NCBI GenBank assembly: GCA_027488845.1
Contig: JAIYBC010000004.1
Coordinates: forward strand, 106,603 to 170,602
Source of the DNA: Verrucomicrobiales bacterium
GTDB taxonomy: Bacteria > Verrucomicrobiota > Verrucomicrobiia > Limisphaerales > UBA9464
Direction: 5' to 3'
Length of the DNA: 64,000 bases
Below the pieces are notes generated by a model. It worked only from the letters and a program-made list of their open reading frames with translations. It was not told where the DNA came from and did no database searches. Shown piece after piece: positions 1-64,000 of the stretch (positions within the stretch are counted from its first letter, which is position 1; every line of letters begins with the position of its first letter). A program made the position numbers and the translations under genes.

Positions 1-362
1 CCACCGCACCCGTCCCCGCCGCAGCAGCGGCCGCTGCCGCCGGAATCGGGCTCGCAGCCGGCCCCGAGGGCGACCTCCGCCGCGGACGACTCGAGTCGAA
101 CATCGCCGCCGCCCTCGCCCACGTACGGAGCGCCGGATTCGAACCCCGTTCGGAATCGCAGATACTCCCGCTGCTCGTCGGCGCGGAGTCCGCGGCGGTC
201 TCCCTCTCCCGCCGGCTCCTCGACGCCGGCATCCTCGCCCCGGCCATCCGCTATCCCACCGTCGCCCGCGGCCAGGCCCGCATCCGTCTCACGCTCTCCG
301 CCGCCCACACCCCCGACGACCTCCGCCACCTCGGTGAAGCCCTCGTGATTCGTGATTCGTGA
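1..362 (+). CDS. bioF: 8-amino-7-oxononanoate synthase, C-terminal fragment (cut by window edge)
   Basis: Only the last 119 or so residues are visible, in the frame whose codons start at position 3, ending at TGA 360-362. The tail holds the pattern typical of the C-terminus of the BioF family of PLP-dependent alpha-oxoamine synthases: an ILPLLVG strand, then GILAPAIRYPTVARG and RIRLTLSAAHT, which line the substrate end of the fold. BioF condenses pimeloyl thioester with alanine to give 8-amino-7-oxononanoate (KAPA). The next gene is bioA, which uses that product, and this supports the assignment. The last four codons run into a GTGATTC heptamer repeat that also supplies the stop codon, so the extreme C-terminus is probably repeat-derived. 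The catalytic lysine lies outside the window. Confidence 0.88.
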   Translation, partial: TAPVPAAAAAAAAGIGLAAGPEGDLRRGRLESNIAAALAHVRSAGFEPRSESQILPLLVGAESAAVSLSRRLLDAGILAPAIRYPTVARGQARIRLTLSAAHTPDDLRHLGEALVIRDS

Positions 363-386
363 TTCGTGATTCCAGATTCCAGATTC
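345..386 (+). repeat. Heptamer tandem repeat (GTGATTC x4, CAGATTC x2)
   Basis: Six consecutive 7-nt units span the bioF stop codon and the bioF-bioA gap. Related GATTC-centred heptamers recur at 7684-7697 and 10779-10812. The repeat is not a multiple of three in total effect and provides the bioF stop. Function unknown. Confidence 0.85.
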
Positions 387-421
387 CCCGAAGCCCGACG
401 CCTGAAGCCCACGCCCCCTCG

Positions 422-1849
422 ATGCACCCCCTCGCCCGACTCGACCACCGCCACGTCTGGCATCCGTTCACCCAGATGCGCGACTGGCTGAAGTCCGAGC
501 CGATCGTGCTCGTGAAGGGCCGCGGCACGGTTCTCGAGGACGTCCATGGACGTCGTTTCCTCGACGCCAATTCCTCGATCTGGACCAACCTCCACGGCCA
601 TCGGAACCCCGCCATCGACCGGGCCCTTCGTCGGCAGCTTTCGCAGGTCGCCCACACCTCGTCCCTCGGCTTCGCCTCCGCACCGGCCTCGGAACTCGCC
701 TCTGAATTGATCCGCCGCGCCCGCGGACCGAAGGGCCAGCCGCGCCTGGAAAAGGTCTTTTTTTCCGACGACGGCTCAACCGCCATCGAGGCCGCCCTCA
801 AGCTCGCCTCCGAGCACTCCCGACGCGCCGGGATCACGAAGAAGCCGCGCTTCCTCTCCCTGCAGGGCGCCTACCACGGCGACACCGTGGGCGCGGTCAG
901 CGTCGGACACATAGACCTCTTCCACCGGACCTGGAAGCCGCTCCTGTTCCCCACCGACGCCGTGATGGCGCCGTATTGCTACCGGTGTCCGTTCAACCGG
1001 GCCAAGCCGGAGCGCGCCGACGCGCGGACCTGGCGGAAGTGCGGATGGGAATGCGTCTCCAAGGTCGAGGACCGCTTCGCCAAGGCGACCCGCGCCGGGA
1101 AGCCCTACACCGCCTTCATCGTGGAACCGGCCATCCAGGGTGCCGCCGGCATGGTCCCGCAGCCCGAAGGCTGGCTGCCCCGCGTCGCCGAGATCGCCCG
1201 CGCCCACCGGGCGCTGCTGATCGCCGACGAGGTCATGACCGGCTTCGGCCGCACCGGCACCGGGTTCCGGTCCGGACCGCGGTTCCACACCTTCGCCGCC
1301 CAGCGCCAAGGCGTGGTCCCCGACCTCGTGGCCGTGGCGAAGGGCCTGACCGGCGGGTACCTCCCGATGGCGGCGACCCTCGCCACGCAGGAGGTCTTCG
1401 ACTCCTTCCTCGGCGACTACACCGAGTTCCGGACCTTCTTCCACGGCCACAGCTACACCGGCAACCAACTCGGCGCCGCCGCCTCGCTCGCCAGCCTTGC
1501 CCTGCTCGCCGATCCCGCCGGCGTCGCCCGCCGACGCGCGCTCGAGGAGCGCCTCGCCCGCCGGCTCGAGCTCCTGTGGCGGCACCCGCAGGTCGGCGAC
1601 ATCCGACGCGAAGGCCTCGTGGTCGGCGTCGAACTGGTCCGCGACTGGCGCACCCGGGAGCCGATCCCCCTGGAGCAACGCGCCGGGATCCGGGTTTGCG
1701 AGGCCATGTCCCGCCGCGGCGTCCTCACCCGTCCCATCGGCAGCGTCGTCGTGCTGATGCCGCCCTACTGCACCACTCCGACCCAACTGGACCGAATGGT
1801 GTCCGCACTCGACGAGGCGGTCGCGGAGGTGTTTCCAAGAGGCGCATGA
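422..1849 (+). CDS. bioA: Adenosylmethionine-8-amino-7-oxononanoate aminotransferase
   Basis: A 475-residue class III PLP aminotransferase that would transfer an amino group to KAPA to make 7,8-diaminopelargonate, the third step of biotin synthesis, in the cytosol. The start was set at the Met of MHPLARLDHRHVWHPFTQM because WHPFTQM is the conserved N-terminal signature; the longer ORF upstream translates the heptamer repeat. Further family marks are GSTAIEAALKLA near residue 120, GAYHGDT near 155, IADEVMTGFGRTG near 275 (PLP-ring Asp) and VAVAKGLTGGYLPM near 310, whose Lys is the expected Schiff-base residue. A region rich in Cys near residue 190 (YCYRCPF, KCGWEC) is also found in a subset of BioA proteins. 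It lies just downstream of bioF, and its stop overlaps the next start (ATGA). Confidence 0.94.
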   Translation: MHPLARLDHRHVWHPFTQMRDWLKSEPIVLVKGRGTVLEDVHGRRFLDANSSIWTNLHGHRNPAIDRALRRQLSQVAHTSSLGFASAPASELASELIRRARGPKGQPRLEKVFFSDDGSTAIEAALKLASEHSRRAGITKKPRFLSLQGAYHGDTVGAVSVGHIDLFHRTWKPLLFPTDAVMAPYCYRCPFNRAKPERADARTWRKCGWECVSKVEDRFAKATRAGKPYTAFIVEPAIQGAAGMVPQPEGWLPRVAEIARAHRALLIADEVMTGFGRTGTGFRSGPRFHTFAAQRQGVVPDLVAVAKGLTGGYLPMAATLATQEVFDSFLGDYTEFRTFFHGHSYTGNQLGAAASLASLALLADPAGVARRRALEERLARRLELLWRHPQVGDIRREGLVVGVELVRDWRTREPIPLEQRAGIRVCEAMSRRGVLTRPIGSVVVLMPPYCTTPTQLDRMVSALDEAVAEVFPRGA

Positions 1850-2265
1850 AGCAGCAGCAGGAAACGCTTCGTCTCCGGTCCCGTGGACGCGGCCTCGCGG
1901 AGATCACCGAGGCCGTCGCGGCGGTGATCCGTGTCTCCGGAATCCGCACCGGCCTCGCCACGTTGCACCTGCGACACACCTCCGCCTCGCTGTTGATCCA
2001 GGAGAACGCCGACCCCGATGTGCGCCGCGACCTCGAGGCGTGGTTCTCACGGCTCGTCGTGGATGGGGACCGCCTCTTCGTCCACACGATGGAAGGTCCC
2101 GACGACATGTCGGCGCATGTCCGTACGGCGTTGACCACGGTCAACCTCTCGATCCCCGTCTCCGATGGCCGGATGGTCCTCGGCACCTGGCAGGGAATCT
2201 ACCTGTGGGAACACCGCACCCATCCCCACACCCGCGAGCTGGTCGTCCACGTGCTCGGTGAATGA
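1846..2265 (+). CDS. YjbQ/UPF0047 family protein (secondary thiamine-phosphate synthase-like)
   Basis: A 139-residue single-domain protein of the YjbQ/UPF0047 family, a small trimeric beta fold. The conserved signatures are LHLRHTSASLLIQENADPDV, including the T-S-A-S/N motif, then HTMEGPDDMSAHVR and the closing GTWQGIYLWEHR. Family members have been reported to have weak thiamine-phosphate synthase activity and their true role is unsettled. The ATG at 1846 overlaps the bioA stop as ATGA, so translation is probably coupled. The long ORF running through bioA in this frame is a shadow, and only its C-terminal part is this gene. It has no obvious link to biotin. Confidence 0.9.
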   Translation: MKQQQETLRLRSRGRGLAEITEAVAAVIRVSGIRTGLATLHLRHTSASLLIQENADPDVRRDLEAWFSRLVVDGDRLFVHTMEGPDDMSAHVRTALTTVNLSIPVSDGRMVLGTWQGIYLWEHRTHPHTRELVVHVLGE

Positions 2266-2292
2266 GGCGGACCTTTTGAGCCACGGCGGACA

Positions 2293-2330
2293 CGACCTGT
2301 GGCCATGACCTGTGGCCATGACCTGTGGCC
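2293..2330 (+). repeat. Tandem repeat, about three 13-nt units
   Basis: The unit GACCTGTGGCCAT is repeated almost exactly between the yjbQ-like gene and the convergent DUF2238 gene. No hairpin with a U-tract accompanies it. Function unknown. Confidence 0.75.
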
Positions 2331-2357
2331 GCGACCGCCGGGTCATGGATTCGAAAT

Positions 2358-3137
2358 TCACGATTTCCCGACTCCTGAAGCCCGACGCCCGACGCCTCGC
2401 GCTTCCATCTGCCGGTCCTGGAGACGCGAGAACACCACCAGGGCCGACACCGATCCGATCAGCGCGAGGAACATGTCCGACTGGGTGTCCCAGGGATCGC
2501 CCTGCGTCCCGAGGAACTCTTCCGCCCCTTGGCCCAGTGCCAATGCCGCGGCCCATTCGACCAGCTCGTACACCGCGCTGATCGCGAGGACGACGCAGAC
2601 CACCAGGAACACCAGCATCTTCCCACGACGGACGTGGCCGCCGCCGAGCAGGATCTCCCGCGCCACCAAGGCGGGCACGAGCCCCTGGAAGAAGTGGCCG
2701 ATCTTGTCGTAGGGATTGCGGTGCAGCCCGAACGCCTCGGCGATCCAGGTCCCGAGCGGCACCCGAGCGTAGGTGTAGGCGCCTCCGAGGATCAGGACGA
2801 GCGCATGAGCCGCGATCAGGCCGTACAGGATCGGCGTCAGCTCCTTCCGACGGCGCGTCGCCCACATCAACGGGAAAGCCACAAGGGCGGGCAGCACTTC
2901 GAGGAACCAGGTCAGCCGGTCGAACGGCGAGACACCCGACACGACCAGCGCCACCGCCACGATTCCGGTGCCGAAAAGCAGGGTCGTGTTCCGCACCAGC
3001 CGGTTTTCCCCGGAAGTTCCCTTGTCCACGTCGCGGACCGTCGAAGACGTCCGTCCCGAAGTCGACGGCAAACGCGGACGGATCCGGGAGCCCTGAAGCC
3101 TGGCGCCATCCCCGACGGAATCCGACACGGATTCCAC
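2358..3137 (-). CDS. DUF2238 (YjdF-like) integral membrane protein
   Basis: The product has about six hydrophobic segments: LLFGTGIVAVALVVSG, FLEVLPALVAFPLMW, LIAAHALVLILGGAYTYA, LVFLVVCVVLAISAVYELVEW and a C-terminal SDMFLALIGSVSALVVF. It carries the marks of the DUF2238/YjdF inner-membrane family: YDKIGHFFQG, AVYELVEW and a QGDPWDTQSDM motif with polar residues near the membrane face. No biochemical function is established for the family. The first 14 or so residues (MESVSDSVGDGARL) are encoded by the 198-bp direct repeat and also begin the next ORF upstream, so the true start is probably an internal GTG near 3029 or 2996, just before the first membrane helix. The ORF-track start is kept only as the outer limit. 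Confidence 0.75.
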   Translation of the reverse strand: MESVSDSVGDGARLQGSRIRPRLPSTSGRTSSTVRDVDKGTSGENRLVRNTTLLFGTGIVAVALVVSGVSPFDRLTWFLEVLPALVAFPLMWATRRRKELTPILYGLIAAHALVLILGGAYTYARVPLGTWIAEAFGLHRNPYDKIGHFFQGLVPALVAREILLGGGHVRRGKMLVFLVVCVVLAISAVYELVEWAAALALGQGAEEFLGTQGDPWDTQSDMFLALIGSVSALVVFSRLQDRQMEARGVGRRASGVGKS

Positions 3138-3294
3138 GGATGGACTCGGGCCGGACCTCGGCCGCCCCAGCTCCGGGCCCCCGGCTCATCCGCTCCCTGT
3201 CCTGGCGGAAGCCAATTCCAACGCCAGCTCCCGAAGTCCTACCGACTCCATGCCGTGACGGATCGGGTGCCGACCCGCGCCACCGTGGACCACC
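3097..3294 (-). repeat. 198-bp direct repeat, copy A (contains ATPase 3' remnant)
   Basis: By hand alignment this segment matches 3835-4032 with about 9 mismatches in 198 and no gaps. In copy B the segment encodes the last 36 or so codons of the DUF4143 ATPase plus downstream non-coding DNA. Copy A therefore carries an orphan fragment of that 3' end (about 3186-3294), with no gene body attached. Confidence 0.88.
3186..3294 (-). pseudogene. Detached C-terminal remnant of the DUF4143 ATPase
   Basis: On the minus strand this matches the final coding stretch of the intact ATPase (3924-4032) but is not preceded by the rest of the gene. It is best explained as part of the duplicated 198-bp segment. 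There is no start codon and no sign of expression. Confidence 0.6.
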
Positions 3295-3347
3295 CGTCTC
3301 CAGTTCCGAACAAAGGCCACGACGGGCGTCGAGCAGAAGTGCAGCAA

Positions 3348-3818
3348 TCAAACCGAAGGGCCGTCGGGACTCGTTGCATCTCCCGCATTGGGCAGCTGAT
3401 TGAAGGTCCCACGGGCATATCGCAGTTCCATCCGGTTCCAGTGTGGCGGCTCCGGCATCTGGGGAAGGATCGCCGCGAACCATCTGTCCGTGAGGATCTC
3501 GATCTCCGCGTCGGGAAGCGGCACCGGGCCACGCCCGCGACCTCCGTCCCGGACACTGTTGCTTCGGACCAGACACCGGATCACAGCCCGCATGGCGCTT
3601 TCACGGGAAATGCCTCGCGACTCGACGACCAAACGGCCCTCGAGACGAGAGAAGGCCGCGATCCGTCGGGGTTGGGGCGACTTCGTGGCGTTCGACAACC
3701 GCACGATCTCGACCCCGTCCAAAAGCTCACCGGGAAGCACTCTCAGGAACGCGCGAAGCTCGCCCGGCGAGAACGCGTGCGGCGGATGGGCTTCAATCCT
3801 GTCGATGGTGATCTTCAT
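3348..3818 (-). CDS. Hypothetical protein flanked by direct repeats
   Basis: A 156-residue soluble protein that I do not recognise. The start was placed at MKITIDRIEAHPPHAF because upstream codons of the longer ORF come from repeat copy B. The sequence is mixed alpha/beta in character, with charged stretches (LRAFLRVLPGELLDGVEIVRL, AAFSRLEGRLVVESRGISRESAMRAVIRCLV) and no signal peptide, membrane segment or cysteine cluster. It sits downstream of the DUF4143 ATPase on the same strand and is enclosed between the two copies of the 198-bp repeat, so the pair could have moved or been duplicated together. No strong ribosome-binding site is visible. It could be an accessory protein of the ATPase, which is inference from position only. 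Confidence 0.5.
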   Translation of the reverse strand: MKITIDRIEAHPPHAFSPGELRAFLRVLPGELLDGVEIVRLSNATKSPQPRRIAAFSRLEGRLVVESRGISRESAMRAVIRCLVRSNSVRDGGRGRGPVPLPDAEIEILTDRWFAAILPQMPEPPHWNRMELRYARGTFNQLPNAGDATSPDGPSV

Positions 3819-3834
3819 CGTTCCGACCGCCGTC

Positions 3835-4032
3835 AGCCTGGCACCATCCCCTACGGATTCCGACACGGATTCCACGGATGGACTCGGGCCGGACTTCGGC
3901 CGCCCCGGCTCCGGGCCCCTGGCTCATCCGCTCCCTGTCCTGGCGGAAGCCAATTCCAACGACAGCTCCCGAAGTCCTACCGACTCCATGCCGTGACGGA
4001 TCGGGTGCCGGCCCTCGCCACCGTGGACCACC
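3835..4032 (-). repeat. 198-bp direct repeat, copy B
   Basis: This is the partner of 3097-3294, with the same orientation and about 95% identity by eye. It covers the 3' end of the ATPase gene and the gap before the hypothetical gene. Recombination between the copies would delete the 738-bp unit holding that gene. Confidence 0.88.
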
Positions 4033-5102
4033 AGTCGCCGAGCCGGCTGAAGGTCCTCGCAGGCCTCGTGGAATCCCCGGGATGGCGAGGCACCTTCGCT
4101 GCGCTTCACCTCGACGGCCCAGCGCTCCCCTCCCGGGAGTTCCAGGACCAAGTCCACCTCGGCGCCACCCGAGGTCCGGTAGAAGCCCGGCACCGTCCCC
4201 GACGGCGCCACTCCGATCAACGTCTCGGCCACGAATCCTTCCCAACTGCCGCCGACGACCGGGTGTCCGAGCAACGGTTCGAGGCCTGGGATGTTGAGGA
4301 GCGCATGAACGAGGCCGCTGTCCCGGATGAAGACCTTGGGCGACTTCACCAACCGTTTACCGGCGTTGACGTGGTAGGGCTGAAGACGGCGAACGAGCAG
4401 CAGATCCACGAGTAGATCGGTGTAGCGAGCCACCGTCTGACCGCTGATCTCGAGGCCCGCGGCTAGGCGGGCCGCGTTGTGGACCCCTCCCTGTCCATGG
4501 GCCAGCATCGTCCAGAATCGACGTAGTGTCTCCGATGGGATCCGGGGCCCCAGTTGGGGGATCTCCTGCTCGAGGTAGGTCCGGATGAGATCGTCCCGCC
4601 ACGCAAGGCTGATGCGGTCGTCCGTCGCCAGGAAGCTATCCGGGAATCCGCCGCGCAACCAAAGTCTCTCCTGCTGGTCGAGCGGGGTCTCCAGGACGTT
4701 GAGGGAACCTAGTTCGATGAACGTGATTCGTCCCGCAAGGCTCTCCCCGCTCTGGCGCAGCAGCTCGAAGGAGGCCGATCCGAGGATCAGAAACCGTCCG
4801 TGCCGTAGGCCTTCGCGACGACCTTCGTCGATGACGCCTCGAAGGATCGGAAACAGGCCCGGAACGCGGTGGATCTCGTCGAGGATCACCAGTCGGTCCC
4901 GAAGCAACGCGAAGAACTCCGCCGGTTCCGACAGCTTGGCCACGTCGGCGGGTTTCTGAAGATCCAGATAGACCGCATCTCTCTCCTGGGCCAAGGCCAA
5001 CGCCAATGTCGTCTTGCCAATCTGCCTCGGCCCCAACAAAGCCACCGCCGCCTGCCGGGAAAGGGCTTCCTTCACCGTCAGCAATGCTCTCCGAGCCAAC
5101 AT
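3924..5102 (-). CDS. AAA family ATPase with DUF4143 domain
   Basis: A 392-residue protein of the widespread, poorly characterised AAA/DUF4143 class. The N-terminal AAA_14 domain has the Walker A motif GPRQIGKTT near residue 25, the Walker B motif LVILDEIHR near residue 70, and the sensor-like LILGSASFELL. The C-terminal DUF4143 part, a winged-helix plus nuclease-like fold, has FIRDSGLVHALL, GGSWEGFVAETLI and EVDLVLELPGGERWAVEVKRS; the last resembles the D..E-K core of PD-(D/E)XK nucleases, but activity is not shown. The start chosen is MLARRALLTV; the longer ORF begins inside a palindrome. These genes are often mobile or defence-associated. The 3' end is duplicated as the direct repeat. Confidence 0.88.
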   Translation of the reverse strand: MLARRALLTVKEALSRQAAVALLGPRQIGKTTLALALAQERDAVYLDLQKPADVAKLSEPAEFFALLRDRLVILDEIHRVPGLFPILRGVIDEGRREGLRHGRFLILGSASFELLRQSGESLAGRITFIELGSLNVLETPLDQQERLWLRGGFPDSFLATDDRISLAWRDDLIRTYLEQEIPQLGPRIPSETLRRFWTMLAHGQGGVHNAARLAAGLEISGQTVARYTDLLVDLLLVRRLQPYHVNAGKRLVKSPKVFIRDSGLVHALLNIPGLEPLLGHPVVGGSWEGFVAETLIGVAPSGTVPGFYRTSGGAEVDLVLELPGGERWAVEVKRSEGASPSRGFHEACEDLQPARRLVVHGGEGRHPIRHGMESVGLRELSLELASARTGSG

Positions 5103-5103
5103 C

Positions 5104-5138
5104 CTTGTAAATCTTCCACGCCATGGAAGATTTGCAAG
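5104..5138 (-). promoter_or_regulatory. Inverted repeat just upstream of the DUF4143 ATPase
   Basis: The arms CTTGTAAATCTTCCA and TGGAAGATTTGCAAG (15 nt each, one mismatch) flank a 5-nt spacer immediately before the chosen ATG. The stretch is AT-richer than its surroundings. It could be an operator or a 5'-UTR hairpin covering the ribosome-binding site; the sequence alone does not decide. Confidence 0.6.
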
Positions 5139-5222
5139 CATCCACCATGCTCAGGCACTGCCTTTATCGGAAATGCTGAACGCCGCTCGACGCCGCTCTT
5201 TGCTCCCGGCTCCCTGCTTCCC

Positions 5223-5873
5223 TCACCCACTCCGCACATACACCGCCACCGCCTGGGAGCGGCGCTCCACACCGAGCTTGCGGAGGATCTGGGTCATCTG
5301 GTTCCGGACGGTCTTCTCGGAAAGGCCCACCAAGGCCGCGATCTCCTTGTTGGTCTGGCCGTCGGACACCAGATGCAGGATGCGGCGCTCCGCCTCGGTG
5401 AGATGCATCATCGTCCCCGCCACCGGAAGCGCCCCGCCACCCTGCCCCATCACCAGACGCAGGATCTGCGGATGCAGCACCTGCTCCCCATGCGCGATGG
5501 CCAGCAAGGCGGCCTTCAAGGCCTCCTCGTCGCTTTCCTTCAACAGGTAGCCGTCCACGCCGGCCTCCAGCGCCGCGAAGACCTCCTTGGCGTCCACGAA
5601 CGAGGTGAGGATGGTCACCCGACATCCCGGGGCCGCGGCCTTGATCTCGACGATCCGACCGGTGCCGGCCCCGTCGGGCAGACGGAGGTCGAGGACCACG
5701 AGGTCGGGGAGAAGGGCGCCGGACAAGGCCACGGCCTCCGCACCGGACCGGGCCGCTCCGACGACCTGCATCCGCGGATCGGCGGACAAGATCGACATCA
5801 GTCCGGCGCGGACAATCGGGTGGTCGTCGACCAGGAGAAGTCGGAGCGTTCGGACGGATTCTGTGGCGTTCAT
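5223..5873 (-). CDS. NarL/FixJ-type response regulator
   Basis: A 216-residue two-domain regulator. The receiver domain (residues about 10-125) shows the acidic pair VDDHP, the phospho-acceptor in LVVLDLRLPDG near residue 59, a Thr in TILTSF and Lys in YLLKES. The C-terminal LuxR-type helix-turn-helix contains LTEAERRILHLVSDGQTNKEIAALVGLSEKTVRNQMTQ. Phosphorylation by the partner kinase should drive dimerisation and DNA binding. The start is the Met overlapping the kinase stop (ATGA), which makes kinase and regulator a translationally coupled operon; residues upstream in the ORF are a shadow of the kinase gene. Confidence 0.93.
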   Translation of the reverse strand: MNATESVRTLRLLLVDDHPIVRAGLMSILSADPRMQVVGAARSGAEAVALSGALLPDLVVLDLRLPDGAGTGRIVEIKAAAPGCRVTILTSFVDAKEVFAALEAGVDGYLLKESDEEALKAALLAIAHGEQVLHPQILRLVMGQGGGALPVAGTMMHLTEAERRILHLVSDGQTNKEIAALVGLSEKTVRNQMTQILRKLGVERRSQAVAVYVRSG

Positions 5874-7714
5874 GCCGATGTGGGCCGATGTGGAATCCAG
5901 GCGGAGAGGATCGTCGGACCGCCGGGCCGGGAGTCGATGGAGAACTTCCCTCCGCACTCCCGGGTACGGGCCCGGAGATTCGCCAATCCCTGGCCCTCGG
6001 ATGTCCCGGTCCTGTCGAATCCCTGGCCGTCGTCCTCGATCTCCATCCCAAGGCCGTCTTCCTTGCCGGCCAACCGCACGAGGCACCGTCGGGCCTTGCC
6101 ATGGCGACATGCGTTGCTCAGCCCCTCGCGGAGGACCTGGAGCAGGTGGGTCCCGTGTTCCGACGCCACGCCGTCCAGCACGCTCGGCAACAGGTCGAGG
6201 ACCACCTCCATGCGGGTCTGCCGTCGGTAGGCCACCGCGACACCGCGAAGAGCCGAGGCGAGCGCCTCGCCCGTGAGACCGGAATCCCGCGTGCCGGTGA
6301 GGAAGTCGCGGATCTCCTTCATCGCGGCGTCCAGCTCCGACGCCTGCGCCTCGACGTCCTCCAGGCGCGGCACCACGAGGCGACGCAGGTCGTTGGCGGT
6401 CCGACGCGCATGGAGCGCGGCCACGTAGATCCGCTGGAGGACGGCGTCATGGAGGTTTCGACGCAGCCGTTGCCGTTCCTCCTCGGCCACCCGCATGGCG
6501 TCCCGGGCACGCTCGACCTCCGAACGCTGGAACTCCGCTTCCTTCCTCCCCACGCGGTCCCGTTCGCGACCCTCCGCCCAGAGCCCGGCCGCCAGCGCCA
6601 GGACGGCGGTCAGCCCCGATCCCACACCCAAGGTGACCCACTTCCAATAGATGAGTGAGGACGACTCCCAGGCGGGCGTGGTCGTGAAGCGGAACAACCA
6701 GTCCCGACCCCAATAGCGTTCCACCCGTTCCGTCGCGAGGTAAGGCCGTTCCACGAGGCGACCCGCCATCCGGCGAAGATCCGGTCCGGACTTGCCGTCG
6801 TAGATGGCCACCGCCAGCGGCGGGGCATCGGAAGGAAACGAGGCCGCCAGAAGACGCTCCACGTCGAGCGTTCCGAAGAGGACGCCCTTCAGGTGCATAA
6901 AGCGGATTTCCCCATCGATCTGCCGCGTCAACTCGACTCCGGAAAATCGGGTCGTCCGGTTTGGCGTCGCCAGCCGGTTGGACTCCGAGGACCAATCCAC
7001 CTGATTGCGGCCCTCACCCATCACGGCGAGATAGAGCCGGACCCAACTGTTGCTGCCTTGGCCGTAGACCGAAGGCCCGGAAGCCGTCACACCGGGCCGC
7101 TCCGCCGGCCATGCATACTGGAGGAAGGAGTGCTCAGCGATGTCCTGGTTCACATCCAGTCCCCATTCCACAGGCCGCGCGTCCTCGGCGTGCACGTACT
7201 GGTGGAAGGTGATGGGAAACGAAATCCATTCGTTGCTGATGCCTCCGGGGAACCGGAGGTCGAAGGGCGCGTGTGCGTTGTTGCGGACGAACTCCCCATA
7301 ACCGGGACGTGCGTCAAGCGGCACCTTCCGGAGCAATCCGAAGTCGATGAACGCCGGATAGTTCACCGCCGGATAGACGCTGGCCACGTGGTTCGAGAAG
7401 AACCTCCAATCCGACTCGCCTCCGGTGCCGGAGAGCGCCATCCGGAAGTTCTCGAGTCCCTCCCGGTGCAGGTCGAACCGCTGCTCTACAAGGGCCGCAA
7501 GTAGACCGGCCTCCCGACGCAGCCGTTCCCGGTCGAGTTCCCGGGTCTTGTGGCTCACCCACGCCGACAGGACCAACGAGACCATGAGCCCGGCGGCGAC
7601 CACCGCCTGGAATTCCAGCAAACGGCCCAAACCCAGGAACCGCCGAAATCGGATGGCCCACGGCCCCTGAAGGTCCGCAGTCCGGGATTCGGGATTCTGG
7701 GGCGTGGAAGGCAC
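5870..7714 (-). CDS. CHASE-domain sensor histidine kinase (HisKA_3 class)
   Basis: A 614-residue membrane kinase. A first transmembrane helix (LEFQAVVAAGLMVSLVLSAWV) is followed by an extracytoplasmic CHASE-type domain, with NYPAFIDFGLLRKV, EWGLDVNQD and QYAWPAERPGVTAS, a pattern matching the small-ligand-binding CHASE family. A second helix (WVTLGVGSGLTAVLALAAGLW) leads to a coiled linker, a HisKA_3 dimerisation helix with RRNLHDAVLQRIY (His near residue 420), and a HATPase with LREGLSNACRHGKA, EDDGQGFD and GQGLANLRAR. The ligand is unknown. It overlaps the response regulator gene by 4 nt and is the obvious phosphodonor. Confidence 0.92.
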   Translation of the reverse strand: MPSTPQNPESRTADLQGPWAIRFRRFLGLGRLLEFQAVVAAGLMVSLVLSAWVSHKTRELDRERLRREAGLLAALVEQRFDLHREGLENFRMALSGTGGESDWRFFSNHVASVYPAVNYPAFIDFGLLRKVPLDARPGYGEFVRNNAHAPFDLRFPGGISNEWISFPITFHQYVHAEDARPVEWGLDVNQDIAEHSFLQYAWPAERPGVTASGPSVYGQGSNSWVRLYLAVMGEGRNQVDWSSESNRLATPNRTTRFSGVELTRQIDGEIRFMHLKGVLFGTLDVERLLAASFPSDAPPLAVAIYDGKSGPDLRRMAGRLVERPYLATERVERYWGRDWLFRFTTTPAWESSSLIYWKWVTLGVGSGLTAVLALAAGLWAEGRERDRVGRKEAEFQRSEVERARDAMRVAEEERQRLRRNLHDAVLQRIYVAALHARRTANDLRRLVVPRLEDVEAQASELDAAMKEIRDFLTGTRDSGLTGEALASALRGVAVAYRRQTRMEVVLDLLPSVLDGVASEHGTHLLQVLREGLSNACRHGKARRCLVRLAGKEDGLGMEIEDDGQGFDRTGTSEGQGLANLRARTRECGGKFSIDSRPGGPTILSAWIPHRPTSA

Positions 7715-8135
7715 GCTCGTTATTTATCCCTCGCTCCACGCGGAGGCGAGCCTCCCAGCGGATTCGGGACAACACGGCAGGATCGGGACGTTTGTCACCC
7801 GTGCGCCCGACTCGAAGCCGCTTCGCCGGCCCCGATCCCTGGCCCTCAACCGGCGGCGCCCTCTCCAAACATTCAGCGGAAACGATTCAGATGAAGCGAA
7901 GACCCACCTCGGACAGAAACGCAAAGACGCCAACAGGGGGCAGGAATCCGGTTCGGAGCCGCGGTCGCCATTCGGTGCGCGGTTCAGCGACCGGAATCCT
8001 TCGGCCTCCTCCCTTCCCTTGGCGGCTTTGCGGCTTTGCGTGCCAATCCCTTCTGCGTCGTTCCGGCCCGGTTCTGTTTCCCTCCGTGGCCTCCGTGTCT
8101 CTGTGGCCAATCGTCAGGACCCCACTTCTCCCAAA
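7715..8135. other. Repeat-rich intergenic region, no supported gene
   Basis: This stretch of about 420 nt separates the kinase 5' end from the 3' end of the phosphoesterase gene. ORFs crossing it are rich in Arg and Ala and look like translated repeats. It contains the purine-rich repeat motifs listed separately. Promoter elements for the kinase should lie near 7715-7800, but I see none that is convincing. Confidence 0.6.
7917..8109. repeat. CGCAAAG-type and CACAGAG-type intergenic repeats
   Basis: On the plus strand AACGCAAAGACGCCAA occurs at 7918-7933. Its approximate inverse, CTTGGCGGCTTTGCGGC, begins at 8018 and continues as a second GCTTTGCG unit. At 8081-8109 lies CCTCCGTGGCCTCCGTGTCT plus CTGTGGCCA, the complement of a CACAGAGACACGGAGG motif. 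Similar purine-rich repeats occur between genes in many unrelated bacterial genomes (recalled, not searched). The two CGCAAAG blocks are inverted relative to each other. Confidence 0.55.
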
Positions 8136-10721
8136 TCATTCGTCGTCGTCGTCCTCGGCGCCGGCGCGGACGAAGGCGGCGCGGACGGGCGCCGGCATCG
8201 GGGAATCGGCCCCCTTCACGCTGCGCCAGACGATCTCGTTCAACCGCAGGTCGTCCGCCGCGTCCTCCTCGGCCAGGTTCATCGCCTGCGATTCCGCGGC
8301 ACCCCAGGCGCCGGCGAGGTTCTTCTCCCAGCGGTCGAGCCGCACGGGCGAATGGACATAGGGCCGCAGGTCGCGTCGCGGCTGGAAACAGTGGTACATC
8401 GGCGCCGCGGTCGCATCGAACTGGCTCATCGGCCTCAGGCCCAGGATCAGTTCCATGGTGCGCAGCATCGAACTCGTGGAGTACATCGTGGAGTCCTTTG
8501 CGCCGCGCCGCGTGTAGGGGCTGATCACGTAGGCGATCGAACGGTGGGCGTCCACATGGTCGGGTCCGTTCTGCGCGTCGTCCTCCAGCACGAAGATGGC
8601 CGTGTCCTTCCAGAAGCGGGAGCGCGTGACCGCCTCGACGATGCGGCCGAAGGCGAGGTCGTTGTCCGCCATGAAGGCCCGGGGGGTGAGCTTGCCGGGG
8701 CTGGTGCCGGAGGTGTGGTCGTTGGGCAGCCGGAGGATCTGCAGACGGGGCATCTCGCCTTCCTTCTCGAAGCGGTGCAGTTCCGAGATGAACCGGTCCG
8801 CGCGGCTCATGTCGGGGTATTCCATGTCGAACGACCGGTAGCCCGGGTCGAAATGCCCCTCGAGCGCCGCCACGCGGGCGCGGGCGGGCTCGTTGGTCTT
8901 GGACCCGTTGGCCACGAACTCGCCGTAGCTGCGGAAGGAGACCCCGGCCTCCCTGGCTCGGTCCCAGATGTACCCGTTCACGCCGGCCGCCACGGGGAAC
9001 ACGCCCTCGCTCGGATACGGATACTTGCCCCGCGCGTTGTGCCCGTAGCTCAACGGCCAGGTCTTCTCCACGAAGTCCGTCGCATACCCGCCCATGCTCC
9101 ACTCGTGGCCGTCCGCGCTCACCTCGGCGTCGACGTAGAAGTTGTCGAGCAGGACGAACTCGCGGGCGAGCCGGTGGTGGTTCGGGGTGACCTCCTCCGG
9201 GAAGAGGCACAGCGACGGATCCCCGTTGCCGGCCGGGACATCCCCGAGCACCTGGTCGTAGGTCCGGTTCTCCTTCACGATGTAGATCACATGCCGGATC
9301 GGGCTGGATCCGCCGACCCGCTCGGGGACGGGATTCCGCCATCCGCGACGCGACGAAACCTCGGGCCGCGGCGCCGCCGGACTGCACTTCATGACGGCCT
9401 CGGTCCACTGGCGGAAACGGGCGTCGCGCTTCGTGGAATCCGCCGGCAGGTCGACCAGGCCGACCGTGCCCGGATGCAGGGCACCGATGTACTCCCGAAG
9501 GGTTCCCGGGACCTCGCGGCCGGGTTGGGGGCCGTGGCGGTTCGCCTTGGGCACTGCGCCCTTGCCGTTGGCCACCAGCAGGCGTCCGCCGTCGGGCGTG
9601 GTCCGGACCGAGGTCGGGTACCAGCCCGCCGGGATGAAGCCCATCGGACGGGACTTCCCGGGCTTCTCGGTCTCGAACACGGCCACGCAGTTGTTGCCGG
9701 CGTTGGCCACGTAGAGGAATTCGCCGTCGGGCGACAGGGCGAGGGAGTTCGGCGTGGCGCCGGGTTCGTCCTCGGGATGCAGGGCCGCCGAGAGCGTCTC
9801 CAGCGTACGGCCGGTCTCCGTGTCGAGCACCGAGACGGTGTTCCGGTTGGCGTTGGCGACGTACAAAACGCGTCCGCCGGAACCGAGCAGCATCTCGTTG
9901 GGATGCTCGCCGGTGGCCCAACGCGCCCGGACGGTCCGGGAAGCGAGGTCGATCACGGCCACCTCGGCCCGGCCCCACAGGCTCACGAAGAGACGTCCGT
10001 GTTCCTCGTCCGCCAGCACCGCATAGGGCCACGGCGCATCGGGCGCGATCCGTTCCTGGTCCGCGGCGAACCGCTTCTCGATCGCGGCGAGGTCGGAATC
10101 GGCGGAGACTTGGGTCCGGCTGAGATCGGTGGCCACGGACCCCGGGGCCAACGGCAGGGTCCAGCCGGGACGTCCCGTCTCGAGGTCGATCGCCGTGACC
10201 GACATCCCGAACAGCTCCGCGGCGTACAGCCAACGCCCGCCGGACCCGGCGGCAAGCCCGGCCACGACACCCCGCTCCGCCGAAGGACGCACCTTCAGCA
10301 CACGGCGGTCGGAGAACTGGCCGTCGGAGAAGGCGAAGGAATGGACGGTCTCGCTGCCGGCGCCGCTGGCGAACACTCGGTTGCCGTCCGCCGAGAACGC
10401 GAGGCCGTAGAAGGTCTCCTCCAAGGCCACCCGCTCGACGATCCGTCCGGACGGCAGGGCGAGGGAGACGACTTCATGGCGTCCGTGTCCGGAGTGGAGC
10501 ACCACCGCATGCTTGCCGGACGGATGGACGATCAGGTTCACGGGGAAGTCGCCGACGGGCACCTGGGTTCCAGCCGGTCGGAGGGACCACTGGTTGGGAA
10601 GCAGGATGGAACCGTCGGAACGGGCGCCCGGCAGACTCGGCACCTCGGTGACGGCGGCCCAGCCTGACACGGCGAACGCGAGCAACACGGGAAGCCGGCG
10701 AAGCGAGATCCATGAAGACAT
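8136..10721 (-). CDS. Secreted YncE-type beta-propeller fused to an alkaline-phosphatase-fold phosphoesterase
   Basis: An 861-residue exported protein. The signal peptide is near ISLRRLPVLLAFAVSGWAA. Residues about 40-430 hold YVTN/YncE-style propeller blades (GRVLYVANANRNTVSVLDTE, GEFLYVANAGNNCVAVFE). The C-terminal half matches the phosphoesterase family of the alkaline phosphatase superfamily: HVIYIVKENRTYDQVLGD carries the metal-ligating region, then LLDNFYVDAEVSADGHEWS, FVLEDDAQNGPDHVDAHRS and a terminal acidic tail. Substrate unknown. The start is fixed by a perfect AAGGAGG (10729-10735) seven bases before the ATG, so the longer ORF is rejected. The gene stands alone; it is a candidate type II secretion cargo. 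Confidence 0.9.
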   Translation of the reverse strand: MSSWISLRRLPVLLAFAVSGWAAVTEVPSLPGARSDGSILLPNQWSLRPAGTQVPVGDFPVNLIVHPSGKHAVVLHSGHGRHEVVSLALPSGRIVERVALEETFYGLAFSADGNRVFASGAGSETVHSFAFSDGQFSDRRVLKVRPSAERGVVAGLAAGSGGRWLYAAELFGMSVTAIDLETGRPGWTLPLAPGSVATDLSRTQVSADSDLAAIEKRFAADQERIAPDAPWPYAVLADEEHGRLFVSLWGRAEVAVIDLASRTVRARWATGEHPNEMLLGSGGRVLYVANANRNTVSVLDTETGRTLETLSAALHPEDEPGATPNSLALSPDGEFLYVANAGNNCVAVFETEKPGKSRPMGFIPAGWYPTSVRTTPDGGRLLVANGKGAVPKANRHGPQPGREVPGTLREYIGALHPGTVGLVDLPADSTKRDARFRQWTEAVMKCSPAAPRPEVSSRRGWRNPVPERVGGSSPIRHVIYIVKENRTYDQVLGDVPAGNGDPSLCLFPEEVTPNHHRLAREFVLLDNFYVDAEVSADGHEWSMGGYATDFVEKTWPLSYGHNARGKYPYPSEGVFPVAAGVNGYIWDRAREAGVSFRSYGEFVANGSKTNEPARARVAALEGHFDPGYRSFDMEYPDMSRADRFISELHRFEKEGEMPRLQILRLPNDHTSGTSPGKLTPRAFMADNDLAFGRIVEAVTRSRFWKDTAIFVLEDDAQNGPDHVDAHRSIAYVISPYTRRGAKDSTMYSTSSMLRTMELILGLRPMSQFDATAAPMYHCFQPRRDLRPYVHSPVRLDRWEKNLAGAWGAAESQAMNLAEEDAADDLRLNEIVWRSVKGADSPMPAPVRAAFVRAGAEDDDDE

Positions 10722-10728
10722 CCCCGAT

Positions 10729-10735
10729 CCTCCTT
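10729..10735 (-). promoter_or_regulatory. Perfect Shine-Dalgarno AAGGAGG
   Basis: It reads AAGGAGG on the minus strand with a 7-nt spacer to the ATG of the propeller-phosphoesterase. It is one of the clearest ribosome-binding sites in the window and decides the start. Confidence 0.85.
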
Positions 10736-10778
10736 CGCCGGGCCGTCTCTGGAAAAGCGACAATCCGGAGACGAGGGG

Positions 10779-10812
10779 GCGATTCGGGATTCCGGATTCC
10801 CGATCGGGGATT
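10779..10812. repeat. GATTC heptamer-like repeat
   Basis: Imperfect 7-nt units (GCGATTC, GGGATTC, CGGATTC and a decayed unit) lie upstream of the phosphoesterase gene. They belong to the same family as 345-386 and 7684-7697. Confidence 0.5.
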
Positions 10813-10960
10813 GTTGGGATCACTGCATGTCGTAGGAGACGAGGTCACGAGTCTCTGACTTCTCCCATGGCGCTCCCGGCAGCTTGGACCCAAGGGCGTC
10901 CGGGGCTTGACGGGCCCGGGGTTTTCCAACGGAGTCGGCCGGCCGTTTTCCATCCCCCGC

Positions 10961-12361
10961 ATGAACTTCGCCGACCCGCGCTTCTGGGAGGTGCTGATCG
11001 CCAGCCTGGTGCTGGCCCTCGGCTTCCGAAGGCTGTTCCGGTCCTCCGCCGTCGTCCGTGACGGCGGCTACGATCGCGCCTTCCTCCTCGTGCTCGGCCT
11101 GGTCCTGCTCGCGATGGTCAGCTGGCTCAGCTTCGTCATCCACCTGGGCGTCGCCGCGGTCACCCATGCGTTCGTCCGATGGGGCCTCGCCCGGCCCGCC
11201 TCCCAGGGACGTTGGCTCCTGGCGTTGATCGTCCCCGTCCAACTGGCGCCGCTGTTCTGGTACAAGTACTCGGGCTTCGTGCTCGACGGCATGCTCGGCG
11301 TCCACGGGGTCGCCTTCTCCGGGCTGGTCATCCCGGCCGGCATCTCGTTCTACACCTTCCAGCTCGTCGGCTTCGCTGTGGACACCCTCATTCGCCGCCA
11401 GCCGGTGCCGGGGTTGTTCGACTTCTTCAACTTCGCCGGATTCTTCCCCCAGATCGTCGCCGGTCCCATCGAGCGTCGCGACGACCTCCTGCCGCAGATC
11501 CAGTCGTTCCGGCTGCGTTGGTCGCCGCAGGACCTCGACGAGGGCGCCCGTTGGATCGCGCTCGGGGCCTTCTTCAAGTTCGCCCTCGCGGACAACCTCG
11601 CGGAGCAGTTCCACGGCGACCCGTCGCCGAACCCGTGGACGCTGTGGCTGGCCAACGTCCTTTTCGGACTGCGGATCTACTACGACTTCGCCGGATACAG
11701 CCTGGTGGCGCTGGGCATCGCCCGCTGCCTCGGGATCCGCCTCACGATGAACTTCCAGAGCCCCTACTGCGCCACCAGTCCCGGGGAGTTCTGGCGCCGA
11801 TGGCACATCACGCTGAGCCAATGGTTCCGCGACTACCTCTACGTCCCGCTCGGCGGCGGACGCGTCGCCTGGTGGGCGTTCAACATCGGACTCGTCTTCG
11901 TGGTCTCGGGCGTGTGGCACGGTGCGGGATGGAACTTCCTGCTGTGGGGCGCGATCCACGCGGCGTTGCTGGTCGGGTCCCGTCTCGCCGCGCAGTGGAA
12001 GGTCCCCCCGGCCGCGGGCTGGGCGGGCACGATGCTCGGCGTGGCCTTCAGCTGGCTGTTCTTCCTCGAGACCCACACGCCGTCCTTGAAGGCGAAGCTG
12101 CTGACGCTGATCCAAATCCGCGGCTACTCGGCGGCGAACCTCAAGGGGATGCTCGCCGTGTATGGCGGAGGGGACCTCGTCGCCCTGGCCGGCGTGCTGG
12201 CGCTCGCGGCCGCCACCCTCGCCGCCGAGGCCTGGTCCGTGCGGCGGCTCGACCGGCCCTATGCCGTCCTGACAACCCCGCGGGCCCTGACCGTGCTGGT
12301 CGTGCTCACCCTCCTGCTCGCACCCGGGAAGAACAATGGCTTCATCTACTTCGCCTTCTGA
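10961..12361 (+). CDS. MBOAT family O-acyltransferase (AlgI-like)
   Basis: A 466-residue polytopic membrane protein with about ten hydrophobic helices. Family signatures: FWYKYSGFVLDG, IPAGISFYTFQLVGFAVD, FDFFNFAGFFPQIVAGPIER, LRIYYDFAGYSLVALGIARCLGI, FWRRWHITLSQWFRDYLYVPLGG and the presumed catalytic His in VVSGVWHGAGWNFLLWG. AlgI and DltB-type members move acyl groups across the membrane onto extracellular polymers. The start is at MNFADPRFWEV, where the first helix begins. It overlaps by 26 nt a gene for an SGNH-like partner, the usual arrangement for O-acetylation of an exopolysaccharide. The polymer is not identifiable here. Confidence 0.93.
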   Translation: MNFADPRFWEVLIASLVLALGFRRLFRSSAVVRDGGYDRAFLLVLGLVLLAMVSWLSFVIHLGVAAVTHAFVRWGLARPASQGRWLLALIVPVQLAPLFWYKYSGFVLDGMLGVHGVAFSGLVIPAGISFYTFQLVGFAVDTLIRRQPVPGLFDFFNFAGFFPQIVAGPIERRDDLLPQIQSFRLRWSPQDLDEGARWIALGAFFKFALADNLAEQFHGDPSPNPWTLWLANVLFGLRIYYDFAGYSLVALGIARCLGIRLTMNFQSPYCATSPGEFWRRWHITLSQWFRDYLYVPLGGGRVAWWAFNIGLVFVVSGVWHGAGWNFLLWGAIHAALLVGSRLAAQWKVPPAAGWAGTMLGVAFSWLFFLETHTPSLKAKLLTLIQIRGYSAANLKGMLAVYGGGDLVALAGVLALAAATLAAEAWSVRRLDRPYAVLTTPRALTVLVVLTLLLAPGKNNGFIYFAF

Positions 12362-13295
12362 ACCGGCGTCCGGGACTCCCCGGCTCGCCCTGCGACTGCT
12401 CGCCACGGCCATGGTGACGTGGGCCGCCTGCGCATCCTACACGGTGCGCCTGAACCCCGAGGTGCGGTTCTTCCACGCGGTCCACCGGGCCAAGCTGGAA
12501 TGGGAACCGCAGGTCGGCCCGACGAACCGCGTTCTCTTCGTCGCCGGGTCCAGCTGCATGACCTCGCTCGACCCGGTGCACCTGGAGAAGGAACACGGGA
12601 TCCATGCATTGAACCTCGGTCTCGGTGCCGGGATGGGCCCCCGCTTCCTGGCCCGCTACGCCCTCGACCGCGCCCGGCCGGGCGACCGGATGCTCCTGTC
12701 GTTCGAGCAGGGCCTGCTCGCCGGCACGGTCGGATGGGACTCGTTGGGGGTGCAGTTCGCCGCGGCAATCGGGCGGCCGGACCTCCTGGGGGGTCCCGAC
12801 GGATACGGCTTCACCTCGACCCTCCTGTCGCTGCGCCCGGGCGGGTACCACGTGTTCACGCTGCTCGGGAAGCTGGCGTTGAGGCAGCCGCTCTACCGGT
12901 ACGGCGCCGCCGAGGTGCGTCCGGGTGGATGGCACGCCGTGGCCGCACGGAGACCGGTGGAATCCCCGGGCATCCTGCCGGACGCGTTGTCGCCGCAGGC
13001 CCGGGAATGGCTGCGGGAACTGAAGGCCGAATGCGACCGGAAAGGCATCGAGGTCGCGTACACCCCGCCGTGGCTGTACGGCTCGGGCCACGACGCCTCG
13101 GCGATGCGGGAGGCGAACCTGAGGTTCCTGGCCGATGTGGGAACGGTCCTGCCGGTGTTGCGGGACGAGGAGCTGGGGGTGCACACGGAGGTCGGGGACT
13201 ACGCGGACACGGTGGCGCATCCGACACCGGAGGGCGCCGCGGTGAACACGGACCGGTTGGCCCGGATGGTGGAAGGCTGGCTGGGCCGACGCTAG
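12336..13295 (+). CDS. SGNH-like membrane-anchored protein, partner of the MBOAT acyltransferase
   Basis: A 319-residue protein with one N-terminal hydrophobic segment (LRLLATAMVTWAACASYTVRL) and a periplasmic domain. NRVLFVAGSSCMTSLDP occupies the place of the block I GDS motif (Ser of GSS), NLGLGAGMGP follows, and near the C-terminus YADTVAHPTPEGA supplies a D..H pair typical of block V of SGNH hydrolases. Such proteins receive the acyl group delivered by the MBOAT partner and place it on a sugar. The gene overlaps the MBOAT gene and a terminator follows it, so the two form a complete unit. Overall similarity to AlgJ/AlgX could not be tested. Confidence 0.72.
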   Translation: MASSTSPSEPASGTPRLALRLLATAMVTWAACASYTVRLNPEVRFFHAVHRAKLEWEPQVGPTNRVLFVAGSSCMTSLDPVHLEKEHGIHALNLGLGAGMGPRFLARYALDRARPGDRMLLSFEQGLLAGTVGWDSLGVQFAAAIGRPDLLGGPDGYGFTSTLLSLRPGGYHVFTLLGKLALRQPLYRYGAAEVRPGGWHAVAARRPVESPGILPDALSPQAREWLRELKAECDRKGIEVAYTPPWLYGSGHDASAMREANLRFLADVGTVLPVLRDEELGVHTEVGDYADTVAHPTPEGAAVNTDRLARMVEGWLGRR

Positions 13296-13319
13296 CCTCC
13301 GCGCGCAGCGCCTTGGAGT

Positions 13320-13340
13320 GCGCCAGTCCCTGGCGCTTTT
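13320..13340 (+). terminator. Intrinsic terminator after the MBOAT/SGNH pair
   Basis: The stem GCGCCA/TGGCGC with loop GTCCC is followed directly by TTTT. It lies 24 nt after the SGNH-like gene stop. Confidence 0.7.
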
Positions 13341-13461
13341 CCACCCGTGGATGCCGGCGACGGTTGTTGCTGCATCCGTCCCAGAGCGCGCCTGCAGCCC
13401 GATCCGGGGGGCCTGAAATTCCTTCCCACTCCGCCACCGGTTCGCACACTCCGCGCCGCAC

Positions 13462-14574
13462 ATGAGTTCCAAGACCTATCGGATCGCCGCGTTGGCCGGC
13501 GACGGCATCGGACCCGAGGTGATGCGCGAGGCGTTGAACGTCCTCCGCGCCATCGGCACGCGGTTCTCGCTCTCCTTCGAAATCACCGAGGCCCCGGTCG
13601 GCTGGGCGGGAATCGACGCCGCCGGCAAGGCGCTTCCCGACGCCACCCTCGAGCTCTGCCGCAACAGCGACTCGATCCTCTTCGGTTCGGTGGGGCTTCC
13701 CGACCGCGACCCGACCATCCCCAAGGACCAGCGCCCGGAACGCGCCGCGCTGCTGCGCATCCGCAAGGAGTTCGGCCTGTTCGCCAACCTCCGTCCGGTC
13801 CAGCTGCCCAAGGCGCTCGCCCATGCCTGCCCGCTCCGTCCGGAGCGCCAGGGCGACGGCATCGACATCCTCGTCGTGCGTGAACTCACCGGCGGCATGT
13901 ACTTCGGCCAGCCGAAGAAGACCGAGGACCTCGGCAACGGCCAGCAACGCGCCATCGACACGATGGTGTACACGACGCCCGAGATCGAACGGATCGCCCA
14001 CGTCGGCTTCAAGGCCGCGCGCCTTCGCCGGAAGAAGCTCACCAGCATCGACAAGGCGAACGTGCTCGAGAACGGCGTCCTGTGGCGCGAGGTCGTCACC
14101 CGCGTCGGCAAGGAGTACCCGGATGTCGCCCTGGAACACATGTTCGTCGACAACGGCGCCATGCAGCTGATGTTGCGTCCCACCCAGTTCGACGTGGTGC
14201 TCTGCGAGAACATGTTCGGCGACATCCTCAGCGACGAGGCGGCCGCCCTGGCCGGTTCGCTGGGGATGCTTCCGAGCGCCAGCCTCGGCGCGACCAGCGC
14301 GGAGCAGACCTTCGGCTTCTACGAGCCCGCCGGCGGCACCGCCCCGGACATCGCCGGCAAGGACCTGGCGAACCCGATCGCACAGATCCTCTCCGTGGCG
14401 CTGATGCTCCGCTACAGCTTCGGCCTGAACGCCGCCGCGGACGCGGTGGACGCCGCGGTCGGGAAGGCCATCGCCCAAGGCCTGCGCACCGGTGACATCC
14501 ACTCCGCCACCGACGCCGCGGCCCGTCGCGTCGGCACCCGTGAGATGGGCGCCGCCATCGTCGCCGCGATCTGA
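13462..14574 (+). CDS. leuB: 3-isopropylmalate dehydrogenase
   Basis: A 370-residue NAD-dependent beta-decarboxylating dehydrogenase of leucine synthesis. It shows the family's N-terminal LAGDGIGPEVM, substrate-binding arginines in RAALLRIRKEFGLFANLRPV, RELTGGMYFGQPK, the Lys-Asn active-site stretch SIDKANVLENG, and the PROSITE-type signature ENMFGDILSDEAAALAGSLG, followed by EPAGGTAPDIAGKDLANPIA for cofactor binding. IPMDH is preferred over isocitrate or tartrate dehydrogenase because of the RELTGG/YFG pattern. It stands upstream of panE with an 8-nt gap. leuD lies about 4 kb downstream on the other strand and leuC is not in the window. Confidence 0.95.
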   Translation: MSSKTYRIAALAGDGIGPEVMREALNVLRAIGTRFSLSFEITEAPVGWAGIDAAGKALPDATLELCRNSDSILFGSVGLPDRDPTIPKDQRPERAALLRIRKEFGLFANLRPVQLPKALAHACPLRPERQGDGIDILVVRELTGGMYFGQPKKTEDLGNGQQRAIDTMVYTTPEIERIAHVGFKAARLRRKKLTSIDKANVLENGVLWREVVTRVGKEYPDVALEHMFVDNGAMQLMLRPTQFDVVLCENMFGDILSDEAAALAGSLGMLPSASLGATSAEQTFGFYEPAGGTAPDIAGKDLANPIAQILSVALMLRYSFGLNAAADAVDAAVGKAIAQGLRTGDIHSATDAAARRVGTREMGAAIVAAI

Positions 14575-14582
14575 CCGACACG

Positions 14583-15560
14583 ATGAGGATCGCCGTCGTC
14601 GGATGCGGGGCGTTGGGGAGCTACTATGGCGCGCGTCTCGCCAAGGCGGGACGCGACGTCACGTTCCTGCTGCGCTCGGACTTCGAGACGGTGCGTGAAC
14701 ACGGCGTGCGGGTGCAGAGCGCGGACGGCGACTTCCACATCCATCCGCGCTGCGCCCGGACGCCCGGGGAGATCGGTCCGGTGGACCTGGTCCTGATCGG
14801 GCTCAAGACGACGGCGAACGGCACGTTCGCGGAACTGCTTCCGCCGTTGGTCGGCCCCTCCACGGCGCTGCTGACGCTGCAGAACGGGCTCGGCAACGAG
14901 GAGGCGTTGGCGGCGCTGTTCCCGGTGCGTCAGGTGATGGGGGGACTCTGCTTCGTCAGCATCAACCGCCTTGAGCCCGGCGTGATCCGTCACATCGACA
15001 ACGGCCGCATCGTGCTCGGCGAGTTCCGGCGCTGGCCGGAGCCGCGGACCCACGGCGTCGCCGCGATGTTCCGCGAGGCCGGCGTCCCCAGCGACGTTTC
15101 CGCCGACATCATCGGGACGCACTGGCAGAAGCTGGTCTGGAACATCCCGTTCAACGGCCTCGGCGTCGCCGGCACCGCGGGAATCGGAGCCGTCCGGTCG
15201 GGGACCGTGGACCCGGGGCGCCCGTCCGATCCCGTGCTCTCCGCCGCGGCCCTGTTGCGCGATCCGGAATGGCGGGCGCTGCTGCGGGAACTCATGGCCG
15301 AGACCATCGCGGTCGCCAACGCCCTCGGACACAAGATCGATCCCGGCTACGCGGACAGCGAGCTGGAGCGCACCCAGGCCATGGGGGCCTACAAGGCCTC
15401 GACGCTGATCGACTTCGAACGCGGACGTCCGATGGAACTGGAGTCGATCTTCTTCTTCCCGCAGTCCGAGGCGCGCCGCGCGAAGGTTCCGACCCCGCGG
15501 ATGGACGCCATGTGCTCCGTGTTGCGGTCTCTCGGGTCTCGTCCGACGTCCGCACGCTGA
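14583..15560 (+). CDS. panE: 2-dehydropantoate 2-reductase (ketopantoate reductase family)
   Basis: A 325-residue protein with an N-terminal Rossmann motif (MRIAVVGCGALGSYYGARLA) and the family's mid-domain marks: VDLVLIGLKTTAN, LLTLQNGLGNEEAL and, in the helical C-terminal domain, WQKLVWNIPFNGL with the catalytic Lys and KASTLIDFERGRPMELE. It would reduce ketopantoate to pantoate with NADPH on the way to coenzyme A. Only 8 nt separate it from leuB, so they are probably cotranscribed; both draw on branched-chain 2-oxo acid metabolism. Some family members act on other 2-keto acids, so substrate is inferred. Confidence 0.85.
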   Translation: MRIAVVGCGALGSYYGARLAKAGRDVTFLLRSDFETVREHGVRVQSADGDFHIHPRCARTPGEIGPVDLVLIGLKTTANGTFAELLPPLVGPSTALLTLQNGLGNEEALAALFPVRQVMGGLCFVSINRLEPGVIRHIDNGRIVLGEFRRWPEPRTHGVAAMFREAGVPSDVSADIIGTHWQKLVWNIPFNGLGVAGTAGIGAVRSGTVDPGRPSDPVLSAAALLRDPEWRALLRELMAETIAVANALGHKIDPGYADSELERTQAMGAYKASTLIDFERGRPMELESIFFFPQSEARRAKVPTPRMDAMCSVLRSLGSRPTSAR

Positions 15561-15596
15561 ACCCCGGGGAGCCGGAGCCACGGGCCGACGTCCACC

Positions 15597-17003
15597 TCAG
15601 CGGAGTCCGACCTCGCCGACGTCCATCCACCCGGCCGGATCCGCGTCGCTGCCACGGTTGGCGAAGCGGAGCGGACGGCCACCCGACATCGGATTCGGAA
15701 CCGCAATCCCCACCCGGAGCGGGCCGACGGAACCGGAAGGAATCACGAAAGCGGTCTCCGCCGTGACGGTCTCCGCCGGCATGATCTTGGCGAGGGACAA
15801 TGGAAAGACCGCTTCCACGGGCTCGCCTCCCGATCGGATCACGCGGACCCGCACCGGCCAGTCCGCATGGAACGGAGCCACGCCCCGGTTGCTCAGGGTG
15901 ACCCGAACCGAAAGTCGACCCGGGGCGGATTCCAGGACGGCCTCCGTCACTTCGATCTCGTACCCAAGGCTGCGCGCCGCCGCGATCGCGCGCTCCCGTT
16001 CGGAAGGCGTCATCGGACGCGAGATGCTCGAGTCCATCAGCCACGAGACATGGGTCTCCGCGACGCACCGCGCGAAGTCCTGGGCCTTCTCGCACCCGCC
16101 CTCCTTCCACAGGCACGGCCAGAGTTCGGGGCGGATCTCCCCGCCGATCGGCGCGGTCCGCCAACGCTGCATCACGTCCGCCCCGGCCCGTCGCATCAGG
16201 GCCATGTAGAACCAGGAATCCTGACGTCGGCCGGTCTCCAAGGTCGCCCAGGCAAAGGAGTCGTCATGGTAGCCGAGGCGGCGTCCGACGTTGGACGCGT
16301 AGACCCCGTCGTCCGCGCCCGCCGGGTACCGCAGCAGCACGGGCGTCCGCCGGAACGCCGCCTCGTAGGCGTCCATCACCTCGGCCTGCACCGCCTTCGA
16401 GGCAAACCACTCGGCGTGGGGATGCGTGTGCCACTCGCCCCAACTGCCCAGGAGCCCCGCGGTGACGAACCCGATGCGGGGATCGCCGTCGTAGCGTCTG
16501 CCCAGGGCCGCGATGAAGCGCTTCAAGGCCGACCGCAGACGCGGATCCTCGTAGTCCGGCGTCCGGTCCGTCTCCGCCGCGCCGTCCCTCGCATCGGCCC
16601 CGCTCCAACCCCGGAGCTTCAGTCCGTCGGCGACCAGCCACGCCGGCACACCGGTGGGGCGCTTGGGATACTCCATCCAGATCCGGAAGACCGTCTGGCA
16701 GCCCCGCGACGCGACGTCGTCGAGCAAGCGTTCCATCGGCCCCCAGTCGAACTCCGACGGGCCGACCATCAGTTCCGACAGCGCGAGGTAGCCGAACTCG
16801 AGCGAGTGGGGGAAATCGCGGGCCTTGCCGGCGTAGGGGACGAATCCCTTGAGCGGATTGTCGGCAGGCCCGGGCGCGGGTGCCGGACGCACCACCACCG
16901 TCTCGGCCCGGAGCGTCGACGAAGGCAACGACGGCGTGAGAAGCCCGAGTCCCGCGCAAATCAGCAGGATCAGGTTCCGAAGACGACGGAGTTGGGAAGA
17001 CAT
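15597..17003 (-). CDS. Secreted DUF4832 family protein
   Basis: A 468-residue exported protein with a signal peptide (LRNLILLICAGLGLLTPSLPS) and then the DUF4832 opening NPLKGFVPY. The N-terminal two thirds look like a glycosidase-type (beta/alpha) barrel: FGYLALSELMVG, CQTVFRIWMEYPKRPTGVPAWL, IGFVTAGLLGSWGEWHTHP, with an acidic residue in GEWH placed like a catalytic Glu. The C-terminal part (LSVRVTLSNRGVAPFHADWPVRV) is an immunoglobulin-like beta domain. DUF4832 proteins are believed to be glycoside-hydrolase-like but I know of no proven activity. The gene is convergent to panE with a 36-nt gap. Confidence 0.82.
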   Translation of the reverse strand: MSSQLRRLRNLILLICAGLGLLTPSLPSSTLRAETVVVRPAPAPGPADNPLKGFVPYAGKARDFPHSLEFGYLALSELMVGPSEFDWGPMERLLDDVASRGCQTVFRIWMEYPKRPTGVPAWLVADGLKLRGWSGADARDGAAETDRTPDYEDPRLRSALKRFIAALGRRYDGDPRIGFVTAGLLGSWGEWHTHPHAEWFASKAVQAEVMDAYEAAFRRTPVLLRYPAGADDGVYASNVGRRLGYHDDSFAWATLETGRRQDSWFYMALMRRAGADVMQRWRTAPIGGEIRPELWPCLWKEGGCEKAQDFARCVAETHVSWLMDSSISRPMTPSERERAIAAARSLGYEIEVTEAVLESAPGRLSVRVTLSNRGVAPFHADWPVRVRVIRSGGEPVEAVFPLSLAKIMPAETVTAETAFVIPSGSVGPLRVGIAVPNPMSGGRPLRFANRGSDADPAGWMDVGEVGLR

Positions 17004-17144
17004 GGAAGGCAGGACTCCACGCTGGCCACACAGGTCCGGTCTGGCAACCGGTCGGGCAGGAAGAATCGGGATTTCCGAAGGGAGAGGCGACCACCGACCG
17101 GAGGCTTCGCGGCGTTGCTCGAGGGGTTCTTCCGCCTTGTCGGC

Positions 17145-17870
17145 TCAGGTGCAACCGCCCGGGCCGCGATGTCGGCTGAAATGGATCTCGGCCTCGAGGC
17201 CGCGGAGTCCGGGATCGCGTTCCACGATCCTGACCAACGTCCCAAACAGGTCGGTGACCCCATGCCGCTCGGACAGCGCATCGTGACGGTTCGAGTCCGA
17301 GAGGAGCAGGTGCACCATCTCGACGGAACGGACCTCCAGGCGGATCCGTTCGCGGCCGCGGAGCACCGTCCCGAATCCCTCCCAATCCGAAAGGTCCACG
17401 GTGTGGTCGTAGTCCGAGGCCTCAGGCCGGACCCGGACTCCCAGCGCGGCGAGGACCGGATCCAGCAGGATCTCGAAGTCGTAGACCAACCAGGGTGCCC
17501 CTTCGCGGCAAAGGCCGAGGAGGCCGCGCCGAAGCTCCGCGGACTTCGTGTAGAACAGCGATCCCGCGAAGGCGACCACGTCGAACGGAGAACCCGGCAG
17601 CGCGCCCGGCACGGCCCCGGTTCCGGAACGGTACACGACCCGCGGATGCGGCTCGGCGCGTTCCAGCATCGAGATGCTCGGGTCGATGCCCGTCACCGAT
17701 CGGCAATGACGGGCGAGGGCGACGGACGAGATCCCGGTGCCGCAGCCGACGTCGAGTCCGGACGCGAATTCCTCCGAGGGACCGACCAGCCGTTCGAGGA
17801 TCCGCGGGTGGAGCGGCGGACGGTACGCGGCATAGTGTTGCGCCGCGGTGCTGTCGTAGCGTTCGCCCAT
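17145..17870 (-). CDS. Class I SAM-dependent methyltransferase
   Basis: A 241-residue protein. The SAM-binding motif I is SGLDVGCGTGISSVAL near residue 40, followed by VTGIDPSISMLERA (motif II acidic residue binding the ribose) and FDVVAFAGSLFYTKS (motif III). The N-terminal MGERYDSTAAQHYAAYRPPLHP is a common lead for small-molecule methyltransferases of the Methyltransf_11/25 type. The substrate cannot be told. It lies between the DUF4832 gene and leuD on the same strand but with more than 50 nt on each side, so co-regulation is uncertain. Confidence 0.85.
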   Translation of the reverse strand: MGERYDSTAAQHYAAYRPPLHPRILERLVGPSEEFASGLDVGCGTGISSVALARHCRSVTGIDPSISMLERAEPHPRVVYRSGTGAVPGALPGSPFDVVAFAGSLFYTKSAELRRGLLGLCREGAPWLVYDFEILLDPVLAALGVRVRPEASDYDHTVDLSDWEGFGTVLRGRERIRLEVRSVEMVHLLLSDSNRHDALSERHGVTDLFGTLVRIVERDPGLRGLEAEIHFSRHRGPGGCT

Positions 17871-17924
17871 GGTCGGCCCGCGGCGAATCGCCGGCGGAGG
17901 ATCGGAGAGCCGCTTCCCGAAGGC

Positions 17925-18479
17925 TCAGGCCTTCTGCGGGATCATGCCGGTCTGACGGGCGTAGTCGAAGATGCCACCGGCATCCACCACCGGCCGGACC
18001 TCGCCGAGCGGCTTGAGGCCATAGACCTTGCCGGTGCCCTCGTGGCGGATGGTGTTCGCGTCGATGTCGATCGTCGCGAGGTCGCCCGTCTTGAAGATCT
18101 CGCACAGGCGGTCCGCGGTCTCGATCGGGTACAGCTCGCCGGTGGCGACGCAGTTGCGGAAGAAGATGCGGGCGTAGCTCTCCGCCACCACGGCCTGGCA
18201 GTTGGCCGAGCCCATGGCGATCGGGGCGTGCTCACGCGAGCTGCCGCAGCCGAAGTTCCGGCCGGCGATGACGATCGGGTAGTCGGTGTCCAGCGCGCCC
18301 TCCTTCACGAAGCGCGTCGGATACAGCGCCTCCGGCAGTCCCCAAAGGGCGTAGGAACCCAGCTTCTCGTACTCCTCGGCGATCGTGGGGATCAGGTTGA
18401 GGAACTGGGCCGGGATGATCTGGTCGGTGTCGATGTTGTCCCGCACCACGAATACCGGTCCCGAAAAGGTCGATTGCAT
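17925..18479 (-). CDS. leuD: 3-isopropylmalate dehydratase small subunit
   Basis: A 184-residue swivel-domain subunit of isopropylmalate isomerase. Signatures: NIDTDQIIPAQFL near the N-terminus, DYPIVIAGRNFGCGSSREHAPIA (the GCGSSREH substrate loop), VAESYARIFFRNCVATGELYP and a C-terminal VVDAGGIFDYAR. It pairs with LeuC, which carries the Fe-S cluster and is not in this window. The start MQSTFSGPVFVV was chosen because it fits the family length; the longer ORF adds 41 Ala/Gly-rich residues. The gene is divergent from cysI across about 215 nt, which must contain both promoters, although none stands out. Confidence 0.93.
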   Translation of the reverse strand: MQSTFSGPVFVVRDNIDTDQIIPAQFLNLIPTIAEEYEKLGSYALWGLPEALYPTRFVKEGALDTDYPIVIAGRNFGCGSSREHAPIAMGSANCQAVVAESYARIFFRNCVATGELYPIETADRLCEIFKTGDLATIDIDANTIRHEGTGKVYGLKPLGEVRPVVDAGGIFDYARQTGMIPQKA

Positions 18480-18694
18480 CGCGCCCAATCTGGCGGAGCC
18501 CGCGCCGGTCCGGCAAACCGAAATTCCAGCGGCCGATCCCGGCCGGCCGGCATCCGATGCCATCGCTGCACACCAGCGGTTTGCGGCCGATTCCCAAGTC
18601 ATCCGGTCGTCTCTCGGAGTTTTCCGCGATTGATTCAGGACCGGCTCCGGCGATACTGGGAAGCCGTCCTTGCGACGCGATCAGAACCATTGAA

Positions 18695-20383
18695 ATGAGC
18701 ACCGCTGCCCCGACCGAGAAGAAGCCGTCCCGCAACGAGGAACTGAAGACCGCCATCCCCACGTTGGCGGGCAACATCGCCGCCACGCTGGCGGACAGCT
18801 CGGCCGCCTGTTTCTCGGCGGACGACGAGCAGTTCCTGAAGTTCCACGGCATCTACCAGCAGGACGACCGGGACCTGCGCAAGACCGGCAAGCTCTACAT
18901 CTGGATGATCCGCGGCCGCATCCCCGGCGGCGTGCTGTCGGCGAAGCAGTGGATCGCCATGGACGACCTCGCCACCCAGCGGGCGAACAACACGCTCCGG
19001 GTGACCACCCGCCAGAGCATCCAGTTCCACGGCGTGGTGAAGGACCGCCTCGGTCCCCTGATGAAGGAGATCAACCAGGCGATGGTCGACACCCTGGCCG
19101 CGTGCGGCGACGTGAACCGCAACGTCATGGCCTCGCCGGCCCCGGCGATCAGCGTGGCCCGCCAGCAGGTGTTCGAGGACTCCAAGCTCGTCTCCGAGAA
19201 GCTCCTGCCCCAGACCAAGGCCTACCACTCCATCTGGGTGGACGGCGTCCAGCTCAACCTGGACTCGGCCGAGAACAAGGACTTCGTCGACCCGCTCTAC
19301 GGCAAGACCTACCTGCCGCGGAAGTTCAAGACCGCCTTCGTCATCCCGCCGGTCAACGACGTCGACCTGTTCACCAACTGCCTCGGCTTCGTCGCCATCA
19401 TCGAGAACGACCAGGTCGTCGGCTACAACCTGACCGCCGGCGGCGGCATGGGCCGCAGCCACGGCAACACGATCACCTACCCGCGCCTCGCGGACGTGGT
19501 CGGCTACTTCCCGCGTCATCGCCTCGTCGACGTCGCCAAGGCGGTCCTCACCGTCCACCGCGACTTCGGCGACCGCACCGACCGCAAGCACGCCCGTCTC
19601 AAGTACGTCCTGCAGGAGAAGGGCGTGGAATGGTTCCGCGCCGAGGTCGAGGCCCGCATCGGCGCCAAGCTCGAGGATGCGAAGCCGGTCCGCTTCATCA
19701 CCACCAGCGACACCTACGGCTGGCAGAAGGGCATGGACGGGAAGTGGTTCCTGACGCTGTTCGTCTCCTCGGGCCGCATCAAGGACACGGAGACGGTCCT
19801 GCAGAAGACCGCGCTGCGCCGTGTGGCCGAGCGCTTCGACTCCGTCGAGTTCCGCCTGTCGGCGAACCAGAACGTCCTGCTCTGCAACGTCTCCGACGCC
19901 GAGAAGGACGGCATCACCGCCCTGCTCCACGAGCACGGCGTGAAGACCGAGAAGCAGGCGGGCATCCTGCACCTCGCCGCGATGTCCTGCCCGTCCATGC
20001 CGACCTGCGGACTCGGCCTCGCCGAATCCGAGCGTTTCCTCCCGTCGCTGCTCGACCGCATCCAGGCGCTCACCGCCGAGGTCGGCATCGGCGACCAGGA
20101 GATCATCATCCGCATGACCGGCTGCCCCAACGGCTGCGCCCGTCCGTACATGGCCGAGATCGGCTTCGTCGGGAAGGGCCCGGGCCGCTACCAGGTGTGG
20201 CTCGGCGGCAACGAGAACGGCACCCGCCTCAACAAGGTGTGGAAGGAGATGATGAAGGACACCGAGATCGAGACCGAGCTGCGCCCGTTGCTCCTCCGGT
20301 TCAAGTCCGAGCGCCTCGACGGCGAACGCTTCGGCGACTGGGTTGAGCGGGTGTTCTGGAAGGAGGCAGGCCCCCAGGCCTGA
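18695..20383 (+). CDS. cysI: Nitrite/sulfite reductase, probably assimilatory sulfite reductase hemoprotein
   Basis: A 562-residue siroheme/[4Fe-4S] enzyme with the duplicated ferredoxin-like and catalytic domain layout. The N-terminal half contains RVTTRQSIQFHGV, the conserved siroheme-facing loop. The cluster-binding cysteines are MSCPSMPTCGLG (C-x5-C, near residue 430) and TGCPNGCARP (C-x3-C, near 475), exactly the spacing expected. It would reduce sulfite to sulfide with six electrons. The sulfite role rather than nitrite is inferred from the cysH and cysD genes that follow on the same strand. No flavoprotein subunit (CysJ) is nearby, so ferredoxin may be the donor. The start at 18695 fits the family; upstream residues of the ORF are not conserved in type. 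Confidence 0.92.
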   Translation: MSTAAPTEKKPSRNEELKTAIPTLAGNIAATLADSSAACFSADDEQFLKFHGIYQQDDRDLRKTGKLYIWMIRGRIPGGVLSAKQWIAMDDLATQRANNTLRVTTRQSIQFHGVVKDRLGPLMKEINQAMVDTLAACGDVNRNVMASPAPAISVARQQVFEDSKLVSEKLLPQTKAYHSIWVDGVQLNLDSAENKDFVDPLYGKTYLPRKFKTAFVIPPVNDVDLFTNCLGFVAIIENDQVVGYNLTAGGGMGRSHGNTITYPRLADVVGYFPRHRLVDVAKAVLTVHRDFGDRTDRKHARLKYVLQEKGVEWFRAEVEARIGAKLEDAKPVRFITTSDTYGWQKGMDGKWFLTLFVSSGRIKDTETVLQKTALRRVAERFDSVEFRLSANQNVLLCNVSDAEKDGITALLHEHGVKTEKQAGILHLAAMSCPSMPTCGLGLAESERFLPSLLDRIQALTAEVGIGDQEIIIRMTGCPNGCARPYMAEIGFVGKGPGRYQVWLGGNENGTRLNKVWKEMMKDTEIETELRPLLLRFKSERLDGERFGDWVERVFWKEAGPQA

Positions 20384-20418
20384 ATTGAATCCTCCGAGAC
20401 GGAACGCATCCTCGCACC

Positions 20419-20634
20419 ATGCAGGCCCCCAGGAAGCGGTTGATCCAGCCGACGGTCGCCTTCTCGGCCTCCTTCGAGGAGTCCGACCGCAAGGACAGGG
20501 AGTTCTGGCGGTCCCGGACCTCCCAGGAACGGCTGTGGCACCTCGAGTTCCTCCGCGAACTGAACTATGGACCCGAGACATCTACCCATCGACTTCCGAG
20601 AGTTCCTCGAGTGTCTCAACGGAAGTGGGGCTGA
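20419..20634 (+). CDS. Small protein preceding a nucleotidyltransferase-like gene
   Basis: 71 residues, highly charged, with EESDRKDREFWRSRTSQERLWHLEFLRELNYGPE. This D-x-EFW..R/T-x-EERL..LE.LR...YG pattern is one I associate with a family of small proteins encoded just upstream of MNT-like nucleotidyltransferases; no function is assigned to it. Its 3' end overlaps the next gene by 68 nt in another frame, so the two are translated as a pair. The first codons repeat a 13-nt string (GCAGGCCCCCAGG) found at the end of cysI 55 nt upstream, which may be a trace of how the module was inserted. A toxin-antitoxin-like role is possible but speculative. Confidence 0.6.
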   Translation: MQAPRKRLIQPTVAFSASFEESDRKDREFWRSRTSQERLWHLEFLRELNYGPETSTHRLPRVPRVSQRKWG

Positions 20635-21019
20635 GTATCTCCTGGTCGGAGGCCATGCGGTCTGCTTCCACGGTTACGCCCGGATGACCTCGGACATGGA
20701 CGTCTGGTTCGGTGCGACCCCGGAGAATGCCGAACGGGTTCTCAAGGCGGTCCGAAGGTTCTTCGGGGATGAGATGGCGGGACTGACCGTGGAACAGCTT
20801 CTGGACCCCGGTCACGTCACCCACTTCGGGGCCCGGCCGTACCTGATCGAATTGCTGAACCGTGTCTCGGGAGGCGACTTCGAGAAGGCATGGAGGAATC
20901 GGGTCCAGGTCGTCCACGATGGGATCCCGATCAACTTCATCGGTCTCGAGGACCTGCTCCTGAACAAGCGTGCGAGCGGCCGGAGCAAGGACAGCGCCGA
21001 CATCGAGAACCTGACCTGA
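20567..21019 (+). CDS. Nucleotidyltransferase-fold protein (DUF6036/MNT-like)
   Basis: A 150-residue minimal nucleotidyltransferase-like protein. GSGAEYLLVGGHAVCFHGYARMTSDMDVWF holds the GG-x-A-V and the D-x-D metal pair (SDMDVW) of the pol-beta superfamily, in the arrangement of stand-alone domains that often act as antitoxins or have lost activity. The C-terminal FIGLEDLLLNKRASGRSKDSADIENL matches the common ending in which a Lys and an acidic helix follow the core. It overlaps the preceding small gene and ends 6 nt before cysH, so the module is embedded in the sulfate-assimilation cluster without obvious metabolic connection. Confidence 0.78.
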   Translation: MDPRHLPIDFREFLECLNGSGAEYLLVGGHAVCFHGYARMTSDMDVWFGATPENAERVLKAVRRFFGDEMAGLTVEQLLDPGHVTHFGARPYLIELLNRVSGGDFEKAWRNRVQVVHDGIPINFIGLEDLLLNKRASGRSKDSADIENLT

Positions 21020-21025
21020 TTTCAA

Positions 21026-21691
21026 ATGACCACCGAACAGATCGCCCAGGCCAACGCCGAACTGCGTGGCCTTCCCGCCCTCGACGTCGTCCGTTGGGGC
21101 CTCGAGCAGGCCCGCGGCCGCGCCGTCGTCTCCACCAACTTCCGGCCCTACGAGGCCGTGATCCTGCACCTCGTCACCCGGATCCAACCCGACATCCGGG
21201 TCCTCTGGGTCGACCACGGCTACAACCGCGCGGCCACCTACCGCCATGCGGAGGACCTGAGGAAGCGGCTCGGGCTCAACATCCACGCCTACCTGCCCCG
21301 TCTGACCCCGGCCCACTACGACGCCGTCCATGGCGGCATGCCGGAGCCGACCCCGGAGAACGAGGAGCGGATCAAGGCGTTCAGCACCGTGATGAAGCTG
21401 GAGCCGTTCCAGCGCGGCATGCGCGAGATGGCGCCGACCGTCTGGATCACGGCGTTGCGCAAGGTGCAGAACCCGAACCGCGCCGGACTCGACATCGTCG
21501 GCGCCGACGGGAACTTCGGCGCCGAGATCAAGCTGAGCCCGGTGTTCCACTGGAGCGACGCCGAGATGGAGGCCTACCTGAAGGCGAACGACCTGCCGAA
21601 CGAGTGGGACTACTTCGATCCCGCCAAGGCCGACGAAAAGCGCGAATGCGGCCTCCACGCCGGCTGGGGAGGCAAGGCGGTCAAGGGTTGA
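21026..21691 (+). CDS. cysH: Phosphoadenylyl-sulfate (PAPS) reductase
   Basis: A 221-residue thioredoxin-dependent reductase. It keeps the ATP-pyrophosphatase-type fold with VVSTNFRPYEAVILHLV in place of the P-loop, IRVLWVDHGYNRAATYRH, and the catalytic ECGLH near residue 207. It lacks the CC...CxxC cluster ligands of APS reductases, so PAPS is the more likely substrate, which would require an APS kinase encoded elsewhere. The canonical SGG(K/R) loop is altered to STNF, a feature of this reductase family. The stop codon TGA falls inside the first unit of a GGGTTGAA repeat array, so the C-terminal residues VKG border an insertion. Confidence 0.88.
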   Translation: MTTEQIAQANAELRGLPALDVVRWGLEQARGRAVVSTNFRPYEAVILHLVTRIQPDIRVLWVDHGYNRAATYRHAEDLRKRLGLNIHAYLPRLTPAHYDAVHGGMPEPTPENEERIKAFSTVMKLEPFQRGMREMAPTVWITALRKVQNPNRAGLDIVGADGNFGAEIKLSPVFHWSDAEMEAYLKANDLPNEWDYFDPAKADEKRECGLHAGWGGKAVKG

Positions 21692-21788
21692 AGGGTTGAA
21701 GGGTTGAAGGGTTGAAGGGTTCAACGGTTCAACGATTCAACGATTCAACGGTTCAACGGTTCAAGGGTTCAACGGTTCAACGGTTCAC
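21685..21788 (+). repeat. Left octamer array (13 units) flanking the four-helix-bundle gene
   Basis: Thirteen perfect-length 8-nt units: four GGGTTGAA followed by nine variants of CGGTTCAA/CGATTCAA/GGGTTCAA. The first unit supplies the cysH stop codon. The GGGTTGAA units are the reverse complement of the TTCAACCC register of the right array, so the cassette ends can pair in single-stranded DNA or RNA. Confidence 0.92.
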
Positions 21789-21804
21789 ACAAAAGGGAAA
21801 CGAG

Positions 21805-22275
21805 ATGGCATCGATGGAAATCCAAGGGGAAGGAGGCTTCCGGACTTTCGAGGATTTGGAGGTCTACCGCTTCGCCAGGGAGTTCCGGAGGGAACTCTAC
21901 GCTGTGGCGCGCAAGCTCCCCGCGGAGGAGCGCTTTGCGCTGGGAGACCAGATCCGGCGGGCCGCCGTTTCCCTGACCAACAACATCGCCGAAGGCCATG
22001 GGCGTTACCATTTCCAGGAGCAGATCCGGTTTCTCCTGATCGCCCGAGGCTCCCTTGAGGAACTCATCGACGACCTGAATACCTGTCTCGATGAATCCTA
22101 CCTACCTGCGGAGGAAGTCGAACGGCTTCGAGTCTTGGGATGGCGGGTCCATCGGATCCTCGCGGGCTATCTCCGACACCTACGCCAACGCCGTGACGAC
22201 GACCAAGTCGGCTTGAAGGAACCCACGGTTCCCTACCGAACCTGCTGGAACGCCCCCGAAATCCCAGCCGACTAA
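21805..22275 (+). CDS. Four-helix-bundle protein (23S rRNA intervening-sequence protein family)
   Basis: A 156-residue helical protein with every family hallmark: FRTFEDLEVYRFAREFRREL, LPAEERFALGDQIRRAAVSL, TNNIAEGHGRYHFQEQIRF, LLIARGSLEELIDDLNTCLD and a final helix with RLRVLGWRVHRILAGYL. Homologues occur inside intervening sequences of 23S rRNA genes and in many isolated chromosomal sites; their biochemical role is not known. The start is placed at ATG 21805, after AAAGGGAAACGAG, because the longer ORF translates the octamer array. Both ends of the gene touch repeats: the stop TAA is the start of the right array. It interrupts the cysH-cysD junction. Confidence 0.9.
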   Translation: MASMEIQGEGGFRTFEDLEVYRFAREFRRELYAVARKLPAEERFALGDQIRRAAVSLTNNIAEGHGRYHFQEQIRFLLIARGSLEELIDDLNTCLDESYLPAEEVERLRVLGWRVHRILAGYLRHLRQRRDDDQVGLKEPTVPYRTCWNAPEIPAD

Positions 22276-22345
22276 CCCTTCAACCCTTCAACCCTTCAAC
22301 CCTTCAACCCTTCAACCCTTCATCCCTTCATCCCTTCATCCTTTC
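22274..22345 (+). repeat. Right octamer array (9 units) flanking the four-helix-bundle gene
   Basis: Exactly nine 8-nt units: six AACCCTTC, two ATCCCTTC, one ATCCTTTC. It begins within the stop codon of the four-helix-bundle gene and ends 21 nt before cysD. It is inverted relative to the GGGTTGAA part of the left array. Confidence 0.92.
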
Positions 22346-22366
22346 CCCCGCTCACCAGCATCCTTC

Positions 22367-23305
22367 ATGAGCAGCTACCATCTCGACCATCTCCAGCACC
22401 TTGAGACCGAGGCCATCCACATCCTGCGGGAGGTGGCCGCCGAGTTCGAACGCCCAGCGATCCTCTTCTCCGGGGGCAAGGACTCCATCTGCATCCTCCG
22501 CCTCGCCGAGAAGGCGTTCCGTCCGTCGGACATCCCGATGCCCTTCCTCAACGTCGAGACCGGCCACGAGTTCCCCGAACTCATCGAGTTCCGCGACCGC
22601 CGGGCGAAGGAGCTGGGGGCGAAGCTGATCGTCCGCACCGTGGACCAGGCCATCGCCAACGGCAGCGCCACCCCGGCACCCGGCGAGGTCAGCCGCAACC
22701 GGCTCCAGATCCCCGTGCTGCTCGGCGCCATCGAGGAGTTCCGCTTCGACTGCTGCATCGGCGGCGCCCGGCGCGACGAGGAGAAGGCCCGCGCCAAGGA
22801 ACGGTTCTTCAGCTTCCGCGACGCCTTCGGACAGTGGGACCCCAAGAACCAGCGTCCCGAGATCTGGAACCTCTACAACGCCCGCCTCAACGCCGCGGAG
22901 AACATGCGCGTGTTCCCGCTCTCCAACTGGACCGAGATGGACGTCTGGGAATACATCCAGCGCGAGAAGCTCGAGGTCCCGAACATCTACTTCAGCCACC
23001 ACCGCGAGTGCTTCCGACGCGGCGGACAGTGGCTGCCCGTGCCGCCGGAACACACCGACGCCACCCGGCCCGATCCCTACGCCGGCGCCCGCCCGCGTCC
23101 GAACGAGACGGTGAAGTCCATGGTCGTCCGCGTCCGCACCATCGCCGACATGATCAGCACCGGCATGATCGAGAGCCCGGCGGAGTCGGTGTCCGACATC
23201 ATCACCGAGATCGCCGCGGCGCGGGTCACCGAACGGGGCACCCGCAACGACGACAAGGCGAGCGAGGCCGCCATGGAAGACCGCAAGAAGGCCGGCTACT
23301 TCTGA
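22367..23305 (+). CDS. cysD: Sulfate adenylyltransferase subunit 2
   Basis: A 312-residue protein of the PAPS-reductase/ATP-pyrophosphatase fold that forms APS from sulfate and ATP together with the GTPase subunit CysN. Seen here: the PP-loop FSGGKDSICILRLAEKAF, PFLNVETGHEFPELIEFRDR, GGARRDEEKARAKERFFSFRD, PLSNWTEMDVWEYI and the C-terminal ERGTRNDDKASEAAMEDRKKAGYF, all diagnostic for CysD. Unusually, cysN does not follow: a strong hairpin and a convergent gene come next. CysN must be encoded elsewhere for activity. Confidence 0.94.
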   Translation: MSSYHLDHLQHLETEAIHILREVAAEFERPAILFSGGKDSICILRLAEKAFRPSDIPMPFLNVETGHEFPELIEFRDRRAKELGAKLIVRTVDQAIANGSATPAPGEVSRNRLQIPVLLGAIEEFRFDCCIGGARRDEEKARAKERFFSFRDAFGQWDPKNQRPEIWNLYNARLNAAENMRVFPLSNWTEMDVWEYIQREKLEVPNIYFSHHRECFRRGGQWLPVPPEHTDATRPDPYAGARPRPNETVKSMVVRVRTIADMISTGMIESPAESVSDIITEIAAARVTERGTRNDDKASEAAMEDRKKAGYF

Positions 23306-23311
23306 GCTGGC

Positions 23312-23350
23312 GGGCCGACCCGGATCCCCCCTCCGGATCCGGGTCGGCCC
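23312..23350. terminator. 16-bp perfect hairpin between convergent genes
   Basis: The arms GGGCCGACCCGGATCC and GGATCCGGGTCGGCCC flank a 7-nt loop. It lies 6 nt after cysD and 10 nt before the 3' end of the Ig-domain gene, so it can serve both. There is no strong U-tract on either side. Confidence 0.8.
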
Positions 23351-23359
23351 TGGTTCCGC

Positions 23360-25996
23360 TCATTCGAAGACGACCCGGACGAATCGCTGCGGCTTCGCGG
23401 CATCATCTCCCAGCTCGAACTCGTCGGCGCTGCCGGCAGGAACCGCTGGCAGCCGCAACCACGCCCGAAGGTCCTCCGACACCTCGAACGCAACGGGGCG
23501 CACCGGAGGTGTCCCCGCACGAGGCGCCCCGATTCGGACACGAAACCTGCCACCGTCGGGCCAGGCACCGCCAACGGGCGTCACAGGGGGCAATTGATCC
23601 AAGGGCAGCACCGTGAGCCGTGCCCACGCGCTGTCCCGGGCGCCGGACCCGTTGGAGACCCGGCACCGGTAATCCCCGGCCGACTCCATGCCGACTCCGG
23701 CGATCTCGAGCTGTGGCCCCGTGGCCAGGGGCAGGAGCCGTTCGCCATGCCACCATTCGAAGCGGAGGGATTCGCCCTCTGCGCGGACCCGGAACACGGC
23801 TCTTCCTCCGACGAAGACCGAGATCGGCGACGGATCCGACAGTATCGTCGGTGGCAGGTCGATGGACGGGGTGACGGTGACCCGGACCGGGATGGTTTCG
23901 AAGAATCCCGCGTCGTTGCCCACGAACACATGGTACTCTCCGGAGTCGAGGAGGGTCGCCGAATCGACCCGGAGATCGGCCAGTGTGTGCTCGGGAAGCC
24001 ACTCGAAGTTCCGGTACCAACGGATCCGGAAGGGGCCGGTGCCGAGGAATCCCACGGAGAGCTGGAACGGTTTCCCCACCAGCACGGTCAGCGGTTCCGG
24101 CGGCACGACCAACGTCGGCGCCACCATCCTGGGATCCACGACGAGCGTCGCCCAAGCCGTGTGGATCTCCGCACCCAGCCGGCGGATCCGGCACCGGTAC
24201 CTCCCGGCCTGCGCCGGCACGACGGAACCCAGCATCAGGACCGGTTCCGTCCGACCCGACAACACCCGGTCCTCTAGGAACCACTGGAACTCGCTGCCAT
24301 CCAGGGGATCGACGACGACTTCAAGACGTGCGGTGTCACCCTCGACGACACGGACATCCCGGGGTTCCGCCACGATGCGGGGTGCACCGGCATTGGTGAC
24401 GGTGAGGGTCGCCCGAGCGCTGCGGACGAGGCCGTTGGTATTCGAGACCTCGACCCAGTACTCGCCCGCGTCCTCCAACCGGACCGCAGACAGAGACAGC
24501 TCGCGGGAGCCCTGACCGACGACGTTCGTCTCTCCCCGGAACCACCGGTAGAGGAGCGTCGGGGTTCCAGCCGCCTGGACCGACAGGACCACGTCGGTGC
24601 CCGAGGCCACGACGCGGTCTCGGGGACCATCCAGGATATAGGGATCCGTCGGGATCCCCTGCCCGCCCGAGCGGAAGAGCCTGAAGGCATCGACACCGAC
24701 GAGTCCGCCGCTCGAGCGGTCGACGGCGATGTTGCCAACCTGGACGAACCGGGCCTCCCACCACAGGCCGTCCTGCGGGTCCGTGGGCAGTTCGCGAAAC
24801 TCCTGGCCGAACGGAGTCTCGATCACCTCGATGTTCCGGGGGCGTCCGCCGGCAAGTGTGGACACCTGGCCGCTGCCGAGGTCGATCAGCGCCAAACGTG
24901 TGCCGAGCCCGAGGACGAGGTGCTGGGAGCCGAGGTCGACGAGATGGCCACTTCCCAGATCGACGGGTGGCCCGACGAGGGCGACGTCGAGCGCGCCGTC
25001 GGCGAGACCGGAGGTGGGGACGTTCGTGGCGCCGACATCCCAGCCGAAGCGGGTTCGGATCGTCCCGTCTGGCGAGAGGTGGCGGAGTTTCCGGTGGTCC
25101 CAGAGCCAGACGCCACCCCGGAACGGCGAATCGCCAAAGGGATTCAGTGCGTCCGGCCTTGGGCCGCGACAGATGCCGGTGATCCGGAAGACAGCTCCGT
25201 TGGTCCCCGGACCGTCTGCCTGACGGTACGGCGGAAAGGGGTTCTGGCCCTCGTTCGCGAAGACCGTGACGATGCGTCCGCCGATCAGGCGCCGAACCAC
25301 CTGACCGAACTCCACCCACCACAGCTCACCCTCGTGGGTGACGGTCATGGCACCGACGGATCCGATGCCCGCCGGGTTGGCGGGCACCACCGGATCGCCG
25401 TCGGCGGCGAAGCGGATGTCGCCGTCACGGATGCCGGTGGCCGGCGCGATCGTGAACATGTTGCCCTCGGAATCCATCCGTCGAAGGCCCATTTCGTCCG
25501 CGAAGTAGACCAGACCGTCGGAGCCGACCGCCAGGGCGGTCACGTTCCTGAAGTGCGCGGTTCCGGGGCGTCCGTCCCGGAGCTCGTTGCCGGGACGTCC
25601 CTCGACCACGGTCCGGACCACGCCGGCCGAAGAGACCGCGCGGATGCGCGCCGGGAGGACGTCGAATCCACGGATCACCTCGTCATCGGCGACCCAAGCC
25701 GCACCGTCCGGCGCGACCGCCAGGGCCACCGGTCGGCGGAACCCGGCGTTCGTCCCGGCTCCGTCGGATTCCAGGCGGGCGTTGCCGACGAAAGTGGAGA
25801 ACCGGGTGCCGGGCCACGTGTAGCGGTACGACCTCAGCACCGGGGGATCCTCGGGCGGCACAGGAAACCGGTTGGACTCCGGGAAAAGCGTGGCGTGGGC
25901 CGCAACGGAGGAACCGGCCACGACAAGAAGAAAACGAAGCAGCAGCGTCGCTCCGGCGGCCCACTTTGAGAGCACAAGGCGGATGTGTCTTTTCAC
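23360..25996 (-). CDS. Secreted beta-propeller protein with about four Ig-like domains
   Basis: About 878 residues from a probable GTG start that begins a clean signal peptide (GATLLLRFLLVVAGSSVAAHA); the ORF track starts earlier at 26092, overlapping the regulator gene. Residues about 40-390 form NHL/SMP-30-like propeller blades (FRRPVALAVAPDGAAWVADD, VTALAVGSDGLVYFADEMG). After that come I-set-like Ig repeats with the W...D.G.Y pattern: YRWFRGETNVV...EDAGEYWVEVSN, FQWFLEDR...AGRYRCRI, IRWYRNFEWL...DSGEYHVFVGN and FEWWHGERLL...ESAGDYRCRVSN. Such domain strings are common in large exported verrucomicrobial proteins. Function unknown; an extracellular binding or adhesion role and export by the type II system are inference. 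Confidence 0.82.
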   Translation of the reverse strand: MKRHIRLVLSKWAAGATLLLRFLLVVAGSSVAAHATLFPESNRFPVPPEDPPVLRSYRYTWPGTRFSTFVGNARLESDGAGTNAGFRRPVALAVAPDGAAWVADDEVIRGFDVLPARIRAVSSAGVVRTVVEGRPGNELRDGRPGTAHFRNVTALAVGSDGLVYFADEMGLRRMDSEGNMFTIAPATGIRDGDIRFAADGDPVVPANPAGIGSVGAMTVTHEGELWWVEFGQVVRRLIGGRIVTVFANEGQNPFPPYRQADGPGTNGAVFRITGICRGPRPDALNPFGDSPFRGGVWLWDHRKLRHLSPDGTIRTRFGWDVGATNVPTSGLADGALDVALVGPPVDLGSGHLVDLGSQHLVLGLGTRLALIDLGSGQVSTLAGGRPRNIEVIETPFGQEFRELPTDPQDGLWWEARFVQVGNIAVDRSSGGLVGVDAFRLFRSGGQGIPTDPYILDGPRDRVVASGTDVVLSVQAAGTPTLLYRWFRGETNVVGQGSRELSLSAVRLEDAGEYWVEVSNTNGLVRSARATLTVTNAGAPRIVAEPRDVRVVEGDTARLEVVVDPLDGSEFQWFLEDRVLSGRTEPVLMLGSVVPAQAGRYRCRIRRLGAEIHTAWATLVVDPRMVAPTLVVPPEPLTVLVGKPFQLSVGFLGTGPFRIRWYRNFEWLPEHTLADLRVDSATLLDSGEYHVFVGNDAGFFETIPVRVTVTPSIDLPPTILSDPSPISVFVGGRAVFRVRAEGESLRFEWWHGERLLPLATGPQLEIAGVGMESAGDYRCRVSNGSGARDSAWARLTVLPLDQLPPVTPVGGAWPDGGRFRVRIGAPRAGTPPVRPVAFEVSEDLRAWLRLPAVPAGSADEFELGDDAAKPQRFVRVVFE

Positions 25997-26073
25997 ATCC
26001 ACAAGATCGGCAATCCCGGTGCCATTTGGAGGACGCCCGCATCCGGGAAAACCCCGATGGGTGCGGTCGCCGT

Positions 26074-26703
26074 TCAGCAGGAGGGAAGCCACCCGGAACG
26101 GATTCCCTCAGCCACGGCGGCGGCGACATTCGGAACTCCCAGCTTGATGAAGAGATGGCTTCGATGGGTCTCGACAGTCTTCAACCCGATGCCAAGAAGG
26201 GCGGCTACTTCCGCCGTGGTCCGCCCTTCGGCAAGGTGGCGGAGCACCTCCAGTTCCCGAGGGGATGGCCCAAGGGAGACCATAGCCTCCCGCAGTCCGT
26301 CCTTCGGGATACCGCTGCTGATGAAGACCTCTCCCTCGGAGACCGCGGCCACGGCCGTGAGGAGATCGTCGACGGCGTCGCCCTTGAGGACCCATCCGGA
26401 GGCGCCAGCCCTCAAGGCTTCGGCCACCAGCGAAGGCGCCCCAAAACTGCTCAGAAGCACCAGAGCCGGCACCGTCCCGCCGGAGAAGCTCCGGACCAGG
26501 TCCAGTCCGGTGATTCCACCCATCTGATGGTCCAGGATGGCCACGTCGACGGGAGTCGATCGGAGTTGCTCCAGGGCCTCTCGGCCATCGGCACAGCTGG
26601 CGACCAGATGGAACCGCCCACCGCCCCGCGAGTCGAAGAGCGCCTCGAGGCCTGCGCGGAACAAGGCGTGGTCGTCTGCGATCAGGACACGGATGGGCGT
26701 CAT
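26074..26703 (-). CDS. NarL/FixJ-type response regulator
   Basis: 209 residues. The receiver domain begins MTPIRVLIADDHALFRAGLEAL, with the phospho-acceptor in VAILDHQMGG near residue 54, the switch Ser/Thr in VLLSSFG and Lys in GWVLKGD. The LuxR-type output domain has LGPSPRELEVLRHLAEGRTTAEVAALLGIGLKTVETHRSHLFIKL. The start Met overlaps the stop of the upstream kinase gene (ATGA), so both are translated together. The exported Ig protein lies directly downstream on the same strand and is a possible target or cotranscript. Confidence 0.93.
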   Translation of the reverse strand: MTPIRVLIADDHALFRAGLEALFDSRGGGRFHLVASCADGREALEQLRSTPVDVAILDHQMGGITGLDLVRSFSGGTVPALVLLSSFGAPSLVAEALRAGASGWVLKGDAVDDLLTAVAAVSEGEVFISSGIPKDGLREAMVSLGPSPRELEVLRHLAEGRTTAEVAALLGIGLKTVETHRSHLFIKLGVPNVAAAVAEGIRSGWLPSC

Positions 26704-28550
26704 CGGCTTTCCCCCTTCAGGTGTTCGGCGACAGGGAAGCGGACTTCGAGCCGGCAGCCGGCGCCGGGGCTGGATCGGATGCTGAACTGAGCTCCACACA
26801 GCAGGGCCCGGTCGCGCAGGTATCCCAATCCGAGTCGGCCCGAAGCCTTGGAAGGATCGAATCCACAGCCGTCGTCCTCGACGCGGAGTCGGATCCTGGT
26901 GTCTTCGGATTCCAGCGAAACGCGGATCCGGTCCGCACGGGCGTGGCGAATGGCATTGCGGACGGCTTCCTGGGTCATCCGATGGACTTGCTCGAGGGCG
27001 GCAATTTCCAACCGCTGGATGGAACCGGCCTCGACCTGGACCTCGACCACGGGCTTCCCGTCGGCGCGGGACATGGACCGGATTGCATGCTCGACCGCGG
27101 AGGTGTCGGAGCCGATCGGCTGCAGATCGGCGGAAAGCCGGCGAATCTCGGAGACGGCGCCGCCGAGGACTCCGGCGAGCTCGGAGGCCCACGGTGCGGC
27201 CGCCCCCTGGAGTCGCGTCTGGAGGCGCACCGCCTCCAGATCCTGGGCGATGCCGTCGTGGAGTTCGATGCCGATGCGGCGGCGCTCCTCGAGGTGCGCC
27301 TGCAACAGCCTCTCGCGCCAGGCGGATTCACGGATCTGCGCGAGGCGCTGCGCCCGAAGGGTCAGGCCGCCGAGAGAAAGGACCCAGGCCGGGGCGAGGA
27401 TGTCGGAGAACCAAAGGGGAAGTGCGGCGAAGGGAATCCCCCCGAACCAGGCCGGAAGCAGCTGCAACGCCGCGAGTACCAGCTGGACCGTCCAGGCCGC
27501 CATCAGGACCCGGGCGTCGGGGTCGCCGTCCCGGTGGGCGGAGAGGCCGAGCCCATAGACCGCCGTGGCGACGGCGGCGAGGACGCCCGCAAGTCCGGCA
27601 ACCGCCCAACCATGACCCAACGCCGACAGGCGTCCGAATCCGAGGACATAGGCACAAGTCACCCCGACCAAGGTCCAATCGATCCAGCGTCGGGCGGGCC
27701 GGAAGACGGAGCGGAAGTGTCCGTAGAAGCACAGTGGAAGGAGAAGGGTCAGCAAGCCTTCCACGAACCGCGGGACGCCGCCGGATCCGAGCCATTCCAC
27801 CAGCCAAGGCGAACGGAAGAGACCCAGGAGTCCGAGACACACGGTGGGAGCCGACGCCCCGAGCAGTTCGCGGGCACGCCAACCGGAGGCCCTGCCCGCC
27901 CAGAGGAGGACCGTCCAGATTCCGCAGAGGGCGACGGAGCCGCCCCGGAGCATGGAACGTCCGAGCTCGCGGACTCGTCGGTGGTGTTCCAGATCCTGTG
28001 GCAGGAAGATCCCGGCTGGGCCACCGACCATTCCGGCGGCACCGGCCGTGTTCACGAAGCGGATCTCAATGCGGTTCGAACTTCCGGGCCCGATCCGGAT
28101 GCGGTCCCGTTCCACCAAGCCCCAGAGCAGGGATCCGGGTGAGGGCGTCCCCGGTCGATCGAGCGATCCGGCCTGCGCTATTCGCTCCCCGTTCCAGAGC
28201 AGTTCCGCGGCGTTGCCGACATTGCCGACCGACACCGCAAACGGTCCCCTCGGCGAAAGTTCGGGGACCGTGACATCGGCGACGATCCGGCCGCGATGCC
28301 CCACGCCGGACCATCCCTGCCGCTGCAACGGAACGCCGAAACGGATCGGGATGCCGGAATCCGATGTGCCCCCGGAATCCGGGGCTCCCGCGTGGAAGCG
28401 GCAGTCGAGGAGGCTCCAAGCCTGCGGTGGATTCCCGACGTCTGGCACCAAGGAGCAACCCATCAACAGCCATGGCAGGAGCCACGGCAGGAAGGCGCGG
28501 CCTGCGGAGTTCACCGGCGAATCCGTACCTCCCCCCGCCGGTCCACACAA
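26700..28550 (-). CDS. 7TM-DISM-type sensor histidine kinase (HisKA_3 class)
   Basis: 616 residues. An N-terminal export signal with a lipoprotein-like LLMGCS precedes a beta-rich extracytoplasmic part (RGPFAVSVGNVGNAAELLWNGERIAQAGS) resembling the DISM extracellular domain. Seven hydrophobic helices follow (from SVALCGIWTVLLWAG to FSDILAPAWVLSLGGLTL). The cytoplasmic kinase has LEERRRIGIELHDGIAQDLEAV with the phospho-His near residue 430, and a HATPase with MTQEAVRNAIRHARADRI, EDDGCGFDPS and LGLGYLRDRALLCGAQF. 7TM-DISM receptors are thought to sense carbohydrates or other small molecules. It is coupled to the response regulator by a 4-nt overlap. Confidence 0.88.
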   Translation of the reverse strand: MCGPAGGGTDSPVNSAGRAFLPWLLPWLLMGCSLVPDVGNPPQAWSLLDCRFHAGAPDSGGTSDSGIPIRFGVPLQRQGWSGVGHRGRIVADVTVPELSPRGPFAVSVGNVGNAAELLWNGERIAQAGSLDRPGTPSPGSLLWGLVERDRIRIGPGSSNRIEIRFVNTAGAAGMVGGPAGIFLPQDLEHHRRVRELGRSMLRGGSVALCGIWTVLLWAGRASGWRARELLGASAPTVCLGLLGLFRSPWLVEWLGSGGVPRFVEGLLTLLLPLCFYGHFRSVFRPARRWIDWTLVGVTCAYVLGFGRLSALGHGWAVAGLAGVLAAVATAVYGLGLSAHRDGDPDARVLMAAWTVQLVLAALQLLPAWFGGIPFAALPLWFSDILAPAWVLSLGGLTLRAQRLAQIRESAWRERLLQAHLEERRRIGIELHDGIAQDLEAVRLQTRLQGAAAPWASELAGVLGGAVSEIRRLSADLQPIGSDTSAVEHAIRSMSRADGKPVVEVQVEAGSIQRLEIAALEQVHRMTQEAVRNAIRHARADRIRVSLESEDTRIRLRVEDDGCGFDPSKASGRLGLGYLRDRALLCGAQFSIRSSPGAGCRLEVRFPVAEHLKGESR

Positions 28551-28584
28551 GGCGGACGGGCGGGATGGAGGAGGAGGAGGAAGC

Positions 28585-30423
<1,839 letters not shown>

Positions 30424-30613
30424 AAAAGCCGTGTCCCCTATAGGGCCGCGCAGAATGGCCAGCTCAGGGCAAACGTCAAGGTGGGTAACGGGAACCGCTG
30501 GGATTTGACAGGAAGGAAACAGATCCGGTTCGACCCCGTAACTCCACCCCGAAGCCGGGTTCCGGAAGCCGGCACGCGCCTTGCCCCAGCCGACATCCGC
30601 GGTAGGGTGCCCC

Positions 30614-31213
30614 ATGAATTCCCGGGCCAAGATCGGCCTTTCCGTCCTCGCCGCTTCCTCCCTCGTCCTCGCCGGGGGCTGCAGCCTGACGCGCGCCGGC
30701 TATCAGACCGCCCCTTACCAGGTCGTGCGCAAGACACCGGGATTCGAGATCCGGGACTACCCGGCGATCCGGGTCGCGGAGACGAAGGAGGCCGGGGGCG
30801 GCTTCATGCGGCTCTTCCGCTACATCGACCACGGGAACGCGGAATCCCAAGGCATCGCCATGACCACTCCCGTCTGGATGGACCGCACGGAGTCGCAGGG
30901 GACGATGTCGTTCGTGTTGCCGTCGGGGCTCGCCACGCCACCGGCCCCGAAGGATCCCGAGGTGCGGATCCGGGAGCTTCCCGCCGGGAGCTGGGCCGTC
31001 CGTCGGTTCAAGGGATCGGGCCGCGGTCCCGACGACGCGGCGGCCCGGGTGTTGGGAGAGGAACTCCGGAAGGCCGGCATACCGACCACCGGCACACCCC
31101 GTTTCGCCTACTTCGATCCCCCGTGGATCCCGGGATTCCTCCGGCGCAACGAGGTCATGCTCCAAGTGGTGCTCGGGGACGCGAAGGGCGGGATCTCCAG
31201 CCCCGCAAAATGA
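30614..31213 (+). CDS. SOUL heme-binding family lipoprotein
   Basis: 199 residues. A short N-terminal signal with a lipobox (LVLAGGCS) predicts lipid attachment and periplasmic location. The mature part carries the SOUL/HBP pattern: YQVVRKTPGFEIRDYPAIRVAET, FMRLFRYIDHGNAESQGIAMTTPVWM, MSFVLPSG and a closing YFDPPWIPGFLRRNEVMLQV. SOUL proteins bind heme in animals; in bacteria the role is untested. The gene stands alone. Its stop lies beside the terminator of the opposite-strand tRNA genes. Confidence 0.88.
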   Translation: MNSRAKIGLSVLAASSLVLAGGCSLTRAGYQTAPYQVVRKTPGFEIRDYPAIRVAETKEAGGGFMRLFRYIDHGNAESQGIAMTTPVWMDRTESQGTMSFVLPSGLATPPAPKDPEVRIRELPAGSWAVRRFKGSGRGPDDAAARVLGEELRKAGIPTTGTPRFAYFDPPWIPGFLRRNEVMLQVVLGDAKGGISSPAK

Positions 31214-31216
31214 AAA

Positions 31217-31238
31217 CCCTCCGCCGAAAGGCGGAGGG
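31217..31238 (-). terminator. Intrinsic terminator of the tRNA-Lys/tRNA-Glu unit
   Basis: The perfect 9-bp stem CCCTCCGCC/GGCGGAGGG has a GAAA loop (GNRA class). On the minus strand it is followed by TTTTCATTTTG, a clear U-tract, just after the tRNA-Glu 3' end. It may also stop transcription from the SOUL gene on the plus strand. Confidence 0.82.
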
Positions 31239-31250
31239 CGAGGAAAGTGG

Positions 31251-31322
31251 CGACCCCACGGGGAATCGAACCCCGGTTACTGCCGTGAAAGGGCGGTGTC
31301 CTAACCGCTAGACGATGGGGTC
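31251..31322 (-). tRNA. tRNA-Glu (anticodon TTC)
   Basis: The minus strand folds as a cloverleaf: acceptor GACCCCA/TGGGGTC, D-loop with AGCGGTTAGGA, anticodon loop CTTTCAC giving TTC, variable region and the T-arm CCGGGGTTCGAATCCCCG. The 3' CCA is encoded (31248-31250). It lies 74 nt downstream of tRNA-Lys and shares its terminator. Confidence 0.95.
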
Positions 31323-31396
31323 GTCTGTGACCGACAGCGACTGCTTACGCGTTCTCCGGGCTGTCTGTCACGCCGGATCTGCGTCGGGTTCAGTGG

Positions 31397-31468
31397 TGGG
31401 TTGGCAGGGATTTGAACCCTGGACCAACGGCTTAAAAGGCCGCTGCTCTACCGCTGAGCTACCAACCC
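31397..31468 (-). tRNA. tRNA-Lys (anticodon TTT)
   Basis: On the minus strand the acceptor GGGTTGG/CCAACCC, D-arm GCTCAGCGGTAGAGC, anticodon loop CTTTTAA (TTT) and T-arm CCAGGGTTCAAATCCCTG form a normal cloverleaf. The discriminator is A and CCA is encoded. It is the first gene of the two-tRNA unit. Confidence 0.95.
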
Positions 31469-31488
31469 CCCGCTCGAACCGGACGCGG

Positions 31489-31516
31489 AAACTATCGGCG
31501 TCCCGACGTGTCGCAA
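31489..31516 (-). promoter_or_regulatory. Likely promoter of the tRNA unit
   Basis: On the minus strand TTGCGA is followed by 16 nt and TAGTTT, about 20 nt before the tRNA-Lys 5' end. It is a fair sigma-70-type match in an otherwise GC-rich setting. Confidence 0.45.
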
Positions 31517-31553
31517 GTCCGTATTTCCGCGGATCCGAAGCTTCGCCGCCGGT

Positions 31554-32342
31554 TCAACCCACGGCCGCCAAACCGAGCAACACCACCCCGGCGACGATCC
31601 GGTACCAGCCGAACCAGGTGAAGTTGTTCGAGCGCACGTAGCCCAGCAGCCACTTCACGACGAGGAACGCCGTGACCGCCGCCACCACGCCGGCGAAGAG
31701 GATCTGCCCGATCGGTTCATGCGGGGTCTTCTCCTGCACCGCATCCAGGGTCTCCTTGGCTCCCGCGGCCAGCAACGTGGGGATGCCGAGCAGGAACGAG
31801 AACTCCGTGGCCGCGGTGCGCGAAAGCCCGAACGCCAACGCCAGCAGGATCGTGGTCCCCGACCGCGAGGCACCGGGATAGGCGGCGGCGATCAGCTGGC
31901 CGCCGGCGACCGCGAGGGCGACCGACCAGGTCACGTAGTCCCGGCCCGGGCGGTTCCTCAGCCACGCCTCGAGACCGACGAAGGCGACGCCGCCGACCAA
32001 TGTCGCCCAGGCCACCGGCGCCAAGGTCTTCGGCAGCTTCAGGCCCGCCTTCTTCATCGCCAGACCTCCGACCGCGGTGATCACGAAGGCCGCGCCGAGC
32101 TTCAGCAGGTAGTCCATCTGCGCGGGTTCCTTCCAGCGCGTCAGGAGCTCCTTCACCCGGCCCGCGAACACCGCCAACACCGCCAGCACCGCACCGGACT
32201 GGATCACGGTGTTGAACAGGTCGGAGACGTGTATCCCCAACAGCCTCTCGGCGATGAGCAGGTGGCCGGTGGAGGAGACGGGAAGGAATTCGGTGACGCC
32301 CTCGATGACCCCGAGCAGCGCCGCATACAGCCAAGCGGACAT
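31554..32342 (-). CDS. uppP: Undecaprenyl-diphosphatase
   Basis: 262 residues, an integral membrane protein with about eight helices. BacA/UppP signatures: the N-terminal GVIEGVTEFLPVSSTGHLLIAERLLG, and AAAYPGASRSGTTILLALAFGLSRTAATEFSFLLGIP, with the catalytic-site Glu and the GASRSG loop. It dephosphorylates undecaprenyl diphosphate, recycling the lipid carrier for peptidoglycan and surface polysaccharides. The start at MSAWLYAALLG is set by family length; the longer ORF is a shadow of the methyltransferase gene. It lies downstream of the RlmI-like gene on the same strand with an 80-nt gap. Confidence 0.95.
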   Translation of the reverse strand: MSAWLYAALLGVIEGVTEFLPVSSTGHLLIAERLLGIHVSDLFNTVIQSGAVLAVLAVFAGRVKELLTRWKEPAQMDYLLKLGAAFVITAVGGLAMKKAGLKLPKTLAPVAWATLVGGVAFVGLEAWLRNRPGRDYVTWSVALAVAGGQLIAAAYPGASRSGTTILLALAFGLSRTAATEFSFLLGIPTLLAAGAKETLDAVQEKTPHEPIGQILFAGVVAAVTAFLVVKWLLGYVRSNNFTWFGWYRIVAGVVLLGLAAVG

Positions 32343-32422
32343 TTCGCGGCGATCGAACCGCCTCGGGTCCGGTTTGGAAATGCGGAATCGGCGGAAGACG
32401 AGGAACGGTCCGTCGTCCGCCC

Positions 32423-33646
32423 TCAATCCCGGAACCGCAGGTACACCGCCTTCAGGTACCGGGCCTCGTCGAAGGTCGCGGGATGGTCCGGCGCATGCGC
32501 CGCCCGCTCGACGACCTCGTAACGCCGGTCGGTGCGGTCCACCGCCTCGATCACCGCCGCGTGGAACTCCTCCTCCAGCACGTGCGCCGAGCAGGAGGCG
32601 GCCAGGAGCAGTCCCCCGGGACGCACCTTCCCCGCCGCCGCATGGGCGAGACGACGGTATGCCTCGATCGCGCCGGCACGCTCGTGTTCCCGCTTCGCCA
32701 ACGAGGGCGGATCGCAGATCACCACGTCGAAGCGGCCCGGTCCGTTCTCCAGCCATTCGAAGGCGTCCGCCTGGACCGACTGGTGCCGCGCCCCGGAGAC
32801 CCTCGGATCCTCCCGGTTCAGCTCGAAGTTCCGACGGGCCGCGTCGAGCGCGTGTGGCGAGATGTCGAGGTCGGTCACCGAAACCGCCCCGCCCCTGGCG
32901 GCATGGAGCGAAAAGCCGCCGCTGAAGCTGAACGCGTTCAACACCTCCGCGCCGGCGCTCAGGGAACCGACACGCCGCCGGTTCTCACGCTGGTCCAGGA
33001 AGAACCCCGTCTTCTGGCCCTTCACGACGTCCGACCAGAACCGCAGGCCGTCCTCGTGGAACACCACCGAGTCCGCGGCGTCGGCCCCGAACAGGTTCTG
33101 TCCGTCCCGGTAGCCGGCCACCTCGAAGGCGGCCTGGGCGTTCCGGCTGAGCCGCAACACCACCCGGCCCACGGACGGTTCCGCGGCCCGGATCCAGCGC
33201 ACCAGGTCGTCCACCCGCTCCAGCCACACCGCCGAATACAGCTTCAGCACCAGCGCTCCGGCGTAGCGGTCCAGGATCAGCGCCGGCCAGCCGTCGGACT
33301 CCCCGTTGACCAAGCGGTAGCCGTCGGTGTCCGCGCCAAAGAGCCCGGCCCGCCGGGCGATCGCCGCGGCCATGCGCGCCTGCCACCACGCGTCGTCCAC
33401 CGGCACCGGCTTCCCCGTGTGCAACACCCGCAATCGGATGGGCGAGTCGGGATCGTACAGGCCGAGCGCGAGGAACCGGTCCTTCCGGTCGTACACCACC
33501 GCGACCTCGCCCGACCGGCCCTCGCGGTTGGACTCGCGGATGCGCTCGCCATAGACCCACGGATGCCCCGAACGCACCGCGCCCTCGGCCGCCGGGGTGA
33601 GGCGCAGACGCAGACGCGGCGGGCCCGTCCTTTCGATGTTGCTCAT
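32423..33646 (-). CDS. Class I rRNA methyltransferase, RlmI-like (PUA plus methyltransferase)
   Basis: 407 residues. The N-terminal PUA-type RNA-binding domain spans about 1-90 ([43 protein letters not shown]). A central extension ([20 protein letters not shown]...) precedes [17 protein letters not shown], a hallmark of the RlmI/RlmK group. The SAM site is [21 protein letters not shown] and the catalytic loop [12 protein letters not shown], followed by [13 protein letters not shown]. RlmI methylates C1962 of 23S rRNA (m5C) in E. coli; the same target here is inferred. It overlaps the nucleotidyltransferase stop by 4 nt. Confidence 0.9.
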
Positions 33647-34389
33647 GACTGGAGGGAAGCCAGCACGGCCGGGTCGCGCACGTCCACCCAGCGTCCCTCG
33701 ATCTTCAGTCCCGCCAGGACGCGCCCGGTCGCGATCATCGCCGACAACGCGTCGGTCAGCTCGTACTCGCCCCGCGGCGACTTCTCCAGGCGCGCCGTGT
33801 ACTCGAAGAGCGACGGCCGGAAAAGGTAGATGCCGGCGTTGTACCACACCGGCTTGCCGGGCCGGATCCAACCGGTCGACCTCAGGACTTCCAGTTCCGC
33901 CGCGGAGGGCTTCTCCACCAGGCGCGTCAGGTGGAAGCGCTCGTCGTCGAAGAAGAAGAGCCCGCCCTTCGTGACATCCTCGCCCTCGGTGACCGTCAGC
34001 AGCCCGTCGAACGGTCCGGAATCCCAACGCTCCCGCATCCGGCGGTAGGTCTCGGGCCGCACCAGGATGTCGCCGTAGGTGAGGATGAAGTCGTCGGCCC
34101 CCACGAAGTCCTTCGCCAATTCGGGAGCCTTGCCGGTGCCGTCCTGGACGACCTGCCGGGAGTAGGAAACGCGGACGCCGAGGCGTGAACCGTCCCCGAA
34201 GTGGGACTCGATCACCTCGGCCCGCCACCCGGTGACGATGTGGAACTCCGAGATGCCGGCGTCGCGGAGGCCCTCGACGATGTGGTCGAGGATGGGACGC
34301 CCCTGCACCGGCAACATCGGCTTCGGGACCTCCTGGGTGAGATCGCCCATTCGGGTGCCCTTCCCGGCGGCGAGGATGACGGCCTTCAT
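33643..34389 (-). CDS. Sugar-1-phosphate nucleotidyltransferase
   Basis: 248 residues of the NTP_transferase family. The nucleotide-binding [28 protein letters not shown] is classic, with Arg and Lys contacting the triphosphate. [14 protein letters not shown] holds the metal-binding Asp, and [11 protein letters not shown] and WYNAGIYLF the sugar-binding segment. It resembles glucose-1-phosphate cytidylyl/thymidylyltransferases and short mannose/heptose guanylyltransferases; the exact sugar cannot be assigned. It begins a unit running into the RlmI-like gene and uppP on the minus strand. The MASE1 kinase is divergent from it. Confidence 0.86.
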
Positions 34390-34495
34390 TGCTGCGCAGG
34401 ATGCCGGGTGGGCCGGGACAGGGGAAGGCGCGAACCTCGGCAGCGTCTCCGGCAGGCTTGTCGGAAGGACTCCCGGTGGACTAGGGTGAAAGGAC

Positions 34496-36505
34496 GTGCG
34501 TGCCCTCGCCGCCATCAAGTCCTGTCCCTGGAGTCTCTGGCTCGGTGTGGCGGTGTTGCAGTTCGCGCTGGCCCGCCTGTCGCACTCCATGATCTTCGGA
34601 GGGCACCTGACGCCAAGCATCTGGCTGCCGTCCGGGATCACGCTGGGACTCGGAATCCTCCGCGGCCCACAAGTGGTCCCGGGCATCATGATCGGCCAGG
34701 CGCTGCTCTACCTGGTGTCCGGAAGCCCTTGGCAACTGCTCATCGGCTCCAGCCTGGGCAACGCACTGGAGGTCTACCTTTCCAGCCATTGGCTCCGGCG
34801 ATGGCTCGATCTCCCGGGACGCCCCATCGAACCCCGTGACGTCTTCCCGTTGACCGCACTGCTCGCCTTTTCGGTCAACATCAGTGCCGTCGTCGGTGCC
34901 CTGAGCATGCTCCCGATCGGCGGCGCCTTCCTCCGCGACTGGTGGATGTGGTGGGCCGGGGACATGGTCGGCGTCCTGGCACTGACACCGGTGCTCCTGC
35001 TGCCGGAGCTGCATCCCTCGACCCAATGGCGTCCGAACCGGGTGGAGGAGCTCGCCTTCTGGATCCTGCTCGTGCTGCTGAACACGTTGCTGTTCATGAC
35101 ACCGGCGCCGATGTTCGCGAACTTCCGGCTGGAGTACCTTCCCTTCCTCTTCGTGGCCTGGGCGGCGCTCCGGTTGGGGGTGCGCAACGTCACGTTCGCC
35201 AACGGGGCCATCCTCCTGATCTCGGCGGTCGGGACCAGCCAGAAGCATGGACCGTTCGGCGCCGAGTCGCTGCTCGACAGCTACAACCGCTACTGGGCCT
35301 TCGCCGGCGTCGCCGGCGTCGCCGGAATCTGGCTCTCCACCCTCTCCGCCTCCCGCGACCGCGCCGTGAGCGAACTCCGGTCCACCAACCAAGCGCTCCG
35401 CATCGAGGTCGACGAACGGACCCGCGCCCAGGCCGGCCTCGAGGACCAGTCGGCCCGGCTCGCCGCCACCTTGGCCAGCATCCTCGACGGGGTCATCTCC
35501 ACCGACCGCGAGGGCCGCATCGAGCTCATGAACGCCGAGGCCTGCCGGATGACCGGCTGGAGCGCCGAACAGGCGGTCGGCCGCGACGCCCGCGAGATCC
35601 TCCGGCTGGAAGGGGGAGTCCTCGACACGGGCTCGCTCCTCGCCGCGGTGCTCGCCTCCGGCGAACCGGTCGGCGACCCGCAACGCATCGACGGAGCCCA
35701 GACCGTCCGATCCGCCACCGGTGCCGCCCACCCGGTCACCCTCGTCGCCGCCCCACGGCGCACCGGAGGCTCCGTCCAAGGCGTGGTCCTCGCCCTGCGC
35801 GACGTCTCGAAGGCCCGCGAACTGGATCGCATGAAGAGCGACTTCGTCGCGGCCGTGTCCCACGAGCTCCGCACGCCGTTGACCTCCATCCGGGGCTTCC
35901 TCGACACCGTGCTCGCCGACGCCGCGATGCCGGCCGAGGTCCGGACCGAGTTCCTCGGGATCGCCCGCGACCAGACCGCCCGCCTGATGTCGCTGGTGTC
36001 GGACATCCTCAAGTTCTCCCGCCTGCAGGGCGGGACCGACCGGCCGGTGCGCGAACGGGTGGACCTCGCGGCCCTGTGTGGCGGCGTGCTGCGCGACCTC
36101 GCCGCCACCGCCGCCGCCAAGGGACAGCAGCTGCGACTCGAGACCATCGGCGGGCCTGCCGAAGTCTGGGGCGATCCCGGCCAACTGCGGTCGCTTGTCG
36201 AGAACCTCGCCGGCAACGCCTGCAAGTTCACCCAGGAGGGCGGCCTCATCCAGATCCGCCTGCACCGCGAGGCGGGCACCTGGCGGTTCGCGGTGGCGGA
36301 CAACGGACCCGGCATTCCCCAGGAACATCTCGGGCGGATCTTCGACCGCTTCTACCGGTTCGAACGCCCGGGACAGATCCAGCCCGGCACCGGCCTCGGC
36401 CTGTCGATCGTGCGCGAGATCGCCCTCCGCCACGGCACCGAGGTCGTCGTGCAGTCCGAGAACGGCCGCGGCACCGAGTTCTCCGTCGCCTTCGAAGCCG
36501 CCTGA
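34496..36505 (+). CDS. MASE1-PAS hybrid-type sensor histidine kinase (classical HisKA)
   Basis: 669 residues from a GTG start preceded by AAAGGA. The N-terminal eight-helix MASE1 sensor (LTPSIWLPSGITLGLGIL, WWMWWAGDMVGVLALTPVLLL, YLPFLFVAWAALRLG) is followed by a coiled coil, a PAS domain (ILDGVISTDREGRIELMNAEACRMTGW) and the kinase core: SHELRTPLTSIRGFLD with the phospho-His near residue 455, then N box ENLAGNACKFT, G1 ADNGPGIP, F box FDRFYRFERPG and G2 GTGLGLSIV. There is no receiver domain and no adjacent response regulator, so this is an orphan kinase. MASE1 ligands are unknown. Confidence 0.93.
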   Translation: MRALAAIKSCPWSLWLGVAVLQFALARLSHSMIFGGHLTPSIWLPSGITLGLGILRGPQVVPGIMIGQALLYLVSGSPWQLLIGSSLGNALEVYLSSHWLRRWLDLPGRPIEPRDVFPLTALLAFSVNISAVVGALSMLPIGGAFLRDWWMWWAGDMVGVLALTPVLLLPELHPSTQWRPNRVEELAFWILLVLLNTLLFMTPAPMFANFRLEYLPFLFVAWAALRLGVRNVTFANGAILLISAVGTSQKHGPFGAESLLDSYNRYWAFAGVAGVAGIWLSTLSASRDRAVSELRSTNQALRIEVDERTRAQAGLEDQSARLAATLASILDGVISTDREGRIELMNAEACRMTGWSAEQAVGRDAREILRLEGGVLDTGSLLAAVLASGEPVGDPQRIDGAQTVRSATGAAHPVTLVAAPRRTGGSVQGVVLALRDVSKARELDRMKSDFVAAVSHELRTPLTSIRGFLDTVLADAAMPAEVRTEFLGIARDQTARLMSLVSDILKFSRLQGGTDRPVRERVDLAALCGGVLRDLAATAAAKGQQLRLETIGGPAEVWGDPGQLRSLVENLAGNACKFTQEGGLIQIRLHREAGTWRFAVADNGPGIPQEHLGRIFDRFYRFERPGQIQPGTGLGLSIVREIALRHGTEVVVQSENGRGTEFSVAFEAA

Positions 36506-36636
36506 AGCCCAGGCGGTTCACGGTCCACGTTCGGCCCCCGGATCGCCTGGCCCCTCGCAACCGGGGATCCGGGGCAAGGGGTGGGGCAGTTTGCCGAAGG
36601 CCACCCCCCGCCGGGGCGGTCGGAGTTGAAATCCGC

Positions 36637-36658
36637 GGGGAGGCCGAGACGCCTCCCC
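36637..36658. terminator. Hairpin between convergent genes
   Basis: The perfect 8-bp stem GGGGAGGC/GCCTCCCC with a 6-nt loop lies between the MASE1 kinase and the small membrane protein gene. There is no U-tract. Confidence 0.45.
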
Positions 36659-36673
36659 ACGGAGAACCGCGCT

Positions 36674-37057
36674 TCAGGCGCGATGCGGGAGGGCCGGCGG
36701 CGCGTTGCGGTTCAGCAGGGCGCGACGACGGAAGCCCGTGAAGATCGCGATGTTCAGGAAGTGCATGCCCCCCAGGATCAACAGGATCATGCCCTCCTTC
36801 GTGCTCAGGGTCTCCAAGGCGGTCTGCAGGTTCGCCGCATCGACCCCGAACCGCAGCGCCAGCGCCACGAATCCGATGTTCACCAGGTAGAAGCCCACCA
36901 CCAGCAGCTGGTTCACCGCGTCGGCCAGCGCCTCGTTCCCATGGAAGCAGTCCACCAGGAAGATCCGCCCGTTCCGATGGAGCGTGCGGGCAACCCAGAC
37001 GGTCAGGGTCACGCTCAGGGCCAGATAGGTCAGATGGGTCGCAACGGTCAGGTTCAT
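36674..37057 (-). CDS. Small integral membrane protein, function unknown
   Basis: 127 residues with three clear hydrophobic helices (THLTYLALSVTLTVWVART, AVNQLLVVGFYLVNIGFVALAL, MILLILGGMHFLNIAIFTGF) and a basic C-terminus. I do not recognise a named family. It is preceded by AGAAAGGAAACGT, a good ribosome-binding site, and by an unusually AT-rich leader with a perfect palindrome, suggesting tight transcriptional control. No neighbour on the same strand would form an operon with it. Confidence 0.8.
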   Translation of the reverse strand: MNLTVATHLTYLALSVTLTVWVARTLHRNGRIFLVDCFHGNEALADAVNQLLVVGFYLVNIGFVALALRFGVDAANLQTALETLSTKEGMILLILGGMHFLNIAIFTGFRRRALLNRNAPPALPHRA

Positions 37058-37061
37058 ACGT

Positions 37062-37127
37062 TTCCTTTCTGTTTATCGGTTATTTCTGTCGATACAGAAA
37101 TTAGTGTATACGATGGCTTCCTGGCAA
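37062..37127 (-). promoter_or_regulatory. AT-rich promoter/operator region of the small membrane protein gene
   Basis: The perfect palindrome ATTTCTGT-CGAT-ACAGAAAT (37082-37101) overlaps a possible -10 TAATTT (37098-37103), itself 18 nt from TTGCCA (37122-37127) on the minus strand. A second half-site TTTCTGT lies about 17 nt closer to the gene. The layout is that of a repressor site over a promoter; which regulator binds is unknown. Confidence 0.6.
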
Positions 37128-37206
37128 GCGGAACCTGGATTTCCGGCCTGCGGGCTTGATCCCTCCGTGCTCCGCCGGATCGGATGCGTCCATGCTTCCC
37201 GGCCCC

Positions 37207-38439
37207 ATGCTGTCGTCGTTCCCGCGCCGTCGCCTCGTCGTTGCGCTGGCAGCGGCAGCCATGGCGGGTGCCGCGGGTTGCCGGCATCGGATCACCGGAT
37301 CCCAACCCCGGATGTTCTTCACCTCCGACGGCCGTACGGGGCTGGTCCATGCGGACGGTTCCGGCCTGCGCTGGCTCGATTTCGACGTGCCTGGACAGGC
37401 CACCTGGCAACCGGGCCCCTTCCTTTCCGACGGACGACGCGTGGTCTTCCTGAGCATGGAACCCCGGCGTGACGGACCCGGACGTCCCTTCGAGGAGTAC
37501 TACACGCAGACACCGACCCACCTTTGGATCCATGACCTGGACTCCGGGACCCTGCAGGAGATCGCCGCCCGGGACCGACTCGCCGTGTTCTACACCCCGG
37601 CGCTGCTGCTTTCGGATGCGAGGATCCTCGTGCAGGTCGTGCGGAACCGGGTGGGACAGCTGTTCAGCATGAACCTGGACGGTTCGGACGCCCGGGAGTT
37701 CACCAAGCCGGACGAGGGACTTCCCTATGGATTGAGCCTCAGTCCCGACGGCCGCCGCGTCGCCTTCCACCTCGCCAGTCCGCGCGGCTACGAGATCTGG
37801 ACGTGCGACACGGAAGGACGGGACCGGATCCGCGTGGCGGGCCATCCCGGACATCTCTACTTCGGCACCAGCTGGTCGCCGGACGGCCGCTGGATCCTCT
37901 TCCAGGATTGCCTCCATCGACAGGACCCGGGCCACGACTGGTCGGACCTGTGCGTGGGACGTCCGGACGGCTCGGGACACGAGGTCCTCACCCGGGGACA
38001 GTCCCTGTGGTTCGCCGCCACCTACGGGGGACCGGCAGGCCGCGGCGGCGGTTCCAACATGCCGATGTGGACGCCGGACGGCTCGGTCCTCTGCTGTCCG
38101 CGATCGCCCGAGGCCCGGGTGCCCTGGGAATTCCAGGACTCCCGGCCGGACATCGACCACTTCAACCGGGACTTCCTCCCCGAACGCGCGCGGGGCGGAA
38201 CAGGCATCTCGCGGATCAATCCCGCCACCGGTGTCTCCACACCGATCCTCGAGCCGCGCGAAGGCGTCTGGCTCTGCAGGGCCACGGCCTCTTCCGACGG
38301 ACGCCACCTCGCCTATTGTCGGGCGGAGACCGGCGAAATGCCCTCCCTGTGGGTGTCGGACATGGATGGACGGAATGCGCGGATGCTGACGGCGGGCCAC
38401 ATGGGCCGCGGTGCCGACCATCACCGTTGGTTGCCGTAG
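37207..38439 (+). CDS. Exported WD40-like/TolB-type propeller lipoprotein
   Basis: 410 residues. A signal sequence (RRRLVVALAAAAMAGAAGC) ends in a lipobox-like AGAAGC. The rest is made of PD40/TolB-like blades: LSLSPDGRRVAFHLASPRGYEIWTCD, GTSWSPDGRWILFQD, MPMWTPDGSVLCC and ASSDGRHLAYCRAETGEMPSLWVSDMDG. The HDWSDLCVGRPDGSG and HMGRGADHHRWLP segments recall oligogalacturonate-lyase-like propellers, but the family assignment is not certain. The start chosen is the Met right before the signal; two upstream Met codons are also possible. Confidence 0.75.
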   Translation: MLSSFPRRRLVVALAAAAMAGAAGCRHRITGSQPRMFFTSDGRTGLVHADGSGLRWLDFDVPGQATWQPGPFLSDGRRVVFLSMEPRRDGPGRPFEEYYTQTPTHLWIHDLDSGTLQEIAARDRLAVFYTPALLLSDARILVQVVRNRVGQLFSMNLDGSDAREFTKPDEGLPYGLSLSPDGRRVAFHLASPRGYEIWTCDTEGRDRIRVAGHPGHLYFGTSWSPDGRWILFQDCLHRQDPGHDWSDLCVGRPDGSGHEVLTRGQSLWFAATYGGPAGRGGGSNMPMWTPDGSVLCCPRSPEARVPWEFQDSRPDIDHFNRDFLPERARGGTGISRINPATGVSTPILEPREGVWLCRATASSDGRHLAYCRAETGEMPSLWVSDMDGRNARMLTAGHMGRGADHHRWLP

Positions 38440-38632
38440 GGAAACCGGCTTCCTCGCCCGCAAACGGATGCCAGGCGGGACCACCGCCTCAGGGCGGGTT
38501 CGCTCCGCGATCCCGGAAGAACCGCGTCGTGCCGCAGTCCTTGGTCTGGCTTTCGACGCTCCGAAGTCCCGACAGCATCTCCTCGGAAACGGCCAGGATG
38601 AAACGGTCCCACGCCGCCCGTTCCCCTACCGG

Positions 38633-39292
38633 ATGCTGGCCATGATGAACCAGAACAAGGGCTTCACCGGCAGCACCATCGACCTCGACCTCGCACAGGT
38701 CGGCGACATCGTCGTGTTCGCCGGGATCGACGATCCCACCGATGATCACGCGGCGCTCTTCATCCGCACACGCTGGGCATCCGCGGTGACCTACCCCGCC
38801 GGCCTTCCGGACTCGGTCGAGGCCTTCGAGGGACTGACCTTCGTCGAGGTCGAGATCCTCGACAGCACCGGCGGCAGCCTCCATTCGGACGACTCCCGCC
38901 TCGTCGAGTACCCTGCCTGGGTCTTCATCCAGACCCAGGGCGTCGGCACCGGCGTGATCGGAGTGCTGGTCGATGAGGACGGAATCATCCACGGCCATGC
39001 GTGGTCCCTTCCGTCCAACGGCGATCCGCTCAGCGGCGACGACGACGAGCGCAACGACTGGGTCCGGAACCTGAACGGCAGGCTCGAGCTTCAGACCGGC
39101 AACGGCGGCCGCGAACCTCGGATCGGGCGTCCCGCCCTTTGGTTCCTGGCAGAGAGGAGTCTCACGAAACGCACTTTGGGTCCTTGGATCCAGGGGGCGT
39201 TTCTTCCAATTGCCCGACATCCCGGAGCCGATAGTCTGCGCCCGTCCGCTCAGGACCCAGCAACCCGGAACCTTCCCCACCAAACCACATGA
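38633..39292 (+). CDS. Hypothetical protein
   Basis: About 219 residues from the chosen Met. The central part (GSTIDLDLAQVGDIVVFAGI, FVEVEILDSTGGSLHSDD, GVGTGVIGVLVDEDGIIHGH) has strong C/G third positions and a plausible beta-rich composition with many acidic residues. The last 60 or so codons look less like protein, and a frameshift or an earlier true end is possible. An ORF on the opposite strand covers the same DNA but is less convincing. No domain recognised. The stop overlaps the start of the DUF805 gene. Confidence 0.45.
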   Translation: MLAMMNQNKGFTGSTIDLDLAQVGDIVVFAGIDDPTDDHAALFIRTRWASAVTYPAGLPDSVEAFEGLTFVEVEILDSTGGSLHSDDSRLVEYPAWVFIQTQGVGTGVIGVLVDEDGIIHGHAWSLPSNGDPLSGDDDERNDWVRNLNGRLELQTGNGGREPRIGRPALWFLAERSLTKRTLGPWIQGAFLPIARHPGADSLRPSAQDPATRNLPHQTT

Positions 39293-39633
39293 ACTGGTAC
39301 CTCGCCGTCCTCAAGAACTACGCCCAATTCAACGGCCGCGCGCGCCGCAAGGAGTATTGGATGTTTGTCCTCTTCAGCTGCCTCATCTCGCTGGTGCTCG
39401 CCATCGTCGAGGGGGTGATCGGGCTTCCGGGGGTCCTCTCGGGTCTCTACAGCCTCGCCGTGCTCGTCCCTTCGATCGCCGTGCTCTTCCGCCGGCTGCA
39501 TGACACCGGCCGCAGCGGTTGGTGGGTTCTGCTCCTCTTCGTGCCGCTGCTGGGTGCCCTCGCCATCCTGTTCTTCACCGTGCAGGAAGGTGAATCCGGC
39601 GAGAACGCCTACGGCCCCAATCCGAAGGCCTGA
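39289..39633 (+). CDS. DUF805 family small membrane protein
   Basis: 114 residues. DUF805 hallmarks: the opening NWYLAVLKNYAQFNGRARRKEYW, three to four helices (FVLFSCLISLVLAIVEGVIG, LYSLAVLVPSIAVLFRRLHDTGRSGWW, LLLFVPLLGALAILFF) with the RRLHDTGRSGWW loop, and the terminal G.N.YGPNP. The family is widespread and of unknown function. It is followed at 8 nt by the GH31 gene. Confidence 0.93.
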   Translation: MNWYLAVLKNYAQFNGRARRKEYWMFVLFSCLISLVLAIVEGVIGLPGVLSGLYSLAVLVPSIAVLFRRLHDTGRSGWWVLLLFVPLLGALAILFFTVQEGESGENAYGPNPKA

Positions 39634-39641
39634 TTCGGAGC

Positions 39642-41501
39642 GTGGACTCCGCCTCACAACCCGGCGGAGTCCATCGCCACTCCGACCTCCGACGACGCCG
39701 GCGGCTCCGGCGTCTGGCGTGGCTCCTCCTCGGGTCCGCTACGCTGGTCCACTTCCTGTGGCTCCGTCCCTTCTGGGGGATTGGCACCAATTCAAGCCGC
39801 CATGGACGGGTTCCCCGGACCCCCGCCTGGGCCCTCGAATGCTGGCTCTGGGAGGACGATGCCAACACCGCGGCGGCTGTTCGCGAGCTGCTCGAAGGCT
39901 ACCGTGCGCACGACATCCCGGTTCGCACCGTGCTTCTCGATTCGCCGTGGAGCCGGCGCTACAACGACTTCGCCTTCGACACCAACCGCTACCCCGATCC
40001 GGCGGGATTCCTCGGCGGACTCCAGCGGGACGGCTACCGCGTCGTGCTCTGGATGACACCCAACGTCAACAGCCACAGCCGCGACACCGTGGACGGCGAT
40101 TCCGAAGGCTTCCACCGGGACGCCCAGGAACGCGGGTTCCTCGCCGGCGGCGGACGTGAGATCCGTTGGTGGAAGGGACGCGGCGGCTTCATCGACTACA
40201 CGAATCCCGCGGCGCGCGACTGGTGGCACGGACTCCAGCGACAGGTGCTCGAATGGGGAGTGGACGGTTGGAAGCTCGACGGGACCGACACGCTTTTTTC
40301 CAGTTTCGGATTCCTGCCCTACCAGCGGACCCACTCCGGCTGGATGTCCACGCGCGAGTACATGGACCTCTACAACCGCGAGGAGTACCGGCACGGGCTT
40401 TCCGTGAACCCCGAGTTCGTGGTGCTCACCCGCGGGATCGACGACCGCTACTTCCCGCTGAGCCATCCGGAGGGATTCGCCCCACTGGACGCCGCACCGG
40501 TCACCTGGGTCGGCGACAGGACCCACGAGTGGTCCTCGACGGCGCCCGGCGGCAGCGACGACACGGATGCCCTCCTGAAGACCACCTCCTGGCGCGACCG
40601 GGGATTCGAAGGCGCCATCCGCGACATCCTCGCGAGCGCCCGTCGCGGCTACGCGGTCGTGGGTGACGACGTCGCCGGCTACCACGGCAAGGAACCGATT
40701 CCGCCCCACCTGTACATCCGCTGGACCCAGTTCGCGGCCTTCACGCCTCTCTTCCTGAACGGAGGCCACGGGGAACGGCGACTGTGGAAACGCTCTCCCG
40801 AGGAACTGGAGCAGGTGCGTCGCTTCTCGTGGGTCCACACCGAACTCGTGCCGTACCTCCACACCCTGGTGGCGCAATGCCATGAAGGCGGACCGACGCC
40901 GATTCGGCCCACCGGCTCCGGGTACGACTTCACGCTGGGCGAATCCCTCTTCATCTCCCCGATCCACCGGGATTCGCCGAGCCACACCGCCCATCTGCCT
41001 CCCGGTCGTTGGCGGTACCTGCTCAAGGATGGCGAGCTGTTCGAGGGAGGCACCGACATCACGCGGGACTACGCCATGGACGAATATCCGGTCTTCGTGC
41101 GCGAAGGTTCCGCGCTGCCGCTCGACGTGCGGCGGGACTACAGCGGCTTCGGCGACAAGGACTCGGAAGGCCTGCTGACCTGGGCCGTCTGGCCGGGGGA
41201 CGACTTCAGCGCGGACGTCCGGCACACGGACGACACCGGCTCCTCAGGAATCCGAGTCTCGAGGACCTCCGCGCTCCAGGTGGAGCTCGAGGGCGTGCCG
41301 AAGCCCCACCGGCTGCGCATCCGGCTCGATGCGGCGGCAACCGAGGTCCGGCATGGCGGCCGTGTCCTGGAAGAGCGCCGGGACTGGACATGGTCCGCAT
41401 CCGGCGGACACCTCATCATCACCAGCCGTACCGCCCGAAACGGCCTCTACGAAATCCTCCAGTCCCGTTCGACACGAACCGGATCCGTCCCGAAGCCGTG
41501 A
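39642..41501 (+). CDS. Glycoside hydrolase family 31 protein, membrane-anchored
   Basis: 619 residues from a GTG start after GGAG. One N-terminal helix (RLAWLLLGSATLVHFLWL) behind an Arg-rich segment predicts a membrane anchor or uncleaved signal. The GH31 (beta/alpha)8 barrel shows VRTVLLDSPWSRRYNDFAFD, YRVVLWMTPNVN, the nucleophile motif VDGWKLDGTD near residue 215, and the acid/base region AVVGDDVAGYHG near 340. Distal beta domains follow (FVREGSALPLDV). GH31 enzymes act mainly on alpha-glucosides, alpha-xylosides or sulfoquinovosides; the WKLDGTD form fits the family but not a particular substrate. Confidence 0.92.
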   Translation: MDSASQPGGVHRHSDLRRRRRLRRLAWLLLGSATLVHFLWLRPFWGIGTNSSRHGRVPRTPAWALECWLWEDDANTAAAVRELLEGYRAHDIPVRTVLLDSPWSRRYNDFAFDTNRYPDPAGFLGGLQRDGYRVVLWMTPNVNSHSRDTVDGDSEGFHRDAQERGFLAGGGREIRWWKGRGGFIDYTNPAARDWWHGLQRQVLEWGVDGWKLDGTDTLFSSFGFLPYQRTHSGWMSTREYMDLYNREEYRHGLSVNPEFVVLTRGIDDRYFPLSHPEGFAPLDAAPVTWVGDRTHEWSSTAPGGSDDTDALLKTTSWRDRGFEGAIRDILASARRGYAVVGDDVAGYHGKEPIPPHLYIRWTQFAAFTPLFLNGGHGERRLWKRSPEELEQVRRFSWVHTELVPYLHTLVAQCHEGGPTPIRPTGSGYDFTLGESLFISPIHRDSPSHTAHLPPGRWRYLLKDGELFEGGTDITRDYAMDEYPVFVREGSALPLDVRRDYSGFGDKDSEGLLTWAVWPGDDFSADVRHTDDTGSSGIRVSRTSALQVELEGVPKPHRLRIRLDAAATEVRHGGRVLEERRDWTWSASGGHLIITSRTARNGLYEILQSRSTRTGSVPKP

Positions 41502-41658
41502 AACTCGGCACCCCCACTTCACGCACGTGTCGGAGACGACGTGAGGAGTCTCACACCTTTCCCAAGCCGACGGCTGCCCCGCACAGGAAATCGGAGTCCA
41601 ATCACGAGGTCGACGACGGCTCACACCCCGGGTACCGCTCGGACCGGAGGGAGGCTTC

Positions 41659-42108
41659 ATGAAACGGTTGCTGAACGCGCTCGAGAACCGGATCCGTGGC
41701 TGGACGGCGCTGATCCTCGCCCTCCTGGCCGCCGGCATCCTCGTCTGGTGGATTGGCGACGGCCTCGCTTGGCGGCGCTGGCCCGATGTCCTCGGCATCT
41801 TCCGGTCGTCCTGGCTCTACCTGCTCATCGCAGGTGCCGTATGCATGTCGGCCGCGCAGTCCGTCCTCCGCCGTGAATCCGGCCTCTCCGGAGCCGTGAC
41901 CTGCCTGGTCATCGGACTGTTCTGGGACCGCTTCCAGAAGCTCCTCTTCTCCGTTCCCATTCCCTTCGACATCCGATGGGTGCTCATCACCTACGGCCTC
42001 GCGGGTGTGTCTGCGACCTGCCTGCGCCGCGCCGGGGTGAGGCAACTGCTCTGGAAGCGGGAGATCATCGAAGTACCCCGCCCATCCGCGCCGCCGCCCG
42101 GTTCCTGA
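41659..42108 (+). CDS. Hypothetical membrane protein
   Basis: 149 residues with three or four hydrophobic helices (GWTALILALLAAGILVWWIG, SWLYLLIAGAVCMSAAQSVL, WVLITYGLAGVSATCL) and a Pro-rich tail. A strong GGAGGGAGG lies 4-5 nt before the ATG. Not recognised. It is separated from GH31 by about 160 nt. Confidence 0.72.
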   Translation: MKRLLNALENRIRGWTALILALLAAGILVWWIGDGLAWRRWPDVLGIFRSSWLYLLIAGAVCMSAAQSVLRRESGLSGAVTCLVIGLFWDRFQKLLFSVPIPFDIRWVLITYGLAGVSATCLRRAGVRQLLWKREIIEVPRPSAPPPGS

Positions 42109-42529
42109 CGGTGCGTGTGACAGGGATCAAGGGACAGGGTGGGCGTGTCGGAGGATGTCACGCCGTCTGGCGACGGGGGCGGCCATGAACACGACACGGA
42201 TCCCGATCCCCATCGCCCCACCGCTGGAAACCCAAACGGGCCAGGCCCATCCGCCCGCCGGGCCGAGGGAGGCTTCGCCGGTGCCCGGAGCCGTTCGCTC
42301 TGCGAATGGCAATGCGGGGTCGACGGCGACCGGAGGCGGTTCCCGGGAAACACGGGACTGAAACTCCGCCCCTTTCGCCTTTCCCCTTGGGGAGCGGCCC
42401 CGGGTCAGGACGCCGGACACCGCGGTCCGGAGCATCGGGACGACCGGAGTGGGCTTCGGTCCGGGAGAATTGCTGCGACGTTTTCCTTGCCCGCGCCGGG
42501 TGGTTTTCAGCCTGATGGGGACGCACACC
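42109..42529. other. Intergenic region without a supported gene
   Basis: About 420 nt. Short ORFs on both strands have no family resemblance and poor codon character. Around 42365-42425 lies a C/G-rich segment with CCCCTTGGGG and CGGCCCCGGG, like a decayed dispersed hairpin repeat. The promoter of the ROK kinase should be here but is not obvious. Confidence 0.5.
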
Positions 42530-43519
42530 ATGGCCGAGCCCACCAAACAGGATGTGATCGTTGGCGTGGACCTGGGCGGGACCAAGATCCTCGCCGGTGT
42601 CTTCACTCCCCAACTGCGCCTGCTGCAGACCTCGAAGCTGAGCACCAAGTCGGTCCGCGGTTTCGAGTCGGTGGTCGAGCGGGTCGCCCGCTGTGTTCGG
42701 GATGCGGCCGACGAGGCGGACCTTTCCCCGAAGCAGATCAAGGCGGTCGGCATCGGTGCCCCCGGGGCCGTGGATCCGGCCAAGGGCGAGGTCATCTTCG
42801 CCCCCAACCTCCAGTGGAAGAACGCCCCGCTGCAGAAGGAGCTGGAGAAGCACCTCGGCATCCCGGTGTTCATCGAGAACGACTGCAACGCCTGCACCCT
42901 CGGCGTGCATGAGGTCGAGATGAAGGCGAAGCCCCGCAACCTGCTCGGCATCTTCCTCGGCACCGGCATCGGCGGCGGGCTCATCCTCGACGGCCGGCTC
43001 TTCTCCGGCTTCAACCACACCGCAGGCGAGATCGGGCACATGGTGCTCGAGGTGGGCGGACCCAAGTGCGGTTGCGGCAACCTCGGATGCTTCGAGGCCC
43101 TCGCCAGCCGCACCGCGATCTTCCGGGAGCTCGCCCGACGCGCCAAGGAGGGCGAGAAGACCGTGCTCACGGACTTCCTCCAGGGCGGCGAGACGATCAC
43201 GGACCTCAAGAGCGGCGACCTCCGCAAGGCCCTGCGACGCGGGGACAAGCTCACGGAGAAGGTCGTAGAGAGCGCCGCCGAATACACCGGCATCGCCATC
43301 GCCAACCTCGCCAACATCCTCGGGCCCGAGGTGATCGTGCTCGGCGGCGGCGTGCTCGACGCGCTCGAGGACGAGATGATGTCCATCATCGTCGAGACCG
43401 CCCGCGACTACGCCATGCCGGGCGCGCTCAAGGACGTCGAGATCGTCGCCAGCAAGCTCGGAGACGAGGCCGGCATCACCGGCGCCGCCGTCCTCGCCCG
43501 CCAGCAGCTGAAGGGTTGA
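42530..43519 (+). CDS. ROK family sugar kinase, probably glucokinase
   Basis: 329 residues. The ATP-binding motif VGVDLGGTKILAGV opens the protein. FIENDCNACTLG carries the catalytic Asp region, LGIFLGTGIGGGLILDG binds the phosphate, and GHMVLEVGGPKCGCGNLGCFEALAS is the ROK zinc-binding signature. GPEVIVLGGGVLDALE completes the second lobe. Glucokinase is the commonest activity for stand-alone ROK kinases without a DNA-binding domain. The ATG at 42530 is favoured by GGGGA upstream; 42515 is the alternative. A sigma factor gene follows at 46 nt. Confidence 0.88.
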   Translation: MAEPTKQDVIVGVDLGGTKILAGVFTPQLRLLQTSKLSTKSVRGFESVVERVARCVRDAADEADLSPKQIKAVGIGAPGAVDPAKGEVIFAPNLQWKNAPLQKELEKHLGIPVFIENDCNACTLGVHEVEMKAKPRNLLGIFLGTGIGGGLILDGRLFSGFNHTAGEIGHMVLEVGGPKCGCGNLGCFEALASRTAIFRELARRAKEGEKTVLTDFLQGGETITDLKSGDLRKALRRGDKLTEKVVESAAEYTGIAIANLANILGPEVIVLGGGVLDALEDEMMSIIVETARDYAMPGALKDVEIVASKLGDEAGITGAAVLARQQLKG

Positions 43520-43565
43520 GGGGATTCCCTGAAAGACCGGAGCTTCCGTTGCGGAGGTCAGGAGG

Positions 43566-44204
43566 ATGGAGAACCCGGATGATTCCCTCGCCACGCGGGC
43601 CAGCCTGCTCGAGCGCCTGCGCGACTGGGACGACCAGGCCGGTTGGCGCGAGTTCTTCGACCGGTACTGGCGCCTGATCTACAACGTCGCCCGGAAGGCG
43701 GGCCTGCAGGACGCCGAGGCCCAGGACATCGTCCAGGACACCCTGCTCTCCGTGGCCCGCAAGCTTCCCGGCTTCCACTACGACCCCTCCCTCGGATCGT
43801 TCAAGGGCTGGCTCCTGCTCATCGTCCGGTCCCGCATCACGGACTTCCGTCGCCGACGTGCGGTGCGTCCCCCTCTCGACGCCACGCCGGAGAACGGAGA
43901 CGGGCGGGACACGGCCTTCATCGAACGGCTTCCGGCGGAAGACACCGCCGGGGTGGAGGCCGTCTGGCAGGAGGAATGGGAACGGAACCTCCTCGAGGGC
44001 GCCCTCGCGAAGGTGAAGGCCACGGTGGCCGCGCGGCAGTTCCTCGTGTTCCAGATGACCACCACCCAGGGGCTGCCGGTGTCCACCGTGGCCCGGACCC
44101 TCGGGATCAACGCGGCACAGGTCTACCTCGCCCGACACCGGGTCGCCCGGGCGATCCGGAACGAGGTGGATCGGCTGCGCCGCCTCCAGGAGAAGGGGCC
44201 CTGA
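43566..44204 (+). CDS. ECF-type sigma-70 family RNA polymerase sigma factor
   Basis: 212 residues with region sigma2 (FFDRYWRLIYNVARKAGLQDAEAQDIVQDTLLSVARKL, then GSFKGWLLLIVRSRITDFRRRR) and a sigma4 helix-turn-helix (TTQGLPVSTVARTLGINAAQVYLARHRVARAIRNEVDRL). No anti-sigma gene with a zinc motif is adjacent; the Ser/Thr kinase gene begins 5 nt after the stop. ECF factors cotranscribed with Ser/Thr kinases form recognised groups in Planctomycetes and relatives, where phosphorylation replaces anti-sigma control. That role here is inference from position. Confidence 0.92.
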   Translation: MENPDDSLATRASLLERLRDWDDQAGWREFFDRYWRLIYNVARKAGLQDAEAQDIVQDTLLSVARKLPGFHYDPSLGSFKGWLLLIVRSRITDFRRRRAVRPPLDATPENGDGRDTAFIERLPAEDTAGVEAVWQEEWERNLLEGALAKVKATVAARQFLVFQMTTTQGLPVSTVARTLGINAAQVYLARHRVARAIRNEVDRLRRLQEKGP

Positions 44205-44209
44205 AGGTC

Positions 44210-47152
44210 ATGGACCCGGAAGCCCAATCCGGAGGGTCGCCCCGTCGTCCGCCCCCCTTGGTGCCGGACCACCAGTTGCTGCGCCCGGTCGGCCGCGGCG
44301 CCTACGGGGAAGTGTGGTTGGCGAGGAACGTGATGGGAACGTTGCGGGCCGTGAAGGTGGTGCGACGCGACGCCTTCGAGGAGGGCCGTCCCTACGAACG
44401 GGAGTTCCGGGGAGTCCGCCACTACGAGCCCGTCTCGCGGGGATCCGAGGCGTTGGTGCACATCCTCCACGTCGGACGCGACGACGACGCCGGGCTCTTC
44501 TACTACGTGATGGAGCTGGCGGACGACGAGGATCCGACCGCCACGGTCCTTCTCCGTCGCGCTTCCGGTGCGGACGCCCCGGAAACCTACGTGCCAAGGA
44601 CGCTCCGCACGGAACTCCGCCGTCTGGGGAGGCTCCCGCTGGGGGACGTGATGGACCTGGCGACATCGCTGGCTTCCGGACTCGGGCACCTCCATCGCCA
44701 TGGGCTGGTGCACCGGGACATCAAGCCCGCGAACATCATCCGCGTGCACGGTGCGGCCAAGCTCGCCGATCCCGGCCTGGCCGGCCTCGCGGGCGAGTCG
44801 AGGACCTTCGTCGGGACCGAGGGATTCGTGCCCCCGGAAGGACCGGGCAGCGTCCGCGCCGACCTCTACGCCCTGGGCAAGGTCCTCTACGAAGCCAGCA
44901 CCGGCCTGGACCGGAACCGGTTTCCGGAGATCCCGTCGGATTGGGTCGGCGATCCGACCGCGGCCGACCACATCGAGTTCCACGAGGTCGTCCTGAGGGC
45001 CTGCGAAGGGGATCCCGCGCGGCGGTATCCGGATGCCGCCGCGCTGGCCGCGGACGTCGCGCTGTTGCGCAGCGGCCGGTCGGTCCGCGCCCTGAGACGG
45101 CTGGAGCGCCGCGCCGCTGCGGTGCGCCTTGTGGCGGTCGCGGCAGCGGTCCTCCTGTCGGTGGTCGGCACGGCCTGGTGGGCCGCCCGACGGGACGTGG
45201 CGCGTGAACGGGAACTGAGGGTCCGGATCGCCGCCGCGGAACGGGACGCCCGCCTGCGACTGCAGCAGTCGTGGGTCGCCCGGGCGCGTGCCGAGCGGCT
45301 TGCCGGCGGCTTCGGCGCCCGGACACGGGCCGTCGCCGCCTTGCACGAGGCGGCTTCCCTGGGTGACACGATCTGCAGCGAACCCTCCTGGCGACAGGAG
45401 TCCACGGCCGCCAGGGCGCTCTGGGAGGCGCGTTGGAGTCCGTTCCCGGAAACCGCTTCGGAGACGCCGACGGACCCGATGTGGGTCGCCACCGACCGGA
45501 CCCACACCTGGCTCGGAACCATCCAGGGCGACGGTGAGATCCGGCTGCGCAACCGCACCGACGGAACGGTCCGGACCCAATCCGCCCCGGGGTGGCTTCC
45601 GGACCAGCTCGTGGAGATCACGCCCTCCGGAACGGCCATCCGCGTCCGCAACGGTCCAGCGGACTGGATCGGACATCTTCCAACCGGCTCCTGGTTCCCG
45701 GCAAAGGGCGCGGCGACGCTGGCACCCGATGGCGCCTCGTTCGTCCACATGGATTCCCGGGGAAGGCCGGTCCGCATCCGGATTCCGGAGGCATCGGCCG
45801 GCCCTGCGTGGCAGGCGGATCCCGGAGGTGGAACCCGTTGGTCGCTCCTGTCGTTCTCGCCCAGTGGGCAGCGGATCGCGGCCGCGGAGGCCGGCCGGGC
45901 AAGGGTGGTTCTTTGGGATCCCGAGTCGGGTGCCGCCGTCGGCGAGATTGCCACGGCCTCCGAGGCGTCTTCCCTGGCCTGGTCGGCGGACGGACTCCGT
46001 CTCGCCGTCGGCACCCACGGCGGCGGCGTGCTCCTCTGCGCCCTGCCGGACACCGATCCCGTCTGGACTCTCGCGGTGCACGCGGGCTCCGTGCGCTGCC
46101 TCACCATGGATCCCCCCGGATGCCTTCTATTGTCCGGCGCCGACGACGAGACCGTCCACCTCATCGATGCGGGCCAGGGGATCGACCTGGGAAACGGAGC
46201 GCAGACCGCCTGGAACGCGCTGTTCTCACCCGACGGCCGCTCGGTGGGGCCGGTCGCCGAGAACGGGACCAACGGACTGCTCCGCATCGAGCCGCCGTCG
46301 GGGCTGGTCCGCGTCCGGACCCGCGGGCTGGGTGGTTCCGACGGGGCGCTCGCGTGGACTGCGGACGGAACCGGCCTCCTCGGCACCAGCGAAGGCGGAC
46401 TGCACCGATGGGATCCCCGGGGCACGTGGATCCGTTCGTGGACGATTCCAGGCATCGACCAGCTTTTCGTGCAGGGCACGCGGATCTGGTTCCGGAACGG
46501 AGCCGGGATCGGAAGCATCGATCCGCAGGCGGCAGGCGCCGAACCCTCCTGGCTCCGCCAAGGAGCCCGATGGAGCGCCTTGGCGTTCGACGGCGACGCG
46601 GCAAAACCGCTCGTTGCGGACGCCATCGAAGAGCGGATCCACATCGCCGCCGACAAGTGGTGCGAAGGACCCCTGGAACGTCCACGCCGGATCGCCGTGG
46701 GATCGTCCTTCATCGTGGGTGCCTCCGCGTCCGTTTCGAACCTCGTCGTGTGGAACCGAACCGACGGGCGCCGGCTCCGAAACCTCCCCTCGTCGCCCGG
46801 GGCGACACCCTCCTTCGACCCGTCGGGACGTTGGCTGGCGGTGGCCGACCGCGAGCCCCGGATCTGGGACACGCTGGACTGGACGTGGCGTGCGCTTGCA
46901 GGCGGTGGAGCCAGGGCCGCGGCCTCCTTCGATCCCAAGGGTCGATTCCTGGCCGTGGCGAGCGGCGGGAGGGAAGTCCGTCGGGTCCGGCTCCCGGACC
47001 TCCAACCCATGACCGTCCTCGAAGGTCCGGTCGGCATCCGCATCGTCGCGGTCACCGCCTCCCCGGATGGAAACCGCATCGCCGCCCAAGGCCGGCGCGG
47101 CGAGATCCTGATCTGGGACACCCGGGAGGCCGACGCCGACGCGCCGCCCTGA
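44210..47152 (+). CDS. Ser/Thr protein kinase with C-terminal WD40-type propeller
   Basis: 980 residues. The N-terminal Hanks-type kinase has a P-loop LLRPVGRGAYGEVWLAR, the Lys of RAVKVVRR, the catalytic HRDIKPANII near residue 170, and an activation segment GTEGFVPPEGPG. The DFG motif reads ADPG, so Phe is replaced by Pro; the metal-binding Asp is kept. A transmembrane helix (AVRLVAVAAAVLLSVVGTAWWA) near residue 310 separates it from WD40-like blades (LLSFSPSGQRIAAAE, SLAWSADGLRLAVGTHGG, LLLSGADDETVHLID, VTASPDGNRIAAQGRRGEILIWD). It probably senses through the propeller and acts on the ECF factor encoded just before it. Confidence 0.88.
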   Translation: MDPEAQSGGSPRRPPPLVPDHQLLRPVGRGAYGEVWLARNVMGTLRAVKVVRRDAFEEGRPYEREFRGVRHYEPVSRGSEALVHILHVGRDDDAGLFYYVMELADDEDPTATVLLRRASGADAPETYVPRTLRTELRRLGRLPLGDVMDLATSLASGLGHLHRHGLVHRDIKPANIIRVHGAAKLADPGLAGLAGESRTFVGTEGFVPPEGPGSVRADLYALGKVLYEASTGLDRNRFPEIPSDWVGDPTAADHIEFHEVVLRACEGDPARRYPDAAALAADVALLRSGRSVRALRRLERRAAAVRLVAVAAAVLLSVVGTAWWAARRDVARERELRVRIAAAERDARLRLQQSWVARARAERLAGGFGARTRAVAALHEAASLGDTICSEPSWRQESTAARALWEARWSPFPETASETPTDPMWVATDRTHTWLGTIQGDGEIRLRNRTDGTVRTQSAPGWLPDQLVEITPSGTAIRVRNGPADWIGHLPTGSWFPAKGAATLAPDGASFVHMDSRGRPVRIRIPEASAGPAWQADPGGGTRWSLLSFSPSGQRIAAAEAGRARVVLWDPESGAAVGEIATASEASSLAWSADGLRLAVGTHGGGVLLCALPDTDPVWTLAVHAGSVRCLTMDPPGCLLLSGADDETVHLIDAGQGIDLGNGAQTAWNALFSPDGRSVGPVAENGTNGLLRIEPPSGLVRVRTRGLGGSDGALAWTADGTGLLGTSEGGLHRWDPRGTWIRSWTIPGIDQLFVQGTRIWFRNGAGIGSIDPQAAGAEPSWLRQGARWSALAFDGDAAKPLVADAIEERIHIAADKWCEGPLERPRRIAVGSSFIVGASASVSNLVVWNRTDGRRLRNLPSSPGATPSFDPSGRWLAVADREPRIWDTLDWTWRALAGGGARAAASFDPKGRFLAVASGGREVRRVRLPDLQPMTVLEGPVGIRIVAVTASPDGNRIAAQGRRGEILIWDTREADADAPP

Positions 47153-47176
47153 CCGGCGTTCCATGAAACGCGCGGT

Positions 47177-50100
47177 TCAGGTCCAGTCCCCGATCGATTC
47201 CACGTGCGCGGCGGAACCGTCGCGAAGCCAGCCGTCGAGCTGGGCGGGATCCTTCAGCTGCTGGCCGCGACGACGCGGCACGACGACGAACCGCGAGTCG
47301 ATCTCGGGCAACGCCGTGAGGTCGCTCCAGAGCTTCTCGAACTGCGCCACCGGGAAGACGTCCTCCTGGCCGTGGCCCCAGCGCTTCTTGACGTCCTTGA
47401 TGGTGACGTAGGTCGGGAGCCTCGCGGCCAACCGGCGGATCGCCGCGGTGACGACGGCACCGTCGCCCTCGAGGATCTCCGCACGCCCCAGGCCGAACGC
47501 CGCCAGCAGGCGGTCGAGGTCGATCCAGGTGGTCATCGAGTTGTAGTAGCGCAGCCCGAACTCGTCCTCCTCACGGGCCATGGCGAGGCCCTCGACAAGC
47601 CGCGGACGTCCCTGCACCCGGGCGAGGCCGCCGCCGCGGTCCTCAAGCCGGCGTTGGATGACCTCGAAGGTCAGCGCGGCGCCGCTCGCGATGTGACGCC
47701 CAAGCAGGCGGGGATCCAGGTCCGCGCCCAGGGTGTCGATGTTGTGCAGAAGCAGGTACTTCAGGTTCGGGCGCTCCCGGAGGAGGGCAGCGAGTACGCC
47801 GTTGCGGAACAGGTTCGGCACCTCGAAGAAATGTCCGACCGGGTGCAGGCACTGGAGCGGGACATTGTCCGTGTAGTCCGTCGCCTCCCCGGCGGAACGG
47901 GCCCATCCGATGAGGGCGGCGCGCAGGCTGTCGCGGACCTTCTGCTGCTGCACGTCCAACACCTGCTGCGGCATCTCCTCCCACGCGAATCGCAGGTCCC
48001 GTTCCGTCGGGATGAAGCGCAGCCCGACGCTGCGTCCAGGGGAGAGGTGGAGCGGCCCCACATAGCCGTAGCGACCGACGTCCTCGAGGAACCGGGCGGT
48101 CGGTCCGTCGGTGAGGTAGCTGGTGGTGAAAAGGTGCGGGACCGGCGTCCCGGAAAGGCGCGAGGCGCGGCGGGATTTCGCGAGGTGGGTCTCGATGAAG
48201 GTACGATGGCGTCCCGCGAGACGGGCGAACGGATGCAACGCCTTGCAGGTGCCGGCGCCGCCGGTCCAACGGGAGCCGGCTCCGGCTGCGAGCGTCACGA
48301 CGGCGACTTCGCCGCGGCGCAGCGACTCCGATCCCCGATCCAGGTCCCCATCCCACGACGCACAGGGACCTTCAGGCAGCCTCTCCACGTCGGAATCGAG
48401 AACGTCCTCGACCTTGGCGTCGGCGCGGAGCCGGTTCTGGGCGAGGCCGATGCGTCCCTCGCGGAGGTCCGACCGCACCTGTTCGTGGAGCTCCGGATCG
48501 AAGCCGTTGCGGCGAAGCAGCTCGGGGAGCGAACCGTCGCCCGAGGCCTGGGAACGGCCGCGCGGAAGCAGGACGTCGAACAAGGTCTGCACCATGCCGG
48601 CCAGCTCGGGACGGGTGCGGCAGGCCGCGCCGAAGTTGTCGATCTCGGCCCGCCGGGCCGCCGGGAGTCCGCTGCGGTCCGAACGCAGGAGCCGCGGCAG
48701 GGTCAGCGCATAGTAGTTCGGCGGCATCAGGGCGTCCGCCCCGGTGACCAGCTCGGCGAAGGTCCCGTTCTCGTTGATCGCGTAGTCGAACACGACCGGA
48801 TCCATCGCGAACGGCAGCGCGGACGACAGCGACCGCTTGGTCTCCAGCAGGATCGTCCTCAGACGTTCCTGGGCCTCCGCCTTGCGGTGGGGCGCGAAGA
48901 TGAATCCCATGCCGCCGCCGGACATCCCGCCCAGCATCCAGAATCCCCAGAAATCCCGGCCGAAGTCGGCTTCGCAGCGTGCGATGACCTGCTCGGTGAA
49001 ATGGTTGGTGGCCCACGGGATGATGGCCTGCAGGGGCTGTCGGAAGTTGCGCGTCGTCGCCGCACCCAAAGCACGGATGTCGCCGCGCCGAAGCGCCGAA
49101 ATCACCTCGTCGAGCACCCCGAGGGCGTCCTGGCGCGCCCGCCATTCCGCCGGGGAACGCAGCAGGTACTTCTCGGTGACCATCTCCAGGATCGGACCGA
49201 CGTTCTGCGCCATGCCGCCGTGGACCACGACCAGCGAATCCATCAGGGCACGCCGCGCGGAATCCGGGATCTCGTCGCGCGAATAGACGTGGTGCACCGG
49301 CATCAGCCGGCCCCGGGAAACGCCCCATTCCGGATCGTCCTCGCCCGCCGGAACCCCGGTGATGAGCTTGATGCCCGGCCAGACGCCCCCGGAGTCCTGC
49401 CATCCGCCACCGGAGCCGCCGAGCCATTCGCCGAGGAGCGCCCGCGCCAGGACCAGCCGGCGTTCGGACTCCTCCAACGGGCCGGTCAACGAGGCCGCCT
49501 GGCCTGTGGCCCGCATGCATACGCTGATGAGGGAACCCAGCAGGTTGGTGCTGACCGCGAGACGCGAGCCCTTGGGGATGTCGTTGACGCACGAGCAGAT
49601 CTCCAACCCGAGGCCGGGGCCGACCACTCGGGCGAGCAGTTCCTCGAGGGATTGGCCGGAGCCCTCGATTCCGGGAGGGACGATGCCCGAGGCGATCACC
49701 GCGGCCTTCAGCAGGCCGAGGTAGTCGCGGGCGAAATCGAACACGTCGCCCAACGAGGTCAGGTCCGCCGTGGCACCCAGGTCGACGGAGGTCAGCCTCA
49801 GGACGGGCTCCTCGATCACCCGGAGCCAGGCCCCCACAGGAGGACGCGGCGCCGCATCACGGCCGTGCACACCGAGGTCGACCGAGATGTTCAGCACCTT
49901 CGCGCCCTCCGGGAAGTCCATCCCGAGGAAGAAGATGTCCGACCAGGCCGAATGGGTGAGGTCCATGCGGACCGGCGTGTGCTCGCGCAAGATGGGGAAG
50001 GTCCCGTCGGAGGACCGTACCCGGAGTTCCGGCCGGAGACGGAGCGGCTGGTCGGCCGGATGTCCCATGCGGAACATCCACTGGTTGCCTCGGACGGTCC

Positions 50101-50518
50101 GGACGCTCCGCCGGACCTGGTCGGCCAGCGTCTGGAAGCCAAGCCGGTGGTAGGAGGCCGCCAGCGCCGAACAGAGGCCGTCCGAAGGGCCGTTCGCCTC
50201 CTGAGCGGCGAGGAAGGTGTCGATCGCCTCCTCGAAACGGCGTCCAAGCAGATGCTCGAAGCCCTGGAACGGGATCAGCGTCCCGGAACCCGCAGGGGAC
50301 AGGCGGGTGGGCAGCTGGAAACGGTGGAGCGCCGCGAGGAAGAACAGGGCCCGCACCCGCTCGTAGAGGTTCTCGGCGCCGCGCCGGAAGGCATCCAAGG
50401 CACGGCCAGCCTCCAGCAACTCGGCCACCTCGCGACCTTCCGCCCAATCGTCGAGGGACCGGTTCCGGACCGCCGGATCCGGAGAGGTGATCTGGGCGAC
50501 GAGAGGGTGTTCGGTCAC
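47177..50518 (-). CDS. Bifunctional protein: GHMP-type sugar kinase (fucokinase-like) fused to a UDPGP-type uridylyltransferase
   Basis: 1113 residues. The N-terminal part, about residues 1-150, is helical and not identified. About 175-640 matches the L-fucokinase branch of the GHMP kinases: PVRMDLTHSAWSD (motif 1, near 184), PKGSRLAVSTNLLGSLISV (motif 2, near 315), GGGWQDSGGVWPGIKLI, and GGMSGGGMGFIF (motif 3, near 530). From about 735 on comes a UDPGP-family nucleotidyltransferase: VVTLAAGAGSRWTGGAGTCK (near 742), VGHFFEVPNLFRNGVLAALL, YLLLHNIDTLGADLD, RVQGRPRLVEG and YYNSMTTWIDLDRLL. It could phosphorylate a free sugar and then activate it with UTP. Domain order is the reverse of the Bacteroides FKP enzyme and the transferase half is of another family. 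The substrate is unknown. Confidence 0.83.
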   Translation of the reverse strand: MTEHPLVAQITSPDPAVRNRSLDDWAEGREVAELLEAGRALDAFRRGAENLYERVRALFFLAALHRFQLPTRLSPAGSGTLIPFQGFEHLLGRRFEEAIDTFLAAQEANGPSDGLCSALAASYHRLGFQTLADQVRRSVRTVRGNQWMFRMGHPADQPLRLRPELRVRSSDGTFPILREHTPVRMDLTHSAWSDIFFLGMDFPEGAKVLNISVDLGVHGRDAAPRPPVGAWLRVIEEPVLRLTSVDLGATADLTSLGDVFDFARDYLGLLKAAVIASGIVPPGIEGSGQSLEELLARVVGPGLGLEICSCVNDIPKGSRLAVSTNLLGSLISVCMRATGQAASLTGPLEESERRLVLARALLGEWLGGSGGGWQDSGGVWPGIKLITGVPAGEDDPEWGVSRGRLMPVHHVYSRDEIPDSARRALMDSLVVVHGGMAQNVGPILEMVTEKYLLRSPAEWRARQDALGVLDEVISALRRGDIRALGAATTRNFRQPLQAIIPWATNHFTEQVIARCEADFGRDFWGFWMLGGMSGGGMGFIFAPHRKAEAQERLRTILLETKRSLSSALPFAMDPVVFDYAINENGTFAELVTGADALMPPNYYALTLPRLLRSDRSGLPAARRAEIDNFGAACRTRPELAGMVQTLFDVLLPRGRSQASGDGSLPELLRRNGFDPELHEQVRSDLREGRIGLAQNRLRADAKVEDVLDSDVERLPEGPCASWDGDLDRGSESLRRGEVAVVTLAAGAGSRWTGGAGTCKALHPFARLAGRHRTFIETHLAKSRRASRLSGTPVPHLFTTSYLTDGPTARFLEDVGRYGYVGPLHLSPGRSVGLRFIPTERDLRFAWEEMPQQVLDVQQQKVRDSLRAALIGWARSAGEATDYTDNVPLQCLHPVGHFFEVPNLFRNGVLAALLRERPNLKYLLLHNIDTLGADLDPRLLGRHIASGAALTFEVIQRRLEDRGGGLARVQGRPRLVEGLAMAREEDEFGLRYYNSMTTWIDLDRLLAAFGLGRAEILEGDGAVVTAAIRRLAARLPTYVTIKDVKKRWGHGQEDVFPVAQFEKLWSDLTALPEIDSRFVVVPRRRGQQLKDPAQLDGWLRDGSAAHVESIGDWT

Positions 50519-50616
50519 GCCGGGTTACCTTCTTCGAATCCAGTCTCCAAGGTCAACGGCCACGGAGTCCACCCCGGGACTCGCCTTCGTCGGTCCCGCC
50601 CCTTCAACCTCCACGC

Positions 50617-51102
50617 ATGGCCCATATCCACGAGAAGATCGATTTCACCGTGGCGCTTCTCATCGTCGAGGGACCACGGATCCTCGTGATCCACCACCGC
50701 AAGCTCGGCAAATGGCTTCCCGTCGGCGGGCACGTGGAATTGGACGAGGACCCGGAGCAGGCGGCGTTGAGGGAGGCGCGGGAGGAGACCGGCCTCGAGG
50801 TGGAGCTGGTGGGGGAACGTCCACCCACGACCGAGCCCGGCACCCGCGCCCTCATCGCGCCAAGGTTCCTCGACGTCCATCGCATCTCCGCCACCCACGA
50901 GCACATCGGCATGATCTACTTCGCGCGGCCGCGTTCGGGCTCGTTGACCCTGGCCGCGGCGGAACACCACGACATCCGCTGGTGCACCGCGGACGAACTC
51001 GACCGCCTGGAGCCGCCGATGAGTGGCGCGGTCCGGTGGTACTGCCTGAAGGCGTTGGAGGAGCTGTCGTCCGTGGGCAACGATTCCCGGCGGAACCCGT
51101 AA
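50617..51102 (+). CDS. NUDIX hydrolase
   Basis: 161 residues with a full Nudix box, GGHVELDEDPEQAALREAREETGLEV (G-x5-E-x7-REUxEExGU), within a typical alpha/beta fold. It opens with IDFTVALLIVEGPRILVIHHRKLGKWLPVGG. The substrate is likely a nucleoside diphosphate derivative; nothing narrows it further. It is divergent from the kinase-uridylyltransferase fusion across about 100 nt, so it could act on sugar nucleotides, which is conjecture. Confidence 0.9.
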   Translation: MAHIHEKIDFTVALLIVEGPRILVIHHRKLGKWLPVGGHVELDEDPEQAALREAREETGLEVELVGERPPTTEPGTRALIAPRFLDVHRISATHEHIGMIYFARPRSGSLTLAAAEHHDIRWCTADELDRLEPPMSGAVRWYCLKALEELSSVGNDSRRNP

Positions 51103-51161
51103 CCGCCTCGTATCCCTCGCTGTCTGCGACCGTCGAAGCTCAATCCAACACTCAGATCGAC

Positions 51162-51743
51162 ATGAAAGCCCTTCACACACTGCTCCATGGCGGCCGGATC
51201 TCCGGACTTTGCGCCATCCTCGCCGTCTCCACCGTCCTGAGCCCGGCCCAGGCCCAGAACGACAACCCGCGTCCCGACCGCCAGGGCGGAGGCCAAGGCG
51301 GCCCCGGCGGACCCGGCGGCCGTGGGAACTTCGATCCGGCCCAGATGCAGCAGCGCATGATGGAACGGCTCCGCGAGGAGCTCGGCTTCACCGACGAGAC
51401 CGAGTGGAAGGCGATCCAGCCGCTGGTCCAGAAGGTGTTTGAGAACCGCGTCTCCGGCGCGGCCGGCATGGGCCGCCTGATGGGACCGGGCCGTCGCGGC
51501 GGCAACGACCAGGGCGGCGGTGGCCGTCGTGGCGGCTTCGGCGGCTCCAGCCCCGAGGCCGAGGCCCTCCAGAAGACCATCGACGACAACGCCCCGGCGG
51601 CCCAGATCAAGGACGCCCTCGCCAAGTACAAGGCCTCGCAGAAGGCCAAGCAGGAGAAGCTGGAAGCGGCCCAGAACGACCTGCGCAAGGTCCTCACGGT
51701 GAAGCAGGAGGCGGCCGCCACCCTGCTCGGCCTGCTCAACTGA
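51162..51743 (+). CDS. Exported Gly-rich helical protein, unknown function
   Basis: 193 residues. A signal peptide ending in LSPAQAQ is followed by a Gly/Pro-rich stretch (GGGQGGPGGPGGRGNF) and an amphipathic helical domain (MMERLREELGFTDETEWKAIQPLVQKVFENR). A second Gly-rich linker and a C-terminal helix follow (KDALAKYKASQKAKQEKLEAAQNDLRKVLTVKQEAAATLLGLL). The helical parts look like periplasmic Spy/CpxP-type or LTxxQ-like proteins. It stands 40 nt before gspE, in the same orientation, so it may be part of the secretion operon. Confidence 0.75.
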   Translation: MKALHTLLHGGRISGLCAILAVSTVLSPAQAQNDNPRPDRQGGGQGGPGGPGGRGNFDPAQMQQRMMERLREELGFTDETEWKAIQPLVQKVFENRVSGAAGMGRLMGPGRRGGNDQGGGGRRGGFGGSSPEAEALQKTIDDNAPAAQIKDALAKYKASQKAKQEKLEAAQNDLRKVLTVKQEAAATLLGLLN

Positions 51744-51783
51744 GCCGGACCCCGCCCCACGCCCATCCGCCCCGAGGAACCCG

Positions 51784-53538
51784 ATGCCCGTCGCCGCCAA
51801 TCCCGTCGCCGAAACCGCCTCCGACCTCCAGCCGCTGCTGGACGGGATGGTGACGGCGCGCCAGTTGTCCGTCGGCGACCGCGACGAGTTCCTCAGGTCG
51901 GGGAAGGCGGCCGCCGGCGAAGCTGAAGTCCTGAAGTGGCTGGCACCGGAATATGGGCTGGAGTACTCGTCCCTCGACGCCGTGGAACCGGGTCGGGAAC
52001 TGCTCGCGCAGTTCCCCGCCCGGGTCCTGATGCGGGAGGAACTCCTGCCCCTGCGCCGCAACGGAGGGACGGTCGAGGTGGCCACGAGCCGCCTGTTCAA
52101 CACCCAGGGGTTCGACGCCCTGAAGACGCTCACCGGCCTGCGACTGCATCCGGTGCTCGCGCCCACCGAGGCCATCCAGCGCGAACTCAAGAAGCACCTC
52201 GGCGTCGGCGCCGACACCATCGGCACCCTCGACGAGGAGAAGTCGATCCAGATCGTCGACGAGGGCGCCGAGGACAACAACCTCGACTCCGACGGCCAGG
52301 ACGAGGCGTCCATCATCCGCTTCGTCAACCAGGTGCTGAAGGATGCCATCGAGCTGCGCGCCTCGGACATCCACCTGGAACCGTTCGAGGACGAGTTCCG
52401 CATCCGGTACCGGATCGATGGCGACCTGCAGGAAATCCCCGTGCCGGCGCAGCTGAAGCAGTTCCAGCCGGCGATCGTCTCCCGCGTCAAGATCCTCAGC
52501 CACCTGAACATCGCGGAGAAGCGACTGCCACAGGACGGACGCATCAAGGTCCGCATCGACTCCGCCGACGTGGATATCCGCGTTTCGATCATCCCCATGC
52601 TCCACGGCGAGGCCGTGGTCATGCGCCTCCTGCGCCAGAACTCCTCCCTGCGCGGACTCGGCGACATCGGGATGGCGAAGCGGGACCTCGACTGCTTCCG
52701 TCGGGTGCTCGGACTTCCCCACGGCATCATCCTGGTCACAGGCCCGACCGGCAGCGGCAAGACGTCGACGCTCTACACGGCGCTCAACGAGATCAACGAC
52801 GCCGTCCGCAAGATCATCACCATCGAGGACCCCGTCGAATACCAGCTCAAGGGCGTCAACCAGATCCAGGTCTCGGAAAAGGCCGGCCTCTCGTTCGCCC
52901 GCGGTTTGCGCTCGATCCTGCGCCACGATCCCGACGTGGTCCTGATCGGCGAGATCCGCGACCAGGAGACCGCCCAGATCGCCGTGCAGGCCTCGCTGAC
53001 CGGCCACCTGGTCTTCTCCACGCTCCACACCAACGACGCCCCGGGTGCGCTGACGCGTCTGGTGGACATGGGTGTCGAACCCTATCTGGTGGCCTCCTCC
53101 CTGGAGGCGGTCCTCGCGCAACGCCTCGTCCGCGTGCTCTGCAAGAAGTGCAAGACACCCGACCTGAGCCCGACCGCCGCCGCCTTCAAGTCGCGGCTCG
53201 GCCTTCCCGCGGATGCCGTGCTCTACCAGGCCAACGGCTGCCGGGACTGCCGCGGGATCGGTTTCCTCGGACGCCATGCCATCTTCGAATGGATGGACAC
53301 CGACGAGAACATCCGCTCGATGATCCTCTCCCGCGCGTCGACCGACAGGGTCCGCGACGCGGCCCGCCGCGCCGGGATGCGGACCTTGGCCGAGGACGGC
53401 TGGCGGTTGGTCGCGCAGGGCATCACCACCGTGGAGGAGGTCCTCAGCGTCACCACGGCCAAGGAGACCGAACAGGCCACGCCCGCCGCGTCACCCGACG
53501 CCCCGTCGGCGGCCGAGATCGCGGTGAACCGGAAGTAG
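51784..53538 (+). CDS. gspE: Type II secretion/pilus assembly ATPase (GspE/PilB family)
   Basis: 584 residues. An N-terminal MshEN-like domain (SDLQPLLDGMVTARQL...) is followed by the catalytic core: DEASIIRFVNQVLKDAIELRASDIHLEP, the Walker A motif GPTGSGKTSTLY near residue 320, Asp box IEDPVEYQLKGVNQIQV, Walker B RHDPDVVLIGEIRDQETA and His box TLHTNDAPGALTRL. The zinc-binding cysteines are CKKCKTP and CRDC, characteristic of GspE. It powers pseudopilus assembly from the cytoplasmic face with GspL and GspF. First of a tightly packed operon. Confidence 0.95.
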   Translation: MPVAANPVAETASDLQPLLDGMVTARQLSVGDRDEFLRSGKAAAGEAEVLKWLAPEYGLEYSSLDAVEPGRELLAQFPARVLMREELLPLRRNGGTVEVATSRLFNTQGFDALKTLTGLRLHPVLAPTEAIQRELKKHLGVGADTIGTLDEEKSIQIVDEGAEDNNLDSDGQDEASIIRFVNQVLKDAIELRASDIHLEPFEDEFRIRYRIDGDLQEIPVPAQLKQFQPAIVSRVKILSHLNIAEKRLPQDGRIKVRIDSADVDIRVSIIPMLHGEAVVMRLLRQNSSLRGLGDIGMAKRDLDCFRRVLGLPHGIILVTGPTGSGKTSTLYTALNEINDAVRKIITIEDPVEYQLKGVNQIQVSEKAGLSFARGLRSILRHDPDVVLIGEIRDQETAQIAVQASLTGHLVFSTLHTNDAPGALTRLVDMGVEPYLVASSLEAVLAQRLVRVLCKKCKTPDLSPTAAAFKSRLGLPADAVLYQANGCRDCRGIGFLGRHAIFEWMDTDENIRSMILSRASTDRVRDAARRAGMRTLAEDGWRLVAQGITTVEEVLSVTTAKETEQATPAASPDAPSAAEIAVNRK

Positions 53539-53545
53539 CCCCGGC

Positions 53546-54790
53546 ATGCCGACCTTCCAGTACAAGGCCCTCCGTGCCGACGGCGGGATCGCCGAGGGCG
53601 CCATCGACGCGGGCGGACGCCCGGACGCCCTGCGCCAGATCCAGTCGCTCGGGCTCAGGCCGCTGCGCCTCACCGAGAAGGCGGGCAAGGACGGCAAGCC
53701 GCGTCCCGCCGCATCCGGTGCCGCCAACGCCGCCACCGGCTTCGGTTCCGGCAAGGTCTCTTCGAAGGAGCTCGAGACCTTCACCCGGCTCCTCTCCAGC
53801 CTGCTCTCCGCCGGCGTCCCGCTGAGCCGGGCCCTGGTCATCCTGGGCAAGGAGGCCTCGTCCCCGGCCGCCGCCGCGAAGTGGCGGGAAGTCCACGACC
53901 TCGTCGTCGACGGCATGTCGCTCGCCGATGCCATGGCGCGTTCCCCGGAGACCTTCCCCAAGGTCTACACCGCCATGGTCCAGGCAGGCGAGGCGGGCGG
54001 CTTCCTCGACCTCGTCCTGGCCCAGATCGCCGACTTCCAGTCCCGGGAAAAGGACCTGAAGTCGAAGGTCGCCACCGCGATGATCTATCCGGCGGTGCTG
54101 TTGGTGCTCGCCCTGGTCGTGTTGGGCGTGCTGCTCGTCTTCTTCATCCCGAAGTTCCAGACGGTCTTCGCCAGCGTGAAGGGTTCCCTGCCGTTGATCA
54201 CACAGCTGATCATCGCCACGAGCCGCGGACTCCGGGAGTACGGCCTCGTCTTCGTGGTGGCCGGCCTGGGGGCGTTCTTCGGACTGCGGACCTGGTTCAC
54301 CTCCGAAAAGGGACGCCGTTCCTGGGAGGGCATGCTTCTGGATGCGCCGGTGGTCGGAAACCTCCTCGCCCAGTTCGCCATGGCCCGGTTCTGCCGCATG
54401 CTCGGCACCCTGCTCGGGGCCGGCGTGCCCCTCGTCCAAGGCCTCAACGTCGCCCGCAAGTCCATCGGCAACCAGATCCTCGTCGACGCCGTCGCCGAAT
54501 CGATCGAGAAGGTCCAACAGGGCGGCCGGCTCGGCCAGAGCCTCGCCGAATGCCGCACGCTCTTCCCCGGTTCCGTGATGGAGATGATCTCCGTCGCCGA
54601 GGAGAGCGGCCACCTCGACAAGGAGCTGGTCCGCATCGCCAACGTCACCGAGGGCGAACTCGACCGCCAGCTCAAGACCGCCGTCGCCCTCGCCGAACCC
54701 CTCATGCTCTTCATGATCGCCGGATTCATCGGCATCATCTTCATCGGCATGCTCCTGCCGGTGTTCTCGCTCCAGGACAACATCAAGTAA
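53546..54790 (+). CDS. gspF: Type II secretion inner membrane protein
   Basis: 414 residues. Two tandem T2SSF domains: ELETFTRLLSSLLSAGVPLSRALVIL...YTAMVQAGEAGGFLDLVL and FCRMLGTLLGAGVPLVQGLNVA...EMISVAEESGHLDKELV, each preceding membrane segments (LLVLALVVLGVLLVFFIPKFQTVF, LMLFMIAGFIGIIFIGMLLPVFSL). The N-terminal FQYKALRADGGIAEGAIDA is the usual GspF lead. It forms the inner-membrane platform for GspE. It begins 7 nt after gspE. Confidence 0.95.
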   Translation: MPTFQYKALRADGGIAEGAIDAGGRPDALRQIQSLGLRPLRLTEKAGKDGKPRPAASGAANAATGFGSGKVSSKELETFTRLLSSLLSAGVPLSRALVILGKEASSPAAAAKWREVHDLVVDGMSLADAMARSPETFPKVYTAMVQAGEAGGFLDLVLAQIADFQSREKDLKSKVATAMIYPAVLLVLALVVLGVLLVFFIPKFQTVFASVKGSLPLITQLIIATSRGLREYGLVFVVAGLGAFFGLRTWFTSEKGRRSWEGMLLDAPVVGNLLAQFAMARFCRMLGTLLGAGVPLVQGLNVARKSIGNQILVDAVAESIEKVQQGGRLGQSLAECRTLFPGSVMEMISVAEESGHLDKELVRIANVTEGELDRQLKTAVALAEPLMLFMIAGFIGIIFIGMLLPVFSLQDNIK

Positions 54791-54825
54791 GCCACCGACC
54801 CGACCCGAATCGTCCACACCTCCCC

Positions 54826-55263
54826 ATGAAGATCCCCGCCTCCACCAGCGCCCCGGAATCCCGTCGCCGACGCCACGGCTTCACCCTCGTCGAGATGCTG
54901 CTGGTGATCACCATCATCGGCATCCTCGCCGCCCTGGTGATCCCCAAGATGATGGGTCGCTCCGAGCAGGCCCGTCAGGCCGCCGTCCGCGCCGACATCG
55001 CCGCGGTCAAGACCGCCCTCGACGCCTTCGAGGTCGACAGCGGCTTCTACCCCAAGAACATCAACGACCTCCTCCAGGCGCCCCGCGACGCGAAGAACTG
55101 GCGCGGACCCTATCTGGACAAGATCCCGCAGGACCCGTGGGGCAACGCGTACACCTACGCCTACCCGGGACGCCACAACGCCAACTCCTTCGACATCTCC
55201 TCGTCCGGACCCGACGGGAAGACCGGCACCGACGATGACATCGGCAACTGGACGGCCAAGTGA
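54826..55263 (+). CDS. gspG: Major pseudopilin
   Basis: 145 residues. The type IV prepilin site HG-FTLVEMLLVITIIGILAALVIPK is followed by the GspG features DIAAVKTALDAFEVDSGFYPKNINDLL and DPWGNAYTYAYPG, then a C-terminal SSSGPDGKTGTDDDIGNW with Asp residues that bind calcium in homologues. It is the main subunit of the pseudopilus and is cleaved by a prepilin peptidase not encoded in this window. Confidence 0.95.
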   Translation: MKIPASTSAPESRRRRHGFTLVEMLLVITIIGILAALVIPKMMGRSEQARQAAVRADIAAVKTALDAFEVDSGFYPKNINDLLQAPRDAKNWRGPYLDKIPQDPWGNAYTYAYPGRHNANSFDISSSGPDGKTGTDDDIGNWTAK

Positions 55264-55756
55264 CCGGGGAGCGCGGGACGGGTTCACGCTCATCGAGCTG
55301 GTCCTCGTCCTCGCCCTCCTCGTGATCGCCGTCTCCATCGTGTCGCCGCGCATCTCCGGCTTCATCCGCGGCCGGGCGATCCATTCCGAGGCCCATCGTC
55401 TGTACTCGCTGCTCCGTGCCGGCCAGGCCCGGGCGATCTCGGACGGGATGCCCGCCATGGTCTGGCTCGACGCCGCCGCGGGACGCTACGGCATGGCCAC
55501 GGAGACCCCGGCTGGGAAGTCGGATCCTAAGGAACTCGAGTTCATCGCCGACGAAACCCTCCGCATTTCCGTAACCACGGGCACCGGCACCTCGGTCACT
55601 TTCCGCGACCGCCCCGCCGTCCGATGGCTTCCCGATGGAACCGCGGATGAGGGCAGTCCCGGCCGGGTCGAGCTGAGGGACGCGCTGGGCACGTCCCTGT
55701 GGCTGGTGGAAGCCGCCGACCGACGCGGATATGAGATCCAGAACGCAACCAACTAG
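55235..55756 (+). CDS. gspH: Minor pseudopilin GspH-like
   Basis: 173 residues with the prepilin motif DG-FTLIELVLVLALLVIAVSIV and a GspH-like body (RLYSLLRAGQARAISDGMPAMVWLD, VTFRDRPAVRWLPDGTADEGSPG). The start lies within the 3' end of gspG and overlaps it by 29 nt in another frame, so translation is probably coupled. Confidence 0.85.
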   Translation: MTSATGRPSDRGARDGFTLIELVLVLALLVIAVSIVSPRISGFIRGRAIHSEAHRLYSLLRAGQARAISDGMPAMVWLDAAAGRYGMATETPAGKSDPKELEFIADETLRISVTTGTGTSVTFRDRPAVRWLPDGTADEGSPGRVELRDALGTSLWLVEAADRRGYEIQNATN

Positions 55757-56168
55757 ACATCGCCGCTCCGGCTTCACGCTGGCCGAGCTGCTGGCGTCGC
55801 TGCTGTTCCTGGCGATCGTCATCCCGGCCGCCGTGCAGGCGCTGCGCGTCGCCAGCCTCTCGGGCACCGTCGCCGCAAGGAAGGGGGCCGCCGCGCGGAT
55901 CGCCGACCGCGTCCTCAACGAGAGCCTCGTCCTCACCAACTGGTCCAACGCCTCCCAACGTGGAACCACCCGCGAGGGGAGCATCGAGTACCGCTGGTCG
56001 TTGAGCCGTTCCAACTGGAACCTCCCCGACCTCCAGGTGCTCACCGCCGAGGTCACCTTCGCCGCCCAGGGACGCGACTACGCCGTGCGGCTCTCCACCC
56101 TGGCCGATGTCGCCGACCTGAATCCCGGCGCCTCCTCCACCACCCTTTCCGCCACCTCCTCCCGTTGA
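55731..56168 (+). CDS. gspI: Minor pseudopilin GspI-like
   Basis: 145 residues beginning with a basic leader and SG-FTLAELLASLLFLAIVIPAAV, then a short globular domain (RIADRVLNESLVLTNWSNAS, YRWSLSRSNWNLPDLQVLTAEVTF) of the size and pattern of GspI. It overlaps gspH and gspJ at either end. It belongs to the tip complex with GspJ and GspK. Confidence 0.82.
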   Translation: MRSRTQPTRHRRSGFTLAELLASLLFLAIVIPAAVQALRVASLSGTVAARKGAAARIADRVLNESLVLTNWSNASQRGTTREGSIEYRWSLSRSNWNLPDLQVLTAEVTFAAQGRDYAVRLSTLADVADLNPGASSTTLSATSSR

Positions 56169-56863
56169 ACGTCCGGAATTCCATCGGGACGACAGGTCTG
56201 GGCGAACGGGCCCGGCACGGGTTCACGCTCATCGAGCTGATCCTCGCGATCGGGCTCGCGGCGATCGTGCTGGTCGCCGTGAACGGCGCCTTCTTCGGCG
56301 CGGTGCGGCTCCGGAACAGGACCGCGGAGACCATCGACGCGGCCGCGCCGCTCGACCAGGCCGCGGAGATCCTGCGCCGCGACCTGTCCTGCGCCGTCGC
56401 CCCCAAGCCGGACGGCGTCATGTCGGGCGCCTTCCGGGCCGGCAACGTCTCCGCCCTCGGCCTCGGACAACCCGTCCAGCTCGAGTTCCACACCGCGACC
56501 GCCGTCATGGACCGCACCCAACCCTGGGGCGAGGTCCAACGCGTGGCCTACGGGCTCCGCGGCAACGGCAACTCCAGGGACCTGTACCGCTCCGTCACCC
56601 GCAACCTCCTCACCCTCGGCACACCCCAGACCGAGGACCAGCTCGTCCTCCGCGACGTCTCCCAGTTCCGCGTCCAGTGCTTCGACGGGGCGATGTGGAC
56701 CGAGACCTGGGACACGTCGGACACCGCCGCCCTGAGCACGAACCTCCCCTTGGCCGTCCGGCTCCAGATCCAGCGCGGCGCCAACTCCGACCCTTCCAAC
56801 CCGACGGAACTCCTCGTCCCGGTACGCGTGGTCGCCCGGAACATCTCCAACACCACCCTCTGA
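56165..56863 (+). CDS. gspJ: Minor pseudopilin GspJ-like
   Basis: 232 residues from a TTG start overlapping the gspI stop. The prepilin motif HG-FTLIELILAIGLAAIVLVAV is followed by LDQAAEILRRDLSCAVAP, which resembles the GspJ helix. The C-terminal half is beta-rich (FRVQCFDGAMWTETWD...LAVRLQIQR). Assignment rests on position between GspI and GspK as well as sequence. Confidence 0.82.
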   Translation: MNVRNSIGTTGLGERARHGFTLIELILAIGLAAIVLVAVNGAFFGAVRLRNRTAETIDAAAPLDQAAEILRRDLSCAVAPKPDGVMSGAFRAGNVSALGLGQPVQLEFHTATAVMDRTQPWGEVQRVAYGLRGNGNSRDLYRSVTRNLLTLGTPQTEDQLVLRDVSQFRVQCFDGAMWTETWDTSDTAALSTNLPLAVRLQIQRGANSDPSNPTELLVPVRVVARNISNTTL

Positions 56864-56867
56864 GCGG

Positions 56868-58220
56868 TTGAGGACCACGGCTCCATCAAGTCCCGAGAGC
56901 GCTCCCCGGAAGCGGGGGTCGGTGCTGATCCTCGTGCTCTGGATGTCCGTCGGCCTGGTGGCGTTGGCCCTGTACTTCGCGGACACCATGACCCTCGAGC
57001 TGCGGGCCTCGGCCAACCGGGCCGCGGGCCTCGCCGCCGAACAGGCCATCGAGGGAGCGTCCCGCTACGTGGCCTGGTCGATCCTCAACCTCTCCACCAA
57101 CGGGGTGATCCCGACCAACTCCCTCTTCCGCTGCGAATCCCTTCCCATCGGCGAGGCCAGGGTGTGGATCATCGGCCGCGACACGCCGCCGACGCTGAAC
57201 GTCACCGCCACCCAACCCGTCTTCGGGCTCGTGGACGAGGCCGGCAAGCTGAACATCAACCGGGCCGGCTCCAACATCCTCGTCTACCTGCCCGGGATGT
57301 TCGTCGACGTCGCCCAGGCCGTCGTCGACTGGCGGTCCACCAACAGCACCCTGACGCTGAACTACGGGGCCCTGGGCTACGAGGCCAAGCACGGCCAGTA
57401 CGAGAGCCTCGACGAACTGCGGCTGGTCCAGGGGATCACGCTCGCCGACCTCGAGGGCGACGACCGCAACCGCAACGGCGTCCAGGACGCCCAGGAGAAG
57501 GCGGCCTCCGGGGCCAAGCCCTTCCACCCGGGACTGCTCGACTACCTGACGGTCTACAGCCGCGAGCCGAACACCCATTCCGACGGCACGACGTTGACCA
57601 ACATCGGCAACCGCGCGCAGCTGCTCGGCCTGCTCGGCACCGCCTTCGGCCAGGCGCGCGCCCAGCAGGTGCTCAACCAGCTGGGATTCCGGGGCAACGC
57701 CACGCCGACCATCGCGAGCCCCCTCCAGTTCTACCTGAACAGCGGACTGGGCGAGGACGACTTCGCGCGCATCGCCGGCGAACTGGCCACGTCCACCAAC
57801 TCCTTCACCTACGGACGGGTCAACGTCAACACCGCCCCCGAGCCCGTGCTCACCGCGTTGTTCATGGGCTCCGGCGTGAACGAGCAGACCGCCACCGGCG
57901 CCGCGGAGACGCTCATCAACTACCGCCGCAGCAACCCCGACTCCCTCGGAAGCGTGGCCTGGATCGTCACCGCCCTCGGGCGGAACAGCCCCGTGGTCAC
58001 CGCCCTGGCCCAACGCGACCGCATCACGACCCGCAGCTTCCAGTACTCCGCCGACATCGCGGCCGTGGGTCCAGAGGGACGCGGCTACCGGCGGGTCCGC
58101 TTCGTCTTCGACCTCTCCGACGGCACCCCGAAGATCATCCACCGACAGGACCTCAGCCGGCTCGGCTGGGCCCTCGGCGACACGGTCCGGGAGAAGCTTC
58201 TGGCCGGAAACACCCCATGA
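56868..58220 (+). CDS. gspK: GspK-like minor pseudopilin
   Basis: 450 residues from a TTG start. The N-terminus, RKRGSVLILVLWMSVGLVALALYFADTM, is the GspK form of the prepilin helix. It is followed by FGLVDEAGKLNINRA, YESLDELRLVQGI and FTYGRVNVNTAPEPVLTALF with helix-hairpin-helix-like SAM elements of GspK. It caps the pseudopilus tip. It overlaps gspL as ATGA. Confidence 0.9.
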   Translation: MRTTAPSSPESAPRKRGSVLILVLWMSVGLVALALYFADTMTLELRASANRAAGLAAEQAIEGASRYVAWSILNLSTNGVIPTNSLFRCESLPIGEARVWIIGRDTPPTLNVTATQPVFGLVDEAGKLNINRAGSNILVYLPGMFVDVAQAVVDWRSTNSTLTLNYGALGYEAKHGQYESLDELRLVQGITLADLEGDDRNRNGVQDAQEKAASGAKPFHPGLLDYLTVYSREPNTHSDGTTLTNIGNRAQLLGLLGTAFGQARAQQVLNQLGFRGNATPTIASPLQFYLNSGLGEDDFARIAGELATSTNSFTYGRVNVNTAPEPVLTALFMGSGVNEQTATGAAETLINYRRSNPDSLGSVAWIVTALGRNSPVVTALAQRDRITTRSFQYSADIAAVGPEGRGYRRVRFVFDLSDGTPKIIHRQDLSRLGWALGDTVREKLLAGNTP

Positions 58221-59665
58221 ACTCAGCCGCCATCTCCGGATTCGGGCGACGAAAACGCCCCACCTCGATCGTCGGTCTCCGGCTCGGAGCCGGACGCCTC
58301 GAGGCCGCCCATCTCGTCCGCGCCAACGGATCGCTGCGGATCGTCGCCAGCGTGACCGTGCCGCTGGCTTCCGCGGTACCCTCGACCCCTCCCGAGGCGC
58401 TCGGCACCGAGATCCGGACCCACCTCGAGGCCGCGGGCATCCGCGAGCGCCATTGCGTGGTCGCCGTCCCGCCCCGCTGGATCCTCACCGGAAGGACCGA
58501 GATCCCCGAGCTCCCGGACGCCGACGCCGAGAGCCTCCTGCAACTGGAGGCCGAACGCTGCTTCTCCACCGACACCGCGGCGTTGCGCCAGGGTTCGTCC
58601 CGGTGCGGGCTTCCCGGCGGCAGCCACCACGTGACCCTGTTCGGCGTGGCCGACTCGCCGTTGTCGGGACTCGAGGCGGGCCTGACGAAGGCGGGACTCC
58701 GGCTGGAAGGACTCCCGCTGGGAACCCCAGCCCTGGTGCGTCCCCAGGAATTCCGCGACGGACTCCTGCTGATCTCCCTCGAGGACGAACAGGTGATCCT
58801 GCTGGTCATGGCCGGTGGCGGCGTCGCCGCGCATCGGACCCTGGAAGGCGATCCGGCCGAGGACGGCTCCCGCCTCGCCCCGCGGCCGGAGATCGTGGCC
58901 CGCGAGATCCGCATCACGCTTGGCCAGCTTCCCGACGCGCTCCGCCAACAGGTGACGCGCGCCCGGATCACCGGGCCGTCGGCACCGTCACAGGCCCTCG
59001 CCGATGCCCTCGGCGACCGCCTGCGCCAGTCCGGACTGGCAACCGAGGTCGCACCGAACTTCCCGGACGGCGAGCCCGGACCCGGAATCGCCTCCGGAAC
59101 GCCCGCTTCCATCGCCGTCGCGATCGCGGCCCGGTTCCTGGTGGGGATCCCGTCGCCCTGCGACCTGCTTCCCCCGCGGCCGACCCTGGTGGGACGACTC
59201 GTGGCCCGCTACTCGGCGGGCCGGCTCAAGACCGCCGGGGCCGTCGCCGGCGGCGTCTTCGCGCTGCTCGCCGCCCTGGTCCTCTACCAGCAGGTGCAGC
59301 TCTTCCTTCTGGGACGCCGCTGGTCGGCGATGTCGGCCAAGGTCTCCGAGCTGGACTCGATGCAGCAGCGCATCCGGCAGTACCGCCCGTGGTTCGACGA
59401 ATCCTTCCCGAACCTCGCGGTCCTCCGGCAGCTCAGCGCCGCGTTCCCCCAGGATGGCTCGGTGACCGCGACGAGCATCGAGATCCGCGAGGGCTCGAAC
59501 GTGACCTGCGCCGGAACCGCCCGGGACACCGCGGCGTTCCTGCGGATGCTGGAGACGCTCAACGCGGCGCCCGGCGTGACCCAACTGCACCGGGACCAGA
59601 TCCGCGGCACCAGTCCGATCCAGTTCACCTTCGGCTTCCAGTGGAACCCGGCAGCCACACCATGA
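58217..59665 (+). CDS. gspL: GspL/PilM-like secretion protein
   Basis: 482 residues. An actin-like cytoplasmic domain (IVGLRLGAGRLEAAHLVRANG, ERHCVVAVPPRWILTGRTEIPEL) precedes a single membrane helix (TAGAVAGGVFALLAALVLYQQVQLFLLG) near residue 350 and a periplasmic ferredoxin-like part (FPQDGSVTATSIEIREGSNVTCAGTARDTAAFLRMLETLN). This layout is that of GspL fused to a PilN-like region. It links GspE to the membrane platform. Its stop overlaps the next gene. Confidence 0.83.
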   Translation: MNSAAISGFGRRKRPTSIVGLRLGAGRLEAAHLVRANGSLRIVASVTVPLASAVPSTPPEALGTEIRTHLEAAGIRERHCVVAVPPRWILTGRTEIPELPDADAESLLQLEAERCFSTDTAALRQGSSRCGLPGGSHHVTLFGVADSPLSGLEAGLTKAGLRLEGLPLGTPALVRPQEFRDGLLLISLEDEQVILLVMAGGGVAAHRTLEGDPAEDGSRLAPRPEIVAREIRITLGQLPDALRQQVTRARITGPSAPSQALADALGDRLRQSGLATEVAPNFPDGEPGPGIASGTPASIAVAIAARFLVGIPSPCDLLPPRPTLVGRLVARYSAGRLKTAGAVAGGVFALLAALVLYQQVQLFLLGRRWSAMSAKVSELDSMQQRIRQYRPWFDESFPNLAVLRQLSAAFPQDGSVTATSIEIREGSNVTCAGTARDTAAFLRMLETLNAAPGVTQLHRDQIRGTSPIQFTFGFQWNPAATP

Positions 59666-60198
59666 ACATCCGCAACCGACAACAGCTTCTCATGATCCTC
59701 GCGGCCGGGGCCGCGGCCCTCTACGCCGCGGACCTCCTGGTCATCGGCCCGGCCGGCGACTGGTGGACCGCACGCTCCAAGCGGATCGAATCCCTCCGCA
59801 AGCAGGTCGACGAAGGGGCCGCCCTGCTCCGGCGCGAGGCGGGAATCCGCGGACGCTGGGAATCGATGAGGACCAACACCCTTCCCGCGGATCCCTCGCT
59901 CGCCGAGCAGCGCCTGCTCAACGAGTTCAACACCTGGTCCCGCGCCGCCGGAGCCGAGGTGACGGACACCATCCCGCAATGGCGCAACGACTCGGAGGAG
60001 CATTCCACCCTCACCTGCCGCGTGGAGGCCTCGGGATCGCTCTCCCACCTCGGCGGTTTCCTCCAACGGATCGAAGACAGCCCCCTCGGCGTCCGGATCG
60101 CCTCGGTCCAGCTCGGAACCCGTGACAAGACCGGACAGAAGCTCACCCTCGGCCTCCAGGTGAGCGGCCTCACCCTCACCCCGGAATCCCGCCCATGA
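59662..60198 (+). CDS. gspM: GspM/PilO-like secretion protein
   Basis: 178 residues with one N-terminal membrane helix (LLMILAAGAAALYAADLLVIGPAGDWW), a coiled coil (RIESLRKQVDEGAALLRREAGI) and a ferredoxin-like periplasmic domain (LTCRVEASGSLSHLGGFLQRIEDSPLGVRIASVQLG). Topology and position after GspL identify it; sequence alone is weak. It overlaps both neighbours by 4 nt. Confidence 0.75.
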   Translation: MNIRNRQQLLMILAAGAAALYAADLLVIGPAGDWWTARSKRIESLRKQVDEGAALLRREAGIRGRWESMRTNTLPADPSLAEQRLLNEFNTWSRAAGAEVTDTIPQWRNDSEEHSTLTCRVEASGSLSHLGGFLQRIEDSPLGVRIASVQLGTRDKTGQKLTLGLQVSGLTLTPESRP

Positions 60199-60767
60199 AG
60201 CGCACCCGCATCCCCGCCGCCGTCGGCCTCGCGGTGACGCTGCTCGCCTTCCCGGCGCGCGCGGCCGAGGAGTCGACGACCAACGCCACCGCCGCCACCG
60301 CGGACCCGGCCTCGTTCGTCCGCTTCATCTCGGACCGGAACATCTTCGACCCGGACCGCCGTGCCCGCGGACCCGGCGAGTCGCGCCGACAGCCGGAGCG
60401 GCCGCGCAACACCGTGATCCCGACCCTCACCCTCGTGGGCGTCATGGACTACTCGCGCGGCCGGTTCGCCTTCTTCGACGGCCCCGCCTCCGAGTACAGG
60501 AAGACGATCGCCGCCAACGGGTCCATCGCCGGATTCACGGTCTCGGCAATCCGGCCGTCCTCGGTCATCCTGAAGCCCAAGGAGGGCGCGGAGATCGAAC
60601 TGGCGATCGGCAAGGCCCTGCGCCTGGACGGTGCCGAACCCGTGGAGGCCCCGGCGAAGGCCGATGCCACCGCGGCGGCCGACGCCGCCACACCGCCGGC
60701 CGCCTCCGGCGACGCCGCCGAAGTTCTCAGGAAGCTCATGCTGAAACGCCAACAGGAGTCGAAATGA
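60195..60767 (+). CDS. GspC/PilP-like periplasmic protein
   Basis: 190 residues. A homology-region-like domain, PTLTLVGVMDYSRGRFAFFDG to VILKPKEGAEIELAIGKALRL, resembles the HR domain of GspC and PilP, which docks on the N0 domain of the secretin. The segment FISDRNIFDPDR just before it is also typical. Unlike classical GspC, the N-terminus (AVGLAVTLLAFPARAAEE) reads as a cleavable signal peptide, and there is no PDZ domain. It is placed immediately before the secretin genes. Confidence 0.78.
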   Translation: MKRTRIPAAVGLAVTLLAFPARAAEESTTNATAATADPASFVRFISDRNIFDPDRRARGPGESRRQPERPRNTVIPTLTLVGVMDYSRGRFAFFDGPASEYRKTIAANGSIAGFTVSAIRPSSVILKPKEGAEIELAIGKALRLDGAEPVEAPAKADATAAADAATPPAASGDAAEVLRKLMLKRQQESK

Positions 60768-62098
60768 ACACTGCCATCACCCGGATCATCTCCGCCGCCT
60801 GCGCCGCCGGCATGCTCGCCGCCGCCCGCGCCGAGGACGTCCCCAAGTCCGCCGACACCGCCACCGAAGCCAAAGCCACCGCCGCGGCGCCGGTGAAGGT
60901 GGAAGACTCCACACCCAAGCCCGCCGCCTCGGAGCCCCAGCCACTGGCCGAGACGACGCCGTCGTCGGGCCCCGACGCCATCCGCCTCAACTTCCGGAAC
61001 GCGCCGCTCGACCAGGTCCTCAGCCACCTCAGCGAGGCCGCCGGCTTCGTCGTGGTCATGGAGGCCACGGTGAAGGGCGAGGTCAGCGTGATCAGCAACC
61101 AGCCCCTCACCCGTGACGAGGCGGTGGACCTGCTCAATTCGGTCCTCGGCAAGAACGGCTACGCCGCGATCCGGGACGGCAGGACCCTCACCATCGTGGA
61201 CCGCAGCACCGCCAAGAGCCGCAACATCCCGGTCAAGGTGAGCAATGATCCGGCTCTGATCCCGGCCAACGACGAGGTCGTGACCCAGATCATCCCCATC
61301 CGCTACGTCGAGGCCGAGCAGTTGGCCAAGGACCTTTCCACGTTCGTCTCCGCGAACGCCACGTTCGTGGCGAATGCGGCCGGCAACTCGATCGTGATGA
61401 CCGACACCCAGTCGAACATCCGGCACCTGGTCGAGATCATCCGTGCGATCGACACCAGCGCCCAGTCCGAAACCGAGATCCGGGTCTTCAAGCTGAAGAA
61501 CGCCAATCCGGGTGAGGTGGCGACGCTGCTCACCGAGCTCTTCAACACCAGCTCCTCGAGCGGATCCGGCACGCAGTCCCCGATCCGCTTCGGTGGGGCC
61601 CCGGGCGCAGGCGGCTTCGGTGGGTTCGGGGGATTCGGCGGCTTCGGGGGTGGCGGACGCGGCGGTGGCGGTGGCGGCGCCGCCGCCACGGCCTCCGGCG
61701 CCAACGACCGCATCCGCAAGGCCTCACAGGTCGTCTCGGTGGCGGACGCCCGCACCTCCTCGGTCGTGGTCACCGCCTCCAAGGACCTGATGACCCAGAT
61801 CGCGGGCATGGTCCGCGAACTCGACGTGCCCTCCAACCGGGACCAGCGCGTGTATGTCTACCACATGGAGAACGGGGATCCGCAGCAGGCGGTCCAGGTG
61901 CTCCAGAACATGTTCCAGGGCAGCAATTCCGGCCGCGGGAACAGCGCCTCCTCCACGGCACAGCAGAACAGCGCGCTCATGCAGCGCCAGCAGAACAACG
62001 CCAGCAGCAGCAGCACCACGGTCAGCGGCGGGACGTCGTCGGCCTTCGGCGGCACCGGGACCCGTACCGGCGGTGGCGGTGGCGGAAACCTGTTCTGA
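60764..62098 (+). CDS. gspD: Secretin N-terminal domains protein (first half of a split GspD)
   Basis: 444 residues with a signal peptide (ISAACAAGMLAAARAED). N0/STN domain: IRLNFRNAPLDQVLSHLSEAAGF. N1: TQIIPIRYVEAEQLAKDLSTFVSA with NSIVMTDTQSNIRHLVEII. N2: IRVFKLKNANPGEVATLLTELF, a Gly-rich loop (GFGGFGGFGGFGGGGRGG) and VVSVADARTSSVVVTASKDL. The start of N3, QRVYVYHMENGDPQQAVQVLQNMF, is followed by a Ser/Asn/Gly-rich tail and stops. No membrane-spanning secretin domain is present; it is in the next gene. It cannot be a pore by itself. Confidence 0.88.
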   Translation: MNTAITRIISAACAAGMLAAARAEDVPKSADTATEAKATAAAPVKVEDSTPKPAASEPQPLAETTPSSGPDAIRLNFRNAPLDQVLSHLSEAAGFVVVMEATVKGEVSVISNQPLTRDEAVDLLNSVLGKNGYAAIRDGRTLTIVDRSTAKSRNIPVKVSNDPALIPANDEVVTQIIPIRYVEAEQLAKDLSTFVSANATFVANAAGNSIVMTDTQSNIRHLVEIIRAIDTSAQSETEIRVFKLKNANPGEVATLLTELFNTSSSSGSGTQSPIRFGGAPGAGGFGGFGGFGGFGGGGRGGGGGGAAATASGANDRIRKASQVVSVADARTSSVVVTASKDLMTQIAGMVRELDVPSNRDQRVYVYHMENGDPQQAVQVLQNMFQGSNSGRGNSASSTAQQNSALMQRQQNNASSSSTTVSGGTSSAFGGTGTRTGGGGGGNLF

Positions 62099-62124
62099 AC
62101 CCCACGGTCTTTCCCACAGATTCC

Positions 62125-63354
62125 ATGAACATTCCTTCCTTCCGGCGGTTCACCCGCCTCGCCGCGGCGGCCGCACTGGTCCTGGCGGCAACCCCGCTTC
62201 TCCACGCGCAGCAGCGCGGCGGCGGCGGTGGCGGGTTCGGTGGCTTCGGCGGATTCGGCGGCGGCGGCGGCAACAACGCCAACCGCGGCGGCTCCTCGAG
62301 CAGCTCCAGCCAGTACAACAACAACGGCAGCGTCGGCAGCGCCATCATCTCGGTCGATCCCCAGACCCACAACATCATCGTCATCGCCGACGCCGACACG
62401 AGCCTCCAGATCAGCAACGTCATCTCCAACCTCGACTCCCCGAAGCCGCAGGTGCTCATCAACGTGGTGTTCGTCGAGGTCCAGCTCAACAACTCCTCCG
62501 ACATCGGCGTCGAGGGCGGTTGGGCCAAGAACGTCGGCAACGGCATCACCACCGGCGGCGGATCCGTCCTCGGCCTCTCCGGCCTCAACTCCGTGGTGAC
62601 CAACGCCAGCGTCATCGGCGGCCCGATGTCCGGCGCCCTCACCCCGGGCGCGAACGGCGCCGGCGCCGGCGGCCTCTACCAGATCGCCGGGACCGACTTC
62701 CAGGCCACGCTCCGCGCCATCGCCAAGGCCGGGAAGGCCCAGGTGCTCTCCAAGCCCTCCATCATCGCCCGCGACGGCCAGCTCGCGAAGATCGTCGTCG
62801 GACAGCAGGTCCCCCTGCCCTCCGGCGTCTCCTTCGCCCAGGCCGGGAACAACACCATCCCCATCGTCAACGTCAGCTATACCGACGTCGGCATCATCCT
62901 CAACGTCACGCCGTTCATCGGCGCCAACGGCCAGGTGGAGATGATCGTCCAACCCCAGATCTCGTCGGTCTCGCCCACCGAACGCCAGTCGCTCTCCTCC
63001 GACGTCTCGGCCCCCTACATCAATGTCCGGTCCGCCGACACCGTGGTCGTCACGCCGCACTCGCAGACGGTGGTCATCGGCGGACTGATCTCCGACACCA
63101 AGTCCGACGCCGAGAGCAAGGTGCCGATCCTCGGCAGCATCCCGGGCCTTGGGAACCTCTTCAAATCGAGGCAGAAGAGCCGCTCCAAGACCGAGCTGCT
63201 GATCTTCCTGACGCCCTACATCGTGGATGCCCCGACCCAGCTGGCCTCCCTTTCCAGCTCGATGCGGGACCGCTCGCAGGTGATCACCAATGCCGCGACC
63301 GAGAAGGAACTGGACCGGTTCCTCGAGAAGCTGCCGACGAAGAAGCAGCCGTGA
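62125..63354 (+). CDS. gspD: Secretin C-terminal (pore) protein (second half of a split GspD)
   Basis: 409 residues with its own signal peptide (LAAAAALVLAATPLLHAQQ) and a Gly-rich stretch (GGFGGFGGFGGGGG). It then resumes N3 at its second half: SAIISVDPQTHNIIVIADAD and LQISNVISNLDSPKPQVLINVVFVEV. The secretin domain follows: FQATLRAIAKAGKAQVLSKPSIIARDGQLAKIVVGQQVPLP, VSYTDVGIILNVTPFIG and the signature TVVIGGLISDTKSDAESKVPILGSIPGLGNLFKS, then KTELLIFLTPYIV. Together with the preceding protein it would make a complete T2SS outer-membrane channel. It starts 26 nt after the first half and is the last gene of the operon. Confidence 0.93.
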   Translation: MNIPSFRRFTRLAAAAALVLAATPLLHAQQRGGGGGGFGGFGGFGGGGGNNANRGGSSSSSSQYNNNGSVGSAIISVDPQTHNIIVIADADTSLQISNVISNLDSPKPQVLINVVFVEVQLNNSSDIGVEGGWAKNVGNGITTGGGSVLGLSGLNSVVTNASVIGGPMSGALTPGANGAGAGGLYQIAGTDFQATLRAIAKAGKAQVLSKPSIIARDGQLAKIVVGQQVPLPSGVSFAQAGNNTIPIVNVSYTDVGIILNVTPFIGANGQVEMIVQPQISSVSPTERQSLSSDVSAPYINVRSADTVVVTPHSQTVVIGGLISDTKSDAESKVPILGSIPGLGNLFKSRQKSRSKTELLIFLTPYIVDAPTQLASLSSSMRDRSQVITNAATEKELDRFLEKLPTKKQP

Positions 63355-63402
63355 TCGCGGGGTGACCGCGGCATCGGCCCGGCAGGGGCCGGATGAAAAG
63401 AA

Positions 63403-63430
63403 ACGGGGCGGGCCGCAAGGCCCGCCCCGT
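63403..63430. terminator. GNRA-loop hairpin ending the secretion operon
   Basis: The perfect 12-bp stem ACGGGGCGGGCC/GGCCCGCCCCGT has a GCAA tetraloop. It lies between the secretin gene and the convergent right-edge gene and could serve both strands. Only weak T-richness follows. Confidence 0.75.
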
Positions 63431-63452
63431 CTTCGTCGGCCCAACCGGGGCC

Positions 63453-64000
63453 TTACTCCACCACCACGCGGTAGAACGCGGCGGCGTCGGTGGTCAGGAG
63501 ACCGACCGTGGCCTCGGAACCGGTGCCCGGGACGGACGGTCCGGCGGCGGACCAGTCACCCGAGCCGAGGGCGGCGCGGGTCTGGACCGTGTAGGTGCGT
63601 CCGGAGACGGTCGCGAAGGCCAACCGGATCCCGGTCTCGGTGCGGGAGACACCCACCACCGGCGAGGGCGGAGGCGTGCTGCCGGCGGGACCGTCGTTGG
63701 CGATGGCCGTGGCCCGCAGGAAGCCGTCGGCATCCAGCGCGCTCCAGTCCTGCGCCCAGTTCTCCTGGTCGAAGGCACCGGCGTAGTTGACCGGGGTCCA
63801 ATAGCCATCCGCAGGGGTGGCACCGGCCACGGTGTAGACCGGGCTGCCCGGCAGGACCGTCGGATCCAGACCGCGGTCGGCGGTGCGGCTGATGCCGCGG
63901 AGCTGGGGATTGACGACCGGGTTCGAGGCGGCCGGGACGTAGGTCCCGCCGTGGTCGTCACCCGTGCCGCCGGCGAAGTCGAACCAGATGTTGTTCGCCA
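63453..64000 (-). CDS. C-terminal part of a secreted protein (cut by window edge)
   Basis: About 180 residues are open on the minus strand from the window edge to the stop; the ATG-like starts in the ORF track are internal. Visible text includes NNIWFDFAGGTGDDHGGTY, NPQLRGISRTADRGLDPT, YWTPVNYAGAFDQENWAQDW and SALDADGFL, and a C-terminal beta module (VSRTETGIRLAFATVSGRTYTVQTRAAL...TTDAAAFYRVVVE). The last is a small Ig/fibronectin-like tail that ends many exported verrucomicrobial proteins and also closes the Ig protein at 23.4 kb (FEVSEDLRAW...RFVRVVFE). The function of the whole protein is unknown. Its place beside the secretin suggests a T2SS cargo. Confidence 0.72.
   Translation of the reverse strand, partial: ANNIWFDFAGGTGDDHGGTYVPAASNPVVNPQLRGISRTADRGLDPTVLPGSPVYTVAGATPADGYWTPVNYAGAFDQENWAQDWSALDADGFLRATAIANDGPAGSTPPPSPVVGVSRTETGIRLAFATVSGRTYTVQTRAALGSGDWSAAGPSVPGTGSEATVGLLTTDAAAFYRVVVE

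Follow-up and report, generated by a model that had tools for sequence, protein, structure and literature searches.

A type II secretion secretin of Verrucomicrobiota encoded by two adjacent genes and divided inside the N3 domain

The window analysed here is the whole 64-kb stretch of DNA that forms the end of its contig in a 5.39-Mb draft genome. It contains a complete and collinear type II secretion system (T2SS) operon, in which gspE-F-G-H-I-J-K-L-M-C lie head to tail and are followed by two secretin genes, gspD-N and gspD-C. The genes and features were identified as follows:
51784..53538, + strand: gspE (ATPase); Pfam T2SSE and MshEN
53546..54790, + strand: gspF; Pfam T2SSF
54826..55263, + strand: gspG, major pseudopilin; Pfam T2SSG, start codon set by eye
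55235..55756, + strand: gspH, pseudopilin; Pfam GspH and N_methyl
55731..56168, + strand: gspI, pseudopilin; Pfam T2SSI at E=0.001, below cut-off, and position
56165..56863, + strand: gspJ, pseudopilin; Pfam T2SSJ
56868..58220, + strand: gspK; Pfam T2SSK
58217..59665, + strand: gspL-like, inner-membrane platform; no Pfam match, assigned by position and by synteny kept across orders
59662..60198, + strand: gspM-like; no Pfam match, assigned by position and conserved synteny
60195..60767, + strand: gspC; weak NCBIfam GspC_delta match (E 2e-7, below cut-off) and position
60764..62098, + strand: gspD-N, 444 aa, with N0, N1, N2, the first half of N3 and its own signal peptide
60986..61180, + strand: N0 domain, residues 75-139 of the gspD-N product; Pfam PF21305
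61844..61921, + strand: N3 stub, strand 1 and helix 1, residues 361-386; alignment with N3 of 5wq7
61964..61987, + strand: conserved tail motif Q401-x3-L405-x2-R408, after the N3 stub
62125..63354, + strand: gspD-C, 409 aa, with the second half of N3 and the pore domain
62125..62208, + strand: gspD-C signal peptide; hydrophobic core and AxA-Q motif
62314..62439, + strand: second half of N3, strands 2 and 3 and helix 2, residues 64-105; Secretin_N positions 25-69 and 5wq7 alignment
62719..63228, + strand: Secretin pore domain; Pfam PF00263, E=4.5e-48

Encoding together with gspC and gspE-M, which is a trait of T2SS secretins, was met, with gspL and gspM assigned by position and synteny only. 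The prepilin peptidase gene was found away from the operon, on contig C57. By eye, the N-terminus of GspC (60195-60767) resembled a cleavable signal peptide (FPARA-AEE) and not a plain membrane anchor.

The two secretin genes were in different reading frames with 26 nt between them. Pfam analysis showed the GspD N0 and Secretin_N domains in the gspD-N product, and only positions 25-69 of Secretin_N followed by the whole Secretin domain in the gspD-C product. The GspD profile was the best-scoring one for both halves, and TIGR02517 (GspD) was covered at positions 1-295 by the gspD-N product and at 277-599 by the gspD-C product; taken together, the two proteins met the order N0, N1, N2, N3, Secretin domain. 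Alignment to the solved GspD 5wq7 indicated that GspD-N reaches through strand 1 and helix 1 of N3 (VYYLKYAKATNLVEVL) and that GspD-C begins at N3 strand 2 (AITADEQTNSLVITAD), which placed the break in the loop from helix 1 to strand 2 and left every secondary-structure element intact. The gspD-C signal peptide ended ...LLHA-QQRGGG, and a Gly-rich linker preceded the N3 strands of GspD-C. The initial annotation had proposed a secretin made as two separately exported proteins and split inside N3, and this reading was supported by the Pfam, TIGR02517 and 5wq7 alignments, with export as a prediction. Its assignment of N0, N1, N2 and the first strand-helix half of N3 to gspD-N was borne out by the 5wq7 alignment, that of an own signal peptide, the second N3 half and then the pore to gspD-C by Pfam and the same alignment, and the Gly/Ser-rich sequence that it had described on each side of the break was visible. 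The PulD model omits a loop at 288-303 (PMC6882859), and the PulD chain aligned with GspD-C from about position 307; the unmodelled loop would fit flexibility of the chain at the break, provided that both numberings agree, which was left unchecked.

To determine how far the split extends, relatives were searched at several levels. Secretin matches were found in every one of 50 genomes of the family, 40 of them with strong matches (E below 1e-45) to GspD-C; 217 of 320 genomes of the order had a strong GspD-C match, and other orders and classes of the phylum gave further ones. The resulting pair sample contained 197 stretches with both genes, 168 of them distinct, from about 40 family-level groups by our own count, and it was biased toward strong GspD-C matches. 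Relatives with the same pair, where named, were Limisphaerales, Pedosphaera and other Verrucomicrobiota MAGs, from which the source was inferred to be most likely a member of Verrucomicrobia subdivision 3. The genes were split in all 197 stretches (168/168 distinct pairs), and fused relatives, sought in the family, order, class and phylum samples, were absent among the 168 distinct pairs. Long open frames at several matches were considered as fused gspD and rejected, since they were either distant one-piece paralogues or frames overlapping each other in GC-rich DNA. A continuous gspD in close relatives, which would have refuted the initial annotation, was thus not met in this operon (0/168), and the search of Verrucomicrobiota that it had suggested found the split in every distinct pair (168/168). 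Synteny was kept in L118, a single-contig genome from a different family of the class, with the same order from gspF to gspC and then gspD-N and gspD-C. The trait of a single polypeptide per subunit was not met, with two ORFs and no fused case in 168, and the locus was therefore classed as a GspD variant and not as an ordinary member.

Among the 168 distinct pairs, the gap from gspD-N to gspD-C had a median of 29 nt (5-95%, 5 to 68), the frame offsets were 59/57/52, and gspD-N ended in TGA in 81, TAA in 65 and TAG in 22. A signal peptide opened gspD-C in 167 of 168 pairs, and in the first-tested set the hydrophobic core and AxA-Q motif were at the gspD-C start in 73 of 73 pairs. The same frame in 57 of the 168 pairs would permit one protein to be made from both genes by programmed frameshifting or stop readthrough, but the frame offsets are even, on which ground this candidate was rejected; all three stop codons are in use, and such a product would carry a signal peptide in mid-chain, so we consider it scarcely credible. 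The earlier statement that the locus is not a simple frameshift holds for the new signal peptide at the start of gspD-C and for the 168 of 168 distinct related pairs that are split. As separate observations, 335-809 nt without a clear gene inside separated both secretin genes at L092, L168 and L202, and the alignment showed an additional N2-like domain in GspD-N of L064, L087, L089, L099 and L039, with the cut still in N3.

Sequence conservation was then analysed in both genes. In close pairs, dN/dS was 0.05-0.10 for gspD-N and gspD-C alike, which indicates strong purifying selection on both. In nine comparisons of close pairs, some of them overlapping, the N3 stub (28 codons) had 35 synonymous changes and no non-synonymous one, whereas the ratio for N0-N2 was 0.088; these counts were not turned into a p-value because some comparisons share branches. 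In 67 aligned pairs, mean entropy was 1.31 bits for the stub, 1.35-1.49 for N2 and 1.13 for N1, which meant that the stub was about as conserved as N2. L380 of the stub was invariant and D372 was present in 66/67 pairs, V363 and F384 being further conserved residues, while the tail motif had R408 in 67/67, L405 in 65/67 and Q401 in 60/67; the complementary N3 half was retained in GspD-C of the aligned pairs. Distance matrices of the N-protein and the C-protein agreed (r=0.86, permutation maximum 0.18), but this is weak evidence alone because genes of one operon are expected to agree. Apart from the origin of the window in a single draft genome, nothing speaks for an error of sequencing or assembly or for a gene pair that decayed recently, and 168 split pairs from independent genomes, one of them single-contig, and dN/dS of 0.05-0.10 led us to reject both with practically no reservation; sequencing error, another refuting case of the initial annotation, was excluded by the 168 of 168 pairs. 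The split is real, old and under selection.

The same genome has other secretins. A second cluster, G000:C35 (L007:2692-8976:+), contains a one-piece 814-aa GspD-like secretin and a second gspE, and similar one-piece proteins of about 750-920 aa were found in most other genomes checked, so absence of a second gspD could not be used as evidence. Such a one-piece secretin (about 800 aa), present here and in most of the other genomes checked, could in principle be the real channel, with the split pair decaying or otherwise employed. We regard this as very improbable, since it adjoins its own gspE apart from this operon, no N0 match in the genome other than that of the split pair is above cut-off, and both split halves are under strong purifying selection. 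The possibility raised earlier that a complete gspD elsewhere serves this system was correct in that such a secretin exists; its own gspE and the selection on the split halves speak against such a role, which is not excluded outright. Three further loci were noted. In G000:C36:38640-51156 (L117:1141-13656:+), a 4171-aa ORF carried 34 stretches of Secretin_N and, at its C-terminus, a Secretin domain, which makes it a giant secretin of roughly 35 N-domains; frames open for about 4000 aa recurred across the family at the same kind of secretin match, and nothing on a giant multi-N-domain secretin was found in the open literature. An 875-aa ORF at G000:C47 (L009:7486-10113:-) had, by eye, an M56/BlaR1-type membrane domain-like start and a secretin domain at its end, and a 970-aa secretin at G000:C18 (L008:6885-13559:-) lay in a cluster that resembled pilM-N-O-Q by eye.

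N3 structurally belongs with the pore (C-) module and N0-N2 is able to assemble alone (PMC5646246, PMC10550240), so the N2/N3 boundary would be the simplest place to divide a secretin; the actual division leaves half of N3 on GspD-N, where it is kept unchanged. AlphaFold modelling of the L053 pair as one chain through the stop gave both N3 halves a pLDDT of about 81-92 and the GspD fold order, with PulD 6hcg as best match over its length (E=1e-34), and the stub was modelled as a strand in both this and the N3-only model. When the N3-only model of L053 was searched with Foldseek, the second half alone aligned; a single long alignment had 20.7 A rmsd, and its TM-score was no better. Covariation over 165 pairs placed the top inter-half stretch at an antiparallel strand 1-strand 3 pairing, where expected, but it was not above the shuffled null (mean-field), and the intact hairpin used as positive control was silent, so the covariation was given no weight.

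We propose that the Verrucomicrobiota T2SS secretin is built from two exported chains, and that the stub most likely completes N3 in trans and docks the two layers. GspD-N and GspD-C would each be exported by their own signal peptide; GspD-N would form the periplasmic rings (N0, N1, N2) that meet GspC, and GspD-C would supply the outer-membrane pore together with the remaining half of N3. The conserved stub would complete N3 of GspD-C in trans in the periplasm; in its simplest reading, it is the plug by which the N-rings are held to the pore. We consider it probable that the two halves come together again outside the cytoplasm and build the pore. That both chains are exported, that they assemble into a single channel, that N3 is their joint and that the stoichiometry is 1:1 is inferred, and a channel secreting folded proteins is likewise inferred, without biochemistry; completion of N3 in trans is our preferred mechanism and the likelier option, for which direct evidence is absent. 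A two-layer ring without N3 reassembly, in which GspC and the tail motif hold a GspD-N N0-N2 ring and the stub is otherwise used or neighbour-swapped, would agree with the self-assembly of isolated N0-N2 of XcpQ (PMC5646246), with the conserved tail motif after the stub and with the lack of a match of the N3-only model to a complete N3. However, the stub retains the N3 strand-helix pattern with zero amino-acid changes in nine close comparisons, and GspD-C keeps the complementary N3 half, so we consider such a ring unlikely.

In some lineages, the N-terminal protein was cut again (G087 and G088 of family f16; G146, G147 and G148 of family f41), giving three-piece secretins at L151/L234, L152, L222/L233, L231 and L232. 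The second cut lay inside the first N2 domain, following its strand 1 and helix 1, where the sequence is Gly-rich, and in the loop equivalent to the N3 break; the gene after it began with a new signal peptide. Of six pairs with an apparent gap above 300 nt, three were such three-piece secretins, and the other three are L092, L168 and L202. On the C-protein tree, the f16 pair was nested in two-piece relatives (support 0.996), distant from the f41 group, so at least two separate origins are implied for the second cut. That N2 and N3 domains are divided by the same rule speaks for half N-domains as a joint that can function.

Split secretins are already known from type III secretion and mitochondrial T2SS, but a divided bacterial GspD, in Verrucomicrobiota or otherwise, was not described in the open literature searched (subscription papers and preprints were outside scope). 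One-piece GspD (PulD, XcpQ, E. coli GspD) has the same N0-N1-N2-N3-pore order and the same operon partners, but it is a single chain with a single signal peptide, whereas here the N3-loop cut gives two chains, and an added N2-loop cut three. In rhizobial type III secretion, RhcC1 and RhcC2 likewise put the N-terminal and pore parts on two genes (PMC3574062, PMC3459982). However, RhcC2 is of Tad secretin origin, arrived by partial gene replacement and has a BON domain of its own, and the rhc genes lie apart, whereas here both parts are collinear with one GspD, the genes are adjacent and each carries a half domain; a Tad-derived pore half with a BON domain was not met, as GspD-C scored best as GspD and had no BON match. 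Mitochondrial GspD is spread over up to five proteins (GspD, GspDL, GspDN1-3), of which GspDN2 and GspDN3 are the C- and N-terminal halves of an N-domain (PMC8134430), and the half-domain break described here resembles that of GspDN2/3. The mitochondrial proteins are eukaryotic and highly diverged, with a pore part without any N domain and part of the C domain missing, whereas here all domains are retained and the genes are adjacent; small proteins each matching a single or half N-domain were not met, as the halves are attached to full domains. Divided gspD may thus be seen as a bacterial parallel to divided mitochondrial GspD, with no claim of common origin.

T2SS secretins are usually regarded as single-chain oligomers. 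In many lineages of one phylum, the secretin would instead be made from two or three exported chains, with repeated cuts at the same type of loop in a small domain. Gene finders and T2SS-detection rules that require one full-length gspD may miss or misname such systems. As the layers are separate proteins, their stoichiometry, assembly order and separability become directly measurable. This matters for the 15:12 mismatch between the pore and the inner-membrane platform, which is unresolved and under debate (PMC10550240). A doubtful but possible extension is that the split frees the ring copy number from that of the pore, for example 12 GspD-N under 15 GspD-C, or permits exchange or docking on demand. 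Decoupled copy numbers would clash with strict completion of every N3 but, if true, would resolve the 15:12 symmetry mismatch of the T2SS in a natural way.
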